DNA from: Myxococcus guangdongensis
Lineage (GTDB): Bacteria; Myxococcota; Myxococcia; Myxococcales; Myxococcaceae
Assembly: GCF_024198255.1 (NCBI RefSeq)
Contig: NZ_JAJVKW010000005.1
Coordinates: 248,001-312,000, forward strand
Reading direction: 5' to 3'
DNA: 64,000 nt
The notes under the pieces were generated by a model. The model had not been told where the DNA came from. It was given only the letters and a program-made list of their open reading frames with translations, and ran no database searches. A program made the position numbers and the translations under genes. Numbering within the stretch: the stretch's first letter is position 1; every line of letters starts with the position of its first letter. Below, one piece after another: positions 1 to 64,000 of this stretch.

Positions 1-94
1 CGTAGCTCCGGGTGGCGTGTCCCTTCGTCCGCGCCTCCAGCACCACGCCCTTCACTGCGTGGCTGCCCAAATCGAGGCCAAGAATGCGGGCCAT
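1..94 (-). CDS. gspL: Type II secretion GspL (PilM-like), N-terminal fragment
   Basis: Only the first 31 codons are present; the gene runs off the left edge. The N-terminus reads MARILGLDLGSHAVKGVVLE, the phosphate-1 segment (DLGSHAVK) of the actin-like ATPase fold of PilM/GspL. GspL is the inner-membrane protein that links the ATPase GspE to the rest of the secretion platform. The ATG lies one base after the gspK stop, and an AGAGAGG ribosome-binding site sits inside the end of gspK, so translation is probably coupled. It is the last visible gene of the gsp operon. The assignment rests on context plus this short motif; a pilM paralogue would look the same at this length. Confidence 0.75.
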   Translation of the reverse strand, partial: MARILGLDLGSHAVKGVVLEARTKGHATRSY

Positions 95-95
95 G

Positions 96-1487
96 CTATT
101 CCTCTCTCCAGTACAGGAGCTTGCCCAGCGTGTCGTCCAGCCGGACCACCGCGGTCAGCGTCTTCTGCACGCTGCCCGCCTCTCCCACGGATTTGATGGT
201 GAACGTCTGACTCTTGTCGCCGATGAGGCGGTTGCCCGCCACGTTGGACTTCACGGCCGGATTCACCACGATGCCGGCGCTCTCCACCACCGCCACGAAG
301 TCCTGCACCGCCATGCCGAAGAAGCTGAACATGCGCGCGGAGCGGATGCGGGTGATGAGCTCGTTGAGGAACACCGGGTCCCTCAAGCGCGGGTCCGGCC
401 GCGCCGGGTCCGCCACCGACATGATGGCCAGCCCCATCATCACAGGGTCATCCGTGTTGATGTTGGGCCGTGAGTTGATGTCCGGATACACCGTGAGCCT
501 GTCACGGAAGGCCGACATGAACTGGTCATTGATGCCGTGCACCCGGTACAGCTCGTCGACGCTGTCGAACCGGGCGTTCTTCGGCTCGTAGCTCGGCTCG
601 TACCGGCTGTAGGGCGAGCCCTCGTCGGAGAAGCCGGACGGCATGGGGTTGACCGGGTCATTGCGGTTGATGGCCGAGCCCGTCTCGTCGTCGTCCGCGT
701 AGTCCTTGATGGCCAGCATCACGTCCTGGGGCGTGCTGCGGACCTTGTTCGCGTCGTCGCGCTCCCACAGGAACTCGAAGCGCTTGTCCTCGAGCATGTC
801 CAGCATGCGCAGCGCGGTGGGCAGCGCGTCGCCGGCGCCCGCCATCAGCCGGTGGACGTTGAGCTTCTCCTCCTCGTCGGAGATGGTGGACAGGAAGCAG
901 CCCTCGAAGCCGCCGAACGAGCGGCGCGTCATCTGCGCCGACATCTCCTTCGACGCCGGGTCCTCCTCGCCGTCCATGCGGAAGTTCCCGTTGTCCTCGT
1001 CCACCGGGTCCAGGGACGGCGCGTCCTCCTTGCCGTTGTCCATGCCCTCGCTCTTCACCAGGCCCTTGAGCATGTGGCAGTCCACCCGCGCCATCCGCCA
1101 CAGCTGGAGGTTCAGGCTGGAGGGCTGGGGCGTGTTGCCCTGCGCGCCCACGTTGCCACCCAAAAAGCCGCTCAGCAGCGACGCGGGGTTGGGGATGGGC
1201 GTCGCGTCCACCTGCTTCTGGAAGCGAAGCAGCAGCCGCGACAGCGCCACGCCCGAGCGCGCCATGTAGTACGCGCGGACCTCGTCGCGCTGGTTGGCGG
1301 CGAGCTGCAGGTCCACGCGGCTGTTGTAGGCGAACTCGGTGGCGATGATGGTGAGCAGCGCGATGGACACCACCGCGATGATGAGCGCCACGCCACGCGA
1401 GCGCCGCTCGTTCGCGGCCGCGGAGCGCGGCGCGGCGAAGGGCTTGGGACGTCGCCGGGACGTCTGCTTGGGGAAGGGCAGGGGCAT
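96..1487 (-). CDS. gspK: Type II secretion minor pseudopilin GspK
   Basis: 463 residues. GspK is the large minor pseudopilin that caps the tip of the periplasmic pseudopilus. After a basic proline-rich leader of about 35 residues comes RRSRGVALIIAVVSIALL, a prepilin-peptidase site (cleavage after the glycine of RGVAL) followed by the hydrophobic helix. Position +5 is not Glu, which is normal for GspK. The long periplasmic part fits the family and contains an acidic insert near residues 150-175. The chosen ATG overlaps the gspJ stop as TGATG, so translation is coupled. An upstream extension in the same frame was discarded because it would overlap gspJ. Confidence 0.88.
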   Translation of the reverse strand: MPLPFPKQTSRRRPKPFAAPRSAAANERRSRGVALIIAVVSIALLTIIATEFAYNSRVDLQLAANQRDEVRAYYMARSGVALSRLLLRFQKQVDATPIPNPASLLSGFLGGNVGAQGNTPQPSSLNLQLWRMARVDCHMLKGLVKSEGMDNGKEDAPSLDPVDEDNGNFRMDGEEDPASKEMSAQMTRRSFGGFEGCFLSTISDEEEKLNVHRLMAGAGDALPTALRMLDMLEDKRFEFLWERDDANKVRSTPQDVMLAIKDYADDDETGSAINRNDPVNPMPSGFSDEGSPYSRYEPSYEPKNARFDSVDELYRVHGINDQFMSAFRDRLTVYPDINSRPNINTDDPVMMGLAIMSVADPARPDPRLRDPVFLNELITRIRSARMFSFFGMAVQDFVAVVESAGIVVNPAVKSNVAGNRLIGDKSQTFTIKSVGEAGSVQKTLTAVVRLDDTLGKLLYWREE

Positions 1488-2158
1488 CAGTACCTCGGTA
1501 GCTCCGTGTTCAACATGATGCGCGTCTGGGTGCTGTAGCGCGCTTCCTTGCCCGTCTCGTCCACCGCCGTCACCGTCACCCGCACGCGCGTGGGCAGGAT
1601 GCTCTTCTGCTCGGGGCGCCGGGTGTCCCACTCGTCATCCCACTCCTTGCGCTCCGAGTTCCAGTACTCGAACTCCAGCTTCTTCACGCCCTCCAGCAGC
1701 ACGTCCGTGGTGCCGCCCCGGTCCATGCGGTCGTCCACGTTCGGGTTGACGCGGCGCTTGAGGTCCTGCCTCCCGCGCGCCGTCTTGTCGTCGGACGCGT
1801 CCACGAAGTACTCCACCACCGCCTGGTCGGACTCCTTCACGTCCGTGTACAGCCGCTGGTGCGCGAACGTGGTGAACAGCAGCCGGTCGCTCTCCCCGAT
1901 GAAGTTGCTGGGCCGGTCCTGCTGGTCCCGGAAGCGCTTCAGGTCGAACCTGTCGCTGACGTACGCGGAGCCGATTTCGCGGGACATGCGGTTCATCGCC
2001 ACCCGCAGCTGCCGGTAGCGGTCCGCGTCCGCCTCCACCGTCTCCTTCGCCGTCAGGCCGGTCTGGAAGGCCATGGCCACCACCGTGCCCATCAGGGCGG
2101 TGATGGCCACCGCCACCATGACCTCCATCAGCGTGAAGCCTCGCGCGCGCCGGGTCAT
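1487..2158 (-). CDS. gspJ: Type II secretion minor pseudopilin GspJ
   Basis: 223 residues, the usual GspJ size. The N-terminus MTRRARGFTLMEVMVAVAIT holds a class III prepilin signal: a short basic leader, cleavage after Gly7, Phe+1 and Glu+5, then a hydrophobic helix. GspJ joins GspI and GspK in the tip complex of the pseudopilus. The start overlaps the gspI stop by four bases (ATGA), and its own stop overlaps the gspK start. The frame stays open far upstream, but the prepilin motif fixes the start. It is told apart from GspI by its longer periplasmic domain and its place next to gspK. Confidence 0.88.
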   Translation of the reverse strand: MTRRARGFTLMEVMVAVAITALMGTVVAMAFQTGLTAKETVEADADRYRQLRVAMNRMSREIGSAYVSDRFDLKRFRDQQDRPSNFIGESDRLLFTTFAHQRLYTDVKESDQAVVEYFVDASDDKTARGRQDLKRRVNPNVDDRMDRGGTTDVLLEGVKKLEFEYWNSERKEWDDEWDTRRPEQKSILPTRVRVTVTAVDETGKEARYSTQTRIMLNTELPRY

Positions 2159-3066
2159 CGGTCGTTCCTCATCAGGCCGCCGCCCAGGTTCGGAATCTGC
2201 GGACGCCCACCACCCATGCCGGGCGGGAGGATGCCACCCGCGCCACGGCCACCCTGCTGGCCGCCGTTGGCGCGGTTCAGCCACTCCGAGCGGCGCATCA
2301 GCGGCTTGCGCGTCTGCGGATGCAGCATGACGCCGTTGGGGCCGGGGATGGGGTTCTGGACGATCATCCCCGGGCTGTCCGGGTCCACCCACTGGTTGTC
2401 CGCGCCGGGCGTCTGGCCACCGGCGTTGGGCGAGAAGCCGCCGTTCCTGTCCGAGCCCGGCCCGAGCGACACCACGTGCGTCACCAGGTCGATGCTCTCC
2501 AGCTGCGTGCCCTCCTGCCAGTACACCGTGAGGTGCACCTCGCGCACCGTCTGGGTGAGCTGCTGCACCATCTGCGTGAACATCGGCTGCGCCATGCCCA
2601 TCGCCGCGCCGCCCAGGCCGCCGCCGGCGGGCTGCGGTCCGCTGGAGCCGCCCTTGCCATCCTTGTCGCCGCCTCCGCCGCCGAAGAGGCTGGCGATGCC
2701 GCTCATCGGGTCGCTCGAGTCCCCGCCGATGGGCAGGTTGAAGAGCGCGCCGATGAGCTGGTCGGGCGACACGCCGTCCAGCTTGGGCGCGATGATGCGC
2801 GCCTTCCACTTGAACTGGGGCCAGCCCTCGTCGGAGAAGTCGCCGGACTCCTCGTCGTCGTCGGGCGTGAAGCCGTCGTCGTAGAGCTGCTGCTCCACGT
2901 CCGTCATCTTCGAGCGCGCCAGCAGCGAGGCCACCGTGAGGCGCTTGGTGTAGACGTGGTTGGCCACCGCGCCCGCGTTGAGGTCGAAGATGGCCATCAG
3001 CGCGAGGCCGAGGATGGCGAGCGCCACCACGACCTCCAGCAGCGTGAAGCCCCGGGCCTGTCTCAT
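2155..3066 (-). CDS. gspI: Type II secretion minor pseudopilin GspI, with a large C-terminal insertion
   Basis: 303 residues, more than twice the usual length of about 120-130. The N-terminus MRQARGFTLLEVVVALAILG is a textbook prepilin signal (GFTLLE) with its hydrophobic helix. The GspI-like core, ending in a VREVHLTVYW-type strand, is interrupted near residues 110-160 by a Gly/Ser/Pro segment (SLFGGGGGDKDGKGG and following), and a Gly/Pro/Asn-rich tail of about 100 residues follows. In well-studied systems GspI starts assembly of the GspI-J-K tip. It has 4-base overlaps with gspH upstream and gspJ downstream. The extra segments look flexible and have no function I recognise. Confidence 0.83.
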   Translation of the reverse strand: MRQARGFTLLEVVVALAILGLALMAIFDLNAGAVANHVYTKRLTVASLLARSKMTDVEQQLYDDGFTPDDDEESGDFSDEGWPQFKWKARIIAPKLDGVSPDQLIGALFNLPIGGDSSDPMSGIASLFGGGGGDKDGKGGSSGPQPAGGGLGGAAMGMAQPMFTQMVQQLTQTVREVHLTVYWQEGTQLESIDLVTHVVSLGPGSDRNGGFSPNAGGQTPGADNQWVDPDSPGMIVQNPIPGPNGVMLHPQTRKPLMRRSEWLNRANGGQQGGRGAGGILPPGMGGGRPQIPNLGGGLMRNDR

Positions 3067-3788
3067 CGCGGCACCTCCAGCGCCTCGCCCACGATGTTCA
3101 CCTTGCCGGTGAGCGGGGACACGTCCAGCGTCCAGACGTTGTCGCCCTGGCTCAGGTACACGTAGGCCTTCTCGGTGTAGCCCTGCGGGAAGAAGTAGAG
3201 ATACGCGACGCCGCTGTCCACGGCCTCGCGCTGCTGGCGCGTCCACACCGACACGCGCACGTCCGAGGGCAGCTCGCGCGGGGGAATCTCCTCCGACGTG
3301 AAGGACGAGAAGCGCGACTGGCTCTCCACGCGCTGCTTCTCGGCCTCCATCAACTCCTGCGCGCTGACCGTCTCCCCGGCCGAGGCCACGTAGCTGCGGC
3401 GCTCCTCGCCGTTGGCGCCGCCGCGGTTGGAGCGCCGGGCGCGGTCCCGCTCGGAGTTCACGTCGCGCAGGGCGTTGTCGCGATCTCTCGCCGTCGTCAC
3501 GCCGCTCTCCGCGCATTCGGCGTGGTAGCGCGTGGCCTTCTCCTCCTTGGCCTCCGGAATCTCGAACACCAGCCGGCACGTCTTGCCGCGCAGCGCCGCC
3601 GAGTCGTAGAGCGAGCGGATGGTGCCGGCCAGCTCGCCGGCCGCGCCCTTGGCCTTGGCGCCGGTGAGCGAGCCGATGCCCATCACCGCCGCGGAGAACA
3701 GCATCGCGACGATGATGATGGCGATGGAGATCTCGATGAGCGTCAGGCCGCGCTCCGAGCGCCGCCGTGTCGCCGCATTCCACCTCAT
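3063..3788 (-). CDS. gspH: Type II secretion minor pseudopilin GspH
   Basis: 241 residues. The start MRWNAATRRRSERGLTLIEI is a basic prepilin leader with cleavage before Leu-Thr-Leu-Ile-Glu, followed by a hydrophobic helix (ISIAIIIVAMLFSAAVMG). The periplasmic part has GspH-type strands (LRGKTCRLVFEIP) and a charged, poorly conserved middle (residues about 110-165) that makes it longer than the usual 150-190. GspH is thought to join the tip complex to the GspG shaft. The start overlaps the preceding GspG-like gene by four bases and the stop overlaps gspI by four bases. The assignment uses operon position as well as the motif. Confidence 0.82.
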   Translation of the reverse strand: MRWNAATRRRSERGLTLIEISIAIIIVAMLFSAAVMGIGSLTGAKAKGAAGELAGTIRSLYDSAALRGKTCRLVFEIPEAKEEKATRYHAECAESGVTTARDRDNALRDVNSERDRARRSNRGGANGEERRSYVASAGETVSAQELMEAEKQRVESQSRFSSFTSEEIPPRELPSDVRVSVWTRQQREAVDSGVAYLYFFPQGYTEKAYVYLSQGDNVWTLDVSPLTGKVNIVGEALEVPR

Positions 3789-4231
3789 GGCTGCCCCCAG
3801 TCCGCCAGCACGCCTCCGCTGCTCAGGTCCGCGTCCAGCCCCGTACCGCCCTGCTTGCCGTCCGCGCCGAGCGAGACCACGGCGCCACTCTTGCCGTCCA
3901 TCCAGTAGATGTACGGGTGGCCCCAGGGGTCATTGGGCACGCCCTCGATGAGCTTCGCCTCGATGAGCGGCGTGAAGCCCTCTTCCTTGGAGGGGAAGTG
4001 GCCCATCAGCCGGTGGTGCGCCTTGAACAGGCCCTCCAGCTTGCGGATCTCCGACCGGGCGCGCCGTTGCTCGGGTGCCAGCGTGCGGTCCTCCGTCACG
4101 TAGACGAGGACGAACGCCAGCACCGTGGCCACCAGGAAGATGCCGCCCAGGATGAGCTGACCCGACCTGTTCGGACGGGCGCTCCCCGTGGGTGAGGACG
4201 TCGGGGATGTCACTGCGCTCTGCTCGTTCAT
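3785..4231 (-). CDS. GspG-like protein without a prepilin peptidase site
   Basis: 148 residues. The second half matches the GspG fold: a helix, then GHFPSKEEGFTPLIEAKLIEGVPNDPWGHPYIY and an SLGADGKQGGTG loop, the region that holds the calcium site in GspG. The first half differs: a 27-residue Ser/Pro/Thr-rich cytoplasmic stretch, then a transmembrane helix (LILGGIFLVATVLAFVLVYV), with no Gly-Phe/Met-Thr-Leu-x-Glu cleavage motif. It should therefore stay anchored in the inner membrane instead of being processed into the pseudopilus. ATG 4231 has an AGGA seven bases upstream; a TTG two codons earlier is less likely. It lies between gspG and gspH, with a 4-base overlap to gspH. Role unknown; an assembly factor or a GspG decoy are guesses. 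Confidence 0.75.
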   Translation of the reverse strand: MNEQSAVTSPTSSPTGSARPNRSGQLILGGIFLVATVLAFVLVYVTEDRTLAPEQRRARSEIRKLEGLFKAHHRLMGHFPSKEEGFTPLIEAKLIEGVPNDPWGHPYIYWMDGKSGAVVSLGADGKQGGTGLDADLSSGGVLADWGQP

Positions 4232-4268
4232 ACCCAAGTCCTGTCAACACACGGGGCGCGCCGGTTCT

Positions 4269-4694
4269 TCACTTGGTGGCGGCCCCGTCCGCGGACGAGA
4301 TGTCCGCGTCGTTGCCCTCGCCGCCGGCCGTGCCGTCCGCGCCGTAGGAGATGATGACGGGCTTGCCGCCCTCGTTGAGGTACACGTAGTCGTTGTTCCA
4401 CGGGTCCTTCGGCATCGACTCCAGCGACTGCGTCTCCACCAGCGCGTTGAGGCCCGCCGACGTGTCCGGGTACTTGCCCTTCTTCGTGTAGTACAGCTTC
4501 AGCGCACCCTGGATGTTCTTGATGTCCAGGGAGGCCCTGTCCCGACGGGCCGCCTCGAGCTGGGGAATCACCGCCACGCCGACGGCGGCGGCGATGAGGC
4601 CGAGGATGGTGATGACCACCATGATTTCGATGAGCGTCATGCCCCGGCGGTTGCGGCGGCGGCGCGGCTGGCTGTTCTGGGTCGTCTGGTTCAT
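4269..4694 (-). CDS. gspG: Type II secretion major pseudopilin GspG
   Basis: 141 residues, typical for GspG. MNQTTQ is followed by a basic leader (RRRRNRRG) and the prepilin site GMTLIEIMVVITILGLI, in which Met+1 and Glu+5 are the signature of the major pseudopilin. The C-terminal region has the conserved YYTKKGKYPDTSAGLNALV, PKDPWNNDYVYLN and SYGADGTAGGEGNDADI blocks, including the aspartates that bind calcium. GspG polymerises into the periplasmic pseudopilus that pushes substrates through the secretin. ATG 4694 is preceded by GAGGTGAGAG. A 37-base gap separates it from the following GspG-like gene. Confidence 0.93.
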   Translation of the reverse strand: MNQTTQNSQPRRRRNRRGMTLIEIMVVITILGLIAAAVGVAVIPQLEAARRDRASLDIKNIQGALKLYYTKKGKYPDTSAGLNALVETQSLESMPKDPWNNDYVYLNEGGKPVIISYGADGTAGGEGNDADISSADGAATK

Positions 4695-4752
4695 GTCTCT
4701 CACCTCGGGGTGACTTTCTGGCAAGCCACCGCTTCGTGTTCTGGACTTCCTG

Positions 4753-4908
4753 TCAGGGGACCCGGGGTACGTCCACCACTCCGGGAGGGGGCACTGCTGC
4801 CCGGGGGCCGTACAGCCGGGCCCCCACCGTCACCAGCGCCGCGGCGACGGCAATCATCGCCGCCAGCGTCACACGCTGAATCCAACGGTCTAACGTCTCA
4901 TTCGTCAT
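4753..4908 (-). CDS. 51-residue single-pass membrane protein in the gsp operon
   Basis: A short gene between gspF and gspG. The ATG at 4908 lies 12 bases after the gspF stop, and a TGAGGTG ribosome-binding site overlaps that stop. The protein starts MTNETLDRWIQRVTL, continues with a hydrophobic helix (LAAMIAVAAALVTVGARLY, about residues 15-33), and ends in a short proline/valine-rich periplasmic tail. I do not recognise a family. Position, spacing and strong ribosome binding site make translation likely, and the helix suggests a small subunit of the inner-membrane platform. It is easily missed because of its size. The alternative is a non-coding spacer of about 225 bases, unusual in this tightly packed operon. 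Confidence 0.62.
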   Translation of the reverse strand: MTNETLDRWIQRVTLAAMIAVAAALVTVGARLYGPRAAVPPPGVVDVPRVP

Positions 4909-4920
4909 GGGCGTCGCACC

Positions 4921-6177
4921 TCACCGGATGGCCGAGTTCACCTGGAGGATCGGCATCAGGATGGAGAGCGCGACGAATGCAATCACCGCGCCCATCACCA
5001 CGATGAGCAGGGGTTCGAGCAGCGAGGTGAGGGCGCCGATGCGCACGTTCACCTGCGTCTCGTAGTTGTCCGCCACGTTGGTGAGCATCTCCTCGAGCTG
5101 ACCGGAGCGCTCACCGATGGCGACCATGTGGTAGACGAGCGGCGGGAACTCCCCGGAGCGCTTGAGCGGGTTGGCGATGCTCTCGCCCTCGCGGATGGAG
5201 TCGCGGGCCTTCTCCACCACGTCCGCCAGCACCGTGTTCGTCATCACCGCCTTGACGATGTCCATGGCCGCCAGCAGCGGGACGCCGCTCTTGAGCAGCG
5301 TGGACAGCGTGCGGGCGAAGCGGGAGATGGACAAGAGCCGCACCAGGTTGCCGACGATGGGCGCCTTGAGCGTGAAGCGGTCCCACTTGGGCTTGCCCTT
5401 GGGGCTCACCGTCCAGCGCATGAACAGCCAGCCGCACAGCACCATCACCGGGACGGCGATGAACCACCAGTCCTGGAAGAAGTTGCTCGTGGCGATGAGC
5501 ATCCGCGTGCTCAACGGCAGCGTGGCCTTCATCGTCTCGAAAATCTTGGTCACCTTCGGGACGACGAACACCATCAGCGCCACGAGGATGCCGCCGCCCA
5601 CCACCATCATGATGGCGGGGTAGAGCATGGTGCTGAGAATCTTCTGCTGCAGCCGGGCCTGGTTCTCCGTGAAGTCGGCCAGGCGCGTGAGCACCGCGTC
5701 CAGGGCGCCGGACGCCTCGCCCGCGCGCACCATGTTGACGTAGATGCTGGGGAAGATCTTCGGGTGCTGGCCCAGCGCGTCCGCCAGGGACGAGCCCTCG
5801 TTGACGCGCTGCTTGATGTCGGAGAGGGCGCGCTTGAAGCGCTCCTTCTCCACCTGGTCCACCAGGGCGGTGAGCGACTCCACCAGCGTGACGCCGGCGC
5901 CCAGCAGCGTGGACAGCTGCCGGGTGAAGATGGCAACGTCGTCGGTGTTGACGCGGCCCCGGCCCAGCTTGCGCAGGTCGATGTCGCGCGCCACCTGCCC
6001 GGCGTTGGCGCCCTTGGACACCGCGCCCCGGCTGCCCTCCGCCTGGGCGAGCACATCCGTGAGGAAGATGCCGTCGGCGCGCAGCTTGGAACGCAGCGTC
6101 TTGGGTGAGTCGGCTTCCAGCAGGCCCTTGATCTGCTTGCCCGTGGAGTTGAGACCTCTGTACTCGAAGACCGGCAT
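4921..6177 (-). CDS. gspF: Type II secretion inner-membrane platform protein GspF
   Basis: 418 residues, normal length. It opens MPVFEYRGLNSTGKQIKGLL, the family signature. Two repeated cytoplasmic four-helix domains (about residues 80-190 and 280-390) contain FTRQLSTLLGAGVTLVESL and FARTLSTLLKSGVPLLAAM. Transmembrane helices follow each domain (about 180-210, 230-250 and 390-415), ending in SILMPILQVNSAIR. GspF is the polytopic core of the inner-membrane platform, contacting GspE and GspL. The gene starts 40 bases after gspE. The assignment is secure: a PilC of type IV pili would have pilB/pilT beside it rather than gspD and gspE. Confidence 0.95.
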   Translation of the reverse strand: MPVFEYRGLNSTGKQIKGLLEADSPKTLRSKLRADGIFLTDVLAQAEGSRGAVSKGANAGQVARDIDLRKLGRGRVNTDDVAIFTRQLSTLLGAGVTLVESLTALVDQVEKERFKRALSDIKQRVNEGSSLADALGQHPKIFPSIYVNMVRAGEASGALDAVLTRLADFTENQARLQQKILSTMLYPAIMMVVGGGILVALMVFVVPKVTKIFETMKATLPLSTRMLIATSNFFQDWWFIAVPVMVLCGWLFMRWTVSPKGKPKWDRFTLKAPIVGNLVRLLSISRFARTLSTLLKSGVPLLAAMDIVKAVMTNTVLADVVEKARDSIREGESIANPLKRSGEFPPLVYHMVAIGERSGQLEEMLTNVADNYETQVNVRIGALTSLLEPLLIVVMGAVIAFVALSILMPILQVNSAIR

Positions 6178-6217
6178 GGCTCATTGACCCCGGCCCCTCC
6201 CAGGGAGGAGCTGTCGG

Positions 6218-8032
6218 TTACATGTCCTCCTGGGTGATGCTCAGCACCTCGGCGATGGTCGTCTCGCCCAGGGAAATCTTGCGCGCGCCGTCCTCGAGCA
6301 GGGAGATCATCCCCTTGGACGTGGCGGACTTCTTGATGGTGGAGGCGTCCACGTTCTTCAGCACCAGCTGGCGCACGTCGTCGTCCACCGGCAGGAACTC
6401 GTAGATGCCCGTGCGGCCGCGGTAGCCGTTGCGGTTGCAGGTGGGGCAGCCCACGGCCTTGAAGATGCGCTCGACGCCGTAGCGCTCCTTGAAGGATGCG
6501 CGCGAGTGGCCAATCTCCTTCAGCTCCGCGTCCGTGGGCTGGTAGGGCGCGCGGCAGTCCGGGCACACGCGGCGCACCAGGCGCTGGGCGAGGATGCCCG
6601 TGAGCGACGAGGCGACCAGGAACGGCTCCACGCCCATGTCCACCAGACGGGTGACGGCGCCGGCCGCGTCGTTGGTGTGGACCGTGGAGAGCACCAGGTG
6701 GCCCGTGAGCGAGGCCTGGATGGCGATTTCCGCCGTCTCCTTGTCTCGAATCTCGCCGACCATGATGACGTCCGGGTCCTGGCGCAGGAAGGAGCGCAGC
6801 CCTTGCGCGAAGGTGAGGCCGATCTTGGGGTTGATGGCCATCTGGCCAATCCCCTTGAGCTGGTACTCCACCGGGTCCTCGACGGTGAGGATGTTGAGGT
6901 CCGGGGTGTTGATCTTCGACAGCGCGCCGTAGAGCGTCGTCGTCTTGCCGGAGCCCGTGGGGCCGGTGACGAGGATGATGCCGTGCGAGCGCTTGATGAC
7001 GGCCTCCATCGAATGGAGCGTCACCTGGCTCATGCCGATCTCCGCCAGGTCCAGCAGCGTCGCCGTCTTGTCCAACAGACGCATGACGATGCGCTCCCCG
7101 TTGGTGGTGGGGATGGTGGACAGGCGGATGTCGATGTCGCGGCCGGCCAGCTTGATGCGGATGCGGCCGTCCTGCGGCAGGCGCTTCTCGGCGATGTTGA
7201 GCTGCCCCATCACCTTCACGCGGCTGACGATGGCGTTCTGGTAGCGCTTGGGCGGCTTGATGACCTCCTGAAGCACGCCGTCCACGCGGAAGCGCACGAG
7301 CAGCTCGCGCTCCATGGGCTCGATGTGGATATCGCTCGCGCGCTCCTTGGCGGCGCGGAAGAGCACCGAGTTCACCAGCCGGATGACCGGCGCCTCGTCG
7401 TCCGTGTCCAGCAGGTCCTGCGGCTCGTCCAGCTCGTGGGCGATGGCGTCCAGGTCCTGCGTCTCCATCTCGTCGACCAGCTGCTCGGCCTCGTTGATGG
7501 AGCGGTCATAGACGCTGTTGATGGCGTCGGTGATGGTGGTGTCGAGCGCCAGCCGGGGGCTGATGCTCTGCCCCAACAAGAGCCGCGCGTGGTCCAGCGC
7601 GGACGTGTCCAGCGGGTCCGCGACCGCCAGCACCACGCTGTCGTTCTCCAGGGACAGGGGCAGGATGTGCGCCTGCTTGGCGAAGTTGATGGGGATGCGC
7701 TTGACCAGCTCCGCGTCCACCTCTTCGGTGAAGATGCGCGCCAGGTAGGGCAGGTCCAGCTGGTGCCCCAGCGCCTTGGCGACGTCCTCGGGGCCGACCG
7801 CCTTGAGCCCCACCAGGACCTCACCGATGCGTCCGCCCTTCTCCTCCTGGAGGGCGAGCGCCTCGCGCAGCTTCTCCTCGGTGAGCGAGGGGACGAGCGC
7901 GCGGAGGATCTCCCCCAGCGGCCTGCCACACAGGAAGGCCTGGCCGTGGGAGACGACCTGGGTGGAGTCGTTCCGGGCGGGGGCCGCGCCGGACGCGGCG
8001 GTGGCGAGAGTGGGGTCTGCGGTCACGTTCAT
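6218..8032 (-). CDS. gspE: Type II secretion ATPase GspE
   Basis: 604 residues. The N-terminal MshEN-like domain (about residues 45-175) is followed by the traffic-ATPase core: Walker A GPTGSGKTTTL near residue 358, the Asp box TVEDPVEY, Walker B DVIMVGEIRD and the His box LVLSTVHTNDA. A zinc-binding tetracysteine module, CPDC near 489 and CPTC near 529, is typical of GspE. It hydrolyses ATP in the cytoplasm to drive pseudopilus assembly. The ATG lies five bases after the gspD stop. The frame is intact and every motif is present. Confidence 0.96.
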   Translation of the reverse strand: MNVTADPTLATAASGAAPARNDSTQVVSHGQAFLCGRPLGEILRALVPSLTEEKLREALALQEEKGGRIGEVLVGLKAVGPEDVAKALGHQLDLPYLARIFTEEVDAELVKRIPINFAKQAHILPLSLENDSVVLAVADPLDTSALDHARLLLGQSISPRLALDTTITDAINSVYDRSINEAEQLVDEMETQDLDAIAHELDEPQDLLDTDDEAPVIRLVNSVLFRAAKERASDIHIEPMERELLVRFRVDGVLQEVIKPPKRYQNAIVSRVKVMGQLNIAEKRLPQDGRIRIKLAGRDIDIRLSTIPTTNGERIVMRLLDKTATLLDLAEIGMSQVTLHSMEAVIKRSHGIILVTGPTGSGKTTTLYGALSKINTPDLNILTVEDPVEYQLKGIGQMAINPKIGLTFAQGLRSFLRQDPDVIMVGEIRDKETAEIAIQASLTGHLVLSTVHTNDAAGAVTRLVDMGVEPFLVASSLTGILAQRLVRRVCPDCRAPYQPTDAELKEIGHSRASFKERYGVERIFKAVGCPTCNRNGYRGRTGIYEFLPVDDDVRQLVLKNVDASTIKKSATSKGMISLLEDGARKISLGETTIAEVLSITQEDM

Positions 8033-8037
8033 GGGCT

Positions 8038-10647
8038 CTATTCCCCGGTCTCGGGCTGGATGCGCAGGCGCTCGGGCGACGCGTCTCCGGTGGACTCCGG
8101 AGCCGGCGCTTCGGGCGTCTGCGGCGCCGGAGTCGCGGGGGCTGACTCTTCGGAACCGGCGGGAGGCAGCGGCGCTTCCCGCACCTCGGGCTCGGGCGAC
8201 ACGGGGGCCGGGCCCCGCCCAGGCGGCGTGCTCCCCGAGCGGCCGGCCGGGGTGTTCGAGCGGGAGGGCGTGGAGGCGTTGGGCGAGATGACGCGCTCAC
8301 CCTGCACGCCGGGGCCACCGTTCTCCGCGCGCTGCCGCTCGCGGATGACGGCCTGGTTCATCTTGGAGAGCGGGCCGGGCTTGCGGCTGAAGTCCACCGC
8401 CACGTCGTAGCCGGGCACCTGGCCGTAGAACTGCTCCACGAACTGCTGACGCTCCTTCATCTTGCGCTCGAAGATGACGCGGAAGTCCTCGGGGCCCCGG
8501 ATGATGTAGGGCGTCAGGAACAGGAGCAGGTTCGTCTTCGTCTTCTTGCGCGTCGTCTCGCGGAAGAAGTTGCCGATGATGGGGATGTCGCCCAGCACCG
8601 GGACCTTGGTGACGGACTCGATGGTGCGGTCCTGCATGATGCCGCCCAGCACCACCGTCTCCTGGTCCTTGGCGATGACCGTCGTCTTCGCGCTGCGCTT
8701 GCTGGTCGTCGGTCCGAGCACCGCGTCGTTGGAGGCGATCTCCTCCGTCTGCTCGGTGATGACCATGCGGATGTAGTCGCTCTCGTTGATCTGCGGCTTC
8801 ACCGTCAGCTTCAGCTCCACGTTCTGACGCTGGATGGGCGCGTACAGCGAGCCCAGGCCGCCCAGCGCGCCGAGCAGCGACGTGTTCAGTCCGCCCGCGC
8901 CCTGCGCGCCGGTGCCCACGCCCGTGCCCAGCGACGAGGGCGAGAAGCCGGACTGGAAGGGCACGTTCTGGCCCACCGTGATCTCCGCCTCCTCGTTGTC
9001 GCTGGTGAGGATGTGCGGCGTGGACAGCACGTTGACGTCGGAGCTCTGCTGCATCGCGTGCAGCACCACGCCGAAGGCGGGGATGTCCAGGCCCAGCTTC
9101 TCCAGGGCGGGGATGACGGGGCCCTGAAGGCCCGCGAGGAAGCCGCCGAAGGACGCCAGGTTCGCCAGGCTCAGCGACGGGGGCAGGCCCGAGCCGGTGT
9201 TGTTGGTGCCGATGAGGCCGGGCACCGCGCCGTCATCCGTCTGCAGCGAGAAGCCGCTGTGCAGGTTGACGCCGTACTCGGCATTGCGGTCCAGGTTCAC
9301 CTCCATGATGACGGCCTCGACGAACACCTGACGACGGGGCGTGTCGAGCTGCTGGATGACCTGGACGATGTTCTTGTAGTCCGTCTGGCTGGCGACGATG
9401 ACGAGCGAGTTGGTGCCCTTGTCGGCCGAAATCTTCACCTCGCCGCTGAACAGCTCCGCGGCCTGCGTGGGCGAGTTGCCGCGCGGCATGCCCGGGGGGA
9501 GGTTGGGGGCGCCCGGCGTGCGGGGACGGTTGGCCGTGCCCTGCGCGAGCGACTGCAGCGTGCTCGCCAGCTCCTCCGCGTTGGCGTTCTCCAGGTAGTA
9601 GACGTTGATGCGGCCGCCCGTGCCGGACGGGATGTCGATCTGCGTGACGATGTCCTGGATGCGCTCGAACGCGGCGGGGCTGGCCACGATGATGAGCTTG
9701 TTGGTGCGCTCGTCCGGGATGATCTGCGACAGCGTCACCGGGCCACCGGCGGACTCCTGACCGCCCTGGGACGGCTGGGCGACAATCTCACCCCCGGGCT
9801 GACCCGCGGGCGGCACGCCCTGGGTGAAGTTGCCGGGGCGGGTGGCGCCGGGGCGCGTGCCCTTGGACTCGAAGAGCTTCTGCACCGTGCCGGCCACGTC
9901 CTGGGCGCTGGCGTACTGCACCTGGATGACGCGCAGCTCGTCGCTGGCGGCGCGCGTGTCCAGCTGGTTGATGAGGCGCTCCAGGCGGTGGATGTTGGAG
10001 CCCACGTCGTTCACGATGATGGTGTCGGGCGGGTACGGGATGGTGTCGCCGTCCTTGGACACCAGCTGCTGCAGCACGCCGCGCAGCGGCTCCACCTCCA
10101 CGTTGCGGATGCGGAACAGCTTGGTCACCATCTGCTCGTTGGTGGTGTACGGCTGGCCGTCCTCGACGATGGTGGGGATGGGGTTCTGCTTCGCCGAGCG
10201 CTTGTCGACGATCTTCATGAAGCGGCCGTACTGGTAGACCGCCAGGCCGTTGGCGTCGAGCGAGGCGAGGAACGCGGAGTAGAACGCGTCCGCGTCCACC
10301 TCCACGCGGCCGTTCTCCGGGCCGATGATGGAGATCTTCCCGCGGACGTTCTCCGGGAGGATGAACGTGCGGCAGGTGGCGTCCGCCACCGTCTGCACCA
10401 GCTTCTCGATCTCCACCTTGTCGAAGTAGATGCCGTAGCGCGCGTTGCGCCGGGCCTCCTCGCACGTGGGCGTACGGCGAGGCCCCTGATTGGCTTCCTC
10501 GGCGGCGCCGGGAGCCTGGGGCGTGATGGTCCGCTCACCGGGCGCGGAAGGCGCGGAGGAGCCGGGCGGGGTGGGGCGGCGCTGGGCCTGCGCGGGGATG
10601 GCGAGCGCGAGGCACAGGCAGAGCATCCAGGACGGGAGCGTCTTCAT
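8038..10647 (-). CDS. gspD: Type II secretion outer-membrane secretin GspD
   Basis: 869 residues, longer than the usual 650-750. A signal peptide (MKTLPSWMLCLCLALAIPAQAQ) is followed by a proline-rich spacer, the N0 domain (about residues 70-140), three N1-N3 repeats (about 140-420) with a Gly/Pro-rich insertion, and the secretin barrel (about 440-750) containing VPVLGDIPIIGNFFRE and LLLFLTPYII. The last 110 residues are Pro/Arg/Glu-rich and look disordered; no pilotin (GspS) gene is visible. It forms the multimeric outer-membrane channel. The start lies 24 bases after gspC and I see no clear Shine-Dalgarno, so translation may depend on gspC. Confidence 0.95.
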   Translation of the reverse strand: MKTLPSWMLCLCLALAIPAQAQRRPTPPGSSAPSAPGERTITPQAPGAAEEANQGPRRTPTCEEARRNARYGIYFDKVEIEKLVQTVADATCRTFILPENVRGKISIIGPENGRVEVDADAFYSAFLASLDANGLAVYQYGRFMKIVDKRSAKQNPIPTIVEDGQPYTTNEQMVTKLFRIRNVEVEPLRGVLQQLVSKDGDTIPYPPDTIIVNDVGSNIHRLERLINQLDTRAASDELRVIQVQYASAQDVAGTVQKLFESKGTRPGATRPGNFTQGVPPAGQPGGEIVAQPSQGGQESAGGPVTLSQIIPDERTNKLIIVASPAAFERIQDIVTQIDIPSGTGGRINVYYLENANAEELASTLQSLAQGTANRPRTPGAPNLPPGMPRGNSPTQAAELFSGEVKISADKGTNSLVIVASQTDYKNIVQVIQQLDTPRRQVFVEAVIMEVNLDRNAEYGVNLHSGFSLQTDDGAVPGLIGTNNTGSGLPPSLSLANLASFGGFLAGLQGPVIPALEKLGLDIPAFGVVLHAMQQSSDVNVLSTPHILTSDNEEAEITVGQNVPFQSGFSPSSLGTGVGTGAQGAGGLNTSLLGALGGLGSLYAPIQRQNVELKLTVKPQINESDYIRMVITEQTEEIASNDAVLGPTTSKRSAKTTVIAKDQETVVLGGIMQDRTIESVTKVPVLGDIPIIGNFFRETTRKKTKTNLLLFLTPYIIRGPEDFRVIFERKMKERQQFVEQFYGQVPGYDVAVDFSRKPGPLSKMNQAVIRERQRAENGGPGVQGERVISPNASTPSRSNTPAGRSGSTPPGRGPAPVSPEPEVREAPLPPAGSEESAPATPAPQTPEAPAPESTGDASPERLRIQPETGE

Positions 10648-10671
10648 GGAGGAGCGGGCGCGACGTGGGGT

Positions 10672-11574
10672 TTAACGAACGTTGTAGGACTTGCGGATCG
10701 GCGCGCCGTTGCGCTCGATCTCGATTTCGATGCGGGAGGAGTCCTTCATCTTCGAGTAGACCTCGAGCGCCTTCTCGGGGCTGTTGAGGTCGAACCCGTT
10801 GATGCGGCGGATGACGTCGCCGTTCTGGACGCCGATCTTCGAGTAGATGGAATCCGGGCGGATGGAGAAGAGCTTGAACCCCACCGCCTGACCGTCCTTG
10901 AAGGCCGGAACGATGCGCGCCTGCATGGCCACGTCGTTGAGGTTGTTGAGCGTCTTGTCGATCTCCGCGCGGGGCACTTCGTACTCGTTGTCGCTGACGG
11001 CGCGGATGCCGCTGGGGGATGCGGTGTTCGTCTGCGCCACCGGAGGCGTCGGCGGGGTGAAGGCCTGCGCGCCGTCACCCGGGTTGCCGTCGATGAACTC
11101 CTTGCGGCCCCCGTTGAGGATGATGACGCGCTCACGCTCGATTTCCAGCACGGTGGCGCCCTGCAGGGCATTGCCCACCATGTACGTCTGCGAGCGCTGC
11201 GTCACCATGTCCTGGACCGACGCGAAGGACCAGTCCGGGTTGCCCGCGACGAGCGTGCCGAGCAGCTTCACCCGGAGGCCGCTCTTCACCGGGGCGGCGT
11301 TGGGGTCCACCTCCGGCGTCGTGGGCTCCCTCACCGCGACGGGCGGCTCGGGAATCTTGATGCCCGTCACCCGTGACAGGCCCTCCATGTCTGGCAGCGC
11401 GAGCGCGGCCTGCGCGGGCCGGTTGGTCGGCGCACGCGCGGTGGCCCCCGACGACGGCACGGGGGAGATGGAGGATTCGACGAACAGGTTCACCGTCTTC
11501 GCCGCCAGGAGCGCGACGAGGAGGATGAACAGCAGGTTCACCGTCCAGAAGTATTTGCGAAAGAAGAGTTCCAT
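10672..11574 (-). CDS. gspC: Type II secretion protein GspC (PDZ type)
   Basis: 300 residues. A short cytoplasmic start (MELFFRKYFW) and a single transmembrane helix (TVNLLFILLVALLAAKTVNL) precede a Pro/Ala linker, the homology-region domain (about residues 100-165, VKLLGTLVAGNPDWSFASV) that binds secretin N0, and a C-terminal PDZ domain (about 215-300, IRPDSIYSKIGVQNGDVI). GspC connects the inner-membrane platform with GspD and takes part in substrate selection. It is the first gene of the operon. ATG 11574 is preferred to the in-frame GTG one codon earlier because it leaves better spacing from GGAAG. A sigma54 promoter lies 34 bases upstream. Confidence 0.92.
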   Translation of the reverse strand: MELFFRKYFWTVNLLFILLVALLAAKTVNLFVESSISPVPSSGATARAPTNRPAQAALALPDMEGLSRVTGIKIPEPPVAVREPTTPEVDPNAAPVKSGLRVKLLGTLVAGNPDWSFASVQDMVTQRSQTYMVGNALQGATVLEIERERVIILNGGRKEFIDGNPGDGAQAFTPPTPPVAQTNTASPSGIRAVSDNEYEVPRAEIDKTLNNLNDVAMQARIVPAFKDGQAVGFKLFSIRPDSIYSKIGVQNGDVIRRINGFDLNSPEKALEVYSKMKDSSRIEIEIERNGAPIRKSYNVR

Positions 11575-11607
11575 CACGCTTCCGAGAAGAAAGCCGGACC
11601 CGGGAAG

Positions 11608-11623
11608 AGCAAGGCAGGTGCCA
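11608..11623 (-). promoter_or_regulatory. Sigma54 (RpoN) promoter of the gsp operon
   Basis: On the minus strand the sequence reads TGGCAC, five bases (CTGCC), TTGC, then T. This is an exact match to the -24/-12 consensus TGGCAC-N5-TTGCW, with the invariant GG and GC ten bases apart. Transcription would start near 11597, giving a leader of about 23 bases that includes the GGAAG ribosome-binding site of gspC. The next gene upstream encodes a sigma54-dependent activator, which strengthens the call. Confidence 0.85.
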
Positions 11624-11727
11624 TCCGCGGGTCAGACGGGCCATCCAAAGGGGACGGCCAAGCACTCGTAATTATTCCGAAAAGGGCGGGCACCCCAGGC
11701 AGGGGAGCGGGCTGCTCCAGGGCTTGG

Positions 11728-11738
11728 GACAAATTGTC
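11728..11738. promoter_or_regulatory. Palindrome GACAAATTGTC, candidate activator site
   Basis: An 11-base perfect palindrome in the spacer between the sigma54 activator gene and the gsp promoter, about 130 bases upstream of the predicted start point. That is the usual distance for an upstream activating sequence bound by NtrC-family proteins. Only one copy is visible. Assignment as the binding site of the adjacent regulator is inference. Confidence 0.35.
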
Positions 11739-11769
11739 AAAGCGGGGTGGGGGCCTTTGTGACGGCCTG

Positions 11770-13161
<1,392 letters not shown>

Positions 13162-13194
13162 GGTGGGGGCCGCACTATGCAATACCCGTTCCCG

Positions 13195-14205
13195 TCAGGC
13201 GTGCTCCTCGTCCGCCTCCGCGGGGCCTCCGCCCATGCGGCCGATGTCCTCGCGCTTGACGGCGTCGACGTTGAACTTGCGCGCGCTGGCGAGCATCCGG
13301 TCCACGGTGTCGTCGAAGTCGGGCTTGCCGCCGTTCTTCTTGAAGCGCAGGAAGTTGATGCGCGCGACGACGAAGTTCTTGAGATAGGGGCTCTGCAGGC
13401 CCTTGGCCTTGAGGGAATCGACGACGGCGACGACGGCGTCATCGAGCTCCAGCAGCCGGTCCGCCCGGGCGTCGCGCACCTTCAGCGCGTCCTCCAGCGG
13501 CACGTCCATGAAGTCCTCCACCGCCTTGACGAAGGGGTGGTAGGCGCCGGCGGAGTAGCGGGGGCGCTTCTCGTACGCGGCGCCGAGCGTGATGAAGGCG
13601 GGCTCCTCGAACAGGTGCGCGAAGGCGGACTCCTTGCCCGCGCGGCCCGCGCCCACGAGGCCCCGGTACATGCGCACCACCTCGAGCGAGCGCTCCTTGA
13701 GGTTGTGGGCCTTCTCCGTGTTGAGCGCGAGGATTTGATAGGCCACGTCCTCGTCGGGCAGCAGCAGCGCGACGATGGACTTGGCACCCAGCAGCTTGCT
13801 CGCGTGCAGGCGGTGGTTGCCGTTGGGCGTCCAGTAGCGCCCCTCCTTGCGCACCGCGATGACGGGGTCCAGGAACCGGTCCAGCCGCTCCATGGCGCTG
13901 GCGAGCCGTTTCACGTGGGGCTCGGACAGGTCGCGCTGGTACGGCGTGGGCTCCACCTTGTCGATGGGCAGCACCGCGAGCACCACCGGGTGGCCGCCCA
14001 AGGGGTCGCGATAGACGCCGAGCACCTCGCCGCCGTCCGTGCGCACCGCCTCGAGAATGTCCGTGGGGTACTCCACCGAGTCGCTGGCCACGTCCTGTGG
14101 GGACAGGCCGCGCGACTTCGGCTCCGCCTTCTTTCGGCGGGCCTTCTTGGGGGCGGCGGCGGGCTTCTTCGCTGCGACGCTCTTGCGTGCGGACTTCGCT
14201 GCCAT
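13195..14205 (-). CDS. ParB-type nuclease-domain protein with histone-like tail
   Basis: 336 residues. The first 32 are a Lys/Ala/Arg tail (AAKSARKSVAAKKPAAAPKK and on) resembling histone H1 C-termini and probably binding DNA. A ParB N-terminal-like domain follows (about 75-165) with VLPIDKVEPTPYQRDL and the GNHRLHASKLLGA box that corresponds to the nucleotide-binding GERR-like motif of ParB/Srx proteins. The remaining 170 residues are helical and unfamiliar. It lacks the ParB helix-turn-helix and has no parA neighbour, so a role in chromosome partition is doubtful. It may be a CTP- or ATP-using regulator on DNA. It lies 33 bases upstream of the response regulator and may be cotranscribed with it. 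Confidence 0.75.
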   Translation of the reverse strand: MAAKSARKSVAAKKPAAAPKKARRKKAEPKSRGLSPQDVASDSVEYPTDILEAVRTDGGEVLGVYRDPLGGHPVVLAVLPIDKVEPTPYQRDLSEPHVKRLASAMERLDRFLDPVIAVRKEGRYWTPNGNHRLHASKLLGAKSIVALLLPDEDVAYQILALNTEKAHNLKERSLEVVRMYRGLVGAGRAGKESAFAHLFEEPAFITLGAAYEKRPRYSAGAYHPFVKAVEDFMDVPLEDALKVRDARADRLLELDDAVVAVVDSLKAKGLQSPYLKNFVVARINFLRFKKNGGKPDFDDTVDRMLASARKFNVDAVKREDIGRMGGGPAEADEEHA

Positions 14206-14260
14206 GGGTGCGTCCTCCTCGCGCTGCGGACGAGTGATGTAGCAGGAGACCCTGACACGT

Positions 14261-14283
14261 CCTCCCCCAGCGAGTGGGGGAGG
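14261..14283. terminator. GC-rich hairpin after pmbA
   Basis: CCTCCCCCA and TGGGGGAGG form a perfect 9-bp stem with a 5-base loop, about 50 bases past the pmbA stop on the minus strand. There is no T-tract on either side, so it could be a terminator of the weak type or a stabilising 3' hairpin. Confidence 0.5.
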
Positions 14284-14330
14284 AGGAGCGCTCCGGCGTC
14301 GCCCACGCTAGGGGGACGCGGCAGGTAGGG

Positions 14331-15677
14331 CTACCCTCCCGAGAGGGTGAGCTGACGGAAGCGGACAGTGGGCGCGCCCACCGTGCCTCCGCGGAACTGC
14401 AGGTCGTTCCCCACGCCGTCCAGGTCCTGCAGCATCTTGAGCACGTTGCCCGCCACGGTGACCTCCTGCACCGCGTGCGTCAGCTCGCCGTTCTCAATCC
14501 ACAGGCCATTGGCCCCCGCGGAGAGTTCGCCCGTGACGGGGTTGGCCCCGTGGCCCAGCAGGGACGTGACGTAGAAGCCCCGGTCCACCTCCTTGATGAG
14601 CTCCTCGGGCGAGGCCGTGCCCGCCTCCAGGTAGAGGTTGGTGGTGCCGATGCTCGGCAGCGCGTTGTAGCCGCGCTTGGCGTTGCCCGTGGGCCGCGCC
14701 TTCGCCTTGCGCGCGGTGAACGCGTCGTAGAGGAAGCTCGACATGACGCCCCGGTCGATGATGGGCGTGCGCCGCGTGGGCACGCCTTCGCCGTCGAAGG
14801 GCGCGGTGGCGAGCCCTCGGGGCAGCAGGCCGTTGTCCACCAGCGTGATGTGCTCGGAGGCCAGGCGCTTGCCCTTCAGCGCCGCGAGCATGCTGGCCTG
14901 CTGGTGCACGGCGTTGCCGCTGGCGGCCTTGGCCACGCCGGACACGAACGACGCGGTGACGAGCGGGTCGAACAACACCGGCACCTGCTGCGTCTTCACG
15001 CGCCTGGCGCCCAGCATCCGCACCGCGCGCCGCGTCGCCTCGCGGCCGATGGACTCGGGCGACTCCAAGTCCCCGAGGAAGCGCTTGTAGTCGAGCCAGT
15101 AGCCCTTCTGGAGCTGCCCGCCCTCGGCGGCCACGGGCATCGCGTACAGGAACACGTACGTGCCCGAGTAGCCCCCGGCCATGCCCTCCGACGACGCGAC
15201 GTAGACCTCCGACACGAAGTCCCCGGCGCCCACCGCGTTGAAGGTGCTGACGCGCGAGTCCTCCGCGCGGCCCGCCTTCTCCATCTCCAGCGCGGCCTTC
15301 ACCTTCCAGTCGCCGGGCAGGTTCGCCACGGCCTCGTCGTACAGCGCACCGGTGTCGCCGAAACGGCCCAAGTCCCGAGCGCCGGGAAGGCCATTCAACT
15401 TGTTGGGCGCGGCGGCCTCGGCCAGCTTCAGGGCCTGGTCCACGAGCAGGTCGATGCCCGAGGGCTCGAAGTCCGACGTGAAGGCGAAGCCGAGCCGGTC
15501 CTTCGTCACCACGCGCAGGCCCACGCCCTTGGCGGTGGACTGGGTGAGGTCTTCAATCTGCCCTTCGCGCACGCGCACGGTGCTCTGGCGGCTGACCTCG
15601 ATGAAGGCCTCGGCCTGGCGGGCGCCCTTCTTGGTGGCGCGCTGGACGATTCGCTTCGCGAGCTTCTGGTAGTCCAT
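14331..15677 (-). CDS. pmbA: TldD/PmbA family metalloprotease-like subunit PmbA (TldE)
   Basis: 448 residues, usual length. PmbA (TldE) partners TldD in a zinc protease that in E. coli degrades unfolded peptides, matures microcin B17 and acts on the CcdA antitoxin. Family blocks are visible: ARQAEAFIEVSRQSTVRVRE at the start, KGVGLRVVTKDRLGFAFTSD, PIIDRGVMSSFLYDAFTARK and the C-terminal GANPVTGELSAGANGLWIENG. It lacks the HExxxH zinc motif of its partner, as expected for TldE. The start lies 18 bases after the tldD stop with GAGAGAG upstream. No RiPP precursor gene was recognised nearby, so general proteolysis is the safer reading. Confidence 0.9.
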   Translation of the reverse strand: MDYQKLAKRIVQRATKKGARQAEAFIEVSRQSTVRVREGQIEDLTQSTAKGVGLRVVTKDRLGFAFTSDFEPSGIDLLVDQALKLAEAAAPNKLNGLPGARDLGRFGDTGALYDEAVANLPGDWKVKAALEMEKAGRAEDSRVSTFNAVGAGDFVSEVYVASSEGMAGGYSGTYVFLYAMPVAAEGGQLQKGYWLDYKRFLGDLESPESIGREATRRAVRMLGARRVKTQQVPVLFDPLVTASFVSGVAKAASGNAVHQQASMLAALKGKRLASEHITLVDNGLLPRGLATAPFDGEGVPTRRTPIIDRGVMSSFLYDAFTARKAKARPTGNAKRGYNALPSIGTTNLYLEAGTASPEELIKEVDRGFYVTSLLGHGANPVTGELSAGANGLWIENGELTHAVQEVTVAGNVLKMLQDLDGVGNDLQFRGGTVGAPTVRFRQLTLSGG

Positions 15678-15695
15678 GGTGTCGGTGCTCTCTCT

Positions 15696-17174
15696 TCAGA
15701 CCTGGGTTCCGCCGACGGTGACGTTGTCGATGCGCACGGTGGGCAGGCCCACGCCCACGGGCATCGACTGGCCGTTCTTGCCGCACACGCCCATGCCCGG
15801 ATCCGGCTGCGGGTCGCACCCCACGCGGGACACGTTCTTGAGCGCCTCCGGCCCCACGCCGATGAGGATGGCGTTCTTCACCGGGCGGCCCAGCTTGCCG
15901 TCCTCGATTTGATACGCCTCGCTCACCTCGAACACGAAGTTGCCGTTGCTGATGTCCACCTGACCGCCGCCGAAGGTCGCGCAGTACAGCCCGCGCTTCA
16001 CTTCCTTGAGGATGTCCTCGGGGTGGTGGTTGCCCGGCGCGAGGAACGTGTTCGTCATGCGGGGAATCGGCAGGTGCTTGAAGGACTCGCGCCGCCCGCT
16101 GCCGGTGGAGCGCTGGCCCATCAGCTTCGCGTTGAGGCTGTCGTAGAGGTAGCCCTTGAGCACGCCGTTCTCGATGAGGACCTTGCGCTCTCCCGGCGTG
16201 CCCTCGTCGTCGATGTTGATGGAGCCGCGCCCGCTCGACACCGTGCCGTCGTCGATGACCGTCACCAGCTCGGAGGCGACCTTCTGTCCCAGCTTGCCGG
16301 CGAACAGCGACGTGCCCTTGCGGATGAAGTCCGCCTCCAGGCCGTGGCCCACCGCCTCATGCAGGAGGATGCCGCTCCAGCCCGGCGCCAGCACCACCGT
16401 CTGGGGGCCCGCCGCGCAGTCCACCGCGCCCAGCGTGGCCACCGCCTGGCGCGCGGCCTCGCGGCCCACGTCCTCGGGAGGGAAGGTCGCCCAGTGGGTG
16501 AAGGGCACCCGGCCTCCACCGCCGTACGAGCCCGTGCGCCGCTCGTTCTTCTTGCCCTGCGCCACCACCTGGATGGACATGCGGCACAAATCCTGGGTGT
16601 CCTCGGTGTAGCGGCCCTCGGTGTTGGCCACGGCGATGCGGCGCGTCTGGTCCACGTAGGCGCCGTTGACCTGCGTCACCCGCGAGTCGAACGCGCGGGC
16701 GGCCCCATCCGCGCGCGTGAGCAGGGACGCCTTGAGGGAGACCTCCACGTCGGCGAGTGGGGTGGGGACGCGGTAGTGGCTGGGCACGGCGATGCGCGAG
16801 ACGGGGAAGGCCCGCTCGGCGCCGGTGCCCTGGGCAATCATCGCCGCGGTGGAGGCGGCCCGCAGCAGCGCGGGCTCGTCCCAGTCGTCGGAGAAGGCGT
16901 AGCCCACCTTGCCTCCGGAGATGACCCGCACGCCCACGCCCTGGATGAGGCCCGTCTGGGCGCTCTTGATGCGCGACTCCTCCAGCACGACGCTGGTGCT
17001 GTGGGTGCGCTCCACGTAGACCTCGGCGAAGTCCCCGCCGCGCTCCATCGCCACGGCCAGCAGGCGCTCGAGCAGCGCCTGGGGCAGCAGGGGGGCGGGC
17101 GCGATGCGACGGGCCGCCAGGGGGGCGAGCTGGGAGGTGGAGGCACGCCGGGCCGGCGCGGACACTCGGGGCAT
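15696..17174 (-). CDS. tldD: TldD family zinc metalloprotease
   Basis: 492 residues. The catalytic subunit carries the zinc-binding HEAVGHGLEADF motif (HExxxH, near residue 270), preceded by a GPQTVVLAPGWSGILLHEA block and followed by FGGGQVDISNGNFVFEVSEA and a conserved C-terminal Cys/Gly region. It should cut extended peptides that enter the chamber of the TldD-TldE heterodimer. The start MPRVSAPARR has GAGGGAG nine bases upstream; the first 30 residues are basic and poorly conserved. It forms a two-gene unit with pmbA and is divergent from the FHA gene, with 176 bases between the starts. Confidence 0.93.
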   Translation of the reverse strand: MPRVSAPARRASTSQLAPLAARRIAPAPLLPQALLERLLAVAMERGGDFAEVYVERTHSTSVVLEESRIKSAQTGLIQGVGVRVISGGKVGYAFSDDWDEPALLRAASTAAMIAQGTGAERAFPVSRIAVPSHYRVPTPLADVEVSLKASLLTRADGAARAFDSRVTQVNGAYVDQTRRIAVANTEGRYTEDTQDLCRMSIQVVAQGKKNERRTGSYGGGGRVPFTHWATFPPEDVGREAARQAVATLGAVDCAAGPQTVVLAPGWSGILLHEAVGHGLEADFIRKGTSLFAGKLGQKVASELVTVIDDGTVSSGRGSINIDDEGTPGERKVLIENGVLKGYLYDSLNAKLMGQRSTGSGRRESFKHLPIPRMTNTFLAPGNHHPEDILKEVKRGLYCATFGGGQVDISNGNFVFEVSEAYQIEDGKLGRPVKNAILIGVGPEALKNVSRVGCDPQPDPGMGVCGKNGQSMPVGVGLPTVRIDNVTVGGTQV

Positions 17175-17350
17175 TTTGCGGGACTCCCTCGGTGAATCGT
17201 TGGGGGTGTGGGAACCTACATAGGAGGGGGAAACGTCCTGAGCAACGGACAATGGCCCCGCTTCTTTCCCCCAGGGCGGGCTTGTCGCATTCCCACCGTG
17301 GTGGCGCCGCTTTAAGATGCCGGACGTTTCGGAAACCTGGACCCGACCCC

Positions 17351-19447
17351 ATGCCTGCTCGTCCTCCATCCTCTCCTCGCCCTGGTGCCGGAGGTAAGCC
17401 CCCATCCCGGGGCCGTCCTGCGCGCGAGGTGTCCTCCGACGAGGACTTCGCCGCACCCCCCTCCGGAGACGAGGGCCAGCCCGACGGCCCCTCCAACCCG
17501 GAGCTGTACGGGGACGCCGAGCCGCCACGCTCGCGCACGGACGAGACGCGGGTGGCCTCGGTGTCGGACGTGCGCGAGGAGTCCCGGCGCCGCGAGGAGG
17601 AAGAGGACGACAACGCGGACGCCACGCGCGCCGGGCCGCCGGTGCAGATGCTGGTGCTGGCGGGGCCGGACCGCGGGCGCAAGAAGCGCTTCCAGGGCGT
17701 GCGCATGGTGGTGGGGCGCGGCAAGGACTGCGACTTCACCCTGGATGACCAGTCCGTGTCGCGCCGGCATCTGGAGCTCATCTACGGCCAGGGCGGCGTG
17801 GCGATGCGCGACCTGGGCAGCATCTCCGGCACCCAGGTGAATGATCAGCGCGTCGACGAGTGCACCCTGAAGCACGGGGATGAAATCGCCATCGGCAAGT
17901 CGCGCCTGCGCTTCGTGGATGAGGCGGAGCAGATCAAGGAGCTGCGCGAACAGGCGGAGGCCCGCGAGGCGGACGAGAAGCGCGAGCGTGAGGAGGCGGC
18001 GAAGGACCGCGACGAGGCGCGCAAGGCGGCCGGTGCGTCCCGGGGCACCGACGTGGACCCGAATGACCCGCGGCTCAACGAGGCGACCAACGCCAACTAC
18101 CGGATGCCGGATGAGCTGAAGGAGAAGAATCGCGACGCCAGCGGCGTGAAGAAGGGCAAGGGCGCCATCGCGATTCCCCGGCCGCGTCCGCCTCCGCGCA
18201 GCGCCGTCACCGGCGGCGGGGGGAATTCGAAGGCGAAGCTGCTCATCGGCGTGGGCGGCGGCGTGGTGGTGCTGCTCATGCTGGGTCTGTTGCTCATCCC
18301 CTCGGGCCCTCCGCCTCCGCCTCCGGTGGACCCCAACGTGGAGCGCTCGAAGCTGTTGATGCAGAAGGCGCGCGAGGCGGTGCGCTCGGACGACTTCGCC
18401 AGCGCGGTGAAGCTGGTGGAGGAGGCGGAGAAGCTGCGGCCGGGCGTGGACGAGGAGGGCCTGGGCCGCGCGGCGGCGAAGGAGCTGCTGGTGCAGCAGT
18501 CCTTCCAGGCCGTGCGCGAGCTCATCGACGCCAACGACTTCGCGGGAGCCCGACAGAAGCTGTCCGAGACGCCCCAGGGCACCGCCAAGACGGACGACAC
18601 GCGGCGCAAGCTGGAGCAGGAGGTCAAGACGAAGGACGAGCTGTGGCGCATCAAGCAGATGGAGGAGGCGCTCGCGGCGCGTGACGTCGCCACGGCGCAG
18701 TCGCTGCTGGAGCAGGTGCCGGAGCTCAACCGGCCCGCGTACTCGCAGAAGCTGCAGGATTTGCAGGCGGAGCTGGCCAAGGAGGCTCGGGACAGCGCGG
18801 TGAGAGATCGGGCCAGCCGGGAGCGCAACGAGGAGCGGGCCAAGGAGGAGCGCAAGCGCTTCATCGCGGAGGCCTTCACGGACGTGGAGCGGCGCTTCAA
18901 CGGCGGCGACTACCAGCGCGCGGTGCTCGAGTGCGACCGCGTGGTGGAGAAGTACAAGGCGGACAAGGATGTGAAGGACCGCTCGCGCCAGCTCAAGACG
19001 CTCATCCCTCAGTTCCAGCGCGCGCTGGACGACGCGCAGAAGAAGCTGGCGTCCAATGCGCTGGAGTCCGCGTCCAAGCCCCTGCGCCGCGCGGCGGAGC
19101 TGTACCGGCAGATCGGCTTCGATGGCTCGCTGGGGCGGACGCTGGACGAGCAGCTCGCGTCAGCGGCGCTGGCGGCGGGGCAGGCGGCGCTGAAGAAGGG
19201 CGACCTGGCGGGGGCGGGCAGCAACTTCCGCGAGGCCCTGCGCCTCAACCCGGGCGACCGTCGGGCTCGGGACGGCCTGGATGACTTGAGCAAGAAGGTG
19301 GAGGAGCTCTACATGCGCGCGTATATCGAGCGCGACCGGGACCCGCGCTCCGCGGCGGAGAAGTTCAAGATCGTCATCGAGACGGCGGCCGAGGGTTCGG
19401 ATACGAAGCGCAAGGCCGAGATGTACCTGAGCGAGATGCAGCCGTGA
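17351..19447 (+). CDS. FHA-domain protein with membrane segment and TPR-like repeats
   Basis: 698 residues. A disordered acidic and proline-rich start (1-95) precedes an FHA phosphothreonine-binding domain (about 100-190) with the conserved GR, SRRH and NG/ND positions (MVVGRGKDCDFTLDDQSVSR; SGTQVNDQRV). An alpha-helical charged linker, a transmembrane helix (about 295-317, LLIGVGGGVVVLLMLGLLLI) and about 375 residues of TPR-like helices follow. The FHA side should face the cytoplasm and read Ser/Thr-kinase signals; the repeats would face the periplasm. Upstream in-frame methionines overlap the tldD promoter region, so 17351 is preferred. It heads a likely three-gene operon. Confidence 0.82.
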   Translation: MPARPPSSPRPGAGGKPPSRGRPAREVSSDEDFAAPPSGDEGQPDGPSNPELYGDAEPPRSRTDETRVASVSDVREESRRREEEEDDNADATRAGPPVQMLVLAGPDRGRKKRFQGVRMVVGRGKDCDFTLDDQSVSRRHLELIYGQGGVAMRDLGSISGTQVNDQRVDECTLKHGDEIAIGKSRLRFVDEAEQIKELREQAEAREADEKREREEAAKDRDEARKAAGASRGTDVDPNDPRLNEATNANYRMPDELKEKNRDASGVKKGKGAIAIPRPRPPPRSAVTGGGGNSKAKLLIGVGGGVVVLLMLGLLLIPSGPPPPPPVDPNVERSKLLMQKAREAVRSDDFASAVKLVEEAEKLRPGVDEEGLGRAAAKELLVQQSFQAVRELIDANDFAGARQKLSETPQGTAKTDDTRRKLEQEVKTKDELWRIKQMEEALAARDVATAQSLLEQVPELNRPAYSQKLQDLQAELAKEARDSAVRDRASRERNEERAKEERKRFIAEAFTDVERRFNGGDYQRAVLECDRVVEKYKADKDVKDRSRQLKTLIPQFQRALDDAQKKLASNALESASKPLRRAAELYRQIGFDGSLGRTLDEQLASAALAAGQAALKKGDLAGAGSNFREALRLNPGDRRARDGLDDLSKKVEELYMRAYIERDRDPRSAAEKFKIVIETAAEGSDTKRKAEMYLSEMQP

Positions 19448-19484
19448 GGCGCTCGCCAACAACGTTCGTACGTGGAGAGATGGG

Positions 19485-20816
19485 ATGAGCGAGTCGTCGC
19501 TGCGTGAGCTCGGGATGGACCTCATCGAGGAGCGCCAGTTCGAGCGCGCCCTCGCCGTGTTCGCGGAGGCCGTGCGCCGGGTTCCCGCCGACCACCGCTC
19601 CCGCATGATGGCGTCCCGGTGTCTGGCCGAGCTGGGGGAGCGCGAGCGCGCCGTCACCTCGTACCACGCGACGGCCGAGGGCCTGCTGCGTCGCGACTAC
19701 CTGCTGTCCGCCATGGCGGCGTGCAAGCTGGGGTTGGATCTGGCGCCCAGCGAGCGGCGGTTGAAGGAGACGCTGATCCGCGTCCACTCGCGCGCGGTGC
19801 GCAGCGCGCCGGGTCGCGCGGTGGTGCCGCCGCCCCTGCCGCCGGAGACGCTCTACGACGGCAAGGTGGAGACGGACCTGATGGGGCTGGCGGGCGAGGA
19901 GCTCTCCAACCGCGCCATCGAGGTGCTGGCCGCGCCGGACCCGGGTGGTTCCGCGGACCCGAACAGCCGTCCGCCGCTGCCGCTGTTCGCGGACCTGGAC
20001 CGGGACGCGTTCATCGACCTGGTGGGTCGCATGGCGTGGCGCCGGGTGCGTCCCGAGGAGGTGGTGAGCCGTGAGGGCGAGCCCGCGGACCATCTCTACG
20101 TGCTCGTCGCTGGCAAGGCGGAGGTGACGCGGCAGATGGAGGGTGAGGCGCGCACGCTGGGCTTCCTCGGCGGTGGCTCCATCTTCGGGGAGATTGCCCT
20201 TTTGACGGGCGCACCGCCGACGGCGACGGTGTCCGCGGTGTCCGACACGGAGGTCTTCGAGATTCGCCGCGAGCACCTCAACGCGGTGGCGAAGAGTCAC
20301 CCGGCGGTGCCGCAGGTGCTGGCGGACTTCGCGCAGCAGCGCATGGCGCGAAACCTGATGGCCACCTCGCCCATGTTCCAGACGCTGCCGGAGTCGGAGC
20401 GGGGGGCGCTGCTGCAGCGCTTCACCTTCCGCGCGCTGCAGGGGCACGAGAAGGTGCTGGTGGAGGGCGAGCACTCGCCGGGGCTGTTCCTGGTGCTGGC
20501 CGGTGAGCTGGTGGTCCAGAAGGAGGACCCGGCGGGCGGCACGGTGACGCTGGGCGTGCTGCGCGAGGGTGACGTGGCGGGGGAGATCTCCCTGCTGACG
20601 GGGCTGCGTGCCTCGGCCACGGTGGTGGCCACGCGAAAGACGGCAGCGGCCTTCCTGGAGCGCAACGCGTTCCATGCGCTGGTGCAGGCCTTCCCGCACA
20701 TCCGGACGTATCTGGAGCAGCTCTCGGATCGGCGGTTGAAGCAGATTGGCGAGGCGCTGCGGCCCGCCGAAATCATCGACGCGGACGAGCTGGTGCTCGA
20801 GCCCGAGGCGGCGTGA
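19485..20816 (+). CDS. Protein with TPR region and two cyclic-nucleotide-binding domains
   Basis: 443 residues. The first 110 form TPR-like helices (ELGMDLIEERQFERALAVFA). Two cNMP-binding (Crp-type) beta-barrels follow, about 165-285 and 295-410. The first contains DHLYVLVAGKAEVTRQ and GSIFGEIALLTGAPPTATVS, the second GLFLVLAGELVVQKED and GDVAGEISLLTGLRASATVV. Each phosphate-binding cassette has the FGE/AGE-hs-LL core but Pro or Leu-Arg around the position of the Arg that grips the phosphate (GAPPTATV, GLRASATV), so only the second keeps an Arg. There is no DNA-binding domain, so it is not a Crp-type transcription factor. It lies 37 bases after the FHA gene, suggesting a shared signalling task. 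Confidence 0.85.
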   Translation: MSESSLRELGMDLIEERQFERALAVFAEAVRRVPADHRSRMMASRCLAELGERERAVTSYHATAEGLLRRDYLLSAMAACKLGLDLAPSERRLKETLIRVHSRAVRSAPGRAVVPPPLPPETLYDGKVETDLMGLAGEELSNRAIEVLAAPDPGGSADPNSRPPLPLFADLDRDAFIDLVGRMAWRRVRPEEVVSREGEPADHLYVLVAGKAEVTRQMEGEARTLGFLGGGSIFGEIALLTGAPPTATVSAVSDTEVFEIRREHLNAVAKSHPAVPQVLADFAQQRMARNLMATSPMFQTLPESERGALLQRFTFRALQGHEKVLVEGEHSPGLFLVLAGELVVQKEDPAGGTVTLGVLREGDVAGEISLLTGLRASATVVATRKTAAAFLERNAFHALVQAFPHIRTYLEQLSDRRLKQIGEALRPAEIIDADELVLEPEAA

Positions 20817-20823
20817 GGAGCGC

Positions 20824-21318
20824 ATGGTGACGTTGTCGCGTTCGAAGGTGGTGGGCGTGGCGCTGGCGCTGGCGGCGGCCGGAGCGGTGCTCTACTTCTG
20901 GCCGCGCCACGAGCCCGGTGTCCCGGAGGCCGTCACCCGTCAGGTCATCACGATGACGCGGGCGGCGGAGGCCAAGGACATCAGCAAGGTGATGGAGGGC
21001 GTGTCCGAGCGCTTCAAGACGGACGGCGGCATGGACTCGCGGCAGGTGCGCGGCATCCTCACGGGCCAGGTGCTGCGGGGCCAGTGGGTCCGCATCTTCA
21101 CCACCAACCTGGAGGTCCACGAAGTCTCTCCCACGCAGGGGGACTTCCAGGCGCGCTTCATCTTCGGCCGCTCCCAGGCGGAGAGCGTGAAGGACCTGGC
21201 GGCCGACAGCGTGCTGAACGCGTATCTCATCGAAGGCACCTTCGAGAAGGAAGCCGACGGGGAGTGGCGCGTGGTGCGCGCGAAGTACCGGCCGCTGAAT
21301 GCGACGGAGTTGCTGTAG
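20824..21318 (+). CDS. Hypothetical membrane-anchored protein, NTF2-like
   Basis: 164 residues. An N-terminal hydrophobic segment (VVGVALALAAAGAVLYFWP) acts as signal anchor. The remainder (ITMTRAAEAKDISKVMEGVS through EADGEWRVVRAKYRPL) has the helix-then-sheet pattern of the NTF2/SnoaL fold, here with no active-site residues I can name. ATG 20824 follows the preceding stop by seven bases and has GAGGAG upstream; it is the last gene of the FHA operon. Compare 24,075-24,542, which has a similar layout. Function unknown. Confidence 0.7.
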   Translation: MVTLSRSKVVGVALALAAAGAVLYFWPRHEPGVPEAVTRQVITMTRAAEAKDISKVMEGVSERFKTDGGMDSRQVRGILTGQVLRGQWVRIFTTNLEVHEVSPTQGDFQARFIFGRSQAESVKDLAADSVLNAYLIEGTFEKEADGEWRVVRAKYRPLNATELL

Positions 21319-21425
21319 CTACAGGCGAGCGGCGTGCGTCTCACCGAGGCTGCGGATCCGGGGCGATGCGCGAGGCCAGCGCTCATCGCGCGGAGTCCCC
21401 TGTGCCCGCTCGTGCTACGGACGTC

Positions 21426-23006
21426 TCACTGGAGCAGGGCGCCCGTCTCGTTCAGCCAGGCCTTGGCCATGGCGCCCTGGCCCGCGGACTCCAGGCCCTT
21501 CTTCACCGTGTCGATGCGCGAAGCCAGCTCCTCGCGCGGCGTGCCCTGTGCCCGCGCGCGCACCAGCCCGAAGTAGTAGTGCTGGCAGCCCGCCGCGTAG
21601 GCGCTCTGGGCGAAGAGCAGGTCGCCCATGGTGCTGTACGCCTCTGGCAGTGAGCCCGCGCCCGTGTCCGGGGCGATCACCGCGAGCAACGCCTTCGCGC
21701 CCTCGTAGTCCTTGCGCCGCACCAGCAGCGCGCCCTTGGCGTACTGCGCCTTCGCCAGCCCCACGCCCTTGGCGGCGATGGCCTTGTCGTAGGCGGCGAG
21801 CGCGTCGTCCTGCCGCTCCGCCGCCTCCAGCAGCCCGCCCCGCGCCAGCCAGTAGCGGCCGTCCTGCTCCAGCAGCGGAACCTTCTTCCCATCCGCGGAC
21901 GCCACCTGGATGGCGCCGAACGCGCCCTCGTACGCATCCAGCAGCGCCAGCGCGCCCGAGGTATCGCCCGACGCCTGCAAGCTGCGAGCGCCGTCCAGGT
22001 AGAGCAGGGGCGCCGTCTTGCGCTTCGCCACCGCGGCCTCGAACGCGCCTCGCGCCTCGGGTGCCTTGCGCGCGGCCAGCGCCCGCGCCCGGGCGAAGAG
22101 GGCGTGCACGTCATCCGGCACGGCCTTCAGCGCCGCATCGGCCTCCTGGAGTGCCTGGTCCGCGGCGCCTCGTGACAGCGCCAGCTCCGCCTTCAGCGCC
22201 CCCGCGCGCGACGTCAGCGCGGGCGTCAGCTCGGCCTGCTTCTCCTGGGCCGTGATGAGCGCGCGCTCCGCCTCCTCCAGCTTCTTGCCCTGATACGCGC
22301 GCGCCAACCCCATGCCCAGCCGCGCCATCAGGTGGTCCGGGTTGACGCTGGTCGCCTTCTCGAACGCCTCCATCGCCTGCGCGGGCTGTCCCTCATCGAG
22401 CAGCGCCTCACCGTACGCGGTGGTGAAGCGCGGATCCCGATACGCATTCTCCGCCGCGCGGGCGAAGGCCTGGCGCGCGCCGGGCAAATCCCCCTTCGCC
22501 TGGAGCGTGAACGCCTGCGCCAGCGTGAGCCGGGGGCTGTTGGCCCCTTGCGACTGGAGGTCCGCCAGGTACTTCTCCGCCTCTGCCGTCTTGCCCTCCG
22601 CGAGCAGGTGCAGCGCGCGGGCGCCATGCCGCTCACCGGAGCGCGAGTCGAGCGCCTCGGCGCGGGCCAGGTACTCACGGGCACGGGCATCCGCGCCGGG
22701 CTGGTGGTGCTCCAGCCACAGCACCGTCTGGATGTCGGCGGCCAGCGCCTGGGCGTCGCGGGCGTCGGAGTCCAACTGGAAGAGCTTCTCCAGCTCCGCC
22801 ATGGCGCGCGTCAAATCGGACGGGTTGCCTCGCAGCGCGGCGGCGCGGGCCATGCGCAGGTGCTCATCCGTCTCCCTGCGCACCGTTCCCCGGTGGACGA
22901 AGTAGGCCACGGCGCCCGCGAGCACCACGGCCACCACCGCCACCTGCGTCAGCGCGCTCTTCCAGCTCTCGCGTCGCTTCCAGTCGCCGTGATTCTCGGT
23001 GCCCAT
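21426..23006 (-). CDS. Tetratricopeptide-repeat protein with N-terminal membrane anchor
   Basis: 526 residues. A short cytoplasmic start is followed by one transmembrane helix (about 19-38, LTQVAVVAVVLAGAVAYFVH), then about 470 residues of helical repeats with TPR spacing (DPRFTTAYGEALLDEGQPAQAMEAFEKATSVNPDHLM shows the clearest unit). The repeats should lie in the periplasm as a protein-interaction scaffold. A good sigma70-type promoter (23,037-23,065) lies just upstream and GGGGAGA precedes the ATG. The gene stands alone and no partner is obvious. Confidence 0.8.
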   Translation of the reverse strand: MGTENHGDWKRRESWKSALTQVAVVAVVLAGAVAYFVHRGTVRRETDEHLRMARAAALRGNPSDLTRAMAELEKLFQLDSDARDAQALAADIQTVLWLEHHQPGADARAREYLARAEALDSRSGERHGARALHLLAEGKTAEAEKYLADLQSQGANSPRLTLAQAFTLQAKGDLPGARQAFARAAENAYRDPRFTTAYGEALLDEGQPAQAMEAFEKATSVNPDHLMARLGMGLARAYQGKKLEEAERALITAQEKQAELTPALTSRAGALKAELALSRGAADQALQEADAALKAVPDDVHALFARARALAARKAPEARGAFEAAVAKRKTAPLLYLDGARSLQASGDTSGALALLDAYEGAFGAIQVASADGKKVPLLEQDGRYWLARGGLLEAAERQDDALAAYDKAIAAKGVGLAKAQYAKGALLVRRKDYEGAKALLAVIAPDTGAGSLPEAYSTMGDLLFAQSAYAAGCQHYYFGLVRARAQGTPREELASRIDTVKKGLESAGQGAMAKAWLNETGALLQ

Positions 23007-23036
23007 GGACCTGTCTCCCCGCGCTGGAGTTGGATG

Positions 23037-23065
23037 CTATTAGGTACGCCCCTCGCGGGTGTCAA
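23037..23065 (-). promoter_or_regulatory. Sigma70-type promoter for the TPR gene
   Basis: On the minus strand TTGACA (23065-23060) is followed by a 17-base spacer and TAATAG (23042-23037). The -35 box is the perfect consensus; the -10 box is moderate. The predicted start point is near 23030, giving a leader of about 24 bases. Confidence 0.6.
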
Positions 23066-23098
23066 TGGATGGAGCCCGGAGCACGGGAGGAGTGAGCA

Positions 23099-24070
23099 AT
23101 GGCGGTCCACACGGTGCTGTCCCCCGAAATCTTCACGCGCATCGCAGAGACCTTCGGGCTGGGAAACGTGCGCGGCGTGACGCCCATCCCCCAGGGCTCC
23201 ATCAACACCAACCACCGGTTGGAGACCGACTCCGGCCGCTACTTCGTCCGCCACACGACGGTGCGCTCCTCGGAGGACCTGCGCTTCGAGTCCGCCCTGC
23301 TCGCGCACCTGGCCGCGCACCACTTCCCCTCGCCCGTGCAGCTCACCACGCGCGAGGGCGCCACCTTCGTCGAGCTCGCGGGCGGCCGCGTCAGCGTCTT
23401 CCGCTGGCTCCCGGGCGAGGAGAAGCGCCACCCCGGCCTCACCGCCGAGCACCTGGAGCGACTGGGCACCGAGCTGGGAAAGCTGCACCGCGACACCCAG
23501 TCCTTCGGCGGCAGCCGTGAGAACCCGTACTCACCCCAGGTGGTGCGCGGCTGGCTCGTGGAGCTCGCGCGCCATCCGGACACGACGCTGTCCTCGCTCT
23601 CCGGGGAGCTGGAGGGGATGCTCGCCAACGCGGAGTCACGGCGACAGGGCCTGGAGCCGCTCGGCGTCATCCACGCGGACCTCTTCACCGACAACGTGAA
23701 GTGGCTGGGCGACAGCGTGGGCGCCTTCTTCGACTTCGAGATGGCCTGCCGCGAGGCCTACGGCCTGGACCTGGTCATCACGTTGAACGCGTGGTGCTTC
23801 GACGGCGGGCAGTACCTGCCGGAGCTGTGTCGCGCGCTGGTGCGCGGCTACCAGGACGTCCGCCCGCTGGCCCCGGTGGAGCGCGAGAGCCTCTTCGGCC
23901 ACGCGCTCTTCGGAGCGGTGCGCTTCACGGCGAGCCGCATCCGGGACTACCACCTGTCGGCGCTGCCCGCGGACAAGCTGGTGCGCAAGGACTACCGCAC
24001 CTACCTGACCCGGGCCCGCGCGCTGACGGCCATGGGGCCCCAGGGCTACGCGACGCTCCTGGGGCTGTGA
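23099..24070 (+). CDS. thrB: Homoserine kinase, ThrB2 (APH-fold) type
   Basis: 323 residues. It belongs to the aminoglycoside-phosphotransferase fold: QGSINTNHRLETDSGRYFVR at the N-lobe, then the catalytic loop GVIHADLFTDN (His192, Asp194, Asn199) and the metal-binding FFDFEMACREAYGLDL. The closely spaced signature and length match the class II homoserine kinase that phosphorylates L-homoserine for threonine synthesis, as in Pseudomonas and Agrobacterium. It has a GGGAGGAG ribosome-binding site eight bases before the ATG. It stands alone, without thrA or thrC. A related choline/homoserine kinase-like enzyme of the same fold is the main alternative. Confidence 0.85.
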   Translation: MAVHTVLSPEIFTRIAETFGLGNVRGVTPIPQGSINTNHRLETDSGRYFVRHTTVRSSEDLRFESALLAHLAAHHFPSPVQLTTREGATFVELAGGRVSVFRWLPGEEKRHPGLTAEHLERLGTELGKLHRDTQSFGGSRENPYSPQVVRGWLVELARHPDTTLSSLSGELEGMLANAESRRQGLEPLGVIHADLFTDNVKWLGDSVGAFFDFEMACREAYGLDLVITLNAWCFDGGQYLPELCRALVRGYQDVRPLAPVERESLFGHALFGAVRFTASRIRDYHLSALPADKLVRKDYRTYLTRARALTAMGPQGYATLLGL

Positions 24071-24074
24071 GTCC

Positions 24075-24542
24075 TCAGATGCCGGTGAGGATCTTCCACT
24101 GGTTGCCCTCGAGCCGGAACACCATCTGCTCCAGCTCCGCCTCCTTCTGCGGGCGCGAGGTGAGGCCCGGCATCCGGAAGCTCAGCTTCCAGTAGTAGAT
24201 GGCCTTGGCGATGTCCTTGCCCACCTCCACGCGGCGCACCTCCATCTCCACCTTGGGCGACTGGAGCTGCGGGAAGAGCGTCTCCAGATAGGGCCCCAGG
24301 TTGGCCGCGGTGAGGTCGTCCTCGGGGTCGCTCGGCGTACCGCCGTCCTCGCGGAAGTCCTTGGACACCAGCGCCTGGATGGCGTGGGCGTCGCGTGCCT
24401 CGATGGCAGACCGATAGGCCTCCATCACTGCCAAAATGGCGCGGGTCTCGGAGGTGTCGTCGATTTCGGTGCCGGGGATGCGCTTCGGAGCGCAGGCGGC
24501 CAGGAGGGACAGGGCGCAGATGGCGAGGAAGCGGTAGAGCAT
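24075..24542 (-). CDS. Hypothetical lipoprotein, NTF2-like
   Basis: 155 residues with a lipoprotein signal (LYRFLAICALSLLAAC, lipobox LAAC, Cys at about 17). The mature part (TRAILAVMEAYRSAIEARDAHAIQALVSKDF through LEGNQWKILTGI) has the SnoaL/NTF2 pattern of a helix pair followed by a curved sheet. Asp at +4 relative to Cys+1 is absent, so outer-membrane sorting is possible. It ends four bases from the thrB stop, tail to tail. Function unknown. Confidence 0.72.
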   Translation of the reverse strand: MLYRFLAICALSLLAACAPKRIPGTEIDDTSETRAILAVMEAYRSAIEARDAHAIQALVSKDFREDGGTPSDPEDDLTAANLGPYLETLFPQLQSPKVEMEVRRVEVGKDIAKAIYYWKLSFRMPGLTSRPQKEAELEQMVFRLEGNQWKILTGI

Positions 24543-24614
24543 GGCGGGGCCTTACGAAGACAATGCGGAGGAAGTCAACCCATTCCCCACGGCCCCGCCT
24601 GCACTTCGCGTGCC

Positions 24615-25142
24615 TCAGCCCTTGCGGATGACCTCGGAGATGAAGCGGTTGAGGACGGGAATCTCGTTGTCGAGAATCTTCAGGCCCTCGCCCTGGATGA
24701 TCTTCTCGCCGATGAGCGCCAGGGGCTTCATCAGGAAGGGCAGCTTGAGGGAGATTTCACCGTCCATGGTGCGCTCCGTCTGACCGGCGCCCAAATCCCG
24801 GAAGCGCATGGTGCCTGTGTTCACCAGCATCTTGGAGATGGTGTGGGACGTGGGCACGTTGGTGAACGTGAGCTCCTTGCGGCGCTTGTCGTAGGTGGAC
24901 GACTCGATGAAGGCGAACCACTCGGGGGGCACGCGCTTGGGGCCGATGCTCTCGATGACGGGCTTGGGGCGGTAGCGCACCTTGCGGCGGACCACGTCAC
25001 CCTCGACCTTCACCTCGAGCGGCTGGAGCTCCAGCAGCACGCCATGGTGCTTGAGCAGGAACTCGAAGTAACGCTCGTCGAGGAGCGCGCGCTCCACCTC
25101 GTCCACCGTCCCCTGGATTCGCTGCCTCGTCTCGAACCGCAT
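24615..25142 (-). CDS. START/SRPBCC-like protein, DUF2505 type
   Basis: 175 residues without a signal peptide. The pattern MRFETRQRIQGTVDEVERAL, an FIESSTYDKRRKELTF strand and a long C-terminal helix (ILDNEIPVLNRFISEVIRKG) fit the helix-grip lipid-binding fold; I compare it to DUF2505. Such proteins bind a hydrophobic ligand, which is unknown here. It has an upstream gap of 65 bases to the peptidase gene, and the two may be cotranscribed. Confidence 0.6.
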   Translation of the reverse strand: MRFETRQRIQGTVDEVERALLDERYFEFLLKHHGVLLELQPLEVKVEGDVVRRKVRYRPKPVIESIGPKRVPPEWFAFIESSTYDKRRKELTFTNVPTSHTISKMLVNTGTMRFRDLGAGQTERTMDGEISLKLPFLMKPLALIGEKIIQGEGLKILDNEIPVLNRFISEVIRKG

Positions 25143-25207
25143 CGCTTCCCTCCTGATGACCTGGCTCGTCGCCGCTGTGTGGGCTGCCTGCCTAGCGGAA
25201 AGCGCGG

Positions 25208-27568
25208 CTAGCGGAAAGCCTGTCGTGGCACGAGCACGCCCCGGAAGGTCTTCTCCTCGAAATCACACCGCTCCACCCACTCCTGGGCGGTGGCCTTGAA
25301 GGCCGTGCCGAAGTCCGGGAGGACACCCACCTCGTGGCGCACCGCGCCGCAGTCGCCAGAGAGATAGGAAGCCTCCACCTTCAGGCGCAAGGCCTCGCGG
25401 CGAAGGGACAGGGGAAGCGAATCGTCCGACAGCGCACGTTGCAGGGACTCGCCGGCCAGGACGGGGGAGCCCACCTGCTGCAGCCTGCGGCCCAACAGGT
25501 AGTTGAGGTACGGGTCCGAGGGCAGGGCCTGCAGGGCGCGCGACAGGAGCAACAGCCGCAGCTCCTCCTTGGGGGCCAGGAAGTACGCGTCGATGCCGGC
25601 GCGGCGCGCCGTGGACTCCAGCGCGGCGAGCTTCACCTGGGCGGTGCGCGTCAAATCCGGCGTGGCGTCCAGGGCCAGCACCGTGTCCAGGTGCGCGCGG
25701 GCCTGCTCGGGGCGCTCGCGGCGGGTCTCCACGTCGGCCAGCGCCATGGCCACCTCGGCCTCGGAGACCGTCTGTCCCTTCACCTTGCCCGCGAGCGTGT
25801 CGAGCACGGTGGTGGCCTCGTCGTAGCGCTCCAGCGCGGAGAGGGCGGCGGCCTCGCCCAGGCGGTAGGCGGGCTCCTCGGGCTGGAGGGTGGCGGCGCG
25901 GGTGTAGCGCTCCAGCGCGTCCGCCGGGTCCGTCACGAGCGAGGCGCGGGCGGGCTCGGTGAGGCGGGCCACCTCGCGCGCGCAGGCGCGGCTGAAGAGG
26001 CTGCCGGCGCGGAAGCGCGCGAAGGCGCGGGCCACGGCGGCGTCGTCCAGGGGCAGGGCGTCGACATGGCGCTCCCACTCGCCGACGAGCTCGTCGAGGG
26101 GGCGGCCATAGGCCTCCTGGAAGTCCGCGTGCGCGTAGAGCGCGCGCAGCCTGTCGGAGCCGTAGGTGTCCGCGAGGTACAAGAGGAAGGAGCCGGCCAC
26201 GGTGTACGCGCGCGCGGGAGCGGATTGGTAGAAGCCCTCCGGGCCCATCAGCTTGCGCATGTCCGGCGCCAGCTTCTGGCGGCGCATGCCCGCGGCCCAC
26301 TGGTGCAGCGTGAGGTCTCCCTGCGCGGGGCCGTCCGCGGCGACGGCGAACCCCTCGATGACGCCCATGAGGGGCCACAGGCCCAGGCGCGTGGTGACGC
26401 GGAACGGACCGCTGCCGGCGGGCGCGGCCATCACGTGGGCCAGCTCGTGGTGCAGCGTGGAGTGGGGGAAGGCCTTGTCCTGGATGTGCAGCTCGTGGCG
26501 CCAGGGCTTGGCGTACTGGGTGCGGCCGGCGCCCACCAGGCGCTGCTTCTCCTCCTCGTTGCGATACAGCCACACGCGGATGCGCTCGGTGGGGGCGACG
26601 CCCAGGAAGCGCTGGACCTGCGTCCAGCGGAACTCCATGTCGCGGGCCAGCCGGTCCACGTCCTCGCGCGCCTTGCCCCGCGGGTAGTGCAGCCGGAAGT
26701 GCTCCGTGTCACGCACGCCGCCCAGCGTCTCGGCCAGGTACGCGTCCGTCATCCGGGTGCGCAGCTGGGGGCCCTTCACCTCCAGGAAGGTGATGGCCAC
26801 GACGGGCAGCAGCAGCCCCACCAGCACGCCCACGCGCGGCGCCGCGCGGGACAGGTGCCCCGAGTCCAGCTTCAGGAACGCGGCGGCGAGGCCCGCGAGG
26901 ACCCAGGCCCACAAGAGCGTCTCCAGCCGGAACCAGCCGAGCGCGGGCGTCATCACCAGGGCCTCGTCGTAGAGGGGGCCGGGGAGATGTCCCAGGTAGT
27001 GGTTGAAGGCGAAGACCTGGGGGCCGGCGACGATGGGCCACACCGTGGGCACGAGCGACAGCAGGACCAGGAGCACATGCAGCCCCACCCCCCGCGAGGG
27101 CCGCCGGGCGCCCAGGCCACACAGCACCCCCGACGCCGAGGCCAGCACGGCCGAGGGGAGGGTGAGCATGGGATAGAAACCCACCAGCTCGAACGGATCA
27201 CACGCGGTGCGCAGCCACGCGAAGACGGTGGAGGTGAGGAAGGGGGGCACCAGCGCCGCCACGTTGAGGACCAGGGTCGCACCCAGGGCGCGGGCCACGG
27301 CGGTGCCGGGGGCGTCCGGGCGGAGGGCGCCAGGGGGGCGGGGCTCCTGTCCGAGGAGGATCCGGCGCTCCTGGGCGGCGGCGGCCACGCCCGTTCCCCC
27401 GCCGAGCAGGCCCACGGCGATGGCCAGGGCCAGGCCCAGCTCGAAGCCCGGGACGCCGAACAGGGGGAGGAGGACGAGCGCCGAGCCTCCGCCCGCCAGG
27501 AGGAGCAGGGGGGCCAGGACGGCCGGGCGACGCATCAAGGCGCGGGCTCGGGTGAGGACTTGCTCCAT
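25208..27568 (-). CDS. Polytopic membrane zinc peptidase, peptidase-MA-like
   Basis: 786 residues. The N-terminal 300 contain about six or seven transmembrane helices, starting AVLAPLLLLAGGGSALVLL. The gluzincin domain (about 330-560) has the zinc motif HHELAHVM and, about 30 residues on, GVIEGFAVAADGP, whose Glu is the expected third ligand. The C-terminal 220 residues are TPR-like helices. The enzyme probably acts at or outside the inner membrane; its substrate is unknown. ATG 27568 was chosen because further upstream in-frame codons run through the divergent PilZ gene, whose ATG is only 25 bases away. Confidence 0.8.
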   Translation of the reverse strand: MEQVLTRARALMRRPAVLAPLLLLAGGGSALVLLPLFGVPGFELGLALAIAVGLLGGGTGVAAAAQERRILLGQEPRPPGALRPDAPGTAVARALGATLVLNVAALVPPFLTSTVFAWLRTACDPFELVGFYPMLTLPSAVLASASGVLCGLGARRPSRGVGLHVLLVLLSLVPTVWPIVAGPQVFAFNHYLGHLPGPLYDEALVMTPALGWFRLETLLWAWVLAGLAAAFLKLDSGHLSRAAPRVGVLVGLLLPVVAITFLEVKGPQLRTRMTDAYLAETLGGVRDTEHFRLHYPRGKAREDVDRLARDMEFRWTQVQRFLGVAPTERIRVWLYRNEEEKQRLVGAGRTQYAKPWRHELHIQDKAFPHSTLHHELAHVMAAPAGSGPFRVTTRLGLWPLMGVIEGFAVAADGPAQGDLTLHQWAAGMRRQKLAPDMRKLMGPEGFYQSAPARAYTVAGSFLLYLADTYGSDRLRALYAHADFQEAYGRPLDELVGEWERHVDALPLDDAAVARAFARFRAGSLFSRACAREVARLTEPARASLVTDPADALERYTRAATLQPEEPAYRLGEAAALSALERYDEATTVLDTLAGKVKGQTVSEAEVAMALADVETRRERPEQARAHLDTVLALDATPDLTRTAQVKLAALESTARRAGIDAYFLAPKEELRLLLLSRALQALPSDPYLNYLLGRRLQQVGSPVLAGESLQRALSDDSLPLSLRREALRLKVEASYLSGDCGAVRHEVGVLPDFGTAFKATAQEWVERCDFEEKTFRGVLVPRQAFR

Positions 27569-27577
27569 GGGCTTCCG

Positions 27578-27583
27578 TATACT
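27578..27583 (+). promoter_or_regulatory. TATACT, possible -10 box of the PilZ gene
   Basis: TATACT lies 10 bases before the PilZ ATG, within the 25-base gap between divergent start codons. If used, the transcript would start within a few bases of the ATG, so the mRNA would be almost leaderless. There is no Shine-Dalgarno in the gap, which fits, but no good -35 box is visible. Confidence 0.3.
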
Positions 27584-27593
27584 CCCGGGCCGC

Positions 27594-27991
27594 ATGTCCG
27601 AACAGAAGACAGGTCCCGAGCACCGCCAGCACGGGCGAGCGCCCATCGAGCTGAAGGTCGACTACAAGAAGCTCAACTCGTTCTTCGCGGACTACACGAA
27701 GAACATCAGCAAGGGTGGCACCTTCATCAAGACGAAGAAGCCGCTGCCCATCGGCACGCGCTTCCTCTTCAAGTTGACGGTGCCGCACCGGGAGGCGCCG
27801 TTCGAGCTGCTCGGCGAGGTCGTCTGGTCCAAGGCGGACGGCGACGAGCCGGGCATGGGCATCCGCTTCATCTACAGCAGCGACACGCAGCGGGTGGAGT
27901 TCGAGACCGTGGTGGAGCGGCTGATGTCCGACAGCCTGGGGCCCGAGCTCACCGAGAAGCTGCTCAACAAGCCGCTGCACCCCCAACACCC

Positions 27992-27995
<4 letters not shown>
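27594..27995 (+). CDS. PilZ-domain cyclic-di-GMP receptor protein
   Basis: 133 residues, essentially one PilZ domain. The c-di-GMP-binding residues are present: RQHGR (RxxxR) near residue 11 and NISKGG (D/N-x-S-x-x-G) near residue 40, followed by the beta-barrel strands and a short C-terminal helix. It should bind c-di-GMP and control a partner protein. Myxococcus has a large family of such single-domain paralogues. The stop overlaps the next ATG as ATGA, coupling it to the DUF192 lipoprotein. Confidence 0.88.
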
Positions 27996-28541
<546 letters not shown>

Positions 28542-28546
<5 letters not shown>

Positions 28547-28610
28547 CGTCCTCGCGCGACGTTGCTCGCGCGTGACGTCATGGGGCCGTGACGTGATGAA
28601 GAAGTGACGC
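28542..28610 (+). repeat. Iterated GTGACGT motif upstream of the PhoX-like gene
   Basis: CGTGACGTC occurs at 28542 and 28571, CGTGACGTG at 28587 and AGTGACGCA at 28603. Spacings are 29, 16 and 16 bases. The second copy contains the palindrome TGACGTCA. The array ends about 95 bases before the ATG of the PhoX-like gene, the right distance for a regulator site. It does not fit the 11-base period of an enterobacterial Pho box. Confidence 0.5.
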
Positions 28611-28706
28611 ACTGAACAAGCCTTCGCCACACGGCCTCCTCAGGATGCGCTCGCGTCCGTTCGCCCGCATGGCGAGCGCGACGCGAACCCCTGGAGGAAG
28701 TGGCTC

Positions 28707-31064
28707 ATGTCTTCTCGTCTGTTGCGGCTCGCGACCAGTGCGATGCTTCTGGGTAGCTCGTTGTCGTTCATCGCCTGTGATGGGGACACGGGCCCCGCTG
28801 GTGCGAACGGGCAGGATGGTCAGGATGGCGCGCCCGGTGAGGATGGTGCCCCGGGTGGTGACGGTGCTCCGGGTCCGGCGGGTCCGCAGGGTCCGGCGGG
28901 TCCGGGCTCGCAGGGACAGCCGGGACCTGGCGCGGTGACGCGCGCGCCCGGCGTGGAGTCGGGCACGCCCTTGTCCTCGGTCATCGCGCTGACGTTCCGC
29001 GGTGACCTGGGCACGGGCGCGACGAACCTGGCCGAGTACGTGAAGTCGCGCGTGGACCAGGTGGTGGCGGGCACGCTGCCCTCGCCGCTGGTGTTCCCGC
29101 TGCCGCCCGCGTCGACGGACACGGTGCGCACGGTGCCGGGTCTGTACTCGACCACGGTCATCAAGTGGATGGACCCCATCACCTTCAGCAAGACGGGGGC
29201 GCGCTTCGGCGCCAACGTGGACTACATCGCGTTCTTCGGTGACGGGTGGGCCTCGGGTGACAACGCGCCCCAGTTCAACGGGAGCGGCACGGCGGGGTGG
29301 ATGTGGATCAACCACGAGTACATCTCCGGCACGAAGCCGCGCGTGGGTACGGCCCCCATCGGCCAGCACCTGGACTTCGCGCGCTTCCTGCGCAACAGCG
29401 GCACGCTGTCCAACACGGTGACGGACGGCACCACGTGGCAGGACGACGCGCTCGTCGCCTACAACAAGGAATGGAAGAAGCAGGTGGGCGGCACGTGGAT
29501 TCGCGTGGTGCAGGACCCGGCCACCGGTGAGTGGGCGGTGGACCGCAACGCGGCGAACCTGCGCTACGACGCCTCCAGCGCCACGCTGTCGAAGGTGGTG
29601 GGCATGCGGCTGTCCGGCGTGGACACCGATGACTCCGGCGCGCCGCTGGCCGAGGGCGTGGTGGCGGGCACGCACTCCAACTGCTCGGGTGGACAGACGC
29701 CGTGGGGCACCCTCTTCACGGGCGAGGAGAACGTGCAGGGCGTCTACGGCGACCCCGAGGGTGGCCTGTGGACGTCGAAGAACGACTGGGTCCCCACCGC
29801 GCCCGGCATGCAGGCCGGCGCGCCGCTCGCGCCCGACTTCTCGGCGCCCGTGTCCGGCGACATGGTCAGCTCCGACACGCGCTCCACGCACCGCAAGGAT
29901 GGCCACGGCTTCCTCACCGAAATCGACCCGGGCCAGCCTGGGGACCTCTGGTACGGCAAGGACGCGACGAAGCCGGGCGCGGGGCACCGCAAGATGGGCG
30001 TCATGGGCCGCGCGCACTGGGAGAACGCGGCCTTCGTCGTGGACGCGAACTGGAAGCTGCTCGCGGGCCAGCCCATCGTCATCTACGGCGGCGATGACCG
30101 CCGCGGTGGCCGCATCTTCAAGTTCGTGTCCAGCCGGCCGTACACGGCGGGGATGACGAAGGCGCAGACGCGCGCGCTGCTCGACGAGGGCAAGGTCTAC
30201 GCGGCGCACTTCGCGGGGCTGAACAACGCCACGGGCGACACGCTGGTGGGCGGGGCCATCCCCACGGAAGAGGCGCCGGGGCAGGGTCGCTGGGTGGAGC
30301 TGAGCCTGGACAGCGCGGACCTGACGCCCAACGGCGAGGCGCTCGGCGTGCCCACGATGACGGTGGGCGCCGCGCTGCGCGACGTCAGCTACAACGCGAT
30401 TGGCGGCTTCACGGACGACGACCAGGTGCGCAAGCTGTTGTGGACGGCGGCGAACAAGGTCGGCGTGATGGAGCTCAACCGCCCCGAGGACCTGGAGTGG
30501 AACCCCAAGGACCCGAGCGGCACGCCGCTGCTGTACGTGGCCTTCACCGAGCATGGAGACCCGACGGCGTTGGACCAGCAGGGCCGGGTCGCCACGGCGA
30601 CGCGAGGGCAGGATGGCGTGTGGGTGACCAAGGCGCGCGCCGCCACGGACAACCGCGCGGTGGACCGCGTGGGCTCCATCTTCGGCATCCGCGAGGCGAA
30701 CCCGGCGGCGCCGGGCGGCTCGAAGACCTTCGTCTACTTCCGGGTGTGGAAGGGCGAGACGGCGGCGACCAGCGCGGCGCCGGAGTTCTCGGCGGCGAAG
30801 CCGGACAACCTCGTCATCGACCGTGATGGCGGTGTGTGGTTCGGCACGGACGGCAACTTCGGCGTCAACAAGGTGGCCGACGGCGTCTACTACCTGAACC
30901 AGAAGCCGGCGCACCGGGGCAACGCGCACTTCCGCCGCGCCTTCCGCGTGCTGTCCATGCCGAGCGACGCGGAGGCCACCGGGCCCGCGTTCAGCGCGGA
31001 CATGAAGACGCTCTTCGTCAGCGTCCAGCACCCGGGCGAGGACAGCTACAGCGTCTGGCCGTAG
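28707..31064 (+). CDS. PhoX-like (DUF839) secreted lipoprotein with collagen-like segment
   Basis: 785 residues. The signal peptide ends in LSFIAC, probably a lipobox. Residues about 26-75 are a run of Gly-X-Y triplets rich in Pro, Asp and Gln (GPAGPQGPAGPG), collagen-like and likely an extended stalk. The rest matches the PhoX/DUF839 beta-propeller: WMWINHEY, the GTHSNCSGGQTPWGTLFTGEEN block that carries the metal-binding Cys/Glu, DGHGFLTEIDP, GRAHWENA and VIDRDGGVWFGTDGNFG. PhoX enzymes are calcium/iron phosphomonoesterases; related DUF839 proteins are uncharacterised. Most PhoX are Tat exported, but no twin-arginine motif is seen here. CTGGAGGAAG precedes the ATG. It is followed after 30 bases by a cytochrome gene. 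Confidence 0.83.
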   Translation: MSSRLLRLATSAMLLGSSLSFIACDGDTGPAGANGQDGQDGAPGEDGAPGGDGAPGPAGPQGPAGPGSQGQPGPGAVTRAPGVESGTPLSSVIALTFRGDLGTGATNLAEYVKSRVDQVVAGTLPSPLVFPLPPASTDTVRTVPGLYSTTVIKWMDPITFSKTGARFGANVDYIAFFGDGWASGDNAPQFNGSGTAGWMWINHEYISGTKPRVGTAPIGQHLDFARFLRNSGTLSNTVTDGTTWQDDALVAYNKEWKKQVGGTWIRVVQDPATGEWAVDRNAANLRYDASSATLSKVVGMRLSGVDTDDSGAPLAEGVVAGTHSNCSGGQTPWGTLFTGEENVQGVYGDPEGGLWTSKNDWVPTAPGMQAGAPLAPDFSAPVSGDMVSSDTRSTHRKDGHGFLTEIDPGQPGDLWYGKDATKPGAGHRKMGVMGRAHWENAAFVVDANWKLLAGQPIVIYGGDDRRGGRIFKFVSSRPYTAGMTKAQTRALLDEGKVYAAHFAGLNNATGDTLVGGAIPTEEAPGQGRWVELSLDSADLTPNGEALGVPTMTVGAALRDVSYNAIGGFTDDDQVRKLLWTAANKVGVMELNRPEDLEWNPKDPSGTPLLYVAFTEHGDPTALDQQGRVATATRGQDGVWVTKARAATDNRAVDRVGSIFGIREANPAAPGGSKTFVYFRVWKGETAATSAAPEFSAAKPDNLVIDRDGGVWFGTDGNFGVNKVADGVYYLNQKPAHRGNAHFRRAFRVLSMPSDAEATGPAFSADMKTLFVSVQHPGEDSYSVWP

Positions 31065-31094
31065 TCACGCGGGAAGCCAGGAGGGACGCCACCG

Positions 31095-32765
31095 ATGTCG
31101 CTCAGGTCGAAGGGAGGCGCGCGAGCCGCCTTGGGGTTGTTGCTCGCGCTGGGAAGTCTGCTCGCATCCGCGGCGGTGTGGCGTCAGCGGGGGACGTCCG
31201 CGCCCTCGCAGGTGGAGCCTCCCTTCGACCCGCTCGCGCAGGCCCTGGCGAGCGGGAGCACGGTGGCCAACCGCGAGGCGCCCATTCCGTCCATGTGCTA
31301 CACGAAGACGGAGGGCGTCTCGAATCCGTGCTGGACGTGTCACACGGGCGGCGTCGGCTTCAACACGATGGACGATGAGTCGCTGCAGGCCGAGTACGCC
31401 TTCAGCGACGTGGGGTTGCTCAACCAGTGGAGCAACCTCTTCACGGACCGCTCGCGGGCGATGAAGGCCATCTCCGACGACGAGGTGCTGCGCTACATCC
31501 GCGAGGACAACTACGCGCCGCTGCGCGAGGCGTTGATGCAGCGGCCCGGTGGATTCAAGGGCTGGGTGCCGGACGTGGACCTCTCGCGAGGGTTCGACGC
31601 GGAGGGCTTCGCGAAGGACGGCAGTGGCTGGCGGGCCGTGCGCTACAAGCCGTTCCTCGGGACGTTCTGGCCGACGAATGGCAGCACGGATGACGTGTTC
31701 ATCCGGCTTCCGGATGCGTTCCGCCGCGATGCGGGAGGGCAGCCGTCGCGCGAGGTGTATCGGCTCAACCTGGCCATCCTGGAGGCGGCGATGACGGTGG
31801 ACCCGGCGCTGCTGGACGCGGCGAAGTCGCGCCGCCGGGTGGAGCCGGTGGACGAGCGCTCGGGCGGGGTGGACCTGGATGGAGACGGTGTGCTGGCCCG
31901 GGGCGTGGAGGTGGTGAAGGGACTGCCCACGCACTACGCGGGGGCGGCGGCGAAGGTGCCGGTGCGGCGCGACTTCTATCCGCGCGGCGTCGAGTTCCTG
32001 CACACCGTGCGGTACGTGGACCCGGATGCGCCCGCGTTGTTGTCGGCGCGCATGAAGGAGGTCCGCTACTCGCGCAAGGACGAGGAGTACGCCGGGGACC
32101 AGGTGATGGCGTTCTACGGCGCGGAGCAGGAGAAGAAGATGCGCAACCGGTTGCCCGCGTTCCCGGGCACGCCGGAGCTGGGGCTCATCAACGAGTTCGG
32201 CTGGCGCCTGCAGGGCTTCATCGAGGATGCGAAGGGCCGGCTGCGCGTGCAGACGATGGAGGAGCACGTGTTCTGCATGGGCTGTCACACGAACCTGGGG
32301 GTGACGGTGGACCAGACCTTCGGCTTCCCGCGCAAGGTGCCGGGCAGGGAAGGGTGGCGACACCAGGACCTGCGTGGCATCGCGGACGTGCCGCAAGCGG
32401 GGCACGCGAAGCCGGAGGTGCTCACGTACTTCGAGCGGGTGAAGGGCGGCGACGAGTTCCGCGCGAACGAGGAGTTGCTCACGCGCTTCTTCGCGGAGGG
32501 GAAGGTGGATGAGGCGTCCGTGCGTCGGGCCGCGGTGGGCGGGGACAAGGACCTGGCCTGGTTGCTGACGCCGTCACGGGAGCGGGCGCTGGCGCTGGGG
32601 CGGGCGTACATCGCGCTGGTTCGCGAGCAGGGCTTCGCGAAGGGGCGCGACACGTTGCTGGCGCCTCCGACGAACGTGCTGCCCTCGGTGGAGAACGGCT
32701 CCACGGGCCTGGAGGACGCGGGCCTCATCTTCGAGGACGGCCGACTGCACCTCGCGTGGGAGTAG
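31095..32765 (+). CDS. Exported diheme c-type cytochrome
   Basis: 556 residues with an N-terminal hydrophobic signal or anchor (AALGLLLALGSLLASAAVW). There are two heme c-binding motifs, CWTCH at 79-83 and CMGCH at 394-398, about 310 residues apart. The region between is rich in aromatic and charged residues and has no fold I recognise. A segment DVDLSRGFDAEGFAKDGSGW and a DLDGDGVL loop near 258 may bind calcium. The large size and wide heme spacing resemble cytochromes next to secreted oxidoreductases rather than small electron shuttles. The 30-base gap to the PhoX-like gene implies a shared transcript. Confidence 0.8.
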   Translation: MSLRSKGGARAALGLLLALGSLLASAAVWRQRGTSAPSQVEPPFDPLAQALASGSTVANREAPIPSMCYTKTEGVSNPCWTCHTGGVGFNTMDDESLQAEYAFSDVGLLNQWSNLFTDRSRAMKAISDDEVLRYIREDNYAPLREALMQRPGGFKGWVPDVDLSRGFDAEGFAKDGSGWRAVRYKPFLGTFWPTNGSTDDVFIRLPDAFRRDAGGQPSREVYRLNLAILEAAMTVDPALLDAAKSRRRVEPVDERSGGVDLDGDGVLARGVEVVKGLPTHYAGAAAKVPVRRDFYPRGVEFLHTVRYVDPDAPALLSARMKEVRYSRKDEEYAGDQVMAFYGAEQEKKMRNRLPAFPGTPELGLINEFGWRLQGFIEDAKGRLRVQTMEEHVFCMGCHTNLGVTVDQTFGFPRKVPGREGWRHQDLRGIADVPQAGHAKPEVLTYFERVKGGDEFRANEELLTRFFAEGKVDEASVRRAAVGGDKDLAWLLTPSRERALALGRAYIALVREQGFAKGRDTLLAPPTNVLPSVENGSTGLEDAGLIFEDGRLHLAWE

Positions 32766-32790
32766 TCGCGGACGTCGTCGGCTCACGAGG

Positions 32791-32820
32791 GAGCGTCATC
32801 GGCGAGCGCGGGTGACGCTC
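32791..32820. terminator. Hairpin between convergent genes
   Basis: GAGCGTCA and TGACGCTC form a perfect 8-bp stem around a 14-base loop in the 96-base gap between the cytochrome gene and the EAL gene, which converge. No T-tract is present. It may terminate either transcript. Confidence 0.4.
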
Positions 32821-32861
32821 CGCCTGCTCCAGGCGCGGGGGAGGACCGCGCAGTCCCACCG

Positions 32862-34064
32862 CTACTTCGCGGCAGGGCGCTCGGCGAGCTCGGTGGCGCG
32901 CAGCAGCAACTGCTTCATCGTCACGGTGCCCAGGAACTGTCCCTGCGCATCCGTGACGACCACCGGGTCGTAGACCGCGTCCGGAGGCCGCGCCATCGCG
33001 AGCCCCACGAGCGCCGTCACCGCGACCTCGTCCTCGATGATGAGCGAGGGCACATGCGCCGCGCTTCCGGGAACCCATGACGCGAGATTGCGCCGCGTCA
33101 CCAACGCCAGGGGCCGCGAGCCCTCGAGCACCACCACGTGGTCCGCCTGCGGCGCGTCGCGGAACACGTCGTTCACCGTGGCCACCGTCGCGGACCCCTC
33201 CACCGTCGCGCGACGGATGACCAGTCCACCCACGGTCGTGTCCGCCGCGCGCTCCCGCAGGAGCAGGGCGCGCATCGCCTCGCGTCGCCGGGACTCGAAC
33301 GCCTCCGCCGGGCGCATCGGGCTCGGCGTCGGACGCGCGAGCAGGTAGCCCTGCGCGTGACGGATGCCCAGCCGCAGCAACACCGTCATCTCCTCCCACG
33401 TCTCCACGCCCTCGGCGATGAGGATGGCGTCCACGCTCGACGAGAAGTCCACCAGCGACTTCACCAGGTGCTGCCGGTACGCATGCAGATGGATGTCGCG
33501 CACCAACGCCTGGTCCAGCTTGATGAAGCGCGGCGCGCAGTGCACCAACGTCACCAGCCCCGAGTGCCCCGCGCCGAAGTCATCCAGCGCGAGCCCGAAG
33601 CCCTGCGCCGCGCACTCGCGCGTCAGCCGCTGCAACAGCGCGCCATCCTCGATGACCGCCTTCTCGGTGATCTCCAACACGAGATGCCGAGGCCCCAACC
33701 CGTGCCGCTCCAACAGCGCCAACGTCGAGCCATCCCCGAAGCGCGGATCACTCAACACATCCGGGCTCACGTTGAAGAAGAACGGCGCGCGACGCTGGTC
33801 CTCCGGCAACTTCGAGATGCAGCGCAGCGCCGACGTCCAACACGCGCGCTCCAACTCCCACGTGTAGCCGGAGACTCGCGCATGCGTGAACAGCTCGTGC
33901 GGTGACTCGAGCGAGCCTTGTCCACGCGACAGCACTTCGTACCCGATGACCTCGCCCGAGCGCAGATCCACGATGGGCTGGAAGGCGGAGGTCACCCCAG
34001 GCTCAGTGCCGTTCCACAACCAGAGAGGAATCAGACCGGGCTGTCGGACGAGGGGGTGGGTCAT
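32862..34064 (-). CDS. EAL-domain cyclic-di-GMP phosphodiesterase with paired CBS domains
   Basis: 400 residues. The EAL domain (about 25-260) keeps the catalytic set: Glu43 in YEVLSR (EVL instead of EAL), Asn in FFFNVSP, Glu in LEITEKA, the Asp pair in LDDFGAGHSG, Lys in FIKLDQ, Glu in IAEGVET and Gln in HAQGYLLARP. It should therefore hydrolyse c-di-GMP. Two CBS motifs fill about 275-395 (VVLEGSRPLALVTRRNLASW; VVVTDAQGQFLGTVTMKQLL) and probably bind an adenine nucleotide that tunes the enzyme. No membrane segment or GGDEF domain. It is a soluble single gene. Confidence 0.88.
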   Translation of the reverse strand: MTHPLVRQPGLIPLWLWNGTEPGVTSAFQPIVDLRSGEVIGYEVLSRGQGSLESPHELFTHARVSGYTWELERACWTSALRCISKLPEDQRRAPFFFNVSPDVLSDPRFGDGSTLALLERHGLGPRHLVLEITEKAVIEDGALLQRLTRECAAQGFGLALDDFGAGHSGLVTLVHCAPRFIKLDQALVRDIHLHAYRQHLVKSLVDFSSSVDAILIAEGVETWEEMTVLLRLGIRHAQGYLLARPTPSPMRPAEAFESRRREAMRALLLRERAADTTVGGLVIRRATVEGSATVATVNDVFRDAPQADHVVVLEGSRPLALVTRRNLASWVPGSAAHVPSLIIEDEVAVTALVGLAMARPPDAVYDPVVVTDAQGQFLGTVTMKQLLLRATELAERPAAK

Positions 34065-34199
34065 GACGTGGCAAATGTTACCTGACGCTACCCACGTCTA
34101 CAGTTCATGCCTGCGAACCACCACCACAACCACCACTCAGCGTACGAGCCAGCGCCCGTTTCCTCCTCTGCCCGTGTTCGATATCCGGGAATTCCCTGC

Positions 34200-35405
34200 T
34201 CAGGACGTGCGAATCCGAGCGGTTTCGGCCTCCGAGGAGACCTCCTCCCCGACGGGTTGGACGGGCTCGGGGACGTGCGCGAGGGTGGCTTGCGAGGCCA
34301 CGGCGTCCAGTCCCTGGCCCTCTTCCCACTGCACGGAGGACAGCGCGCGGAAGCGTCGCGCGAGCGATGACAGCTCCGCGGCCTTGAGCTGCGCCTGTCC
34401 GCTGCGCAGCGACAACAGCGCCACGCGCGCGCGCTCCAACAACGCCACTTCGGAGCGAAGCCGCGCGAGGATTCGCTCGCGACGCACCTTCAGCTCACCC
34501 AGTCGCTCCACCTCCTCCGCGAGCGACGCGGCGGCCGCCTCCAACTGTCTGCGGGCCACCGAGTCCGTGGTGGCGCGCGCGCTGCGCTCCAGCTCATCTC
34601 GCTCGGCCCGCAGCTCCGCCTGCGCGCGCTCCTCGAGCTGCGACTCCACGCCCGCCCACTCGGAGGACAGCTCCACCGCGTCGCGGGTGATGCGCGCCAG
34701 CGTGCGGGCCAGCTCCTCGCGCGCGGGCTCTCGCGGCAACAGCGCGAGCGACTGACCACACTGGCGATACAACGCGAGCGCGCGCTCGCACTGCGTCCGG
34801 AAGTCCCCCGCGAGCCGCGGAATCAGCTCCTCCGCGCGCGCCTCCACCGGGTCCGCCGTGAGGGCCAGGTGCGCCGCCACCGAGCTCAGTCCCACGAAGA
34901 GGCCCAGGATGGCGCCCGTCGCTCCCGCCGCGAGCAGCGCGGGCGTGGCCAGGTCCGCCAGCCGCGCGGAGAACACCCGCGCAATCTCCGAGCCCGCGAG
35001 CGTGAGCCCCGCGCCCAGGAGCGCCCCCAGTCCCAGATGCACGAGGGTGGGGCGCGCCTCCGCCACCTGTCCCTCCACGCCCTTCTCACTCAGCCGCGAG
35101 CGCACCAGCAGCGAGCCCGCCGCCGCCGCGCTGCAGGCCACCGTCCACGCGGGCGCCATCCCCAGCGCATACGGCACCGCCGTCAGCAGCACGCCCAGGC
35201 CTCCCAGCAGCACGCGGTCCCACTTGTCGCCCTGCGCGCACGCCAGCACCACCGCCGCCGGCACCAGCCACACCAACGGCAACGGCACGCCCAGCCTCGC
35301 CGTGACGAGCTGCACCAGCCCCGCGCCCGCGCCCGCGGCCAGCGCCCTCGTCACGGTGCGCTCGAAGGCTTCGCGGTGGTGCAACTGCAAAATGGTGGCG
35401 TTCAT
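34200..35405 (-). CDS. Membrane protein with long C-terminal coiled coil
   Basis: 401 residues. The first 210 contain about six hydrophobic helices (VWLVPAAVVLACAQG, VLLGGLGVLLTAVPYALGM, LGLGALLGAGLTLAG and LLAAGATGAILGLFVGLSSV among them). Residues 220-375 are Glu/Arg/Ala/Leu-rich helices with heptad spacing, a cytoplasmic coiled coil. ATG 35405 has CGGAG upstream. I do not recognise the family. It is divergent from the MDR oxidoreductase gene with 73 bases between starts. Confidence 0.68.
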   Translation of the reverse strand: MNATILQLHHREAFERTVTRALAAGAGAGLVQLVTARLGVPLPLVWLVPAAVVLACAQGDKWDRVLLGGLGVLLTAVPYALGMAPAWTVACSAAAAGSLLVRSRLSEKGVEGQVAEARPTLVHLGLGALLGAGLTLAGSEIARVFSARLADLATPALLAAGATGAILGLFVGLSSVAAHLALTADPVEARAEELIPRLAGDFRTQCERALALYRQCGQSLALLPREPAREELARTLARITRDAVELSSEWAGVESQLEERAQAELRAERDELERSARATTDSVARRQLEAAAASLAEEVERLGELKVRRERILARLRSEVALLERARVALLSLRSGQAQLKAAELSSLARRFRALSSVQWEEGQGLDAVASQATLAHVPEPVQPVGEEVSSEAETARIRTS

Positions 35406-35478
35406 CGACACTCCGAGCATGGGGGCAGGGCAAGGGGCTCCCCCTTTCACGCACGGCCGAATTAAAAGGTCTGCCGGA

Positions 35479-36507
35479 ATGAGAACCCCCCCGGTCCCCG
35501 TGGCGATGCGCGCGCTGGTCCTCCACGCCTATGACGGGCGCCCCGAGTCCCTCCAGGTCCAGACCCGCGCCGTGCCGCGTCCCACCGCGGGGCAGGTGCT
35601 GGTGCGCATGGCCGCCTCGCCCATCAACCCCGCGGACCTCCAATTCGTGCGAGGCCAGTACGGCGTGCGAAACGCGCTGCCCGTGGTGCCGGGCTTCGAG
35701 GGCAGCGGCACCGTGGTGTCCGCGGGGAGCCTCGCGGGACAGCTGCTCGTGGGGCGCCGCGTGGCGTGCGTGGCCCCGGTGGGCGGTGACGGCCTGTGGG
35801 CCGAGTACGCGGTGGTGCCGCTGCAGCAGTGCATCCCGCTTCGCGCGCACATCTCCGTGGAGCAGGGCGCCAGCCTCTTCGTCAACCCCTTCACCGCGTG
35901 GGTGCTGATGGACCGCGCGAAAGAGGGGGGCCACGTGGCGCTGGCGCAGACGGGCGCCGCGAGCAGCGTGGGGCGGATGCTGGGCTCGCTGGCCCGTCGT
36001 CGGAACGTGGCCATGGTGCACGTGGTGCGGCGCAAGGAGCAGGTGGAGCTGTTGCGCGGCCTGGGCGCCGAGCACGTGCTGAGCAGCGACGAGCCCGAGT
36101 TCCAGGAGCGGCTGCGGCTCATGTGTCACGAGCTCAAGGTGACGCTCGCCTTCGACGCGGTGGCGGGGCGCCTGACGGGGCAGCTGTTGAGCGCGCTGCC
36201 CGAGGGCGGGCACGTCACGGTGTATGGCGCGCTGTCGGAGCAGGAGTGCCGCTTCGACCCGGGCGACGTCATCTTCGGGCGCAAGACGGTGGACGGCTTC
36301 GCGCTGTCGGAGTGGGCGCGCCGGGGCTTCGGCCGCGAGCAGCTCAAGGCGCTGATGGGCGTACCGGCGCTGGTGGGCCGGGAGCTGGAGACGCCCGTGC
36401 GCGCGCGGCTGCCGCTCGAGTCCGCCGGCGAGGCGGTGAAGATCGCCTCCGCGGACATGACGTCCGGCAAGGTGCTCTTCATGCCGGCGCAGGGCTCGCT
36501 GACCTGA
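35479..36507 (+). CDS. Zinc-independent MDR oxidoreductase (quinone oxidoreductase/enoyl reductase-like)
   Basis: 342 residues with the medium-chain dehydrogenase/reductase layout: a GroES-like N-terminal half (VLVRMAASPINPADLQFVRG; VVPGFEGSGTVVSAG) and a Rossmann half (about 140-280). The nucleotide-binding stretch reads QTGAASSVGRMLGSLAR, standing in for the usual AAxGGVG loop. The cysteines that bind structural and catalytic zinc are absent, as in quinone oxidoreductases and trans-2-enoyl reductases. It should use NADPH; the substrate is unknown. ATG 35479 has AAAAGG nine bases upstream, though a methionine nine codons later (MRALVLHAY) would also fit the family start. Confidence 0.83.
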   Translation: MRTPPVPVAMRALVLHAYDGRPESLQVQTRAVPRPTAGQVLVRMAASPINPADLQFVRGQYGVRNALPVVPGFEGSGTVVSAGSLAGQLLVGRRVACVAPVGGDGLWAEYAVVPLQQCIPLRAHISVEQGASLFVNPFTAWVLMDRAKEGGHVALAQTGAASSVGRMLGSLARRRNVAMVHVVRRKEQVELLRGLGAEHVLSSDEPEFQERLRLMCHELKVTLAFDAVAGRLTGQLLSALPEGGHVTVYGALSEQECRFDPGDVIFGRKTVDGFALSEWARRGFGREQLKALMGVPALVGRELETPVRARLPLESAGEAVKIASADMTSGKVLFMPAQGSLT

Positions 36508-36521
36508 ACCAAGGCCCGCGC

Positions 36522-36998
36522 TCAGGCCTTGTCGCGGGAGATGGAGCCGACCTTGCCCTTCGTCACGCGCAGGTAGTCGGCCGGGGCCAGCACGAGCTGC
36601 GTGCCGCGCACGCCCGCGGAGACGGCCACCTCGTCGAACAGCTCCAGCGTCTCGTCGACGAAGACCGGGTAGTCCTTCTTGCCGCCGATGGCCGTACAGC
36701 CGCCGCGCACGTAGCCGGTGAGCGGCTGCAGCTCCTTGAGCGGCACCGTGTCCACCTTGCGGTCTCCGCTCAGCCGGGCCAGCGCCTTCAGGTCCAGCTC
36801 CGCGTTGCCGGGCACCACCGCCATCAACACGCCGGTGCGGTCTCCGCGCGCGACGAGCGTCTTGAAGACCTGCTCCGCGGGCATGCCCACCTTGGCGGCC
36901 ACCGACTCCGCGGAGAGGTCCTCCGGGTCGACCTCGTAGTCGCGCAGCGAGTACTTCACGCCCAGCGAGTCGAGCAGCCGGGCGGCGTTCGTCTTCAT
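36522..36998 (-). CDS. ybaK: Cys-tRNA(Pro)/Cys-tRNA(Cys) deacylase, YbaK family
   Basis: 158 residues, the family length. It starts with KTNAARLLDSLGVKYSLRDYEVD and has QVFKTLVARGDRTGVLMAVVPGNAELDLK, the catalytic-lysine block of YbaK (FKTLV), and GYVRGGCTAIGGKK, its GG(C/G)SP(I/L)G-type loop. YbaK removes cysteine mischarged on tRNA(Pro). It lies four bases after purK and is probably the last gene of the purE-purK-ybaK transcript. A ProX-like paralogue is the alternative. Confidence 0.9.
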   Translation of the reverse strand: MKTNAARLLDSLGVKYSLRDYEVDPEDLSAESVAAKVGMPAEQVFKTLVARGDRTGVLMAVVPGNAELDLKALARLSGDRKVDTVPLKELQPLTGYVRGGCTAIGGKKDYPVFVDETLELFDEVAVSAGVRGTQLVLAPADYLRVTKGKVGSISRDKA

Positions 36999-37002
36999 CG
37001 CG

Positions 37003-38145
37003 TCACACCCCGAGGACGGCGGCCGCGGCCTTCACCCGCGCGAGGGCGTCCTCGGGCGTGGTGCCCACCGCGGACAGGTGCCCCATCTTGCGTCCCTTGC
37101 GCGCCTCGCGCTTGCCATACAGGTGCAGCCGCACGCCGGGCAGCGCCAGCGCGTCCTCGAAGCGCGGCCCACCCTCGCGCAGCCACAAGTCGCCCAGCAG
37201 GTTGACGATGGCCGCCGGACGCACGACCTCCACCGAGCCCAGGGGCAGGTTGCACGCCGCGCGCACGGCCTGCTCGAACTGCGAGGTGAGGCAGGCGACC
37301 TCCGTGGAGTGGAAGCTGTTGTGCGGACGCGGCGCCAGCTCGTTGACGAGCACCGTGCCGTCGCGCAGCAGGAACAGCTCCAGCACCAACAGGCCCTCCA
37401 CCTGCAGCGCGTCGGTGATGGCGCGCGCCAGCTCCGTGGCCCGCGCGGCGACCTTCTCCGGCAGGGGGCCCGGCAATAGCGACCACGCGAGGATGCGCTC
37501 CTCGTGGTGGTTGAAGGCCGGCGGGTACACCGCGAGCTCTCCCTTGGGGCTGCGCGCCACCAGCACGGACAGCTCCGACTCCAGATCCAACGCGGCCTCG
37601 ACGACGACGGAGCGCTCACCCAGCTCGCGCCACGCGGAAGCGGCCTCGCTCGCGGACTTCACCTCCACCTGCCCGCGCCCGTCGTAGCCGCCCTCGCTGG
37701 ACTTCACGAAGCACCGTCCGCCCAGCGCCTGGATGGCCTGCGCCAGCTCGTCGGCGGAGTGCGCCTCGCGCCACGGCCCCACGGGGAAGCCGCCCTTGGC
37801 GAGCCAGCCCTTCTGCCGGCCCCGGTGCTGGATGATGTTCAGCACGGACGCGCCCGGGCGCATGGGCGCGTGGCGCGCCACCGCCTCCAGCGTGGCGAGC
37901 GGCACCTTCTCGATTTCGAGCGTCACCGTGTCGCAGCTCTTGGCGAGCTCCTCCGCGGCGACGATGTCCGCGAAGGACGCGGTGAGGCAGCGGTCCACCA
38001 CGGAGCGCGAGGGGCACGTCGGGTCCGGGTCCAACGCCTGCACCTGGAAGCCGAGCGTGCGCGCGGCCAGCGCCATCATCCGCCCGAGCTGCCCTCCGCC
38101 GAGGATGCCAATCGTCCCGCCGGGGAGCACCACGCGCGGGCTCAT
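37003..38145 (-). CDS. purK: N5-carboxyaminoimidazole ribonucleotide synthase
   Basis: 380 residues of the ATP-grasp superfamily. The N-terminal Rossmann-like PreATP domain has [17 protein letters not shown]. The ATP-grasp core has [15 protein letters not shown] and the metal-binding [18 protein letters not shown]. PurK uses ATP and bicarbonate to convert aminoimidazole ribonucleotide (AIR) to N5-CAIR, the substrate of PurE. The start overlaps the purE stop as ATGA, so the pathway partners are translationally coupled. The frame stays open upstream within purE, but family alignment sets the start. Confidence 0.95.
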
Positions 38146-38639
38146 GACAGCTCCCGGTGCGCGAGCACCTCGTCGGTGCGCGCCTTGCGCCACGCGGCCA
38201 GTCGCTCGCGCAGCTCCGGATACTTCAGCGCCAGGATGGACGCGGCGTGCAGCGCGGCGTTGGCGGCGCCCGGCTTGCCGATGGCCTGCGTCCCCACCGG
38301 CACGCCCTTGGGCATCTGCACGATGGAGAGCAGCGCGTCGATGCCGTTGAGCAGCGTGGTGGGCATGGGCACGCCGATGACCGGCAGCAGCGTCTTGGCG
38401 GACACCATGCCCGGCAGGTGGGCCGCGCCTCCCGCGGCCGCGATGATGAGCGACAGTCCGCGCGACTCGGCCGTGGACGCGTACTCCATCATCCAGTCCG
38501 GCGTGCGGTGCGCGGAGACCACGCGCACCTCGTGGGGGATGCCCAGCTCCTTCAAGACATCGATGCCCGGCTGCAGGTACTCGAGGTCGCTCTTGCCGCC
38601 CATGATGACCCCGACCCAGGGGGTGTTGCCGCTCGCCAT
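38142..38639 (-). CDS. purE: N5-carboxyaminoimidazole ribonucleotide mutase
   Basis: 165 residues, class I PurE. Family motifs are clear: [28 protein letters not shown] with the catalytic His, [15 protein letters not shown] and [17 protein letters not shown]. It moves the carboxyl group of N5-CAIR to C4 to give CAIR in purine synthesis. The presence of purK beside it confirms the bacterial two-step route. The upstream in-frame extension lacks family similarity and MASGNTPW was chosen as start. Confidence 0.96.
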
Positions 38640-38769
38640 TCGGTCCACGCCTCCATGCGCTCTCCGGCCGAAGCCTGGAGGAGGGCGGAGATAGGCGGGG
38701 GGCGGGGGACGGTCAACCTGGAAAGACGTCCCCACGCCCGGGGAGTGGGAGAGCGCACAGCCGCGCCCT

Positions 38770-40188
38770 TCAGTACGTGGAGCCGACCTTGCCGAAGCCG
38801 CGCAGGGCCTTCACCTTGGACTTCTTCACCGCCGAGCGGAGCTCCTCCTCGCTGCCGGCGCTGCTGTACTCGTCCAGCGTGGCCTGCTGCTCGGCCAGGT
38901 CCGCGGCCACCGCGGCGGGGCTGGCCACCGTGCCGGCCTCCTGGAGCATCACCTGGTTCTGCTGGATGTAGCCCTTGGCCTCCTCGCGGCGGCCGTCACG
39001 CAGGGCCTCGGCGGCCTTCTGGAGGTTCGCCGCGCTGCGCGCCCGCACCGCGTACACCGTGGCGTCCTTGTCCTGGCGCGCGAGGACCTCCTCCTGCCGG
39101 TCCGTCACCACCGCGGACAGCGCGGCGTTGCTCTCCACCGGCGCCTGGCGGATGAGGTCCGAGTAGCTCAGTGACACGTCCGTCACGCGCACGGTGCTGC
39201 CCACCGCCTGGCCCATCGTCACCAGCCTGACGACGACGCGCTCCAGCTGGCCGGCGGAGAAGTCCGGCAGCGACACCGTCACCTGGTTGCCGGACTGCCG
39301 CGCGTTGTAGCCCATCACCTCGCCCAGCGACGTGCCGGACGGCAGCGTGAAGGTGAGCGTCACGCCGCGCGCCACCGTCGTGGAGGCCTGCTGCAAATCC
39401 TTCTGGAAGAGCGCGGCCAGCTGGCTTGCGTCCTCGAGGAAGCCGTACGCGCCCGCGCCGTACTCGGCGAACGCCTGCATCAGGTCCTCGTTGAAGTCGG
39501 TGCCCACGCCGATGGAGCTCACCGTGATTCCGGACGCGCGCAGCTCCTGCACCTGGCGCTTCAGGCCCTCGTCGTCGGTGATTCCCTCGGTGGGCTGGCC
39601 GTCGCTCATCAGGATGAGGCGGTTGACGCGGAAGGACGACTGCGCGGTGGACAGCTGGAAGCGGCCCGCGGACAGGCCCGCGGCGATGTTGGTGCCGCCG
39701 TCATCCCAGATGCCGTCCACGTACTGGAGCATCCGCTCGCGCTGCGCGGGCGTGGCGAGCGCCGCCGGCAGGCTCTTCACGTCCGAGCCGTAGTGGACGA
39801 TGGCCAGCCGGTCCTCCTCGCGCATCAGCCCGATGAGGTGCCGCGCGGCCTGCTTCGCCTGCGCCAGCTTGTAGCCGCTCATGGAGCCCGAGCGGTCGAT
39901 GACCAGCGCCAGATTCACCGGGCTGCGCTTGGCCCCCGGCACCTCCGCGCCCATCAGGTCCACCGTGGCGAACAGCTCCGAGCTGCCCGCGGGGACGTAC
40001 GGGTGCGACAGGCGGCTCGTCATGGTCAGCGAGCCGGGCGCGCCCTGGAGGGGCGGGGGCTTGCTGGGAGGCGGGTCCACCACCACGACGGGCTGCGTCT
40101 TCGGCAGGCTCACCTGGGGCAGGCCCAACACCAGCGCGGTGAGGGCCAGGACTCCAGCCAGGGAGAGGAAGAGGACCGTTCGATTCAT
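38770..40188 (-). CDS. Exported von Willebrand factor A-domain protein
   Basis: 472 residues with an N-terminal signal anchor ([19 protein letters not shown]) and proline-rich spacer. The VWA domain (about 90-265) has a complete MIDAS: DRSGS, Thr in [11 protein letters not shown] and Asp in [11 protein letters not shown] beta-sandwich-like region and a helical tail with a [20 protein letters not shown] segment follow. The protein should bind a ligand through a divalent metal in the periplasm or at the membrane. There is no AAA+ MoxR gene beside it. It lies 86 bases after gltK on the same strand, which may be incidental. Confidence 0.83.
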
Positions 40189-40274
40189 GAGGCAGGGCTC
40201 CAGGGCGTGAGGACGCGGGCCCTGCCTTTACGAACCAGCGCGGGGAAAAGGTCTATCCCCCGCGCCGGAAAGTG

Positions 40275-40808
40275 TCACCCACCCTGCGAGGTGCCCAGGC
40301 TCCCTGCGCAGAAGAACGGCGAGTTGTTCTCGCCGAAGGTGTTCCGATAGAAGTTCTCGTCCGCGGAGCGCAGCGCCTCCAGCGTCTCCTGGTCCAGCAG
40401 CAACGAGCGGCACGTCATGCGCTTGGGCAGGTTGGGCTCCACGTCCGTGGTGTCCTTCACCTCACACGCGCTGGTGCTCGCGCCGTCGATGCAGGGCTTG
40501 CTGCAGTAGCCGCGCGCGGGGGCCGTCAGGTCCACCTCACCTTCCGCGGTGCGGGCTCGCGGGTACTCCTGATCCCGCACGCAGATGAGGTCCTCGCACT
40601 CCACGGAGCCGAAGGAGATGAAGTCCTGGCGGTCCGCCACCTCGCTCTCCAACACCGGCACCGCGCCCGTCGGATAGTCGGTCTCCTCCTGAGGCGTGGC
40701 CGCCTTGCGCACCAGGGTGCAGGGCTTGCCGATTTCGCTGCTGACCTTGCATCCCGCCAGGACGAACACGGTGGTCGCGAGGAACGCGGCTCGGACGGAC
40801 ATCTTCAT
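40275..40808 (-). CDS. gltK: Outer-membrane lipoprotein, GltK-like (gliding motility)
   Basis: 177 residues. The lipoprotein signal ends VFVLAGCKV; Lys and Val after the Cys, with no Asp at +2, fit transport to the outer membrane. The mature protein has eight further cysteines (CTLV, CEDLIC, CSKPC, ACEVKD, MTC, FFCAG), suggesting disulfides in the periplasm. In Myxococcus xanthus the lipoprotein GltK is encoded beside GltB, GltA and GltC, outer-membrane parts of the Agl-Glt gliding machinery. The divergent position next to recognisable gltBAC genes is the basis of the name. Sequence similarity could not be tested here. Confidence 0.68.
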   Translation of the reverse strand: MKMSVRAAFLATTVFVLAGCKVSSEIGKPCTLVRKAATPQEETDYPTGAVPVLESEVADRQDFISFGSVECEDLICVRDQEYPRARTAEGEVDLTAPARGYCSKPCIDGASTSACEVKDTTDVEPNLPKRMTCRSLLLDQETLEALRSADENFYRNTFGENNSPFFCAGSLGTSQGG

Positions 40809-41072
40809 GAGACCTCTTCAAAAGGGGGGAGGGGCGTGGAGGGGCCACGCTCAGCGCTCCCCAGGGTAGCACAGCACCTCCCGGTGCCAACGACCCTAGA
40901 GTCGCACTGTCCGCTCTGGAATTGTGCAGGAATACCGGAGAGATACAGGGCAGACAGGCATCAATAGGGCGGTTGCCGCTCGGGAATACGACCGATAGGA
41001 TGGCGAAGCAGAAAGAGTCGCGCTGAACCCCCCGGTGGAGTCTTTCCCCCCCTCCCCCACGGAGCCCCCGGT

Positions 41073-41897
41073 TTGAATCGCCACAGTTTGCTGCTCGCGC
41101 TGTGCCTGGTGCCTGGTCTGGCATCCGCGCAGAGCCAGGAGGGCATGGGACTCGACCTCACGGAAGAGACCCAGCCCAAGTCGGAAGAGTCCACCACGCC
41201 ACCGCCGGCGGAGGAGGCCGCGCCCGCGAGCACGGCCACGCGCCCCGTCGAGGAGGAGGCTCCGCCTCCCGAGGCCTTGATGCCGCTGACGGACATCACC
41301 CAGGAGGATCGGGTGAAGAGCGTCCAGCGCAAGGTGTATCGGAAGAAGGGCCGCTTCGAGCTGACGCCGCTCATCAGCATCTCCGTCAACGATCCGTTCT
41401 ATTCGAAGGTGGGCGTGTCGGTGCGAGGCGCGTACTACCTGGCGGACACGCTGGCCATCTCGGCGCGTGGCTCGCTGATGCAGGTGGTTCCGTCCGACGA
41501 CGTGCGCACCGCCAAGCGCACCTTCAACAGCAAGATCTACAACTCGGTGCCCCAGTGGTCCGCCATGGGCGACGTGGAGTGGAGCCCGCTGTACGGCAAG
41601 GTGGCGTTCCTCAACTCCATCCTCCACTTCGACGGCTACCTGCTGGCGGGTGCGGGCGTGGTGAACACGGAGACCTCGTCCCTGCCAGGCCGCGGGCTCA
41701 ACCCGGCCGCCGACCTGGGCCTGGGCATGCGCTTCGTCGCCCAGGACTGGATCGCCGTGAACGTGGCGCTCATCAACACCTCCTACGTGGATCAGCCCCT
41801 GGGTAGCGCCAAGGGCGCCGTGCAGAACGTCATGACCCTCAACGCCGGCATCTCGCTGTTCCTGCCCTTCCGTTCGACGGGGAGGGACGCGGAATGA
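41073..41897 (+). CDS. gltB: Outer-membrane beta-barrel protein, GltB-like (gliding motility)
   Basis: 274 residues with a signal peptide (MNRHSLLLALCLVPGLASAQ) and a Pro/Glu/Ala-rich linker of about 55 residues. A barrel domain begins RKKGRFELTPLISISVNDPF and shows alternating strands ending LNAGISLFLPF with a C-terminal aromatic. It shares its opening motif with the next gene, so the two are paralogues. The start codon is TTG at 41073, with GGAG eight bases upstream; no ATG fits the signal peptide. It should sit in the outer membrane as part of the Glt complex. Which of the two barrels is GltA or GltB follows the reported M. xanthus order and is tentative. Confidence 0.72.
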   Translation: MNRHSLLLALCLVPGLASAQSQEGMGLDLTEETQPKSEESTTPPPAEEAAPASTATRPVEEEAPPPEALMPLTDITQEDRVKSVQRKVYRKKGRFELTPLISISVNDPFYSKVGVSVRGAYYLADTLAISARGSLMQVVPSDDVRTAKRTFNSKIYNSVPQWSAMGDVEWSPLYGKVAFLNSILHFDGYLLAGAGVVNTETSSLPGRGLNPAADLGLGMRFVAQDWIAVNVALINTSYVDQPLGSAKGAVQNVMTLNAGISLFLPFRSTGRDAE

Positions 41898-42676
41898 AGC
41901 CTGTCTTCCGTTGGCTGCTCGCGTTGTGTCTGATGGCGCCGGTGCTCGCGCACGCGCAGGCCTCCGAGGAGGAGGAGGCCGGCGACGTGTCGGAAGTGGA
42001 CAAGGACCGCCTGGGCCCGCTGCGTGAGCGGGTGCGTCCGGTGTCCGGTCACGTGTTCCTGAAGAAGGGCCGCTTCGAGTTCAGCCCGTCCGCGACGCTG
42101 TCGCTGCGCGACGCCTTCTTCACCAAGTACATCTTCGGCGGCACGCTCACCTACCACCCCATGGAGACGCTCGGCGTCAGCCTGCGGCTGGGCTACGCGG
42201 TGACGTCGGTGGCGGGCGCGGCGCAGATCTGCACCTTCTCCGACGGCACGGATGGCTCCACGCGCGGCTGCGCGTCGCCGACCATGAACGACCTGGACGG
42301 TCAGGCGCCCGGGCAGCTCAAGCTCTTGGGCGGCGTGGACGTCCAGTGGGCGCCCATCTACGGCAAGCTGTCGCTGCTCGCCGAGAAGTTCGTCCACTTC
42401 GACCTCTACGGCATCGTCGGCGCGTCCGTCGTCCAGTACCGGGGACCGGACCTGGATGACACCACGGCCCTGCTGGCGAAGAACTACCTGACGCCCGGCG
42501 GCAACGTGGGCGTGGGCCTGCGCTTCTTCTTCAACCGCTGGGTGTCGCTGCGCACCGAGGTGCGCGACCTCATCTACGTGGAGAAGAGCCGCACCTCCGA
42601 CAGCTACCTGCGCAACCAGCTGATGTTCGAGCTGGGTGTGTCCTTCTTCTTCCCCTCGTCCAACCCCGAGTCATGA
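41894..42676 (+). CDS. gltA: Outer-membrane beta-barrel protein, GltA-like (gliding motility)
   Basis: 260 residues. A signal peptide (FRWLLALCLMAPVLAHAQA) and a short acidic linker precede a barrel opening LKKGRFEFSPSATLSLRDAF and ending MFELGVSFFF. An extracellular-loop-like segment near 110-130 holds two cysteines (ICTFSDGTDGSTRGCAS) that could form a disulfide. The ATG overlaps the gltB stop as ATGA and its stop overlaps the next ATG, so three proteins are made in step. It is expected to pair with the GltB-like barrel at motility complexes. Confidence 0.72.
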   Translation: MKPVFRWLLALCLMAPVLAHAQASEEEEAGDVSEVDKDRLGPLRERVRPVSGHVFLKKGRFEFSPSATLSLRDAFFTKYIFGGTLTYHPMETLGVSLRLGYAVTSVAGAAQICTFSDGTDGSTRGCASPTMNDLDGQAPGQLKLLGGVDVQWAPIYGKLSLLAEKFVHFDLYGIVGASVVQYRGPDLDDTTALLAKNYLTPGGNVGVGLRFFFNRWVSLRTEVRDLIYVEKSRTSDSYLRNQLMFELGVSFFFPSSNPES

Positions 42677-44763
42677 TGCGTTCCTTCAGGCTCATCCGTC
42701 TTGCCGTCCTCGGGCTCGCGCTCGCGTGGACGGCTCCCTCCTACGCCCAGAGCTTCGAGGGCCTGGACCTGGGCGGTCAGTCCAAGTCCAAGAAGAAGAA
42801 GGGCGCGAGCTCTTCCAGGTCATCCAAGGCGTCCAAGTCCGCCAAGGGCTCCAAGTCCGCCAAGGGCAAGAAGAAGAACGGGCGCGGCAAGGCCGCTCCC
42901 GCGGTGGACGACACGCCGGACGAGGACGAGTCGCTCGCCTCGCCCGCGCCCGTGGAGGCCGCTCCCTCGGCCGTCACGGCTCCGGCGGCGACGCCCGCCG
43001 CGACCACCTCCACGCCCGCGACGCCTCCGGCGCCCACGCCCGCGGCCCCTCCGGCGCAGGACAGCTCCGGCGGCTTCGGGCTGGACCTGACGCAGCAGGA
43101 GGCCCCCAAGACTCCGGCGCCCACCATGTCGTTCGACGCGGTGGACGTGTCGGGCAAGACGGCGGACCGTCAGCGCCTGGACGTGGCGGTCAGCCTCTTC
43201 AAGAACGACGAGTACGAGAAGGCCTCCATGGCGGCCCACGAGCTGCTGGCGGACCCGAAGCTGGCGGGTCTGCACACCGAGGCGCGCTACGTGCTGGCCA
43301 AGTCGCTCTACCGCATGGGCATGTACCACTCGTCGCTCGGCGAGTTCTCGAAGATCCTCTCGCTGGGACCCTCGACCAAGTTCTTCAAGACGAGCCTGGA
43401 GTGGCTGTTCTTCATCAGCCGCAAGACGAAGAACGAGACGGTCATCCTCGATGAGATCGCCCGGCACGCGAACCAGGAGTTCCCGGAGAAGTACCGCAAC
43501 GAGTTCCGGTACCTGCTGGCGCGCTACCACTTCGTGCGCGGCCGCGCGCTGGACCAGGTGGGCCAGACGGCGGACGCGGACAAGAGCTTCAACGAGGTGA
43601 AGCGGCTGACGCTGCTCATCCCGAAGACGGACGTGTTCTACCCCCGCGCGCGGTACCTGGACGGCATCGCGTCGTTCCGCAACGGCAGCCGTCAGAAGGA
43701 CGCGGCGTCCAAGCGCGGCAACGGGGAGATGCTCGCGTCGGTGGAGGCGATGAAGGAAGTGGTGCGCCTCACCCGCCCGATGGCCGGCAAGTCCGCGGAC
43801 CAGGCCAAGGCGGACAAGTCCCTGCGTGAGCTGGCGTTCATGCAGCTGGCGCGCACGCACTACGGCATGCAGCAGAACCGCTACGCGCTGTTCTACCTGG
43901 GCAAGGTGGAGCGCGGGAACACGCAGTGGCTGGAGTCGCTCTTCGAGTCGAGCTGGGCCAACTACCGCGTGGGCCAGTACGAGCAGGCGCTGGGCAACCT
44001 CATCACCCTGTCGTCGCCCTTCTTCCGCGAGGAGTACTTCCCGGAGGCGCTCATCCTCAAGGCGGTCATCTATTACGAGAACTGCCGCTACCGCGAGTCG
44101 AACATCATCCTCCAGGACTTCGAGCGCACGTACCTGCCGGTGCATGACCAGCTCGAGGGCCTGGTGAAGAAGGACATGGAGGCCTCGGCCTACTACTCGG
44201 TGCTCTCCGACGTGCAGAAGAAGAACAAGGAGGGGCTGGAGAAGAACGACACCGACCTCATCCTGGAGCGCATCCTCCGCCTGGCCCTGACGGACCAGGA
44301 CCTGCGCAAGACGAACGACTCCATCCTCGAGCTCGAGGGGGAGATGGACGCCTTCGCCAGCCGCGGCGACACCTTCAAGTACTCCGAGCTGTCCAAGCAA
44401 CTGCTCGAGGAGCTCAAGGTGCAGCGCCTGAGCCTCACCTCCAAGGCCGGCATCATGGCCAAGGGCAAGCTGGAGACGGAGCTCGTGGCGCTCAAGCAGC
44501 TGCTCGCCAATGGCCTGCGCATCAAGTTCGAGACCACCACGAAGGAGAAGGAGTTCCTGGAGGAGCAGCTCAAGGCGGGCGGCCGCACGGCCATCGTCAA
44601 GAAGTACCGCTTCTCCGTGGCGGTGGCGGACGACCAGCTCTATTGGCCGTACGAGGGTGAGTACTGGCGCGACGAGCTGGGCACCTACCAGTACACGCTG
44701 ACCAAGGGCTGCATCGACCGGGACTCGGCGAACCGCAGCGTCCAGTCGGCGGAGGCCCTGTAG
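42673..44763 (+). CDS. gltC: Periplasmic TPR protein, GltC-like (gliding motility)
   Basis: 696 residues. A signal peptide (about 1-25, ending APSYAQ) is followed by a Lys/Ser tract (SKSKKKKGASSSRSSKASKS), then an Ala/Pro/Thr-rich spacer to about residue 150. TPR-type helices occupy about 165-480, and a charged coiled-coil region (about 490-640) precedes a short C-terminal domain (YRFSVAVADDQLYWPYEGEYW). M. xanthus GltC is a periplasmic TPR protein of similar size that contacts the GltA/GltB/GltK outer-membrane set. It is the last gene of the coupled operon, and a strong terminator follows 55 bases later. Confidence 0.75.
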   Translation: MMRSFRLIRLAVLGLALAWTAPSYAQSFEGLDLGGQSKSKKKKGASSSRSSKASKSAKGSKSAKGKKKNGRGKAAPAVDDTPDEDESLASPAPVEAAPSAVTAPAATPAATTSTPATPPAPTPAAPPAQDSSGGFGLDLTQQEAPKTPAPTMSFDAVDVSGKTADRQRLDVAVSLFKNDEYEKASMAAHELLADPKLAGLHTEARYVLAKSLYRMGMYHSSLGEFSKILSLGPSTKFFKTSLEWLFFISRKTKNETVILDEIARHANQEFPEKYRNEFRYLLARYHFVRGRALDQVGQTADADKSFNEVKRLTLLIPKTDVFYPRARYLDGIASFRNGSRQKDAASKRGNGEMLASVEAMKEVVRLTRPMAGKSADQAKADKSLRELAFMQLARTHYGMQQNRYALFYLGKVERGNTQWLESLFESSWANYRVGQYEQALGNLITLSSPFFREEYFPEALILKAVIYYENCRYRESNIILQDFERTYLPVHDQLEGLVKKDMEASAYYSVLSDVQKKNKEGLEKNDTDLILERILRLALTDQDLRKTNDSILELEGEMDAFASRGDTFKYSELSKQLLEELKVQRLSLTSKAGIMAKGKLETELVALKQLLANGLRIKFETTTKEKEFLEEQLKAGGRTAIVKKYRFSVAVADDQLYWPYEGEYWRDELGTYQYTLTKGCIDRDSANRSVQSAEAL

Positions 44764-44817
44764 CGGGAATCCCCGCGTCGAATCGTCGCGGGGGGCTCGC
44801 ACGGAGCGCCTTTTCGA

Positions 44818-44854
44818 CCGCCGGAGCGCTATCTTCCGCGCTCCGGCGGTTTTT
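44818..44854 (+). terminator. Intrinsic terminator of the glt operon
   Basis: CCGCCGGAGCG (44818-44828) pairs perfectly with CGCTCCGGCGG (44839-44849), an 11-bp stem with a 10-base loop, followed by TTTTTC. It is the clearest Rho-independent terminator in the window, and it separates gltC from the MFS gene. Confidence 0.93.
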
Positions 44855-44878
44855 CATTTCAGGCAAAGGGAGCTACGG

Positions 44879-46159
44879 GTGAGCCGGACGGCGTCACTGC
44901 GCGTCGTCTTCGGAATCGTGTCGCTGGACCTCATCGGGTTCGGCATCCTGATTCCGCAGCTGGGCGTGTACGGAGTGAAGTTCGGGGCGTCGCCCTTCAC
45001 GGTGGGCCTGCTCATCTCCGTTTTCTCGTTGATGCAGCTCATCGCGGCGCCGGTGCTCGGGCGGCTGTCGGACAAGTACGGCCGCAGGCCCGTGCTCCTG
45101 GCCAGCCAGGTGGGCTCGCTGGTGGGCTACCTGCTGTTCGCCGTGGCGCACTCGCTGCCGCTGTTGTTCCTGGCGCGCGTCATCGACGGCATCTCCGGCG
45201 GCAACATCGCCACGGCGCAGGCGGTGGTGGCGGACATCACCAAACCGGAGGAGCGGGCGCGGGGCATGGGCGTCATCGGCGCGGCCTTCGGGCTGGGCTT
45301 CGTGCTGGGGCCCGCGCTCGGGGGCTTCCTGGGCGCGTGGGGCGGCAACCTGGCCATCGGCCTGTTCGCCGCGGGGCTGGTGGCCGTCAACCTGGTCTGC
45401 ACGTACCTGTTCCTGCCGGAGTCGCGCGCGCCGGGCGGACCGGAGGGCCACGCGCGCACGCTCAAGGGCGTCGCCCAGGCGCTGCGGCTGCCCGTGGTGG
45501 CGAAGTGCCTGGTGCTGATGCTGCTGTTCACCACGGCCTTCGCCCAGATGGAGGGCACCTTCTCCGTCTACCTGCTGACGCGCTTCCTCTCCTCGGGGCC
45601 GGTGGCGCTGGAGGAGGGCGGCCTGTTCCTGCACGCGGTGCGCACCGACGCGGCGGTGCTGAAGGAGGCCAGCCTTCGCGCCGGCTGGCTCTTCGCCGTG
45701 GTGGGCATCCTCAGCGCGCTGGTGCAGGGTGGGGTGGTGCGCCGGCTGGTGGGCAAGGAGGGCGGCGGCTCCGGGCGCGAGGCGCAGGTGGCCCTGGCGG
45801 GCTTCGCGGTGACGGCGATGGGGCTGGCGCTCCTGCCGCTTGCCCCCACGTATGGGTGGCTGTTCCCCGTCATGGGCCTGTTGGCGGTCGGCTCGGCCCT
45901 GACGAACCCGTGCCTGTCCGCGCTGGTCTCCCTCCATGCGCCGGCGGACCGGCTGGGCGCGGCCCTGGGGGGCTTCCAGGCGGCGGGCTCGCTGGGGAGA
46001 ATCGTGGGCCCGGCGCTGGGCGGGTGGCTCTTCACCCGTCTGGGGCCTGGGGCGCCGTACGGCACGGCGGCGGGAATGCTCGTCGTGGGGGCGCTGGTGG
46101 CGGCCTCGTTGGTGGGGCAGGCAAGAATGGCAGGCGCGAGGGCCCAACAAAGGTCGTAA
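44879..46159 (+). CDS. Major facilitator superfamily transporter, TetA-like
   Basis: 426 residues with about 12 transmembrane helices. The loop 2-3 signature GRLSDKYGRRPVLL (motif A) is intact, and the helix-5 antiporter motif appears as GFVLGPALGGFLG. These are typical of proton-coupled drug or metabolite exporters. The start is GTG 44879, with AAAGGGAG six bases upstream. It begins 25 bases past the glt terminator, so it needs its own promoter. It ends one base before plsX and may be cotranscribed with it. The substrate cannot be inferred. Confidence 0.88.
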   Translation: MSRTASLRVVFGIVSLDLIGFGILIPQLGVYGVKFGASPFTVGLLISVFSLMQLIAAPVLGRLSDKYGRRPVLLASQVGSLVGYLLFAVAHSLPLLFLARVIDGISGGNIATAQAVVADITKPEERARGMGVIGAAFGLGFVLGPALGGFLGAWGGNLAIGLFAAGLVAVNLVCTYLFLPESRAPGGPEGHARTLKGVAQALRLPVVAKCLVLMLLFTTAFAQMEGTFSVYLLTRFLSSGPVALEEGGLFLHAVRTDAAVLKEASLRAGWLFAVVGILSALVQGGVVRRLVGKEGGGSGREAQVALAGFAVTAMGLALLPLAPTYGWLFPVMGLLAVGSALTNPCLSALVSLHAPADRLGAALGGFQAAGSLGRIVGPALGGWLFTRLGPGAPYGTAAGMLVVGALVAASLVGQARMAGARAQQRS

Positions 46160-46160
46160 G

Positions 46161-47207
46161 ATGGAGGCCATGGTGGTCAAGCAGCCGCAGCCCGTGACGA
46201 TTGCCTTCGACGTGATGGGGACGGACCATGGGCCCGCGGAGGTGGTGCGCGGCGCCGCGCAGCTCTCCCTGGACTCCCCCCACATCCATGCGTTGCTGGT
46301 GGGGGACCGCACCCTCATCGACAACGCGCTCGCGGAGACGAAGCACAACGGCGAGCGCATCTCCGTCCAGCATGCCTCCGACTTCGTGGGCATGGACGAG
46401 AAGCCCGGCGAGGCCCTGGCGCGCAAGCCCAACGCCTCGGTGGCCGTGGCCGCCAGGCTCGTGGCCGAGGGCGAGGCGCAGGCGCTGGTGTCCGCGGGCA
46501 ACACGGGCGCGGGTGTGCTCGCGTGCGCGCGGCACTTCCAGCTCATCCCCGGGGTGCGCCGGGCGGCGCTCGCCACCGTGTACCCCACGCGCTCGGTGCG
46601 CGGCGCGAAGGAGGACCCGTTCTCCCTCATCCTCGACGTGGGCGCCACGGTGGAGGCCACCGCGGATGACCTGGTGACGTTCGCGGTGATGGGCTCGAAC
46701 TACGCGCGCATCATCTCCCGCAACGAGCGGCCCAAGGTGGCGCTGCTCTCCAACGGCGTGGAGCCCCAGAAGGGCCCGCCCCGGGTGGTGGAGGCGCACG
46801 CGCGGCTGTCGGAGATGAAGGACATCCACTTCATCGGCAACGTGGAGGGCATCGACATCCCCAAGGGCACCGCGGACGTCATCGTCACGGACGGCTTCGT
46901 GGGCAACGTGTGCCTGAAGATGCTGGAGGGCGTGCACGAGACGGTGGTGGAGCTGGCCCAGTACGCCTACAAGGAGAGCCTGCGCTGGCGCGCGGGCCTG
47001 GCCATGCTGTCCAGCGGCATCCAGCGCATCAAGGACATCACCGACTGGAACCAGTACGGGGGCGCGCCCATCCTCGGGTTCGACCGCATCTTCATCAAGG
47101 CGCACGGGCGCTCCAAGGCGCACGCCATCGCCAACGCGGGCAAGGTGGCCGCCAAGGTGGTGGCCAACAACCTGGGCAACGCCATCCGGGAAGGCCTCCA
47201 GAAGTGA
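46161..47207 (+). CDS. plsX: Phosphate acyltransferase PlsX
   Basis: 348 residues. Recognised by TIAFDVMGTDHGPAEVVRGA, the LVSAGNTGAGVLACARHF block, ILDVGATVEA, and VIVTDGFVGNVCLKMLEGV. PlsX makes acyl-phosphate from acyl-ACP for the PlsY step of phospholipid synthesis. It normally sits between rpmF and fabH; here it lies between an MFS gene and a HAD gene. A second methionine three codons on has GGAGG just before it and could also serve as start. The stop overlaps the next gene's GTG. Confidence 0.95.
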   Translation: MEAMVVKQPQPVTIAFDVMGTDHGPAEVVRGAAQLSLDSPHIHALLVGDRTLIDNALAETKHNGERISVQHASDFVGMDEKPGEALARKPNASVAVAARLVAEGEAQALVSAGNTGAGVLACARHFQLIPGVRRAALATVYPTRSVRGAKEDPFSLILDVGATVEATADDLVTFAVMGSNYARIISRNERPKVALLSNGVEPQKGPPRVVEAHARLSEMKDIHFIGNVEGIDIPKGTADVIVTDGFVGNVCLKMLEGVHETVVELAQYAYKESLRWRAGLAMLSSGIQRIKDITDWNQYGGAPILGFDRIFIKAHGRSKAHAIANAGKVAAKVVANNLGNAIREGLQK

Positions 47208-48253
47208 GTCTGCCGGACCGTATCGATCCGCGGCCTCCGCGGCGCATCTACCGCTGGGACCTGGACAAGACGTACCTCCAGACCGACTTCGACTCGCTCC
47301 GGGACTTGCTGCGCACCGCGTTCCAGAAGGCGCACGAGAAGGTCGCCGTCCCGGGGGCGAGCGCGCTCATCCGCGAGCTGTCGGAGAGCGGCGATTCGCG
47401 GCTGTGCATCGTCTCCGGCAGCCCCAAGCAGATGCGCGCGGTGCTGGAGGAGAAGCTCAAGCTGGACGGCGTGCGCTGGGACGAGTTCGTCCTCAAGGAC
47501 AACGTGGGCAACCTCTTGCGCGGCCGCTTCCGGGCCCTGCGCGGGCAGGTGGGCTACAAGCTGCCGGCCATCCTGGAGAGCCGGGTGAAGGCGCCCGCGG
47601 AGGCGGAGGAGGTCCTCTTCGGGGACGACGCGGAGGCGGACGCGTTCATCTACTCGCTCTTCGCGGACCTCATCGCCGGGCGCGTGGACGAGCGGGTGCT
47701 GTCGCAGGTGCTGGAGGCGGGCGGGGTGTACCCGGACGACGCGGAGCGGGTGCGCGCGGCGTGGAAGCAGATTCCGGTGGCGGACCCGGTGCGGCGCATC
47801 TTCATCCACCTGGACAAGCTGACGCCGCCCGCGCACTTCACGCCCTACGGGCCGCGCGTGGTGCCCATCTTCAACTACTTCCAGGCGGCGCTGGTGCTGC
47901 TGGCCGACGGCCACCTGTCTGCGCCCCAGGTGCTCAAGATCGCCGTGGAGATGGTGCAGACGGCCGGCCACAACATCATCACCCTCTCCAACTCCTTCCA
48001 GGACCTCTTGCGCCGGGGCCTGCCGCTGCAGCAGGCGGCGGTGGCGCTGTCCCAGGCGCTGGAAGGGCCCAACAAGCTGTTGGCCGCCATGCGTCCGATG
48101 CCGGACATCCTGTCCGCCTTCAGCAAGCGGCTGGCCGCGCTGGGCACCCCGCCGCCCCCACCGCCAGTGCAGGCGGTGGACTACGTGTCCCTCATCCACC
48201 ACGCGCTGCCTCGCAACCACAAGGGGCGCACCCGGCCCTCACCTGGTGGGTAG
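47204..48253 (+). CDS. HAD-superfamily phosphatase-like protein
   Basis: 349 residues. The four HAD motifs are visible: YRWDLDKTYLQT (Asp nucleophile and general acid), CIVSGSPKQMR (motif II Ser), GYKLPAIL (motif III Lys) and VLFGDDAEADAF (motif IV). The layout resembles bacterial relatives of the App1 phosphatidate phosphatase (DUF2183). A helical C-terminal half of about 150 residues follows. The start is GTG 47204, overlapping the plsX stop as GTGA, so expression is coupled to phospholipid synthesis; a lipid phosphate substrate is an inference from this. A proline run (PPPPPP) near residue 315 is a linker. Confidence 0.78.
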   Translation: MSLPDRIDPRPPRRIYRWDLDKTYLQTDFDSLRDLLRTAFQKAHEKVAVPGASALIRELSESGDSRLCIVSGSPKQMRAVLEEKLKLDGVRWDEFVLKDNVGNLLRGRFRALRGQVGYKLPAILESRVKAPAEAEEVLFGDDAEADAFIYSLFADLIAGRVDERVLSQVLEAGGVYPDDAERVRAAWKQIPVADPVRRIFIHLDKLTPPAHFTPYGPRVVPIFNYFQAALVLLADGHLSAPQVLKIAVEMVQTAGHNIITLSNSFQDLLRRGLPLQQAAVALSQALEGPNKLLAAMRPMPDILSAFSKRLAALGTPPPPPPVQAVDYVSLIHHALPRNHKGRTRPSPGG

Positions 48254-48765
48254 GGCGGGCAGGGTCGCTCGCCAGCCCCTTGTCCAGGGGGGCGGGCGCA
48301 CGGTGCTTGGGACGTTTCCAGAACGTTTCGGTCCGTACCAGTGTTGATACCCAGGCAGAGTCCGCAGGCGGGCCTCGGGCCAGGGGCCGGTGTCCGGCGC
48401 CCAGGTCGATACTCGTGGCGGACCCTATTAACGGCCTGGAGCGAACTGGAACCGGATGTCCTTCGACGCTGCTTCGAATGCGCGGATGAGCCCCTTCTCG
48501 CCGGACGAGCGGAGGGTGGGGCACTGTCGCTCCACCTGCCCGGTGGGCTCGCTGAAAGGGCGCTACTCCCTCCCGGGGCGGATGCGCTATAGACGGCTGC
48601 CCCTGAAGCGCCCCGTGCGGGGTGTCCAAGGCGATGACGCGAGTTTTGACTGAGACGCCGCCTGCCGGCGGTCCCCCGCCACCTGCGCCCGATTTTGACG
48701 CGCGCGAGGTTGCCTCCTTCGAGGCGGCGGTGGGCTCCAGGCGCGGCGACCAAGAGGTTTTCTAC
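48254..48765 (+). other. Long leader region before pcnB
   Basis: About 500 bases lie between the HAD stop and the preferred pcnB ATG. The last 130 bases stay open in the pcnB frame, and an alternative ATG at 48634 would add 44 residues. The rest holds no convincing gene, tRNA or terminator. TATAGA near 48588 is a possible -10 box without a good -35 partner. The length could hold a regulated leader, but I see no clear structure. Confidence 0.4.
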
Positions 48766-50490
48766 ATGTCTTCCAATCTGGAGCTGACGGCGGCCCCCTC
48801 GGAACAGGCGACTGCCCCCGAGAACGAGGCCACTGCTTCCGCCCCTTCCGAGGTCGAGTCCCCATCCCCCCTGCTGGCCCAGTCGGCCCCCACCGCCCGA
48901 GCGCCGGAGCCCCCGTCGGAAGACGAGGCGGACGACGACGAGGATGACGACGACGAGGCGGACGCGCTCGACGCGGGCTTCGACGACCCGGTGCTGGGCG
49001 CCGCCGCGGAGGTGCTCGCGGCCGCGGAGGCGCAGGACGCGGCCGAGGCCGCCGCCGACGAAGAGGTGGAGCAGGTGCCCACCGTGCTCGAGCCCGAGCC
49101 CGAGCCGACCCCCTACGAGCGCGAGCTGCACGCGCCCCACGTGCGCTCCACCGGCGAGCCGGCGGAGATCGACCCGGACGAGCTGGACCCGGACGCGCTC
49201 AAGGTGGTGCTGCGGCTGCATCAGCACGGGCACCAGGCGTACCTGGTGGGCGGCTGCGTGCGCGACCTGCTCCTGGGCCGCAAGCCCAAGGACTTCGACG
49301 TGGCCACCAGCGCGCACCCGAACGAGGTGCGCGCCATCTTCCGCAACTGCCGGCTCATCGGCCGTCGCTTCCGGCTGGCGCACGTCTACTTCAAGGGGGG
49401 GAAGATCATCGAGGTCTCCACCTTCCGCGCGAACCCCACGGAGCTGGAGGCCGCCGCGCCGGCCGCGCCGGAGGACGGGGAGAGCGGCGAGGGGGATGAC
49501 CTGCTCATCACCCACGACAACGTCTTCGGCACCGCGCAGCAGGACGCGCGCCGCCGCGACTTCACCATCAACGGCCTGTTCTACGACGTGAGCGAGGGAC
49601 GGGTCATCGACTACGTCCGCGGCCGGCGTGACCTGGACGAGCGCTTCATCCGCACCATCGGCGACCCCGAGGTGCGCATGCGCGAGGACCCGGTGCGCAT
49701 CCTCCGCGCCGTGCGCTTCGCCGCGAAGCTGGACCTGGACATCGAGTCGCGCACGTACGCGGCCATGGAGGGCGCGGTGGAGGACCTGCCGCGCTGCGCG
49801 CCCGCGCGCCTGTTGGAGGAGACCTTCCGCCTCATCCGCGGTGGGGTGTCCGCGCCCGCGCTCAAGCTGCTCGACGCGCTCGACGCGCTGAAGCTGCTCC
49901 TGCCGCCCGTCAACGCGTACCTCAAGCAGCACGGCAAGGAGGGCGAGAAGACCTTCTACGCCTTCGCCCAGGCGTTGGACCGCCGGGTGGCCGCGGGCGA
50001 GCCGCTCGACGACGCCATCCTGCTGGCGGCGCTGCTGGTGCCCATCAGCCACTCTGCGCCTCCGGCCGAGCCGCAGGACGGGGGCCGTCCGTCGGTGTCG
50101 CAGGTGGTGGAGGAGCTGCTCGCGGGCTTCGTGCAGTCGGCCCGGCTGCCGCGCCGCATCGCCGAGCGCTGCCGCATGCTGCTGCTCGCCCAGCGCACGC
50201 TGTCGGGGGAGCGCCGTCGCAAGAGCGCGGCCTTCCGTCGGCACCCGCTGTTCGGCGAGGCGCTCACCGTGTTCGAGATGTCGGTGGAGGCCACCAGCGA
50301 GGGGCGTGAGCAACTGGAGGCGTGGAAGGCCGGCGAGGTGCCGCAGCCGCGCGCCGAGTCCTCGGATGGAGAGGGTGGCTCGGAGCCCGGTGGTCAGCGC
50401 AAGCGCCGCCGCCGTCGTCGTCGTCGTCGTTCCTCCGGTGAAGGGGCCGCCTCGGCGGGTTCTTCCGGCTCGGGCGCCGGCGAGGCGTGA
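48766..50490 (+). CDS. pcnB: Poly(A) polymerase I with acidic N-terminal and Arg-rich C-terminal tails
   Basis: 574 residues from ATG 48766, which has AAGAGG eight bases upstream; ATG 48634 would give 618. The first 120 residues are disordered and strongly acidic (EDEADDDEDDDDEADALD). The nucleotidyltransferase core follows: YLVGGCVRDLLLGRKPKDFD with the DxD metal site, FRNCRLIGRRFRLAHVYF, RRRDFTINGLFYDV and REDPVRILRAVRFAAKL. The FRNCRL-GRRFRLAHV block is typical of PcnB rather than CCA-adding enzymes. PcnB adds poly(A) to RNA 3' ends and speeds decay. The C-terminus carries nine successive Arg codons in CGC/CGT repeats. The stop overlaps the next gene as GTGA. Confidence 0.88.
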   Translation: MSSNLELTAAPSEQATAPENEATASAPSEVESPSPLLAQSAPTARAPEPPSEDEADDDEDDDDEADALDAGFDDPVLGAAAEVLAAAEAQDAAEAAADEEVEQVPTVLEPEPEPTPYERELHAPHVRSTGEPAEIDPDELDPDALKVVLRLHQHGHQAYLVGGCVRDLLLGRKPKDFDVATSAHPNEVRAIFRNCRLIGRRFRLAHVYFKGGKIIEVSTFRANPTELEAAAPAAPEDGESGEGDDLLITHDNVFGTAQQDARRRDFTINGLFYDVSEGRVIDYVRGRRDLDERFIRTIGDPEVRMREDPVRILRAVRFAAKLDLDIESRTYAAMEGAVEDLPRCAPARLLEETFRLIRGGVSAPALKLLDALDALKLLLPPVNAYLKQHGKEGEKTFYAFAQALDRRVAAGEPLDDAILLAALLVPISHSAPPAEPQDGGRPSVSQVVEELLAGFVQSARLPRRIAERCRMLLLAQRTLSGERRRKSAAFRRHPLFGEALTVFEMSVEATSEGREQLEAWKAGEVPQPRAESSDGEGGSEPGGQRKRRRRRRRRRSSGEGAASAGSSGSGAGEA

Positions 50491-51419
50491 GCACGCAGGC
50501 GCCGCGCGCGGACGAGTCCCGTGCGCGCGTCTACGGCGGGCTGGTGCTGGGCGTCGTGGCCGTGTCCTGGGCCGCGCCGCTCATCCGCTTCGCCGAGGCC
50601 CCGTCGCTGGCCATCTCCGCGTGGCGCCTCACCTTCGCCGCGGCGCCGCTGCTGGCGCTCGCGTGGGTGCGAGGGCGCTCGGAGCTGGCCTCCTTCTCCT
50701 GGCGCACGTGGGGCTGGCTCCTGGTGTCGGGGCTCGCGCTGGCGCTGCACTTCGCGACGTGGATTGCGTCGCTCCAGTACACCACCGTGGCCAGCTCCGT
50801 GGCGCTCGTCACCACGCAGCCGGTGTGGGTGACGCTGTTCGCGTGGCTCGCCTTGTCGGAGCGCGTGGGCTCGCGGGGCGTGGCGGCGCTGGTGCTGTGC
50901 CTGTCGGGCAGCGTGCTCATCGGCGCGCGGGACTTCGCGGCCGGCGGCACGGCGCTGTGGGGGGACTTGCTCGCCGTGGCCGGGGCCATCATGGCGGCGG
51001 TGTACTTCGTCGTGGGCCGCCGCGTGCGCGAGTCCATGTCGCTGGGCACCTACGTGGGCGTCGTCTACGCGGTGGCGGCGGTGGCGCTGCTGCTGGCGCA
51101 CGGCTTCGTCGACTCGCCGCTGACGGGCTTCTCGTCGCGCACGTGGTGGGTGCTGTTGGGGCTGGCGCTGGTGCCGCAGCTCATCGGCCACTCGCTGCTC
51201 AACGCTTCGGTGCGCCACCTGTCCGCGCCCTTCGTGGCGGTGGCCTCGCTGGGGGAGCCCGTGCTGTCCACGCTGTGGGCGGTGCCGCTGTTGGGCGAGA
51301 CGCCGGACTGGGTGCAGCTCGTGGGCGGCGGGCTCGCGCTGGTGGGCGTGCTGGTGATGTCGCGGGACGAGGCCGCGCGGCAGCCGCCTCCTCCGGACAT
51401 GGTGCCCGCGGCGGACTGA
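50487..51419 (+). CDS. DMT-superfamily transporter, EamA type
   Basis: 310 residues with ten predicted transmembrane helices in two EamA repeats (about 17-145 and 160-295). The second repeat ends VASLGEPVLSTLWAVPLLGE, the typical EamA block. Such proteins export amino acids or other metabolites; the substrate is unknown. The start is GTG 50487, overlapping the pcnB stop. The stop is 11 bases from the dinB stop, tail to tail. Confidence 0.87.
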   Translation: MSTQAPRADESRARVYGGLVLGVVAVSWAAPLIRFAEAPSLAISAWRLTFAAAPLLALAWVRGRSELASFSWRTWGWLLVSGLALALHFATWIASLQYTTVASSVALVTTQPVWVTLFAWLALSERVGSRGVAALVLCLSGSVLIGARDFAAGGTALWGDLLAVAGAIMAAVYFVVGRRVRESMSLGTYVGVVYAVAAVALLLAHGFVDSPLTGFSSRTWWVLLGLALVPQLIGHSLLNASVRHLSAPFVAVASLGEPVLSTLWAVPLLGETPDWVQLVGGGLALVGVLVMSRDEAARQPPPPDMVPAAD

Positions 51420-51430
51420 GGGCCAGGGCC

Positions 51431-52639
51431 TCAGCGCTTGGGCGGCGTCTTGTCGACGGGGCGCTCGGAGCGGTGCGCGTCGTCGCTCGGGGCGTCGCTG
51501 CCGGCGATGTCCGCCGTCGTGATGGCCTTGCTGCCGAAGCGGTCGGCGATGCGGTCCAGCGCGGCGTTGAGCTTGGCCGTGCGGGGCGGGGCGGCCGGGA
51601 ACAGGCCGAGCTGCGGTGGGGCTTCGTCGAGCTGCACGCTCACCCCGGTGAGGCGGATGGGCTTGCCCTCGTGCGCGCGCTCCAACAGCTCCAGCGCCGC
51701 GCGGTAGAGCGTCTGTCCATCATCCGTCACCTCGCGCAGCGTGGTGCGGCGGGTGAGCAGGGTGAAGTCGGAGAGCTTCAGCTTGAGCTGCACCACGCGC
51801 CCCTGCACGCCCGCGCGCCTGAGCCGCCGCGCCACCCGCAGGGCCTGCGCGTGGATGTGAGGCTTCAAGGCGTCCACGCCCACCAGGTCCTCCTCGAAGG
51901 TGTCCTCGGCGCCCACGCTCTTGGCGGCGCGGTCCGGCACGACGTCGCGCGCGTCGATGCCCTGGGCCAGCTCCCACAGGTGTCGGCCGCTGGTGCCCAG
52001 CCGCTGCTCGAGCCACGCCACGTCCTTCGTCGACACGTCGCCGATGGTCTTCAGCCCCGCGCGCTGGAGCGCCTCCTCCGTCTTGGGCCCCACGCCCCAC
52101 AGCCGCGACACCGGCAGCCCCGCGAGGAAGGCCACCGTCTCCTCGGCGCGCACCTCGCGTTGTCCATTGGGCTTGGCCAGGTCCGAGGCAATCTTCGCCA
52201 CGAACTTCACCGTGGCGATGCCCGCGGAGGAGGGCAGCTGGAGCTCGTCCGCGATGTCCTTGCGGATGCGCCGCGCGATGTCCGAGGGCGCGCCGAACAG
52301 GCCCACCGAGGCGGTGACGTCCAGGAAGGCCTCGTCCAGTGACAACGGCTCGATGAGCGGCGTGTAGCGCTCGAAGATGGAGAAGACGTGCTCGCTGGCC
52401 TCCGCGTAGGCGGGGAAGCGTGGCTTCACCACGATGGCGTGCGGCGCGGCCTTCATCGCGCGGGCCATGGGCATCGCGCTGCGCACGCCGAAGGGTCTGA
52501 CTTCGTAGGATGCGGCGACGACGACGCCCCGCTGCGCATGGCCGCCCACGATGAGCGGTTTGCCCTTCAGGGCCGGGTTGTCCCGCTGCTCCACGGACGC
52601 ATAGAAAGCGTCCATGTCCACGTGGATGATGGCTCTCAT
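51431..52639 (-). CDS. dinB: DNA polymerase IV
   Basis: 402 residues, a Y-family translesion polymerase. Catalytic motifs are MRAIIHVDMDAFYASVEQ (Asp8) and PLSLDEAFLDV (Asp-Glu). The helix-hairpin-helix VSRLWGVGPKTEEALQRAG and the little-finger domain (about 240-350) are present. The C-terminal 50 residues are basic and disordered. A clamp-binding motif may be QLGLF near residue 357. No LexA-type box was recognised upstream. The start was chosen to match the family. Confidence 0.95.
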   Translation of the reverse strand: MRAIIHVDMDAFYASVEQRDNPALKGKPLIVGGHAQRGVVVAASYEVRPFGVRSAMPMARAMKAAPHAIVVKPRFPAYAEASEHVFSIFERYTPLIEPLSLDEAFLDVTASVGLFGAPSDIARRIRKDIADELQLPSSAGIATVKFVAKIASDLAKPNGQREVRAEETVAFLAGLPVSRLWGVGPKTEEALQRAGLKTIGDVSTKDVAWLEQRLGTSGRHLWELAQGIDARDVVPDRAAKSVGAEDTFEEDLVGVDALKPHIHAQALRVARRLRRAGVQGRVVQLKLKLSDFTLLTRRTTLREVTDDGQTLYRAALELLERAHEGKPIRLTGVSVQLDEAPPQLGLFPAAPPRTAKLNAALDRIADRFGSKAITTADIAGSDAPSDDAHRSERPVDKTPPKR

Positions 52640-52697
52640 TGCAAGAGCCACTCTACCGGCTCTGTCTGACGTTTCCGGACTCGTAAGACGCTCCAGG

Positions 52698-53681
52698 TCA
52701 GGGGCGCTCGCTGTCGAGCATGTGCATCTGCTCGGCCCCATACCGCTCGCCGGTGAAAGCCACCAGAGACTCGAGGGCGGAGACGTCCTCGCGGGACAGC
52801 GGACGTGCCAGGGCGGCGAGCGCGTCCTCGAGCTGGGCGACGCGGCGGGCGCCGATGATGGGGACGAAGCCGGGCTGACGCGCGAGCACCCAGGCGATGG
52901 CGAGCTGTGCGGGCGACAGGTCCCGCTCCTGGGCGAAGCGGTGCAGCGCCTGCACCGAGGCCTCGTTCGTCGCGCGGTGCTCGCCGCTGAAGCGGGGCAG
53001 GTGCGCGCGGAAGTCCCCCGCGCCAGCGGGCTTGCTGCCCGTGAGCAGGCCGCGCGAGAGGACGCCGTAGAGCGTGGCGCCGACCCCCATCTCCCGGAGC
53101 GCGGGGAAGAGGTTCGTCTCCGGGCCCCGGCTCGCGAGGGAGTATTCCAGCTGCACGTCGACGATGGGATGCACGCGCTGGGCGCGACGCACCGTCTCCG
53201 CGCCGACCTCCGACAGGGCGATGTGGCGCACGTAGCCGGCCTTCACCAGCCCGGCGATGGCGCCGATGGTCTCCTCGATGGGGACGTTCGGGTCCAGGCG
53301 GGCGGGCCGGTAGATGTCGATGACGTCCACGCCCAATCGCTTGAGCGAATAGGCGGCGAAGTTCTTCACGGCCGCGGGGCGCAGGTCGATGCCGCCCCAG
53401 CTCCCATCCGGTCCGCGCAGCGCGCCGAACTTGACGGACAGCCGCACCTTGTCGCGGCGTCCGGCGATGGCGCGGCCCACGAGCAGCTCGTTGTGCCCCA
53501 TGCCGTAGAAGTCCCCGGTGTCGAGCAGCGTCACGCCGCGCTCCAGGGCGGTGTGAATCGTGCGGAGGCTCTCCGCGTCGTCCGTTGCCCCGTACATCCC
53601 GGACATGCCCATGCAGCCCAGTCCGAGCGGGAAGACCTCCGGTCCCGTGCTCCCCAGCTTCACCGTGTGCGTCGTTGCCAT
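52698..53681 (-). CDS. Aldo/keto reductase family protein, catalytic His replaced
   Basis: 327 residues, a full (beta/alpha)8 AKR: GLGCMGMSGMYG, LLDTGDFYGMGHNELLVGRA with catalytic Asp and Tyr, the LSVKFG lysine, and a C-terminal FVPIIGARRVAQLEDAL NADPH site. Where most AKRs have Q-H-R before a conserved Asp-Pro, this protein reads IYRPARLDPNVPIEET, with Ala in place of the catalytic His. Some AKR subgroups share that change, so activity may be altered rather than lost. ATG 53681 has AGGAGA eight bases upstream. It is divergent from a LysR gene, which probably controls it. Confidence 0.88.
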   Translation of the reverse strand: MATTHTVKLGSTGPEVFPLGLGCMGMSGMYGATDDAESLRTIHTALERGVTLLDTGDFYGMGHNELLVGRAIAGRRDKVRLSVKFGALRGPDGSWGGIDLRPAAVKNFAAYSLKRLGVDVIDIYRPARLDPNVPIEETIGAIAGLVKAGYVRHIALSEVGAETVRRAQRVHPIVDVQLEYSLASRGPETNLFPALREMGVGATLYGVLSRGLLTGSKPAGAGDFRAHLPRFSGEHRATNEASVQALHRFAQERDLSPAQLAIAWVLARQPGFVPIIGARRVAQLEDALAALARPLSREDVSALESLVAFTGERYGAEQMHMLDSERP

Positions 53682-53733
53682 GCGTGTCTCCTGGTTCGGT
53701 GTGACGCGGGAAAGGTGAGGCATCGCCATTCTT

Positions 53734-53757
53734 GAATCCAATCAATAGGATGGATTC
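53734..53757. promoter_or_regulatory. Inverted repeat, candidate LysR-type operator
   Basis: GAATCCA and TGGATTC form perfect 7-bp arms around ten bases, ending five bases before the lysR ATG and 53 bases upstream of the reductase start. It contains the T-N11-A type symmetry of LysR sites and is more AT-rich than its surroundings. Binding by the adjacent regulator is inferred. Confidence 0.6.
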
Positions 53758-53762
53758 CTCAC

Positions 53763-54683
53763 ATGAACGCGCTCTATGAGAAGTCGCTCGACCTGAACCT
53801 CCTCCGAGTCTTCGTCGTGGTGGCGGAGGCGGGCAGTGTCACGGCGGCGGCCGCTCGGCTGTACCTCACCCAGCCGGCGGTGAGCGCGGCGCTCCGGCGG
53901 CTGACCCAGGCCGTGGGAGCCCCCCTGTTCGTGCGCAGCGGGCGGGGGCTGGCGTTGAGCGCGAGGGGGCGGCGGCTGCTCTCCACGGCGAGGCCCCATC
54001 TCGAGGCGTTGGTGGAGGCGGCGCTGGCCCCCGCGGCGTTCGACCCGCGCACGAGCGAGCGCACCGTGCGCCTGGGGCTCTCCGACGCGAGCGAGGCGTG
54101 GCTGTTGCCCCGGCTGCTGGAGGTCCTCGCGCGCGAGGCGCCGAGGATGCGGCTGGTGATGCTGCCCGCGCAGTTCCGGAACGTGGGGGCGCTCATGAGC
54201 ACGTCCGCCGTGGACGTGGCGTTGACGGTGGCGGACGAGCTGCCGCCCAACATCCGCAGGCAGACGCTCTTCCACGAGGGCTTCTTCTGCCTCTACGACC
54301 CGCGTCACGCGCGGCCCGGCAAGCGCCTCACGCTGGAGCGCTACCTGGAGCACGAGCACATCATCGTCTCGTACAACGGCGACTTGCGCGGCGTGGTGGA
54401 GGACGCGCTGGGGATCCAGCGCAAGGTCCGCGTGTCGATTCCCTCGTTCCACGGGGTGGGGGACCTGGTGGAGGGGAGCGCGCTCGTGGCCACGGTGCCG
54501 GGGATGGTGGCGCGGCAGGTGGTGGCGCTGCGTCCGGCGCTGAGGATGGTGAAGCCGCCCTTCGCGGTGGAGGGCTCGCCCCTGGAGCTGTTCTGGCGCG
54601 TCACGTCCGAGGACGACGAGGCCCTGCGTTTCATCCGCGAACACGTGGCCCGGATTGCCCGGAGCCTGAGGCCCTCGACCTGA
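53763..54683 (+). CDS. LysR-family transcription regulator
   Basis: 306 residues. The winged helix-turn-helix occupies 1-65 (LNLLRVFVVVAEAGSVTAAA and LYLTQPAVSAALRRL, recognition helix). The effector domain (about 95-300) has two periplasmic-binding-protein-like lobes. The NodD/TrpI-like sequence TVRLGLSDASEAWLLPRL and long lobe resemble LysR subgroups that act on aromatic or xenobiotic catabolism genes, but the ligand is unknown. It likely represses its own gene and regulates the divergent aldo/keto reductase through the inverted repeat just upstream. No strong ribosome-binding site is visible before ATG 53763. Confidence 0.9.
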   Translation: MNALYEKSLDLNLLRVFVVVAEAGSVTAAAARLYLTQPAVSAALRRLTQAVGAPLFVRSGRGLALSARGRRLLSTARPHLEALVEAALAPAAFDPRTSERTVRLGLSDASEAWLLPRLLEVLAREAPRMRLVMLPAQFRNVGALMSTSAVDVALTVADELPPNIRRQTLFHEGFFCLYDPRHARPGKRLTLERYLEHEHIIVSYNGDLRGVVEDALGIQRKVRVSIPSFHGVGDLVEGSALVATVPGMVARQVVALRPALRMVKPPFAVEGSPLELFWRVTSEDDEALRFIREHVARIARSLRPST

Positions 54684-54747
54684 GCGGTTCTGCTATGACT
54701 TCGCGTCGCTCCCCGGAGGACCCCCGCCCGCCGACGGAGCTCCCCGC

Positions 54748-55377
54748 ATGACGCCCTTTCGACTGGTCATCTTCGACTTCGACGGCACCCTGGCGGACTC
54801 GCTGCCATGGTTCCGCTCCATCTTGAACGACGTGGCCGACCGCTTCGGGTTCAAGCGCTTGACGCCCGAGGAGCTGGAGGCGCTCCGGGGGCTGTCCGGC
54901 CACGAAATCCTGGCGAAGGCGAAGGTGCCCATGTGGCGGCTGCCCTCCATCGTCAACCACATGCGCCGGGAGAAATTGGCGGCCGCGGCGTCGACGCCCC
55001 TGTTCCCCGGGGTGCCGGAGCTGCTCGCGGACCTGCGGGCCGCGGGCGTCACGGTGGCCGTCATCAGCTCCGACAGCGAGGCCTCCGTGCGCGCGGTGCT
55101 GGGGGAGTGCGCCAGGGCCGTGGCGCACTTCGACTGTGGCGCCGCGCTCTTCGGGAAGGCCGCGAAGTTCCGCCGCATGGTGAAGCGCGTGAAGGTCCCT
55201 GCCCGCGAGGTCATCTCCGTGGGGGATGAGATTCGAGACCTGGACGCGGCCCGGGAGGCGGGCATCCCCGCGGCGGCGGTGGCGTGGGGCTACACGCTGC
55301 CGGAGGCGCTGGCCCGACACTCGCCGGACCACCTGTTCCGCTCCATGGAGGAGCTGCGCGCCGCGCTCCTGGGCTGA
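54748..55377 (+). CDS. HAD-family phosphatase, phosphoglycolate phosphatase-like
   Basis: 209 residues. Motif I is VIFDFDGTLADSLPWF, the cap is the small alpha type (about 20-85), motif II is VAVISSDSE, motif III lies at Lys in GKAAKFRRMVK, and motif IV is VISVGDEIRDLDAAREAG. The layout fits the Gph/PGMB branch, with Asp nucleophile and acid intact. The substrate cannot be told from sequence. It begins 64 bases after lysR, and a GGAG-bearing leader precedes the ATG. It converges on the S4 gene. Confidence 0.87.
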   Translation: MTPFRLVIFDFDGTLADSLPWFRSILNDVADRFGFKRLTPEELEALRGLSGHEILAKAKVPMWRLPSIVNHMRREKLAAAASTPLFPGVPELLADLRAAGVTVAVISSDSEASVRAVLGECARAVAHFDCGAALFGKAAKFRRMVKRVKVPAREVISVGDEIRDLDAAREAGIPAAAVAWGYTLPEALARHSPDHLFRSMEELRAALLG

Positions 55378-55386
55378 AACGCACGC

Positions 55387-55419
55387 GCGGAGGGAAGGCC
55401 CTCGGGGCCCGCCCTCCGC
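55387..55419. terminator. Hairpin between HAD and S4 genes
   Basis: GCGGAGGG and CCCTCCGC form an 8-bp stem with an inner GGCC/GGCC-type pairing in the 58-base gap between convergent stops. It has no T-tract, and it could serve both strands. Confidence 0.5.
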
Positions 55420-55435
55420 ACGGGGATGCAGCGGG

Positions 55436-56068
55436 CTAGCTGCGCTGCGCGTAGAACTCGACGATGAACGGCTCGTTCACGTCGACGGGAATCTCCTCGC
55501 GCTCGGGCAGGCGCACGTAGCGCATGCCCTCGCCGTCGCCGAGCACCTGCACGTAGGGCGGCACGTTGCGGCCCTTCATGCGCTCGAACGACTCCCGGAC
55601 GATGGTCAGCTTCAGGTGCGCGGGGTGGTACTTCACCTCGCTGCCCGGCTTGACGCGGAAGCTGGGGATGTCCGTCGCGGCGCCGTTGACCTGGAAGTAG
55701 CCGTGGCGCACGAACTGGCGCGCCTGGCGGATGCTGGTGGCCAGCCCCGCGCGCAGGATGAGCGAGTCCAGGCGGCTCTCCAGCAGCTGCAGGAGCACCG
55801 TGCCCGTGTTGCCGGGGGAGCGGCGGGCCTCCATGAACGCGCGCCGGCACTGCTTCTCCAAGAGGCCGTAGTACAGCTTCAGCTTCTGCTTCTCACGCAG
55901 GCGGCGCGAGAAGTCGCTGTTGCTCACCCGCGCCGTGGCGCCGTGCTGGCCGGGCGGGTAGGGCCTGCGCAGCACCGGGTCCTTGTCCGGATCCTTCGCG
56001 GTGATTCGCGAAAGAGGAATCCCCAGTCGCCGGCACATCTTGCCCCTTGGTCCCAAGTCACGCGCCAC
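55436..56068 (-). CDS. rpsD: Ribosomal protein S4, cysteine-poor (zinc-free) form
   Basis: 210 residues, a full S4. The zinc-ribbon end that in Thermus-type S4 holds four cysteines reads [16 protein letters not shown] then [16 protein letters not shown], with one Cys only, so it cannot bind zinc. The body ([17 protein letters not shown]) and the S4 RNA-binding domain (about 95-160) are intact. S4 is a primary 16S rRNA binder. The gene is not in the alpha ribosomal operon, no other ribosomal gene is nearby, and it follows a Fur/Zur-like operator. This suggests a substitute for a zinc-binding S4 encoded elsewhere. The start is GTG 56068, with GGAGG seven bases upstream. Confidence 0.93.
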
Positions 56069-56108
56069 GTCGTGTCCTCCGTGTCCGGCCCGATACTGTC
56101 AGGCACAG

Positions 56109-56137
56109 TTGATTTTGATAATCAGTATCAATATCAA
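56109..56137. promoter_or_regulatory. 29-bp inverted repeat resembling a Fur/Zur box
   Basis: TTGATTTTGATA, five bases (ATCAG), then TATCAATATCAA; eleven of twelve arm positions pair. The core TGATAATCAGTATCA at 56116-56130 differs at one position from the 7-1-7 Fur-family consensus TGATAATNATTATCA. It lies 41-69 bases upstream of the S4 GTG, where a promoter would be, and is strikingly AT-rich for this DNA. No other gene starts within 400 bases on the other side, so S4 is the likely target. Confidence 0.75.
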
Positions 56138-56546
56138 GATCAGTACCGTGAAACCGGCCCGCGGGTCAAGGGGGTCGTGGACTCCGTGTGCGGGACGTTT
56201 CGCGGAGGATGTGGAGGGGAGGGGCCGCGGCGTGGGGCCTGACGGGTTGGGCGGAGGCGTGGCGTGGTTCAAGGCGGGGTCGAGCCGGTTTTGGTAGAGG
56301 CTCAAACGACACCATGGTTGGGTCGGCCCGGGTTTGACGCGTGCTGTCGTGCGGGGTGTCTGTCTTTGCGGATGTTTTCGAGGACAGCGGACACGTGGTC
56401 CATCGAGACACCGAGCGTTGCGATTTGCGTGGGGTTGGTCATTCTTGACGAGGGTGTGTCGGAGCGGGTTACAGCGGCCGATGTTGTGAGGGGTTGCGGG
56501 AAGGGCATAGAGTCGCGGCCCTCCCTTTCCCGGAGAGACTCACAAC
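56138..56546. other. Intergenic region between S4 operator and lipoprotein gene
   Basis: About 400 bases. Near 56340-56480 the sequence is less GC-rich. On the minus strand an open frame of 46 codons (MTNPTQIATLGVSMDHVSAV and on, stop near 56302) has no recognisable family and no ribosome-binding site. GGAGAG lies ten bases before the lipoprotein ATG at 56547. No terminator, tRNA or repeat was seen. Confidence 0.35.
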
Positions 56547-57149
56547 ATGACTGCCTTCAAGAAGCTTGTCTGGGCTTGCGCCGCCGTGTCCCTGTCCGCC
56601 TGTGGTGTTCCCGAGCAGTCCTCGCCCGAGGAGACGTTGGGGGCGCGTGAGGACGCGCTGACCACCAGCTCCTTCGGAGGGTGTAGCTTCACCATCTCCT
56701 CGGCGGTGATTCCCGGGGAGCTTCCGCCGCGCTATGCCATCACCTTGACGCGCGCCGCCTCGGGCACGTGTCCCCACGCGGCGGGCAGCGTGGAGCTGGG
56801 TCGCTCCTACAACCCGCCGCACATCGCCGTGCTGGGGACGGGCGTGGGCCTGGCGACGGCGTACTCGACGAAGGGCTCTCCGAGCGGCAGCGCCAACACG
56901 CAGTGCCGCGTCAATCACATCGACGTGGCCACGCTCGGGAAGGTGCGCGACGACACCATCGTCGTGAACTTCGGCGCGGGCAACGTCCCCGTGTGCAACC
57001 TGGACAAGACGGACGCCGGCGCCACGCTGGTGGTCTACGGGACGAAGACGGGCCCGCTCCCGGGTGAGACGGGCAGCGGCAGCAACTACGTGGCCACGTA
57101 CTACAACTACTTCACCAGCACGACGCCGCCCGTCTACTACGCCTACTGA
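56547..57149 (+). CDS. Hypothetical lipoprotein
   Basis: 200 residues. The lipoprotein signal ends AAVSLSACGVPEQ (lipobox LSAC). The mature domain contains four cysteines (GGCSF, GTCPH, TQCRV, VCNLD) and a repeated aromatic/Thr C-terminus (YYNYFTSTTPPVYYAY). Strand-rich composition suggests a small secreted beta-domain. The first of four lipoprotein genes in tandem on the plus strand, all with spacers of 50-120 bases. Family unknown to me. Confidence 0.72.
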   Translation: MTAFKKLVWACAAVSLSACGVPEQSSPEETLGAREDALTTSSFGGCSFTISSAVIPGELPPRYAITLTRAASGTCPHAAGSVELGRSYNPPHIAVLGTGVGLATAYSTKGSPSGSANTQCRVNHIDVATLGKVRDDTIVVNFGAGNVPVCNLDKTDAGATLVVYGTKTGPLPGETGSGSNYVATYYNYFTSTTPPVYYAY

Positions 57150-57266
57150 CGCAGGCCGTGGGCTCGCGGAGTGTCTGGCTCCGCGGGCCCGCGTGGACGA
57201 GTCGTACTCTGGGTGTGTTAGGCTGACGGGGCAGTACAACCCGAAGAGCCGTCCCTGGAGGCACGA

Positions 57267-57563
57267 ATGCAGGCTGGAAGGTTCATCAGCGGTGCGTTGG
57301 TTGCGGTGGGATTGATGCTGGCTGGTTGTGGTGGTCCCCTGGAGGAGGACCTCGGGGAGCACGAGGCCGCGTCGCGTGAGGGCCTGGTCCCCGACTGCAG
57401 CACGACGTCGGCGGGGACTGTCTATTACCCCTCCGCGACGAGCAATCGCATCGTGGGGTTCAGGGGGTGTGGTTGTGGCTCCTGGACGAGCTGGGGCACG
57501 ACCACGGCGTACTCCCGGTCCACGAATGCATGCATCCCGCCGGTCAGTCCGCCCGAAGCGTGA
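57267..57563 (+). CDS. Small Cys-rich lipoprotein, tandem copy 1
   Basis: 98 residues. Signal MQAGRFISGALVAVGLMLAG-CGG, then an acidic stretch and a compact domain: VPDCSTTSAGTVYYPSATSN, VGFRGCGCGSWTSWGTTTAY and a final TNACIPP. The pattern of YYP/YS, VG, GCGCG, WG..T.AY and last Cys is shared with the next gene. It resembles small bacterial lipoproteins of the DUF6289 type; this comparison is from memory. A GGAGGC ribosome-binding site precedes the ATG. Function unknown. Confidence 0.72.
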   Translation: MQAGRFISGALVAVGLMLAGCGGPLEEDLGEHEAASREGLVPDCSTTSAGTVYYPSATSNRIVGFRGCGCGSWTSWGTTTAYSRSTNACIPPVSPPEA

Positions 57564-57673
57564 GGAAGTGCGTGTCCGTGTGAGTCGACGGCGGCCCGTC
57601 CCGGTGAGTCCCTGGGCGGGCCGTTGTCTGGCTGGCCGACCTGGCTCGGGATTGCGGGTGACTGGAGGTTCGA

Positions 57674-57967
57674 ATGCAAGCGGGAGCGTTGTTTGGCGGT
57701 GCGTTGCTTGCCGTGGGGTTGATGCTGACGGGGTGTGGTGGCCCCGCGGAGGAGGAGGACGGGACGGAGGCGCTCACGTCACGTGAGGCGCTGATTCCCA
57801 ATTGCACGAGCAGTCGCGAGGGCGTCATCTTCTATTCATCGGCGGCACAGACCTCCATGGTGGGGTACACCGGTTGTGGCTGTGGCCGCTGGACGAGCTG
57901 GGGCTTCACGACGGCGTACTCCGCGGTCACGAACCAGTGTGTTCCGCCATCGAGCCCCGAGAGCTGA
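57674..57967 (+). CDS. Small Cys-rich lipoprotein, tandem copy 2
   Basis: 97 residues, clear paralogue of the preceding gene: the signal (MQAGALFGGALLAVGLMLTG-CGG), the acidic spacer, IPNCTSSREGVIFYSSAAQT, VGYTGCGCGRWTSWGFTTAY and NQCVPPSSPES align without gaps over the mature domain. The pair arose by tandem duplication. Both start with an identical MQAG. The leader GGTTCGAATG lacks the good ribosome-binding site of copy 1 but GGAGG lies nine bases upstream. Confidence 0.72.
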   Translation: MQAGALFGGALLAVGLMLTGCGGPAEEEDGTEALTSREALIPNCTSSREGVIFYSSAAQTSMVGYTGCGCGRWTSWGFTTAYSAVTNQCVPPSSPES

Positions 57968-58015
57968 GTGTGAATCGTCGTGTGTGTGATTCAACCCGAA
58001 TCCTGGAGATGACGA

Positions 58016-58267
58016 ATGAAGCCGAGCCTCATGTTGGGCGGTCTGCTGGTGCTGGGAATGTCCGTGGGCTGTGGTGGGCTCGAAATGGAAGTCCAGGCGC
58101 CTGAAACAGAGGCGACGACGTCGTCGGAGTTGTTCCCGGAGTGTCAGGACTACGAGGGGTCGGGGTGTCCCACGCCCTACTTCGAAGTGACTTGCTTCAA
58201 CTCCAACACCGGGATGCCTGGCTTCTGCGTCTGTCAGCCCGATACGTTGGTCTTCGGCTGTCTCTGA
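58016..58267 (+). CDS. Small Cys-rich lipoprotein
   Basis: 83 residues. Signal MKPSLMLGGLLVLGMSVG-CGG, an acidic spacer (EVQAPETEATTSSELFPE), and a short domain with six cysteines (CQDY, GCPTP, TCFN, GFCVCQP, FGCL). The spacing differs from the two previous genes, so it is a distinct family of the same size class. A GGAG lies 7-10 bases before the ATG. Probably disulfide-linked at the cell surface; function unknown. Confidence 0.68.
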   Translation: MKPSLMLGGLLVLGMSVGCGGLEMEVQAPETEATTSSELFPECQDYEGSGCPTPYFEVTCFNSNTGMPGFCVCQPDTLVFGCL

Positions 58268-58282
58268 GCCTGTGACGGCGTG

Positions 58283-58420
58283 TCAGCGGGCCGCGAGCAG
58301 GACGCCGTTGTCGTTGGCGTCCTGCTCCGCGTACTTCGACAAGTATCGATGCCGAGCGCTCCGCGCGCGTCGGACGGTGCGCTCCTTGGGAGACGCCCGT
58401 GCACGTGCTCTGGGTGATTC
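58283..58420 (-). pseudogene. Possible gene tail with embedded 12-bp inverted repeat
   Basis: On the minus strand an open frame without a start codon ends at 58283 with [22 protein letters not shown] and stop, which reads like a real protein C-terminus. The same bases hold a perfect inverted repeat, GAGCAGGACGCC (58295-58306) and GGCGTCCTGCTC (58316-58327), with a 9-base loop. It may be the remnant of a deleted gene, or just a terminator-like hairpin after the lipoprotein gene. I could not identify a parent. Confidence 0.25.
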
Positions 58421-58569
58421 ATCGAGAGTGTGATGAGTCGCCGGCTCGTTCGCAAGGTGTTCTGTCTTTCGATGCGAGGAAGGAGATGTTGCGGGATGGA
58501 TGTCTTTTCGCTGCGGGTCGGGCGCATCCCCGCAGCGGGGGCGGTGCCTGCTCAGCTATCGTGCGGCCC

Positions 58570-58983
58570 ATGAAGACCCTGACCGAGTACCTGTGGTTCG
58601 AGACGAAGCAGCGCCGGGAGCTGGTGCGCCTGACGGACACGGTGGCCTCGCTGGTGCGCAAGAGCGGCATCCAGGAGGGGATGGTGCTGGTCTCCGCCAT
58701 GCACATCACGGCGGGAGTCTTCGTCAACGATGACGAGTCCGGACTGCACGAGGACATCTGGGAGTGGCTCCAGAAGCTCGCGCCATTCGGTCCGGATTAT
58801 CGCCACCATGGGACAGGCGAGGACAACGGAGACGCGCACCTCAAGTCGATGCTCGTCCACCACCAGGTCATCATCCCTGTCACCGAAGGCAAACTGGACC
58901 TGGGGCCCTGGCAGCAGGTCTTCTACGCGGAGTTCGACGGACAGCGGCGCAAGCGCGTCATCGTCAAGGTGATGGGCGAGTAG
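58570..58983 (+). CDS. yjbQ: YjbQ family protein (UPF0047)
   Basis: 137 residues, whole family length. Signature blocks: [40 protein letters not shown], the metal-binding [22 protein letters not shown] and [20 protein letters not shown]. The His and Glu/Asp cluster matches the known zinc or metal site. E. coli YjbQ can make thiamine phosphate at low level, but the main role is unclear. It stands alone; the first in-frame ATG that matches the family was chosen. Confidence 0.92.
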
Positions 58984-59154
58984 GGAAGGGCCCTCGGGGC
59001 GGAGTCGATTGATGACAAACACACAGGCGAGTGTGTGCTGAATTACGTCTGTGCTGCATGGGGCCGTCATCAAGCCGGGGCAAACGCAAGGCATCAGGCA
59101 TTCGATGTCGACATGGAGCTGGGCCGGCAGGCCGCGGGTTTACATTGCGCGCCC

Positions 59155-61032
59155 ATGGATTCCGCGACGTCCAAGCCCTTTGGGCGCTATTCGTTGGTGA
59201 CGAGACTGGGCAAAGGGGGGATGGCCGAGGCGTGGTGTGCGCGTCTGGTGGGCGAGGCGGGGGTGACCAAGCCCGTGCTCATCAAGAAGGTGCTGCCTGA
59301 GTACGCGCAGGACGAGCGATTCATCCAGATGTTCATCAGTGAGGCGCGAATCGCGGCTTCGCTGTCCCACGGCAACATCGCCCAGGTCTTCGAGTTCGGT
59401 CGGACGGAGGGCGAGCATTTTCTGGCGATGGAGTTGGTGGATGGGCCGCCCCTCCATCGCATCGTCAAACGAGCGCTCCAGCACGGGCTGACCGCAGTGC
59501 CGGTCGCTCAGGCGGTCTTCATCGCCATGGAGGTCTGTCGAGGTCTCCACTATGCCCATACGCGGGTGGATGGCGGAGGAGTCCCTCTGGGCATCGTGCA
59601 CCGGGACATTTCCCCGGAGAACGTCCTGGTCAGCTATGAGGGACAGGTCAAGATTGTCGACTTCGGCATCGCGAAGGCGCGCGAGCTGCGAGGATTCAGT
59701 ACCGAGCCCGGCGTGGTGAAGGGAAAGTATCTCTTCTTCTCGCCGGAGCAGGCGCGTGGCGAAGAGGTCGATGCCCGAACGGATGTCTGGGCGGCGGGGG
59801 TCGTGCTCTATCAGATGCTGTGCGGCAGGCTGCCCTTGCAGGGGCCGGCCTATGTCGTGATGCACCAACTCCAGGAAGGGCGCTTTCCGCCGCCGCGCGC
59901 TCTTCGTCCGGAGCTACCGGTGGAGCTCGAGGAGATCCTCCTGAAGGCTCTGGCGGTGAAGCGAGAGGCCCGCTTCGAGTCGGCGCACGCCTTCGCGGAG
60001 GCGCTCTCGGGTTTCCTCTATGGGATGACTCCGCGCTTCTCTCCGATGTCTGTGGCGTGGCTCGTCCAGACCCTGTTCACCATGGAGCTTCGTGAGGAGG
60101 GGCGTGAGCCGCGAGTGCCCACCCTGTTCCGAGAGGAACTGGCGCGTGCTGCGGAGACAGGCACGTCCGTGACGACGCACGACGTGCCCGCCGAGACGGG
60201 ACAGTCCACCCGGAAGTGGGCATCCTCTCGACGCAGCTTCGGAATGGGTATTGGAGCCGGGTTCCTGTTGGCGGCTGGCATGGCCGTCGTGACCTGGAGT
60301 TCGCGTGTGCCCAAGGAAGTCGCGGCGCCGCCTGTCGATGAGGTGGTCGTCCCAAGTTCTCCACCTCCTCCCGCGGCTCCCGTCATCGATTCCGCGAGCC
60401 CCTTGGTGGATTCGGACTCGACGGACTTCTCGCTCTCGGGAGGCGCGACCTTCGGCCCGCCGCTTGGGTCATCCGTGCCATCGCCGTCGCCTGAAGCGAC
60501 TCGCCCCGAGCCCTTGGCGGTCGACGAGAGGTTGCTTTCAGGGGATGTGGAACAAGCGCCACCGGTTGCGACGAAGAAGAAACCCACGACTCCGCTGGCG
60601 CACCAAAAACTCGCACGTGCGCCGAGAGTGACGACGGAGCCCATGCCCGCGTCCTCCGAATCGGCGTTCGCCGCACTCATGAAGGCGGGGCGACTGGCGG
60701 ATGAGGGGAGTGACCTGACAGAAGCCATTGCCGCCTACAGAAAGGCGTTGGCCCTGCGCCCGGATTCGCTCGAGGCGAAAGCGGAATTGGGGCGCCTGCT
60801 GGTGAACAGCTTCGAGTCCCTACCAGCACTGCGCGAGGGGGCGATGCTGCTGCAGGAGGTTGTCCGTGCGAACGACCGCAATGCCCGCGCCTGGCTGTCG
60901 CTGGGAATGGCCAATTTCTCTCTGGGCCACAAGGTTGCCTCCGAGGAAGCACTCAAGAGGTATCTGGTGCTGGAGCCGACGGGCGGTGCCGCGAACGTGG
61001 CTCGAGCGATGCTCAAGGACCTGAAGCGCTGA
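59155..61032 (+). CDS. Hanks-type Ser/Thr protein kinase with membrane segment and TPR tail
   Basis: 625 residues. The kinase domain (about 9-285) has the glycine loop LGKGGMAEAW, Lys in VLIKKVL, IVHRDISPENVLV and DFGIAKARE, with an SPEQARG activation segment, so it looks active. A Pro/Ser linker, one transmembrane helix (about 365-385, GMGIGAGFLLAAGMAVVTW) and a Pro-rich region follow. The C-terminal TPRs (about 535-620) should be periplasmic. There is no Shine-Dalgarno before ATG 59155; TTACAT lies 10 bases upstream, so a leaderless mRNA is possible. An in-frame ATG at 59113 is the alternative. Synonymous sites appear less GC-biased than in neighbouring genes. Confidence 0.87.
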   Translation: MDSATSKPFGRYSLVTRLGKGGMAEAWCARLVGEAGVTKPVLIKKVLPEYAQDERFIQMFISEARIAASLSHGNIAQVFEFGRTEGEHFLAMELVDGPPLHRIVKRALQHGLTAVPVAQAVFIAMEVCRGLHYAHTRVDGGGVPLGIVHRDISPENVLVSYEGQVKIVDFGIAKARELRGFSTEPGVVKGKYLFFSPEQARGEEVDARTDVWAAGVVLYQMLCGRLPLQGPAYVVMHQLQEGRFPPPRALRPELPVELEEILLKALAVKREARFESAHAFAEALSGFLYGMTPRFSPMSVAWLVQTLFTMELREEGREPRVPTLFREELARAAETGTSVTTHDVPAETGQSTRKWASSRRSFGMGIGAGFLLAAGMAVVTWSSRVPKEVAAPPVDEVVVPSSPPPPAAPVIDSASPLVDSDSTDFSLSGGATFGPPLGSSVPSPSPEATRPEPLAVDERLLSGDVEQAPPVATKKKPTTPLAHQKLARAPRVTTEPMPASSESAFAALMKAGRLADEGSDLTEAIAAYRKALALRPDSLEAKAELGRLLVNSFESLPALREGAMLLQEVVRANDRNARAWLSLGMANFSLGHKVASEEALKRYLVLEPTGGAANVARAMLKDLKR

Positions 61033-61149
61033 GCGTGGACTTCGACGCGCCCGTACTCATGCGGGAAGGCCTGGCTGCGGGAGCGGTGGACCGCCAAAAG
61101 CCTTGCGCGTCCGCGACAGAGGCCGCCGACGACATGGTCAGCGTCGCCG

Positions 61150-62106
61150 TCAGCTCGCGTCGCCCTGCTCACCGCGCGGCAGCGGCAATCCCAGCCGCTC
61201 CAGCTCCGCGCGCAGCTCCGGGGGCAGGGGACTGGTGACATGCAGGGGCTTCTTCGTCACCGGATGCGACAGCCCCAGCGCCCGCGCGTGCAGGAAGAAG
61301 CGACCCAGCTCCGGCGCCTCGCGCCCGCCGTACAGCGTGTCCCCGACGATGGGCGCGCCGATGCCCGCCAGATGCGCGCGCACCTGATGCAACACGCCGG
61401 TGAGGATTCGCACCTCCACCACGCTGTGCTCCCCCACACGCGACAGCACCCGGAAGCGCGACACCGCCTCGCGCGCGTCCTCCGCTCCGTGTGGCGCCGG
61501 CTCCACCCGGTCCGGATGGCGCGGGTGGTGGCGCAGCGGCAGCTCGATGTCGCCCTCGTCCACCAGCGGCCCCGTCACCAACGCCAGATAGCGCTTGTCC
61601 ACCGCGCGCTCACCGAACGCCTCGCGCACCGTGTTCCAGGCCGCGCGCGTGCGCGCCGCCACCACCACGCCCGACGTCTCCACGTCCAGCCGATGGCACA
61701 GCCCACCCTCGCGCGGGTCCACCGACGCCTGCGCGCACTCGGGGTAGCGCGCCACGAGCGCGTTGGCCACCGTGCCCGTCTCCCCCGACTGCAGCGGATG
61801 CGAGGGCCGGCCCGCGGGCTTGTCCACGAACACCAGCTCCGCGTCCTCGTGCAACACCGTGAGCGGGAAGTCCTGGTCCGGCACCGCCTCGCGTGTCTCC
61901 TCCTCGAGGACGACGGCCACCGACTGGCCCTCCACCAACGTCAGGCCCTTCTTCGCCGCGCGGCCATTCACCTTCACCGCGCCGGACTCGAAGAGCCGCT
62001 TGAGGCGGGCGCGCGACAGGCTCAGCGCCTCGCCCACGAACAGGTCCACTCGCTGGCCCGCCTTGTCGGCGGCCACCGTGAAGGTGTGAAGCTGGGAGGA
62101 GCTCAC
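61150..62106 (-). CDS. RluA-family 23S rRNA/tRNA pseudouridine synthase, RluD-like
   Basis: 318 residues. An S4 RNA-binding domain (about 10-70, [20 protein letters not shown]) precedes the RluA catalytic domain with [15 protein letters not shown] and the catalytic-Asp motif [13 protein letters not shown], then [20 protein letters not shown]. It isomerises uridine in rRNA or tRNA; RluD acts on helix 69. The start is GTG 62106, overlapping the kinase stop as GTGA, which is an unusual partnership. RluC or TruC relatives are possible. Confidence 0.9.
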
Positions 62107-63230
62107 TCGGAAAGTGCCTCGTAGACTTCCTCGGCCGTCTGGAACCGGTCGTCCGGCTCCTTGCGGATGAGGCGGTGGGCCACCCGCGCGAACTGCGGGT
62201 CCCCATGAAGGTTCAACGCCAATACGGGCGGAGGCTCCGTCTCCAACACCTGCCGCCACAACTCGTGCGGCGTCTTCGCGTCGAAGGGGGGCCGCCCGCT
62301 CAGCAGCTCATAGAGGATGACGCCCAGGCTGTACAGGTCCGAGCGTCCATCCAGCGGCTCTCCCAGAATCTGCTCCGGCGCCATGTAGCGGTACGTGCCC
62401 ACCATCTTGCCGGCTTCCGTGATCGCCACGTCGTCCGCGAGGAACTTCGCCAGGCCGAAGTCCATCAGCCGCACCTGCCGGTCCTCGTCCACCATCACGT
62501 TGGAGGGCTTCAGGTCGCGGTGCACCAGCCCGTGCCCATGGATGTAGGCCAGCGCCTCGCACAGCTGGAGCATGGTGTCCTTCAGCCGCCCCATGCGCTC
62601 GGGCCGGTTGAGGTCCTCCTCGCGGGGCGCCCGGCTGTCGTCCGCGGGCTTGCGGGGCGCGGGTGCGGGAACATCGAACCCCTCCAGCGAGTCGTCCGAG
62701 TCCAGCGCGTCCTGGTTGTCCTCCGCGCCATAGCTGCGCAAATCCTCGCTCGGGGGCTCCTCGTTGAAGGCGTCCATGCTGAACAGGCCCTCGTGCCCCG
62801 AGCGCGAGTCCCCCGGCATGTCCAGGTCCGAGTCGCTGCCCACTCCGAAGTCGTCGTCCGCCGTGCGCCGCACCGACAAGAGGCTCCGGGGCGCGCTGGA
62901 GCTGCTGGGCGACAGGAGGTCGTCCCCGCGGATGTCCAGGTAGTGGCGCAGCGTGAGCCCCTCGATGAGCTCCATGGCCAGGTAGGGCCAGCCCTGGTGG
63001 ACCCCCGCCTCGAAGACCTTCACCACGTTGGGGTGGGACAGGTCCGCCAGCGTCTCGAATTCGCGCGCGAGCCGTCGTGCCGCGCGCTCGTCCAGCGTCG
63101 GGCCGGCCGAGAGCAGCTTCAGGGCGACTTCGTCGTTGCTGCGGCGGTCCAGGGCCCGGTACACGGTGCCAGCCCCGCCGCTGCCGAGCGTCTCCAGGAC
63201 GCGGTAGGGACCGATGAGCTTCGGGGGCAT
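62103..63230 (-). CDS. Ser/Thr protein kinase with an acidic insertion between the lobes
   Basis: 375 residues. The N-lobe (12-105) has [20 protein letters not shown] and the VALKLL lysine; the C-lobe has [23 protein letters not shown] and [11 protein letters not shown], all intact. Between them, about residues 112-215, is an insert of about 100 residues rich in Ser, Asp and Glu ([35 protein letters not shown]) at the hinge region. No membrane segment is seen, so it is cytoplasmic. The ATG is set by the kinase domain start. It is cotranscribed and overlaps with the downstream pseudouridine synthase. Confidence 0.88.
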
Positions 63231-63360
63231 GCGTGGCGTGGATCCTACGGAGCCGGTCGCGCCAGGGCAAACTCGTTGACGCTTGGTTGCAGGGTCCAGG
63301 GCAGAACACTCGCGGAGGGATTTCACTTTTCCAGGAAAACCTGGGAGAACCTTCAGCCCA

Positions 63361-64000
63361 ATGCAAGTCGGGAAGTATCAACTCGTCCGGAAGCTTGCCT
63401 CGGGGGGCATGGCGGAGGTCTTCCTCGCGAAGGCCGCTGGCCCCATGGGGTTCGAGAAGACGCTCGTCCTGAAGCGCATCCTGCCGCATCTGGCGGAGGA
63501 CCCGGCGTTCGTGGAGATGTTCCTGGGCGAGGCGCGGCTGGCCGCGCAGCTCGAGCACCCGAACATCGTGCAGATCTTCGACTTCGGCGAGGCGGACGGC
63601 AGCTACTTCCTGGCGATGGAGTTCATCGACGGGCCCACGCTGCGGCGGTTGGTGAAGCGCGCGCTGGAGCAGCCGTTGCCGCCGGTGGTCTGCGCGAAGC
63701 TGGTGGCGCAGGCGGCGGAGGGCCTGGCGTTCGCGCACGAGTTCAGTGACGCGGTGACGGGCGAGCCCCTGGGGCTCATCCACCGCGACGTGAGCCCGGA
63801 CAACATCCTGGTGTCGCGGCAGGGCGCGGTGAAGGTGGTGGACTTCGGCGTGGCGAAGGTGGCGGGGCAGGGGCACCGCACGCAGACGGGCGTGGTGAAG
63901 GGGAAGGTGGCGTACATGCCGCCGGAGCAGCTGCGCGCCAGTCCCCTGGACCGCCGCGTGGATGTGTATGCGCTGGGGGTGGTGCTGTACGAGCTGCTCA
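63361..64000 (+). CDS. Ser/Thr protein kinase, N-terminal part (cut by window end)
   Basis: The first 213 codons of a Hanks-type kinase, continuing past the right edge. The glycine loop [14 protein letters not shown], Lys in [33 protein letters not shown] and YMPPEQLRA are all present. It resembles the kinase at 59,155 (both have the KxxLPxxAxD-type N-lobe and S-P-D/E-N in the catalytic loop), so these two are closer to each other than to the one between them. The start is 130 bases from the divergent kinase start. Domains after the kinase are not visible. Confidence 0.9.

Follow-up and report, generated by a model that had tools for sequence, protein, structure and literature searches.

Why would a myxobacterium keep a second gene for the ribosomal protein uS4, missing most of the cysteines of its metal site, behind an AT-rich operator of the Fur family, and which metal would such an arrangement serve? 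Zinc-driven swaps of ribosomal proteins are textbook material, and the initial annotation of this locus, in the Myxococcus guangdongensis DNA considered here (the window, the whole stretch of 64,000 nucleotides), favored zinc and Zur on the same logic. In this article, I will argue that the feature is real and conserved, that the zinc reading probably misassigned the metal, and that the paralogue is probably a Fur-controlled, iron-sparing replacement for the main uS4.

A second S4 and its lost metal site

The locus comprises the following features, by position in the window:

55436..56068, minus strand: cysteine-poor uS4 paralogue, 210 aa, GTG start (open reading frame; NCBIfam S4 models above cut-off; alignment with the genome's own cysteine-containing S4)
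56076..56080, minus strand: GGAGG, likely ribosome-binding site (by eye)
56109..56137, no strand assigned: 29-bp AT-rich inverted repeat, predicted Fur-type operator, made of a pair of 21-mers that overlap at an offset of 6 bp (56110-56130 and 56116-56136) (sequence)
56140..56145, minus strand: TACTGA, -10-like hexamer adjoining the operator (similar position in 35 genomes displayed; consensus only)
56164..56169, minus strand: TTGACC, -35-like hexamer with an 18-bp spacer to TACTGA (consensus only)

The paralogue is full length and scores above both NCBIfam bacterial S4 cut-offs (NF003717, 219 against 116 bits; TIGR01017, 200.8 against 177.2 bits), and many invariant residues are common to it and the cysteine-containing (C+) copy. 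The latter is the other of the two S4 matches in the genome (11.2 Mb in 53 contigs, 99.96% complete) and lies in the alpha operon, 3' of S13 and S11, with all four cysteines (C9, C12, C26 and C31), which means that the window copy is not the sole rpsD. In the alignment of the two, C9 has become Gly, C26 is deleted and C31 is an Asp inside a DPDKD loop while C12 stays, taking the metal-site motif from CxxC...CxxxxC to GxxC...DPDKD; the initial description of a stand-alone S4 without the zinc-binding cysteines was right in that the gene is cysteine-poor and sits outside the alpha operon, and went too far in that only three of the four cysteines are missing. In the predicted structure of the paralogue, the mean pLDDT is 68.7 and falls below 50 at residues 1-9 and 25-49, so that confidence is low in just the metal-site region. 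The C+ copy aligns with the S4 of Thermus thermophilus gap-free through the four cysteines, which are in register.

The paralogue pair itself was already known, and it is the Fur-type operator that is new here. Chen, Roberts and Luthey-Schulten (2009) listed M. xanthus with C+ and cysteine-free C-(IV) forms of S4, the former in the alpha operon and the latter outside it, and detected no Zur site in the vicinity of S4 paralogues, suggesting zinc economy together with a horizontal origin (PMC3087516). Both cysteine pairs are missing by the definition of their C-(IV) class, whereas here Cys12 is kept, as it is in most paralogues; M. xanthus (L015) lacks it, as do the most divergent of the paralogues aligned.

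A full-length paralogue of at least 50% identity is listed in 39 of the 195 Myxococcota genomes searched, all 39 belonging to one family; this count leaves out a 3' fragment (G139, L127), a 43%-identity paralogue (G082, L128) and three genomes (G137, G113 and G013) in which a second S4 match was counted and is unlisted, and the 14 named loci (L008-L021), which mostly repeat species of the 39, were not added to it. In a tree of 36 rows, 24 paralogue rows split from 12 others with 99/98 support, the placement of the long row L128 being unsure, and in one genome (G079) both S4 copies are C+ by alignment. The fragment in G139 is limited to the last 103 residues, 88% identical, and is apparently a decayed copy. 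One record titled Comamonas sp. (L012, BNCN01000005.1) holds a Myxococcus-type S4 paralogue with its operator and an hmu site (L081), and is probably a mislabeled myxobacterium. Small lipoprotein-like genes adjoin S4 on the plus strand of the window (56547-57967, with starts at 56547, 57267 and 57674), the last two resembling each other; in M. xanthus, a placement of S4 beside the TonB receptor MXAN_6911 was not seen within the 10.6 kb of its locus (L015).

The operator and the genes that share it

The inverted repeat, TTGATTTTGATAATCAGTATCAATATCAA, lies 41-69 bases upstream of the start of the S4 paralogue with a core one base off TGATAATNATTATCA, and in this the initial annotation was borne out, since the repeat is both real and conserved. 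At up to three mismatches, the 15-base core TGATAATNATTATCA has two matches in the window, both at the operator, against 0.02 expected. The operator follows just downstream of TTGACC-N18-TACTGA, and a -35/-10-like pair of this kind, supported at the level of consensus, stands before it in the 35 genomes displayed (L088-L122). In the window and at 14 of 14 named orthologue loci the site resolves into a pair of 21-bp boxes that overlap at a 6-bp offset, an arrangement that has been described for the Fur boxes of Desulfovibrio (PMC545781).

The same pattern recurs elsewhere in the genome. A scan with the S4 core at up to two mismatches gave 19 sites against 2 for a reversed control, and with overlaps merged these amount to S4 and 16 other places, seven of them before iron genes: the hmu operon (small cysteine protein, TonB receptor, HemS/ChuX, periplasmic protein and FecCD), heme oxygenase, a siderophore-interacting protein (SIP), a PepSY protein, a FecCD-type transporter, a TonB receptor and imelysin. 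The remaining nine lie in coding DNA, at a tRNA or before genes without a clear iron tie, or are unread (C22:22297), the surroundings of one further place (C19:135814, L050) having been scanned for operators only. Among the 15 non-S4 places read in ten relatives, further pattern matches lying outside this tally, 11 belong to iron genes (hmu 7, myxochelin genes 2, FTR1 1, TonB receptor 1) and four to an MFS exporter (2), a methyltransferase (1) and a cytochrome (1). The myxochelin genes with a site are those for 2,3-dihydroxybenzoate dehydrogenase and isochorismate synthase, and the myxochelin genes of M. xanthus are repressed by iron (PMC3986340).

An independent test took the Fur consensus of E. 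coli, GATAATGATNATCATTATC, as given in PMC545781, and set its 18 fixed bases against 150-bp upstreams. All 39 paralogue upstreams carry a site with 3 (n=13), 4 (n=25) or 5 (n=1) mismatches and 20 iron-type sites have 2-5; 11 S4 genes of other kinds (L022, L023, L129-L137) have 7-11, and the background, 876 pieces of 150 bp taken from the window minus the operator and from L039-L042 and L141, has 6-12, with 6 in two pieces and none fewer. The 43%-identity paralogue (L128) has 7, which is background level and leaves its site unsupported by this test, and scores 22.5 bits on a 21-bp profile trained on the 20 iron-type sites, S4 excluded. On that profile, which is partly circular as a test because 19 of its 20 training sites were first found with the S4-core pattern (the E. 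coli consensus test is not circular), the 39 paralogues score 29.6-37.8 bits with a median of 34.8, or 27.3-38.0 when the hmu sites are left out of training, and gene groups held out of training themselves score 20.0-39.5 bits. Across 263,590 strand positions of background, one place reaches 17.4 bits and the next 7.5, and the S4 genes of other kinds, eleven in all, lie between -4.4 and -22.6. Two of the training sites precede an MFS exporter and are without a demonstrated tie to iron; by judgement, the training set omits pattern matches ahead of a cytochrome gene (L024, L085) and of a methyltransferase (L084). The weakest of the 39 sites, at 29.6 bits and with the core TGACACTGATTATCA, is that of M. 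xanthus, the species with expression data; in a divergent clade of paralogues (4 genomes, 50-51% identity) the box persists with another sequence and scores 32.9 bits. Taken on sequence evidence, Fur-type control of the S4 paralogue is well supported and I regard it as very probable.

Two small proteins were seen beside such boxes. The hmu hemin operon opens with one (L006:1286-1522, minus strand; a 78-aa ORF, probably 59 aa from an inner ATG) that has CxC and CxxC pairs, is zinc-ribbon-like by eye, matches nothing in Pfam or NCBIfam and lies behind an operator close to that of S4, and an 84-aa cysteine-containing protein with no Pfam match (L044:5037-5291, plus strand) is encoded between a Fur-type box and heme oxygenase.

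Probable iron sparing and the translation alternative

What might a presumably iron-responsive S4 be for? Where there is enough iron, Fe-Fur, the presumed binder, would sit on the overlapping pair of Fur boxes that directly follows the -10-like hexamer and block transcription; where iron is scarce, as in soil or in competition with prey, repression would be lifted along with that of hemin uptake, myxochelin and other iron genes, and an S4 with a dismantled N-terminal metal site would be made and presumably built into ribosomes, allowing new 30S assembly without the Fe4S4 cluster expected of a four-cysteine S4. If the C+ S4 of Myxococcus carries such a cluster, four iron atoms would be tied up in every ribosome, and a cluster-free S4 under Fur is the economy to be expected. 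The cluster was first assigned by the Steitz group and confirmed with long-wavelength data on the Zn-finger of uS4 in T. thermophilus by Rozov et al. (2019; PMC6555806), and a 2021 paper called the function of the small-subunit Fe4S4 cluster unknown (PMC8467113). Given Fur, iron sparing is the likeliest purpose of the paralogue, and quite a probable one; the broader proposition, that myxobacteria remodel the ribosome by iron, with Fur swapping an Fe4S4-bearing uS4 for a cluster-free one, seems to me evenly poised. Counting against iron sparing, the cluster has been shown for Thermus alone and the C+ S4 of Myxococcus could bear zinc, Cys12 is retained in most paralogues, and S4 variants have been read in terms of zinc economy (Chen et al., 2009; PMC3087516).

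The arrangement has known relatives. Like the Zur-controlled cysteine-free paralogues of B. subtilis (S14, L31), M. tuberculosis (S14, S18, L28, L33) and S. coelicolor, it pairs a metal-free paralogue of a cysteine-containing ribosomal protein with an AT-rich operator of the Fur superfamily (PMC3087516); unlike them, the S4 operator is of the iron/Fur type, and the metal is probably the iron of an Fe4S4 cluster rather than zinc. The Fur-regulated swap of flavodoxin for ferredoxin predicted in Desulfovibrio likewise brings in an iron-free protein at low iron (PMC545781), although there the protein replaced is not, as here, a core part of the ribosome. A search for published Fur control of S4, made at the level of titles and the openings of abstracts, found none. 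As far as these literature searches show, there is no textbook case of an iron-driven swap of a ribosomal protein. If true, the iron-sparing response would act directly on the ribosome, and in many bacteria the uS4 with four cysteines would be an Fe-S protein instead of a zinc protein, while species with both forms of S4, the cluster-free one apparently switched by iron, would offer a natural system for studying what the Fe4S4 cluster does. It would also be a reason not to take each ribosomal paralogue that lacks cysteines for a zinc gene.

A Fur-controlled S4 could instead pay its way through altered translation (fidelity, resistance of the ribosome to oxidative damage of the cluster, or predation) with no iron saved, and part of the support for this idea comes from M. 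xanthus. Of its two S4 genes, I take MXAN_3325 to be the one located in the ribosomal cluster, and MXAN_6908, which is not named in the text of PMC3986340, would then be the C- copy. These two paralogues move in opposite directions during development, MXAN_3325 up and MXAN_6908 down, and during predation both rise together with iron-uptake genes and many ribosomal genes (PMC9548883). The shared rise with iron-uptake genes speaks for iron sparing, but because so many ribosomal genes join in, it is not specific to iron. In E. coli, uS4 mutations change accuracy and sensitivity to H2O2 (PMC8141631), which fits a translational benefit. Nevertheless, sparing is the simplest account of the loss of a metal site, and I consider a purely translational benefit unlikely.

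Zinc loci and the Zur reading

That the S4 paralogue spares zinc under Zur, as C- forms of L31, L33, S14 and S18 do elsewhere, follows the classic logic for cysteine-free ribosomal proteins, and a handful of bases can be all that separates a Fur box from a Zur box. The genome also encodes three Fur-family proteins, one of them divergent; none scores above its NCBIfam cut-off, and the Fur model is the best match for all three, for the third weakly. Zinc economy has, as noted above, been proposed for S4 itself. The loci where a Zur site would be looked for nevertheless tell against this reading, because the S4-type repeat was found neither at the znuA locus (L039, 16 kb; best Fur-profile score -1.5, and no L33-type operator either), nor at three second-S14 loci (3 of 10 genomes; -0.7 to -4.1 over loci that reach ~1.5 kb upstream, one ~0.2 kb, so that the promoter may lie outside), nor upstream of C- L33 (at most 7.2).

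The genome of the window has one S14 match (with the first 150 of 167 candidates scored), one L28 match and two for L33, one of the latter cysteine-free and overlapping a CobW-type GTPase gene. Eleven C- L33 operon loci share another conserved element, ACGCAACTNAGTTACA-like, whose profile, which scores its own training sites at 27-40 (in-sample), does not exceed 11.7 on S4 upstreams. Site by site, the likeness of this element to the Desulfovibrio ZUR consensus (PMC545781) is weak, at 2-4 mismatches of 14 when one chance place in the window has 3; stronger evidence is that related genomes conserve it. Nor does C- S4 strictly track C- L33 across the genus, where the matches listed for 27 genomes give both in 10, S4 only in 8, L33 only in 1 and neither in 6, with S4 and a partial L33 in G146 and an S4 fragment in G139. 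I thus rejected Zur as the regulator of S4, and with like sites before iron genes and a fit to the E. coli Fur consensus, the zinc control first favored for this gene is not supported; Fur, which had been left open, is what the evidence favors, together with iron as the metal, the Fur-family operator standing as described, and zinc sparing under Zur I would call quite unlikely. Weaker still, and very improbable, is an extraribosomal role of the paralogue, such as regulating iron genes by binding RNA, which the stand-alone gene and the known autoregulation by S4 might suggest but which sits poorly with a full-length protein above curated ribosomal S4 cut-offs and with many invariant residues common to the C+ copy.

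The zinc loci yielded observations of their own. Where a CobW-type (COG0523-like) GTPase gene follows cysteine-free L33 (L140:1495-1659, minus strand; L142-L151; L166), the conserved ACGCAACTNAGTTACA-like element in front is a candidate myxobacterial Zur box, and three relatives (L150, L151 and L166) have lost 9-12 residues in frame from the interior of the cysteine-free L33, at about the same place. The third, divergent Fur-family protein (L005:1423-1866, minus strand) is a candidate Zur, with a 23.8-bit L33-type match ~0.5 kb upstream (L040:7386).
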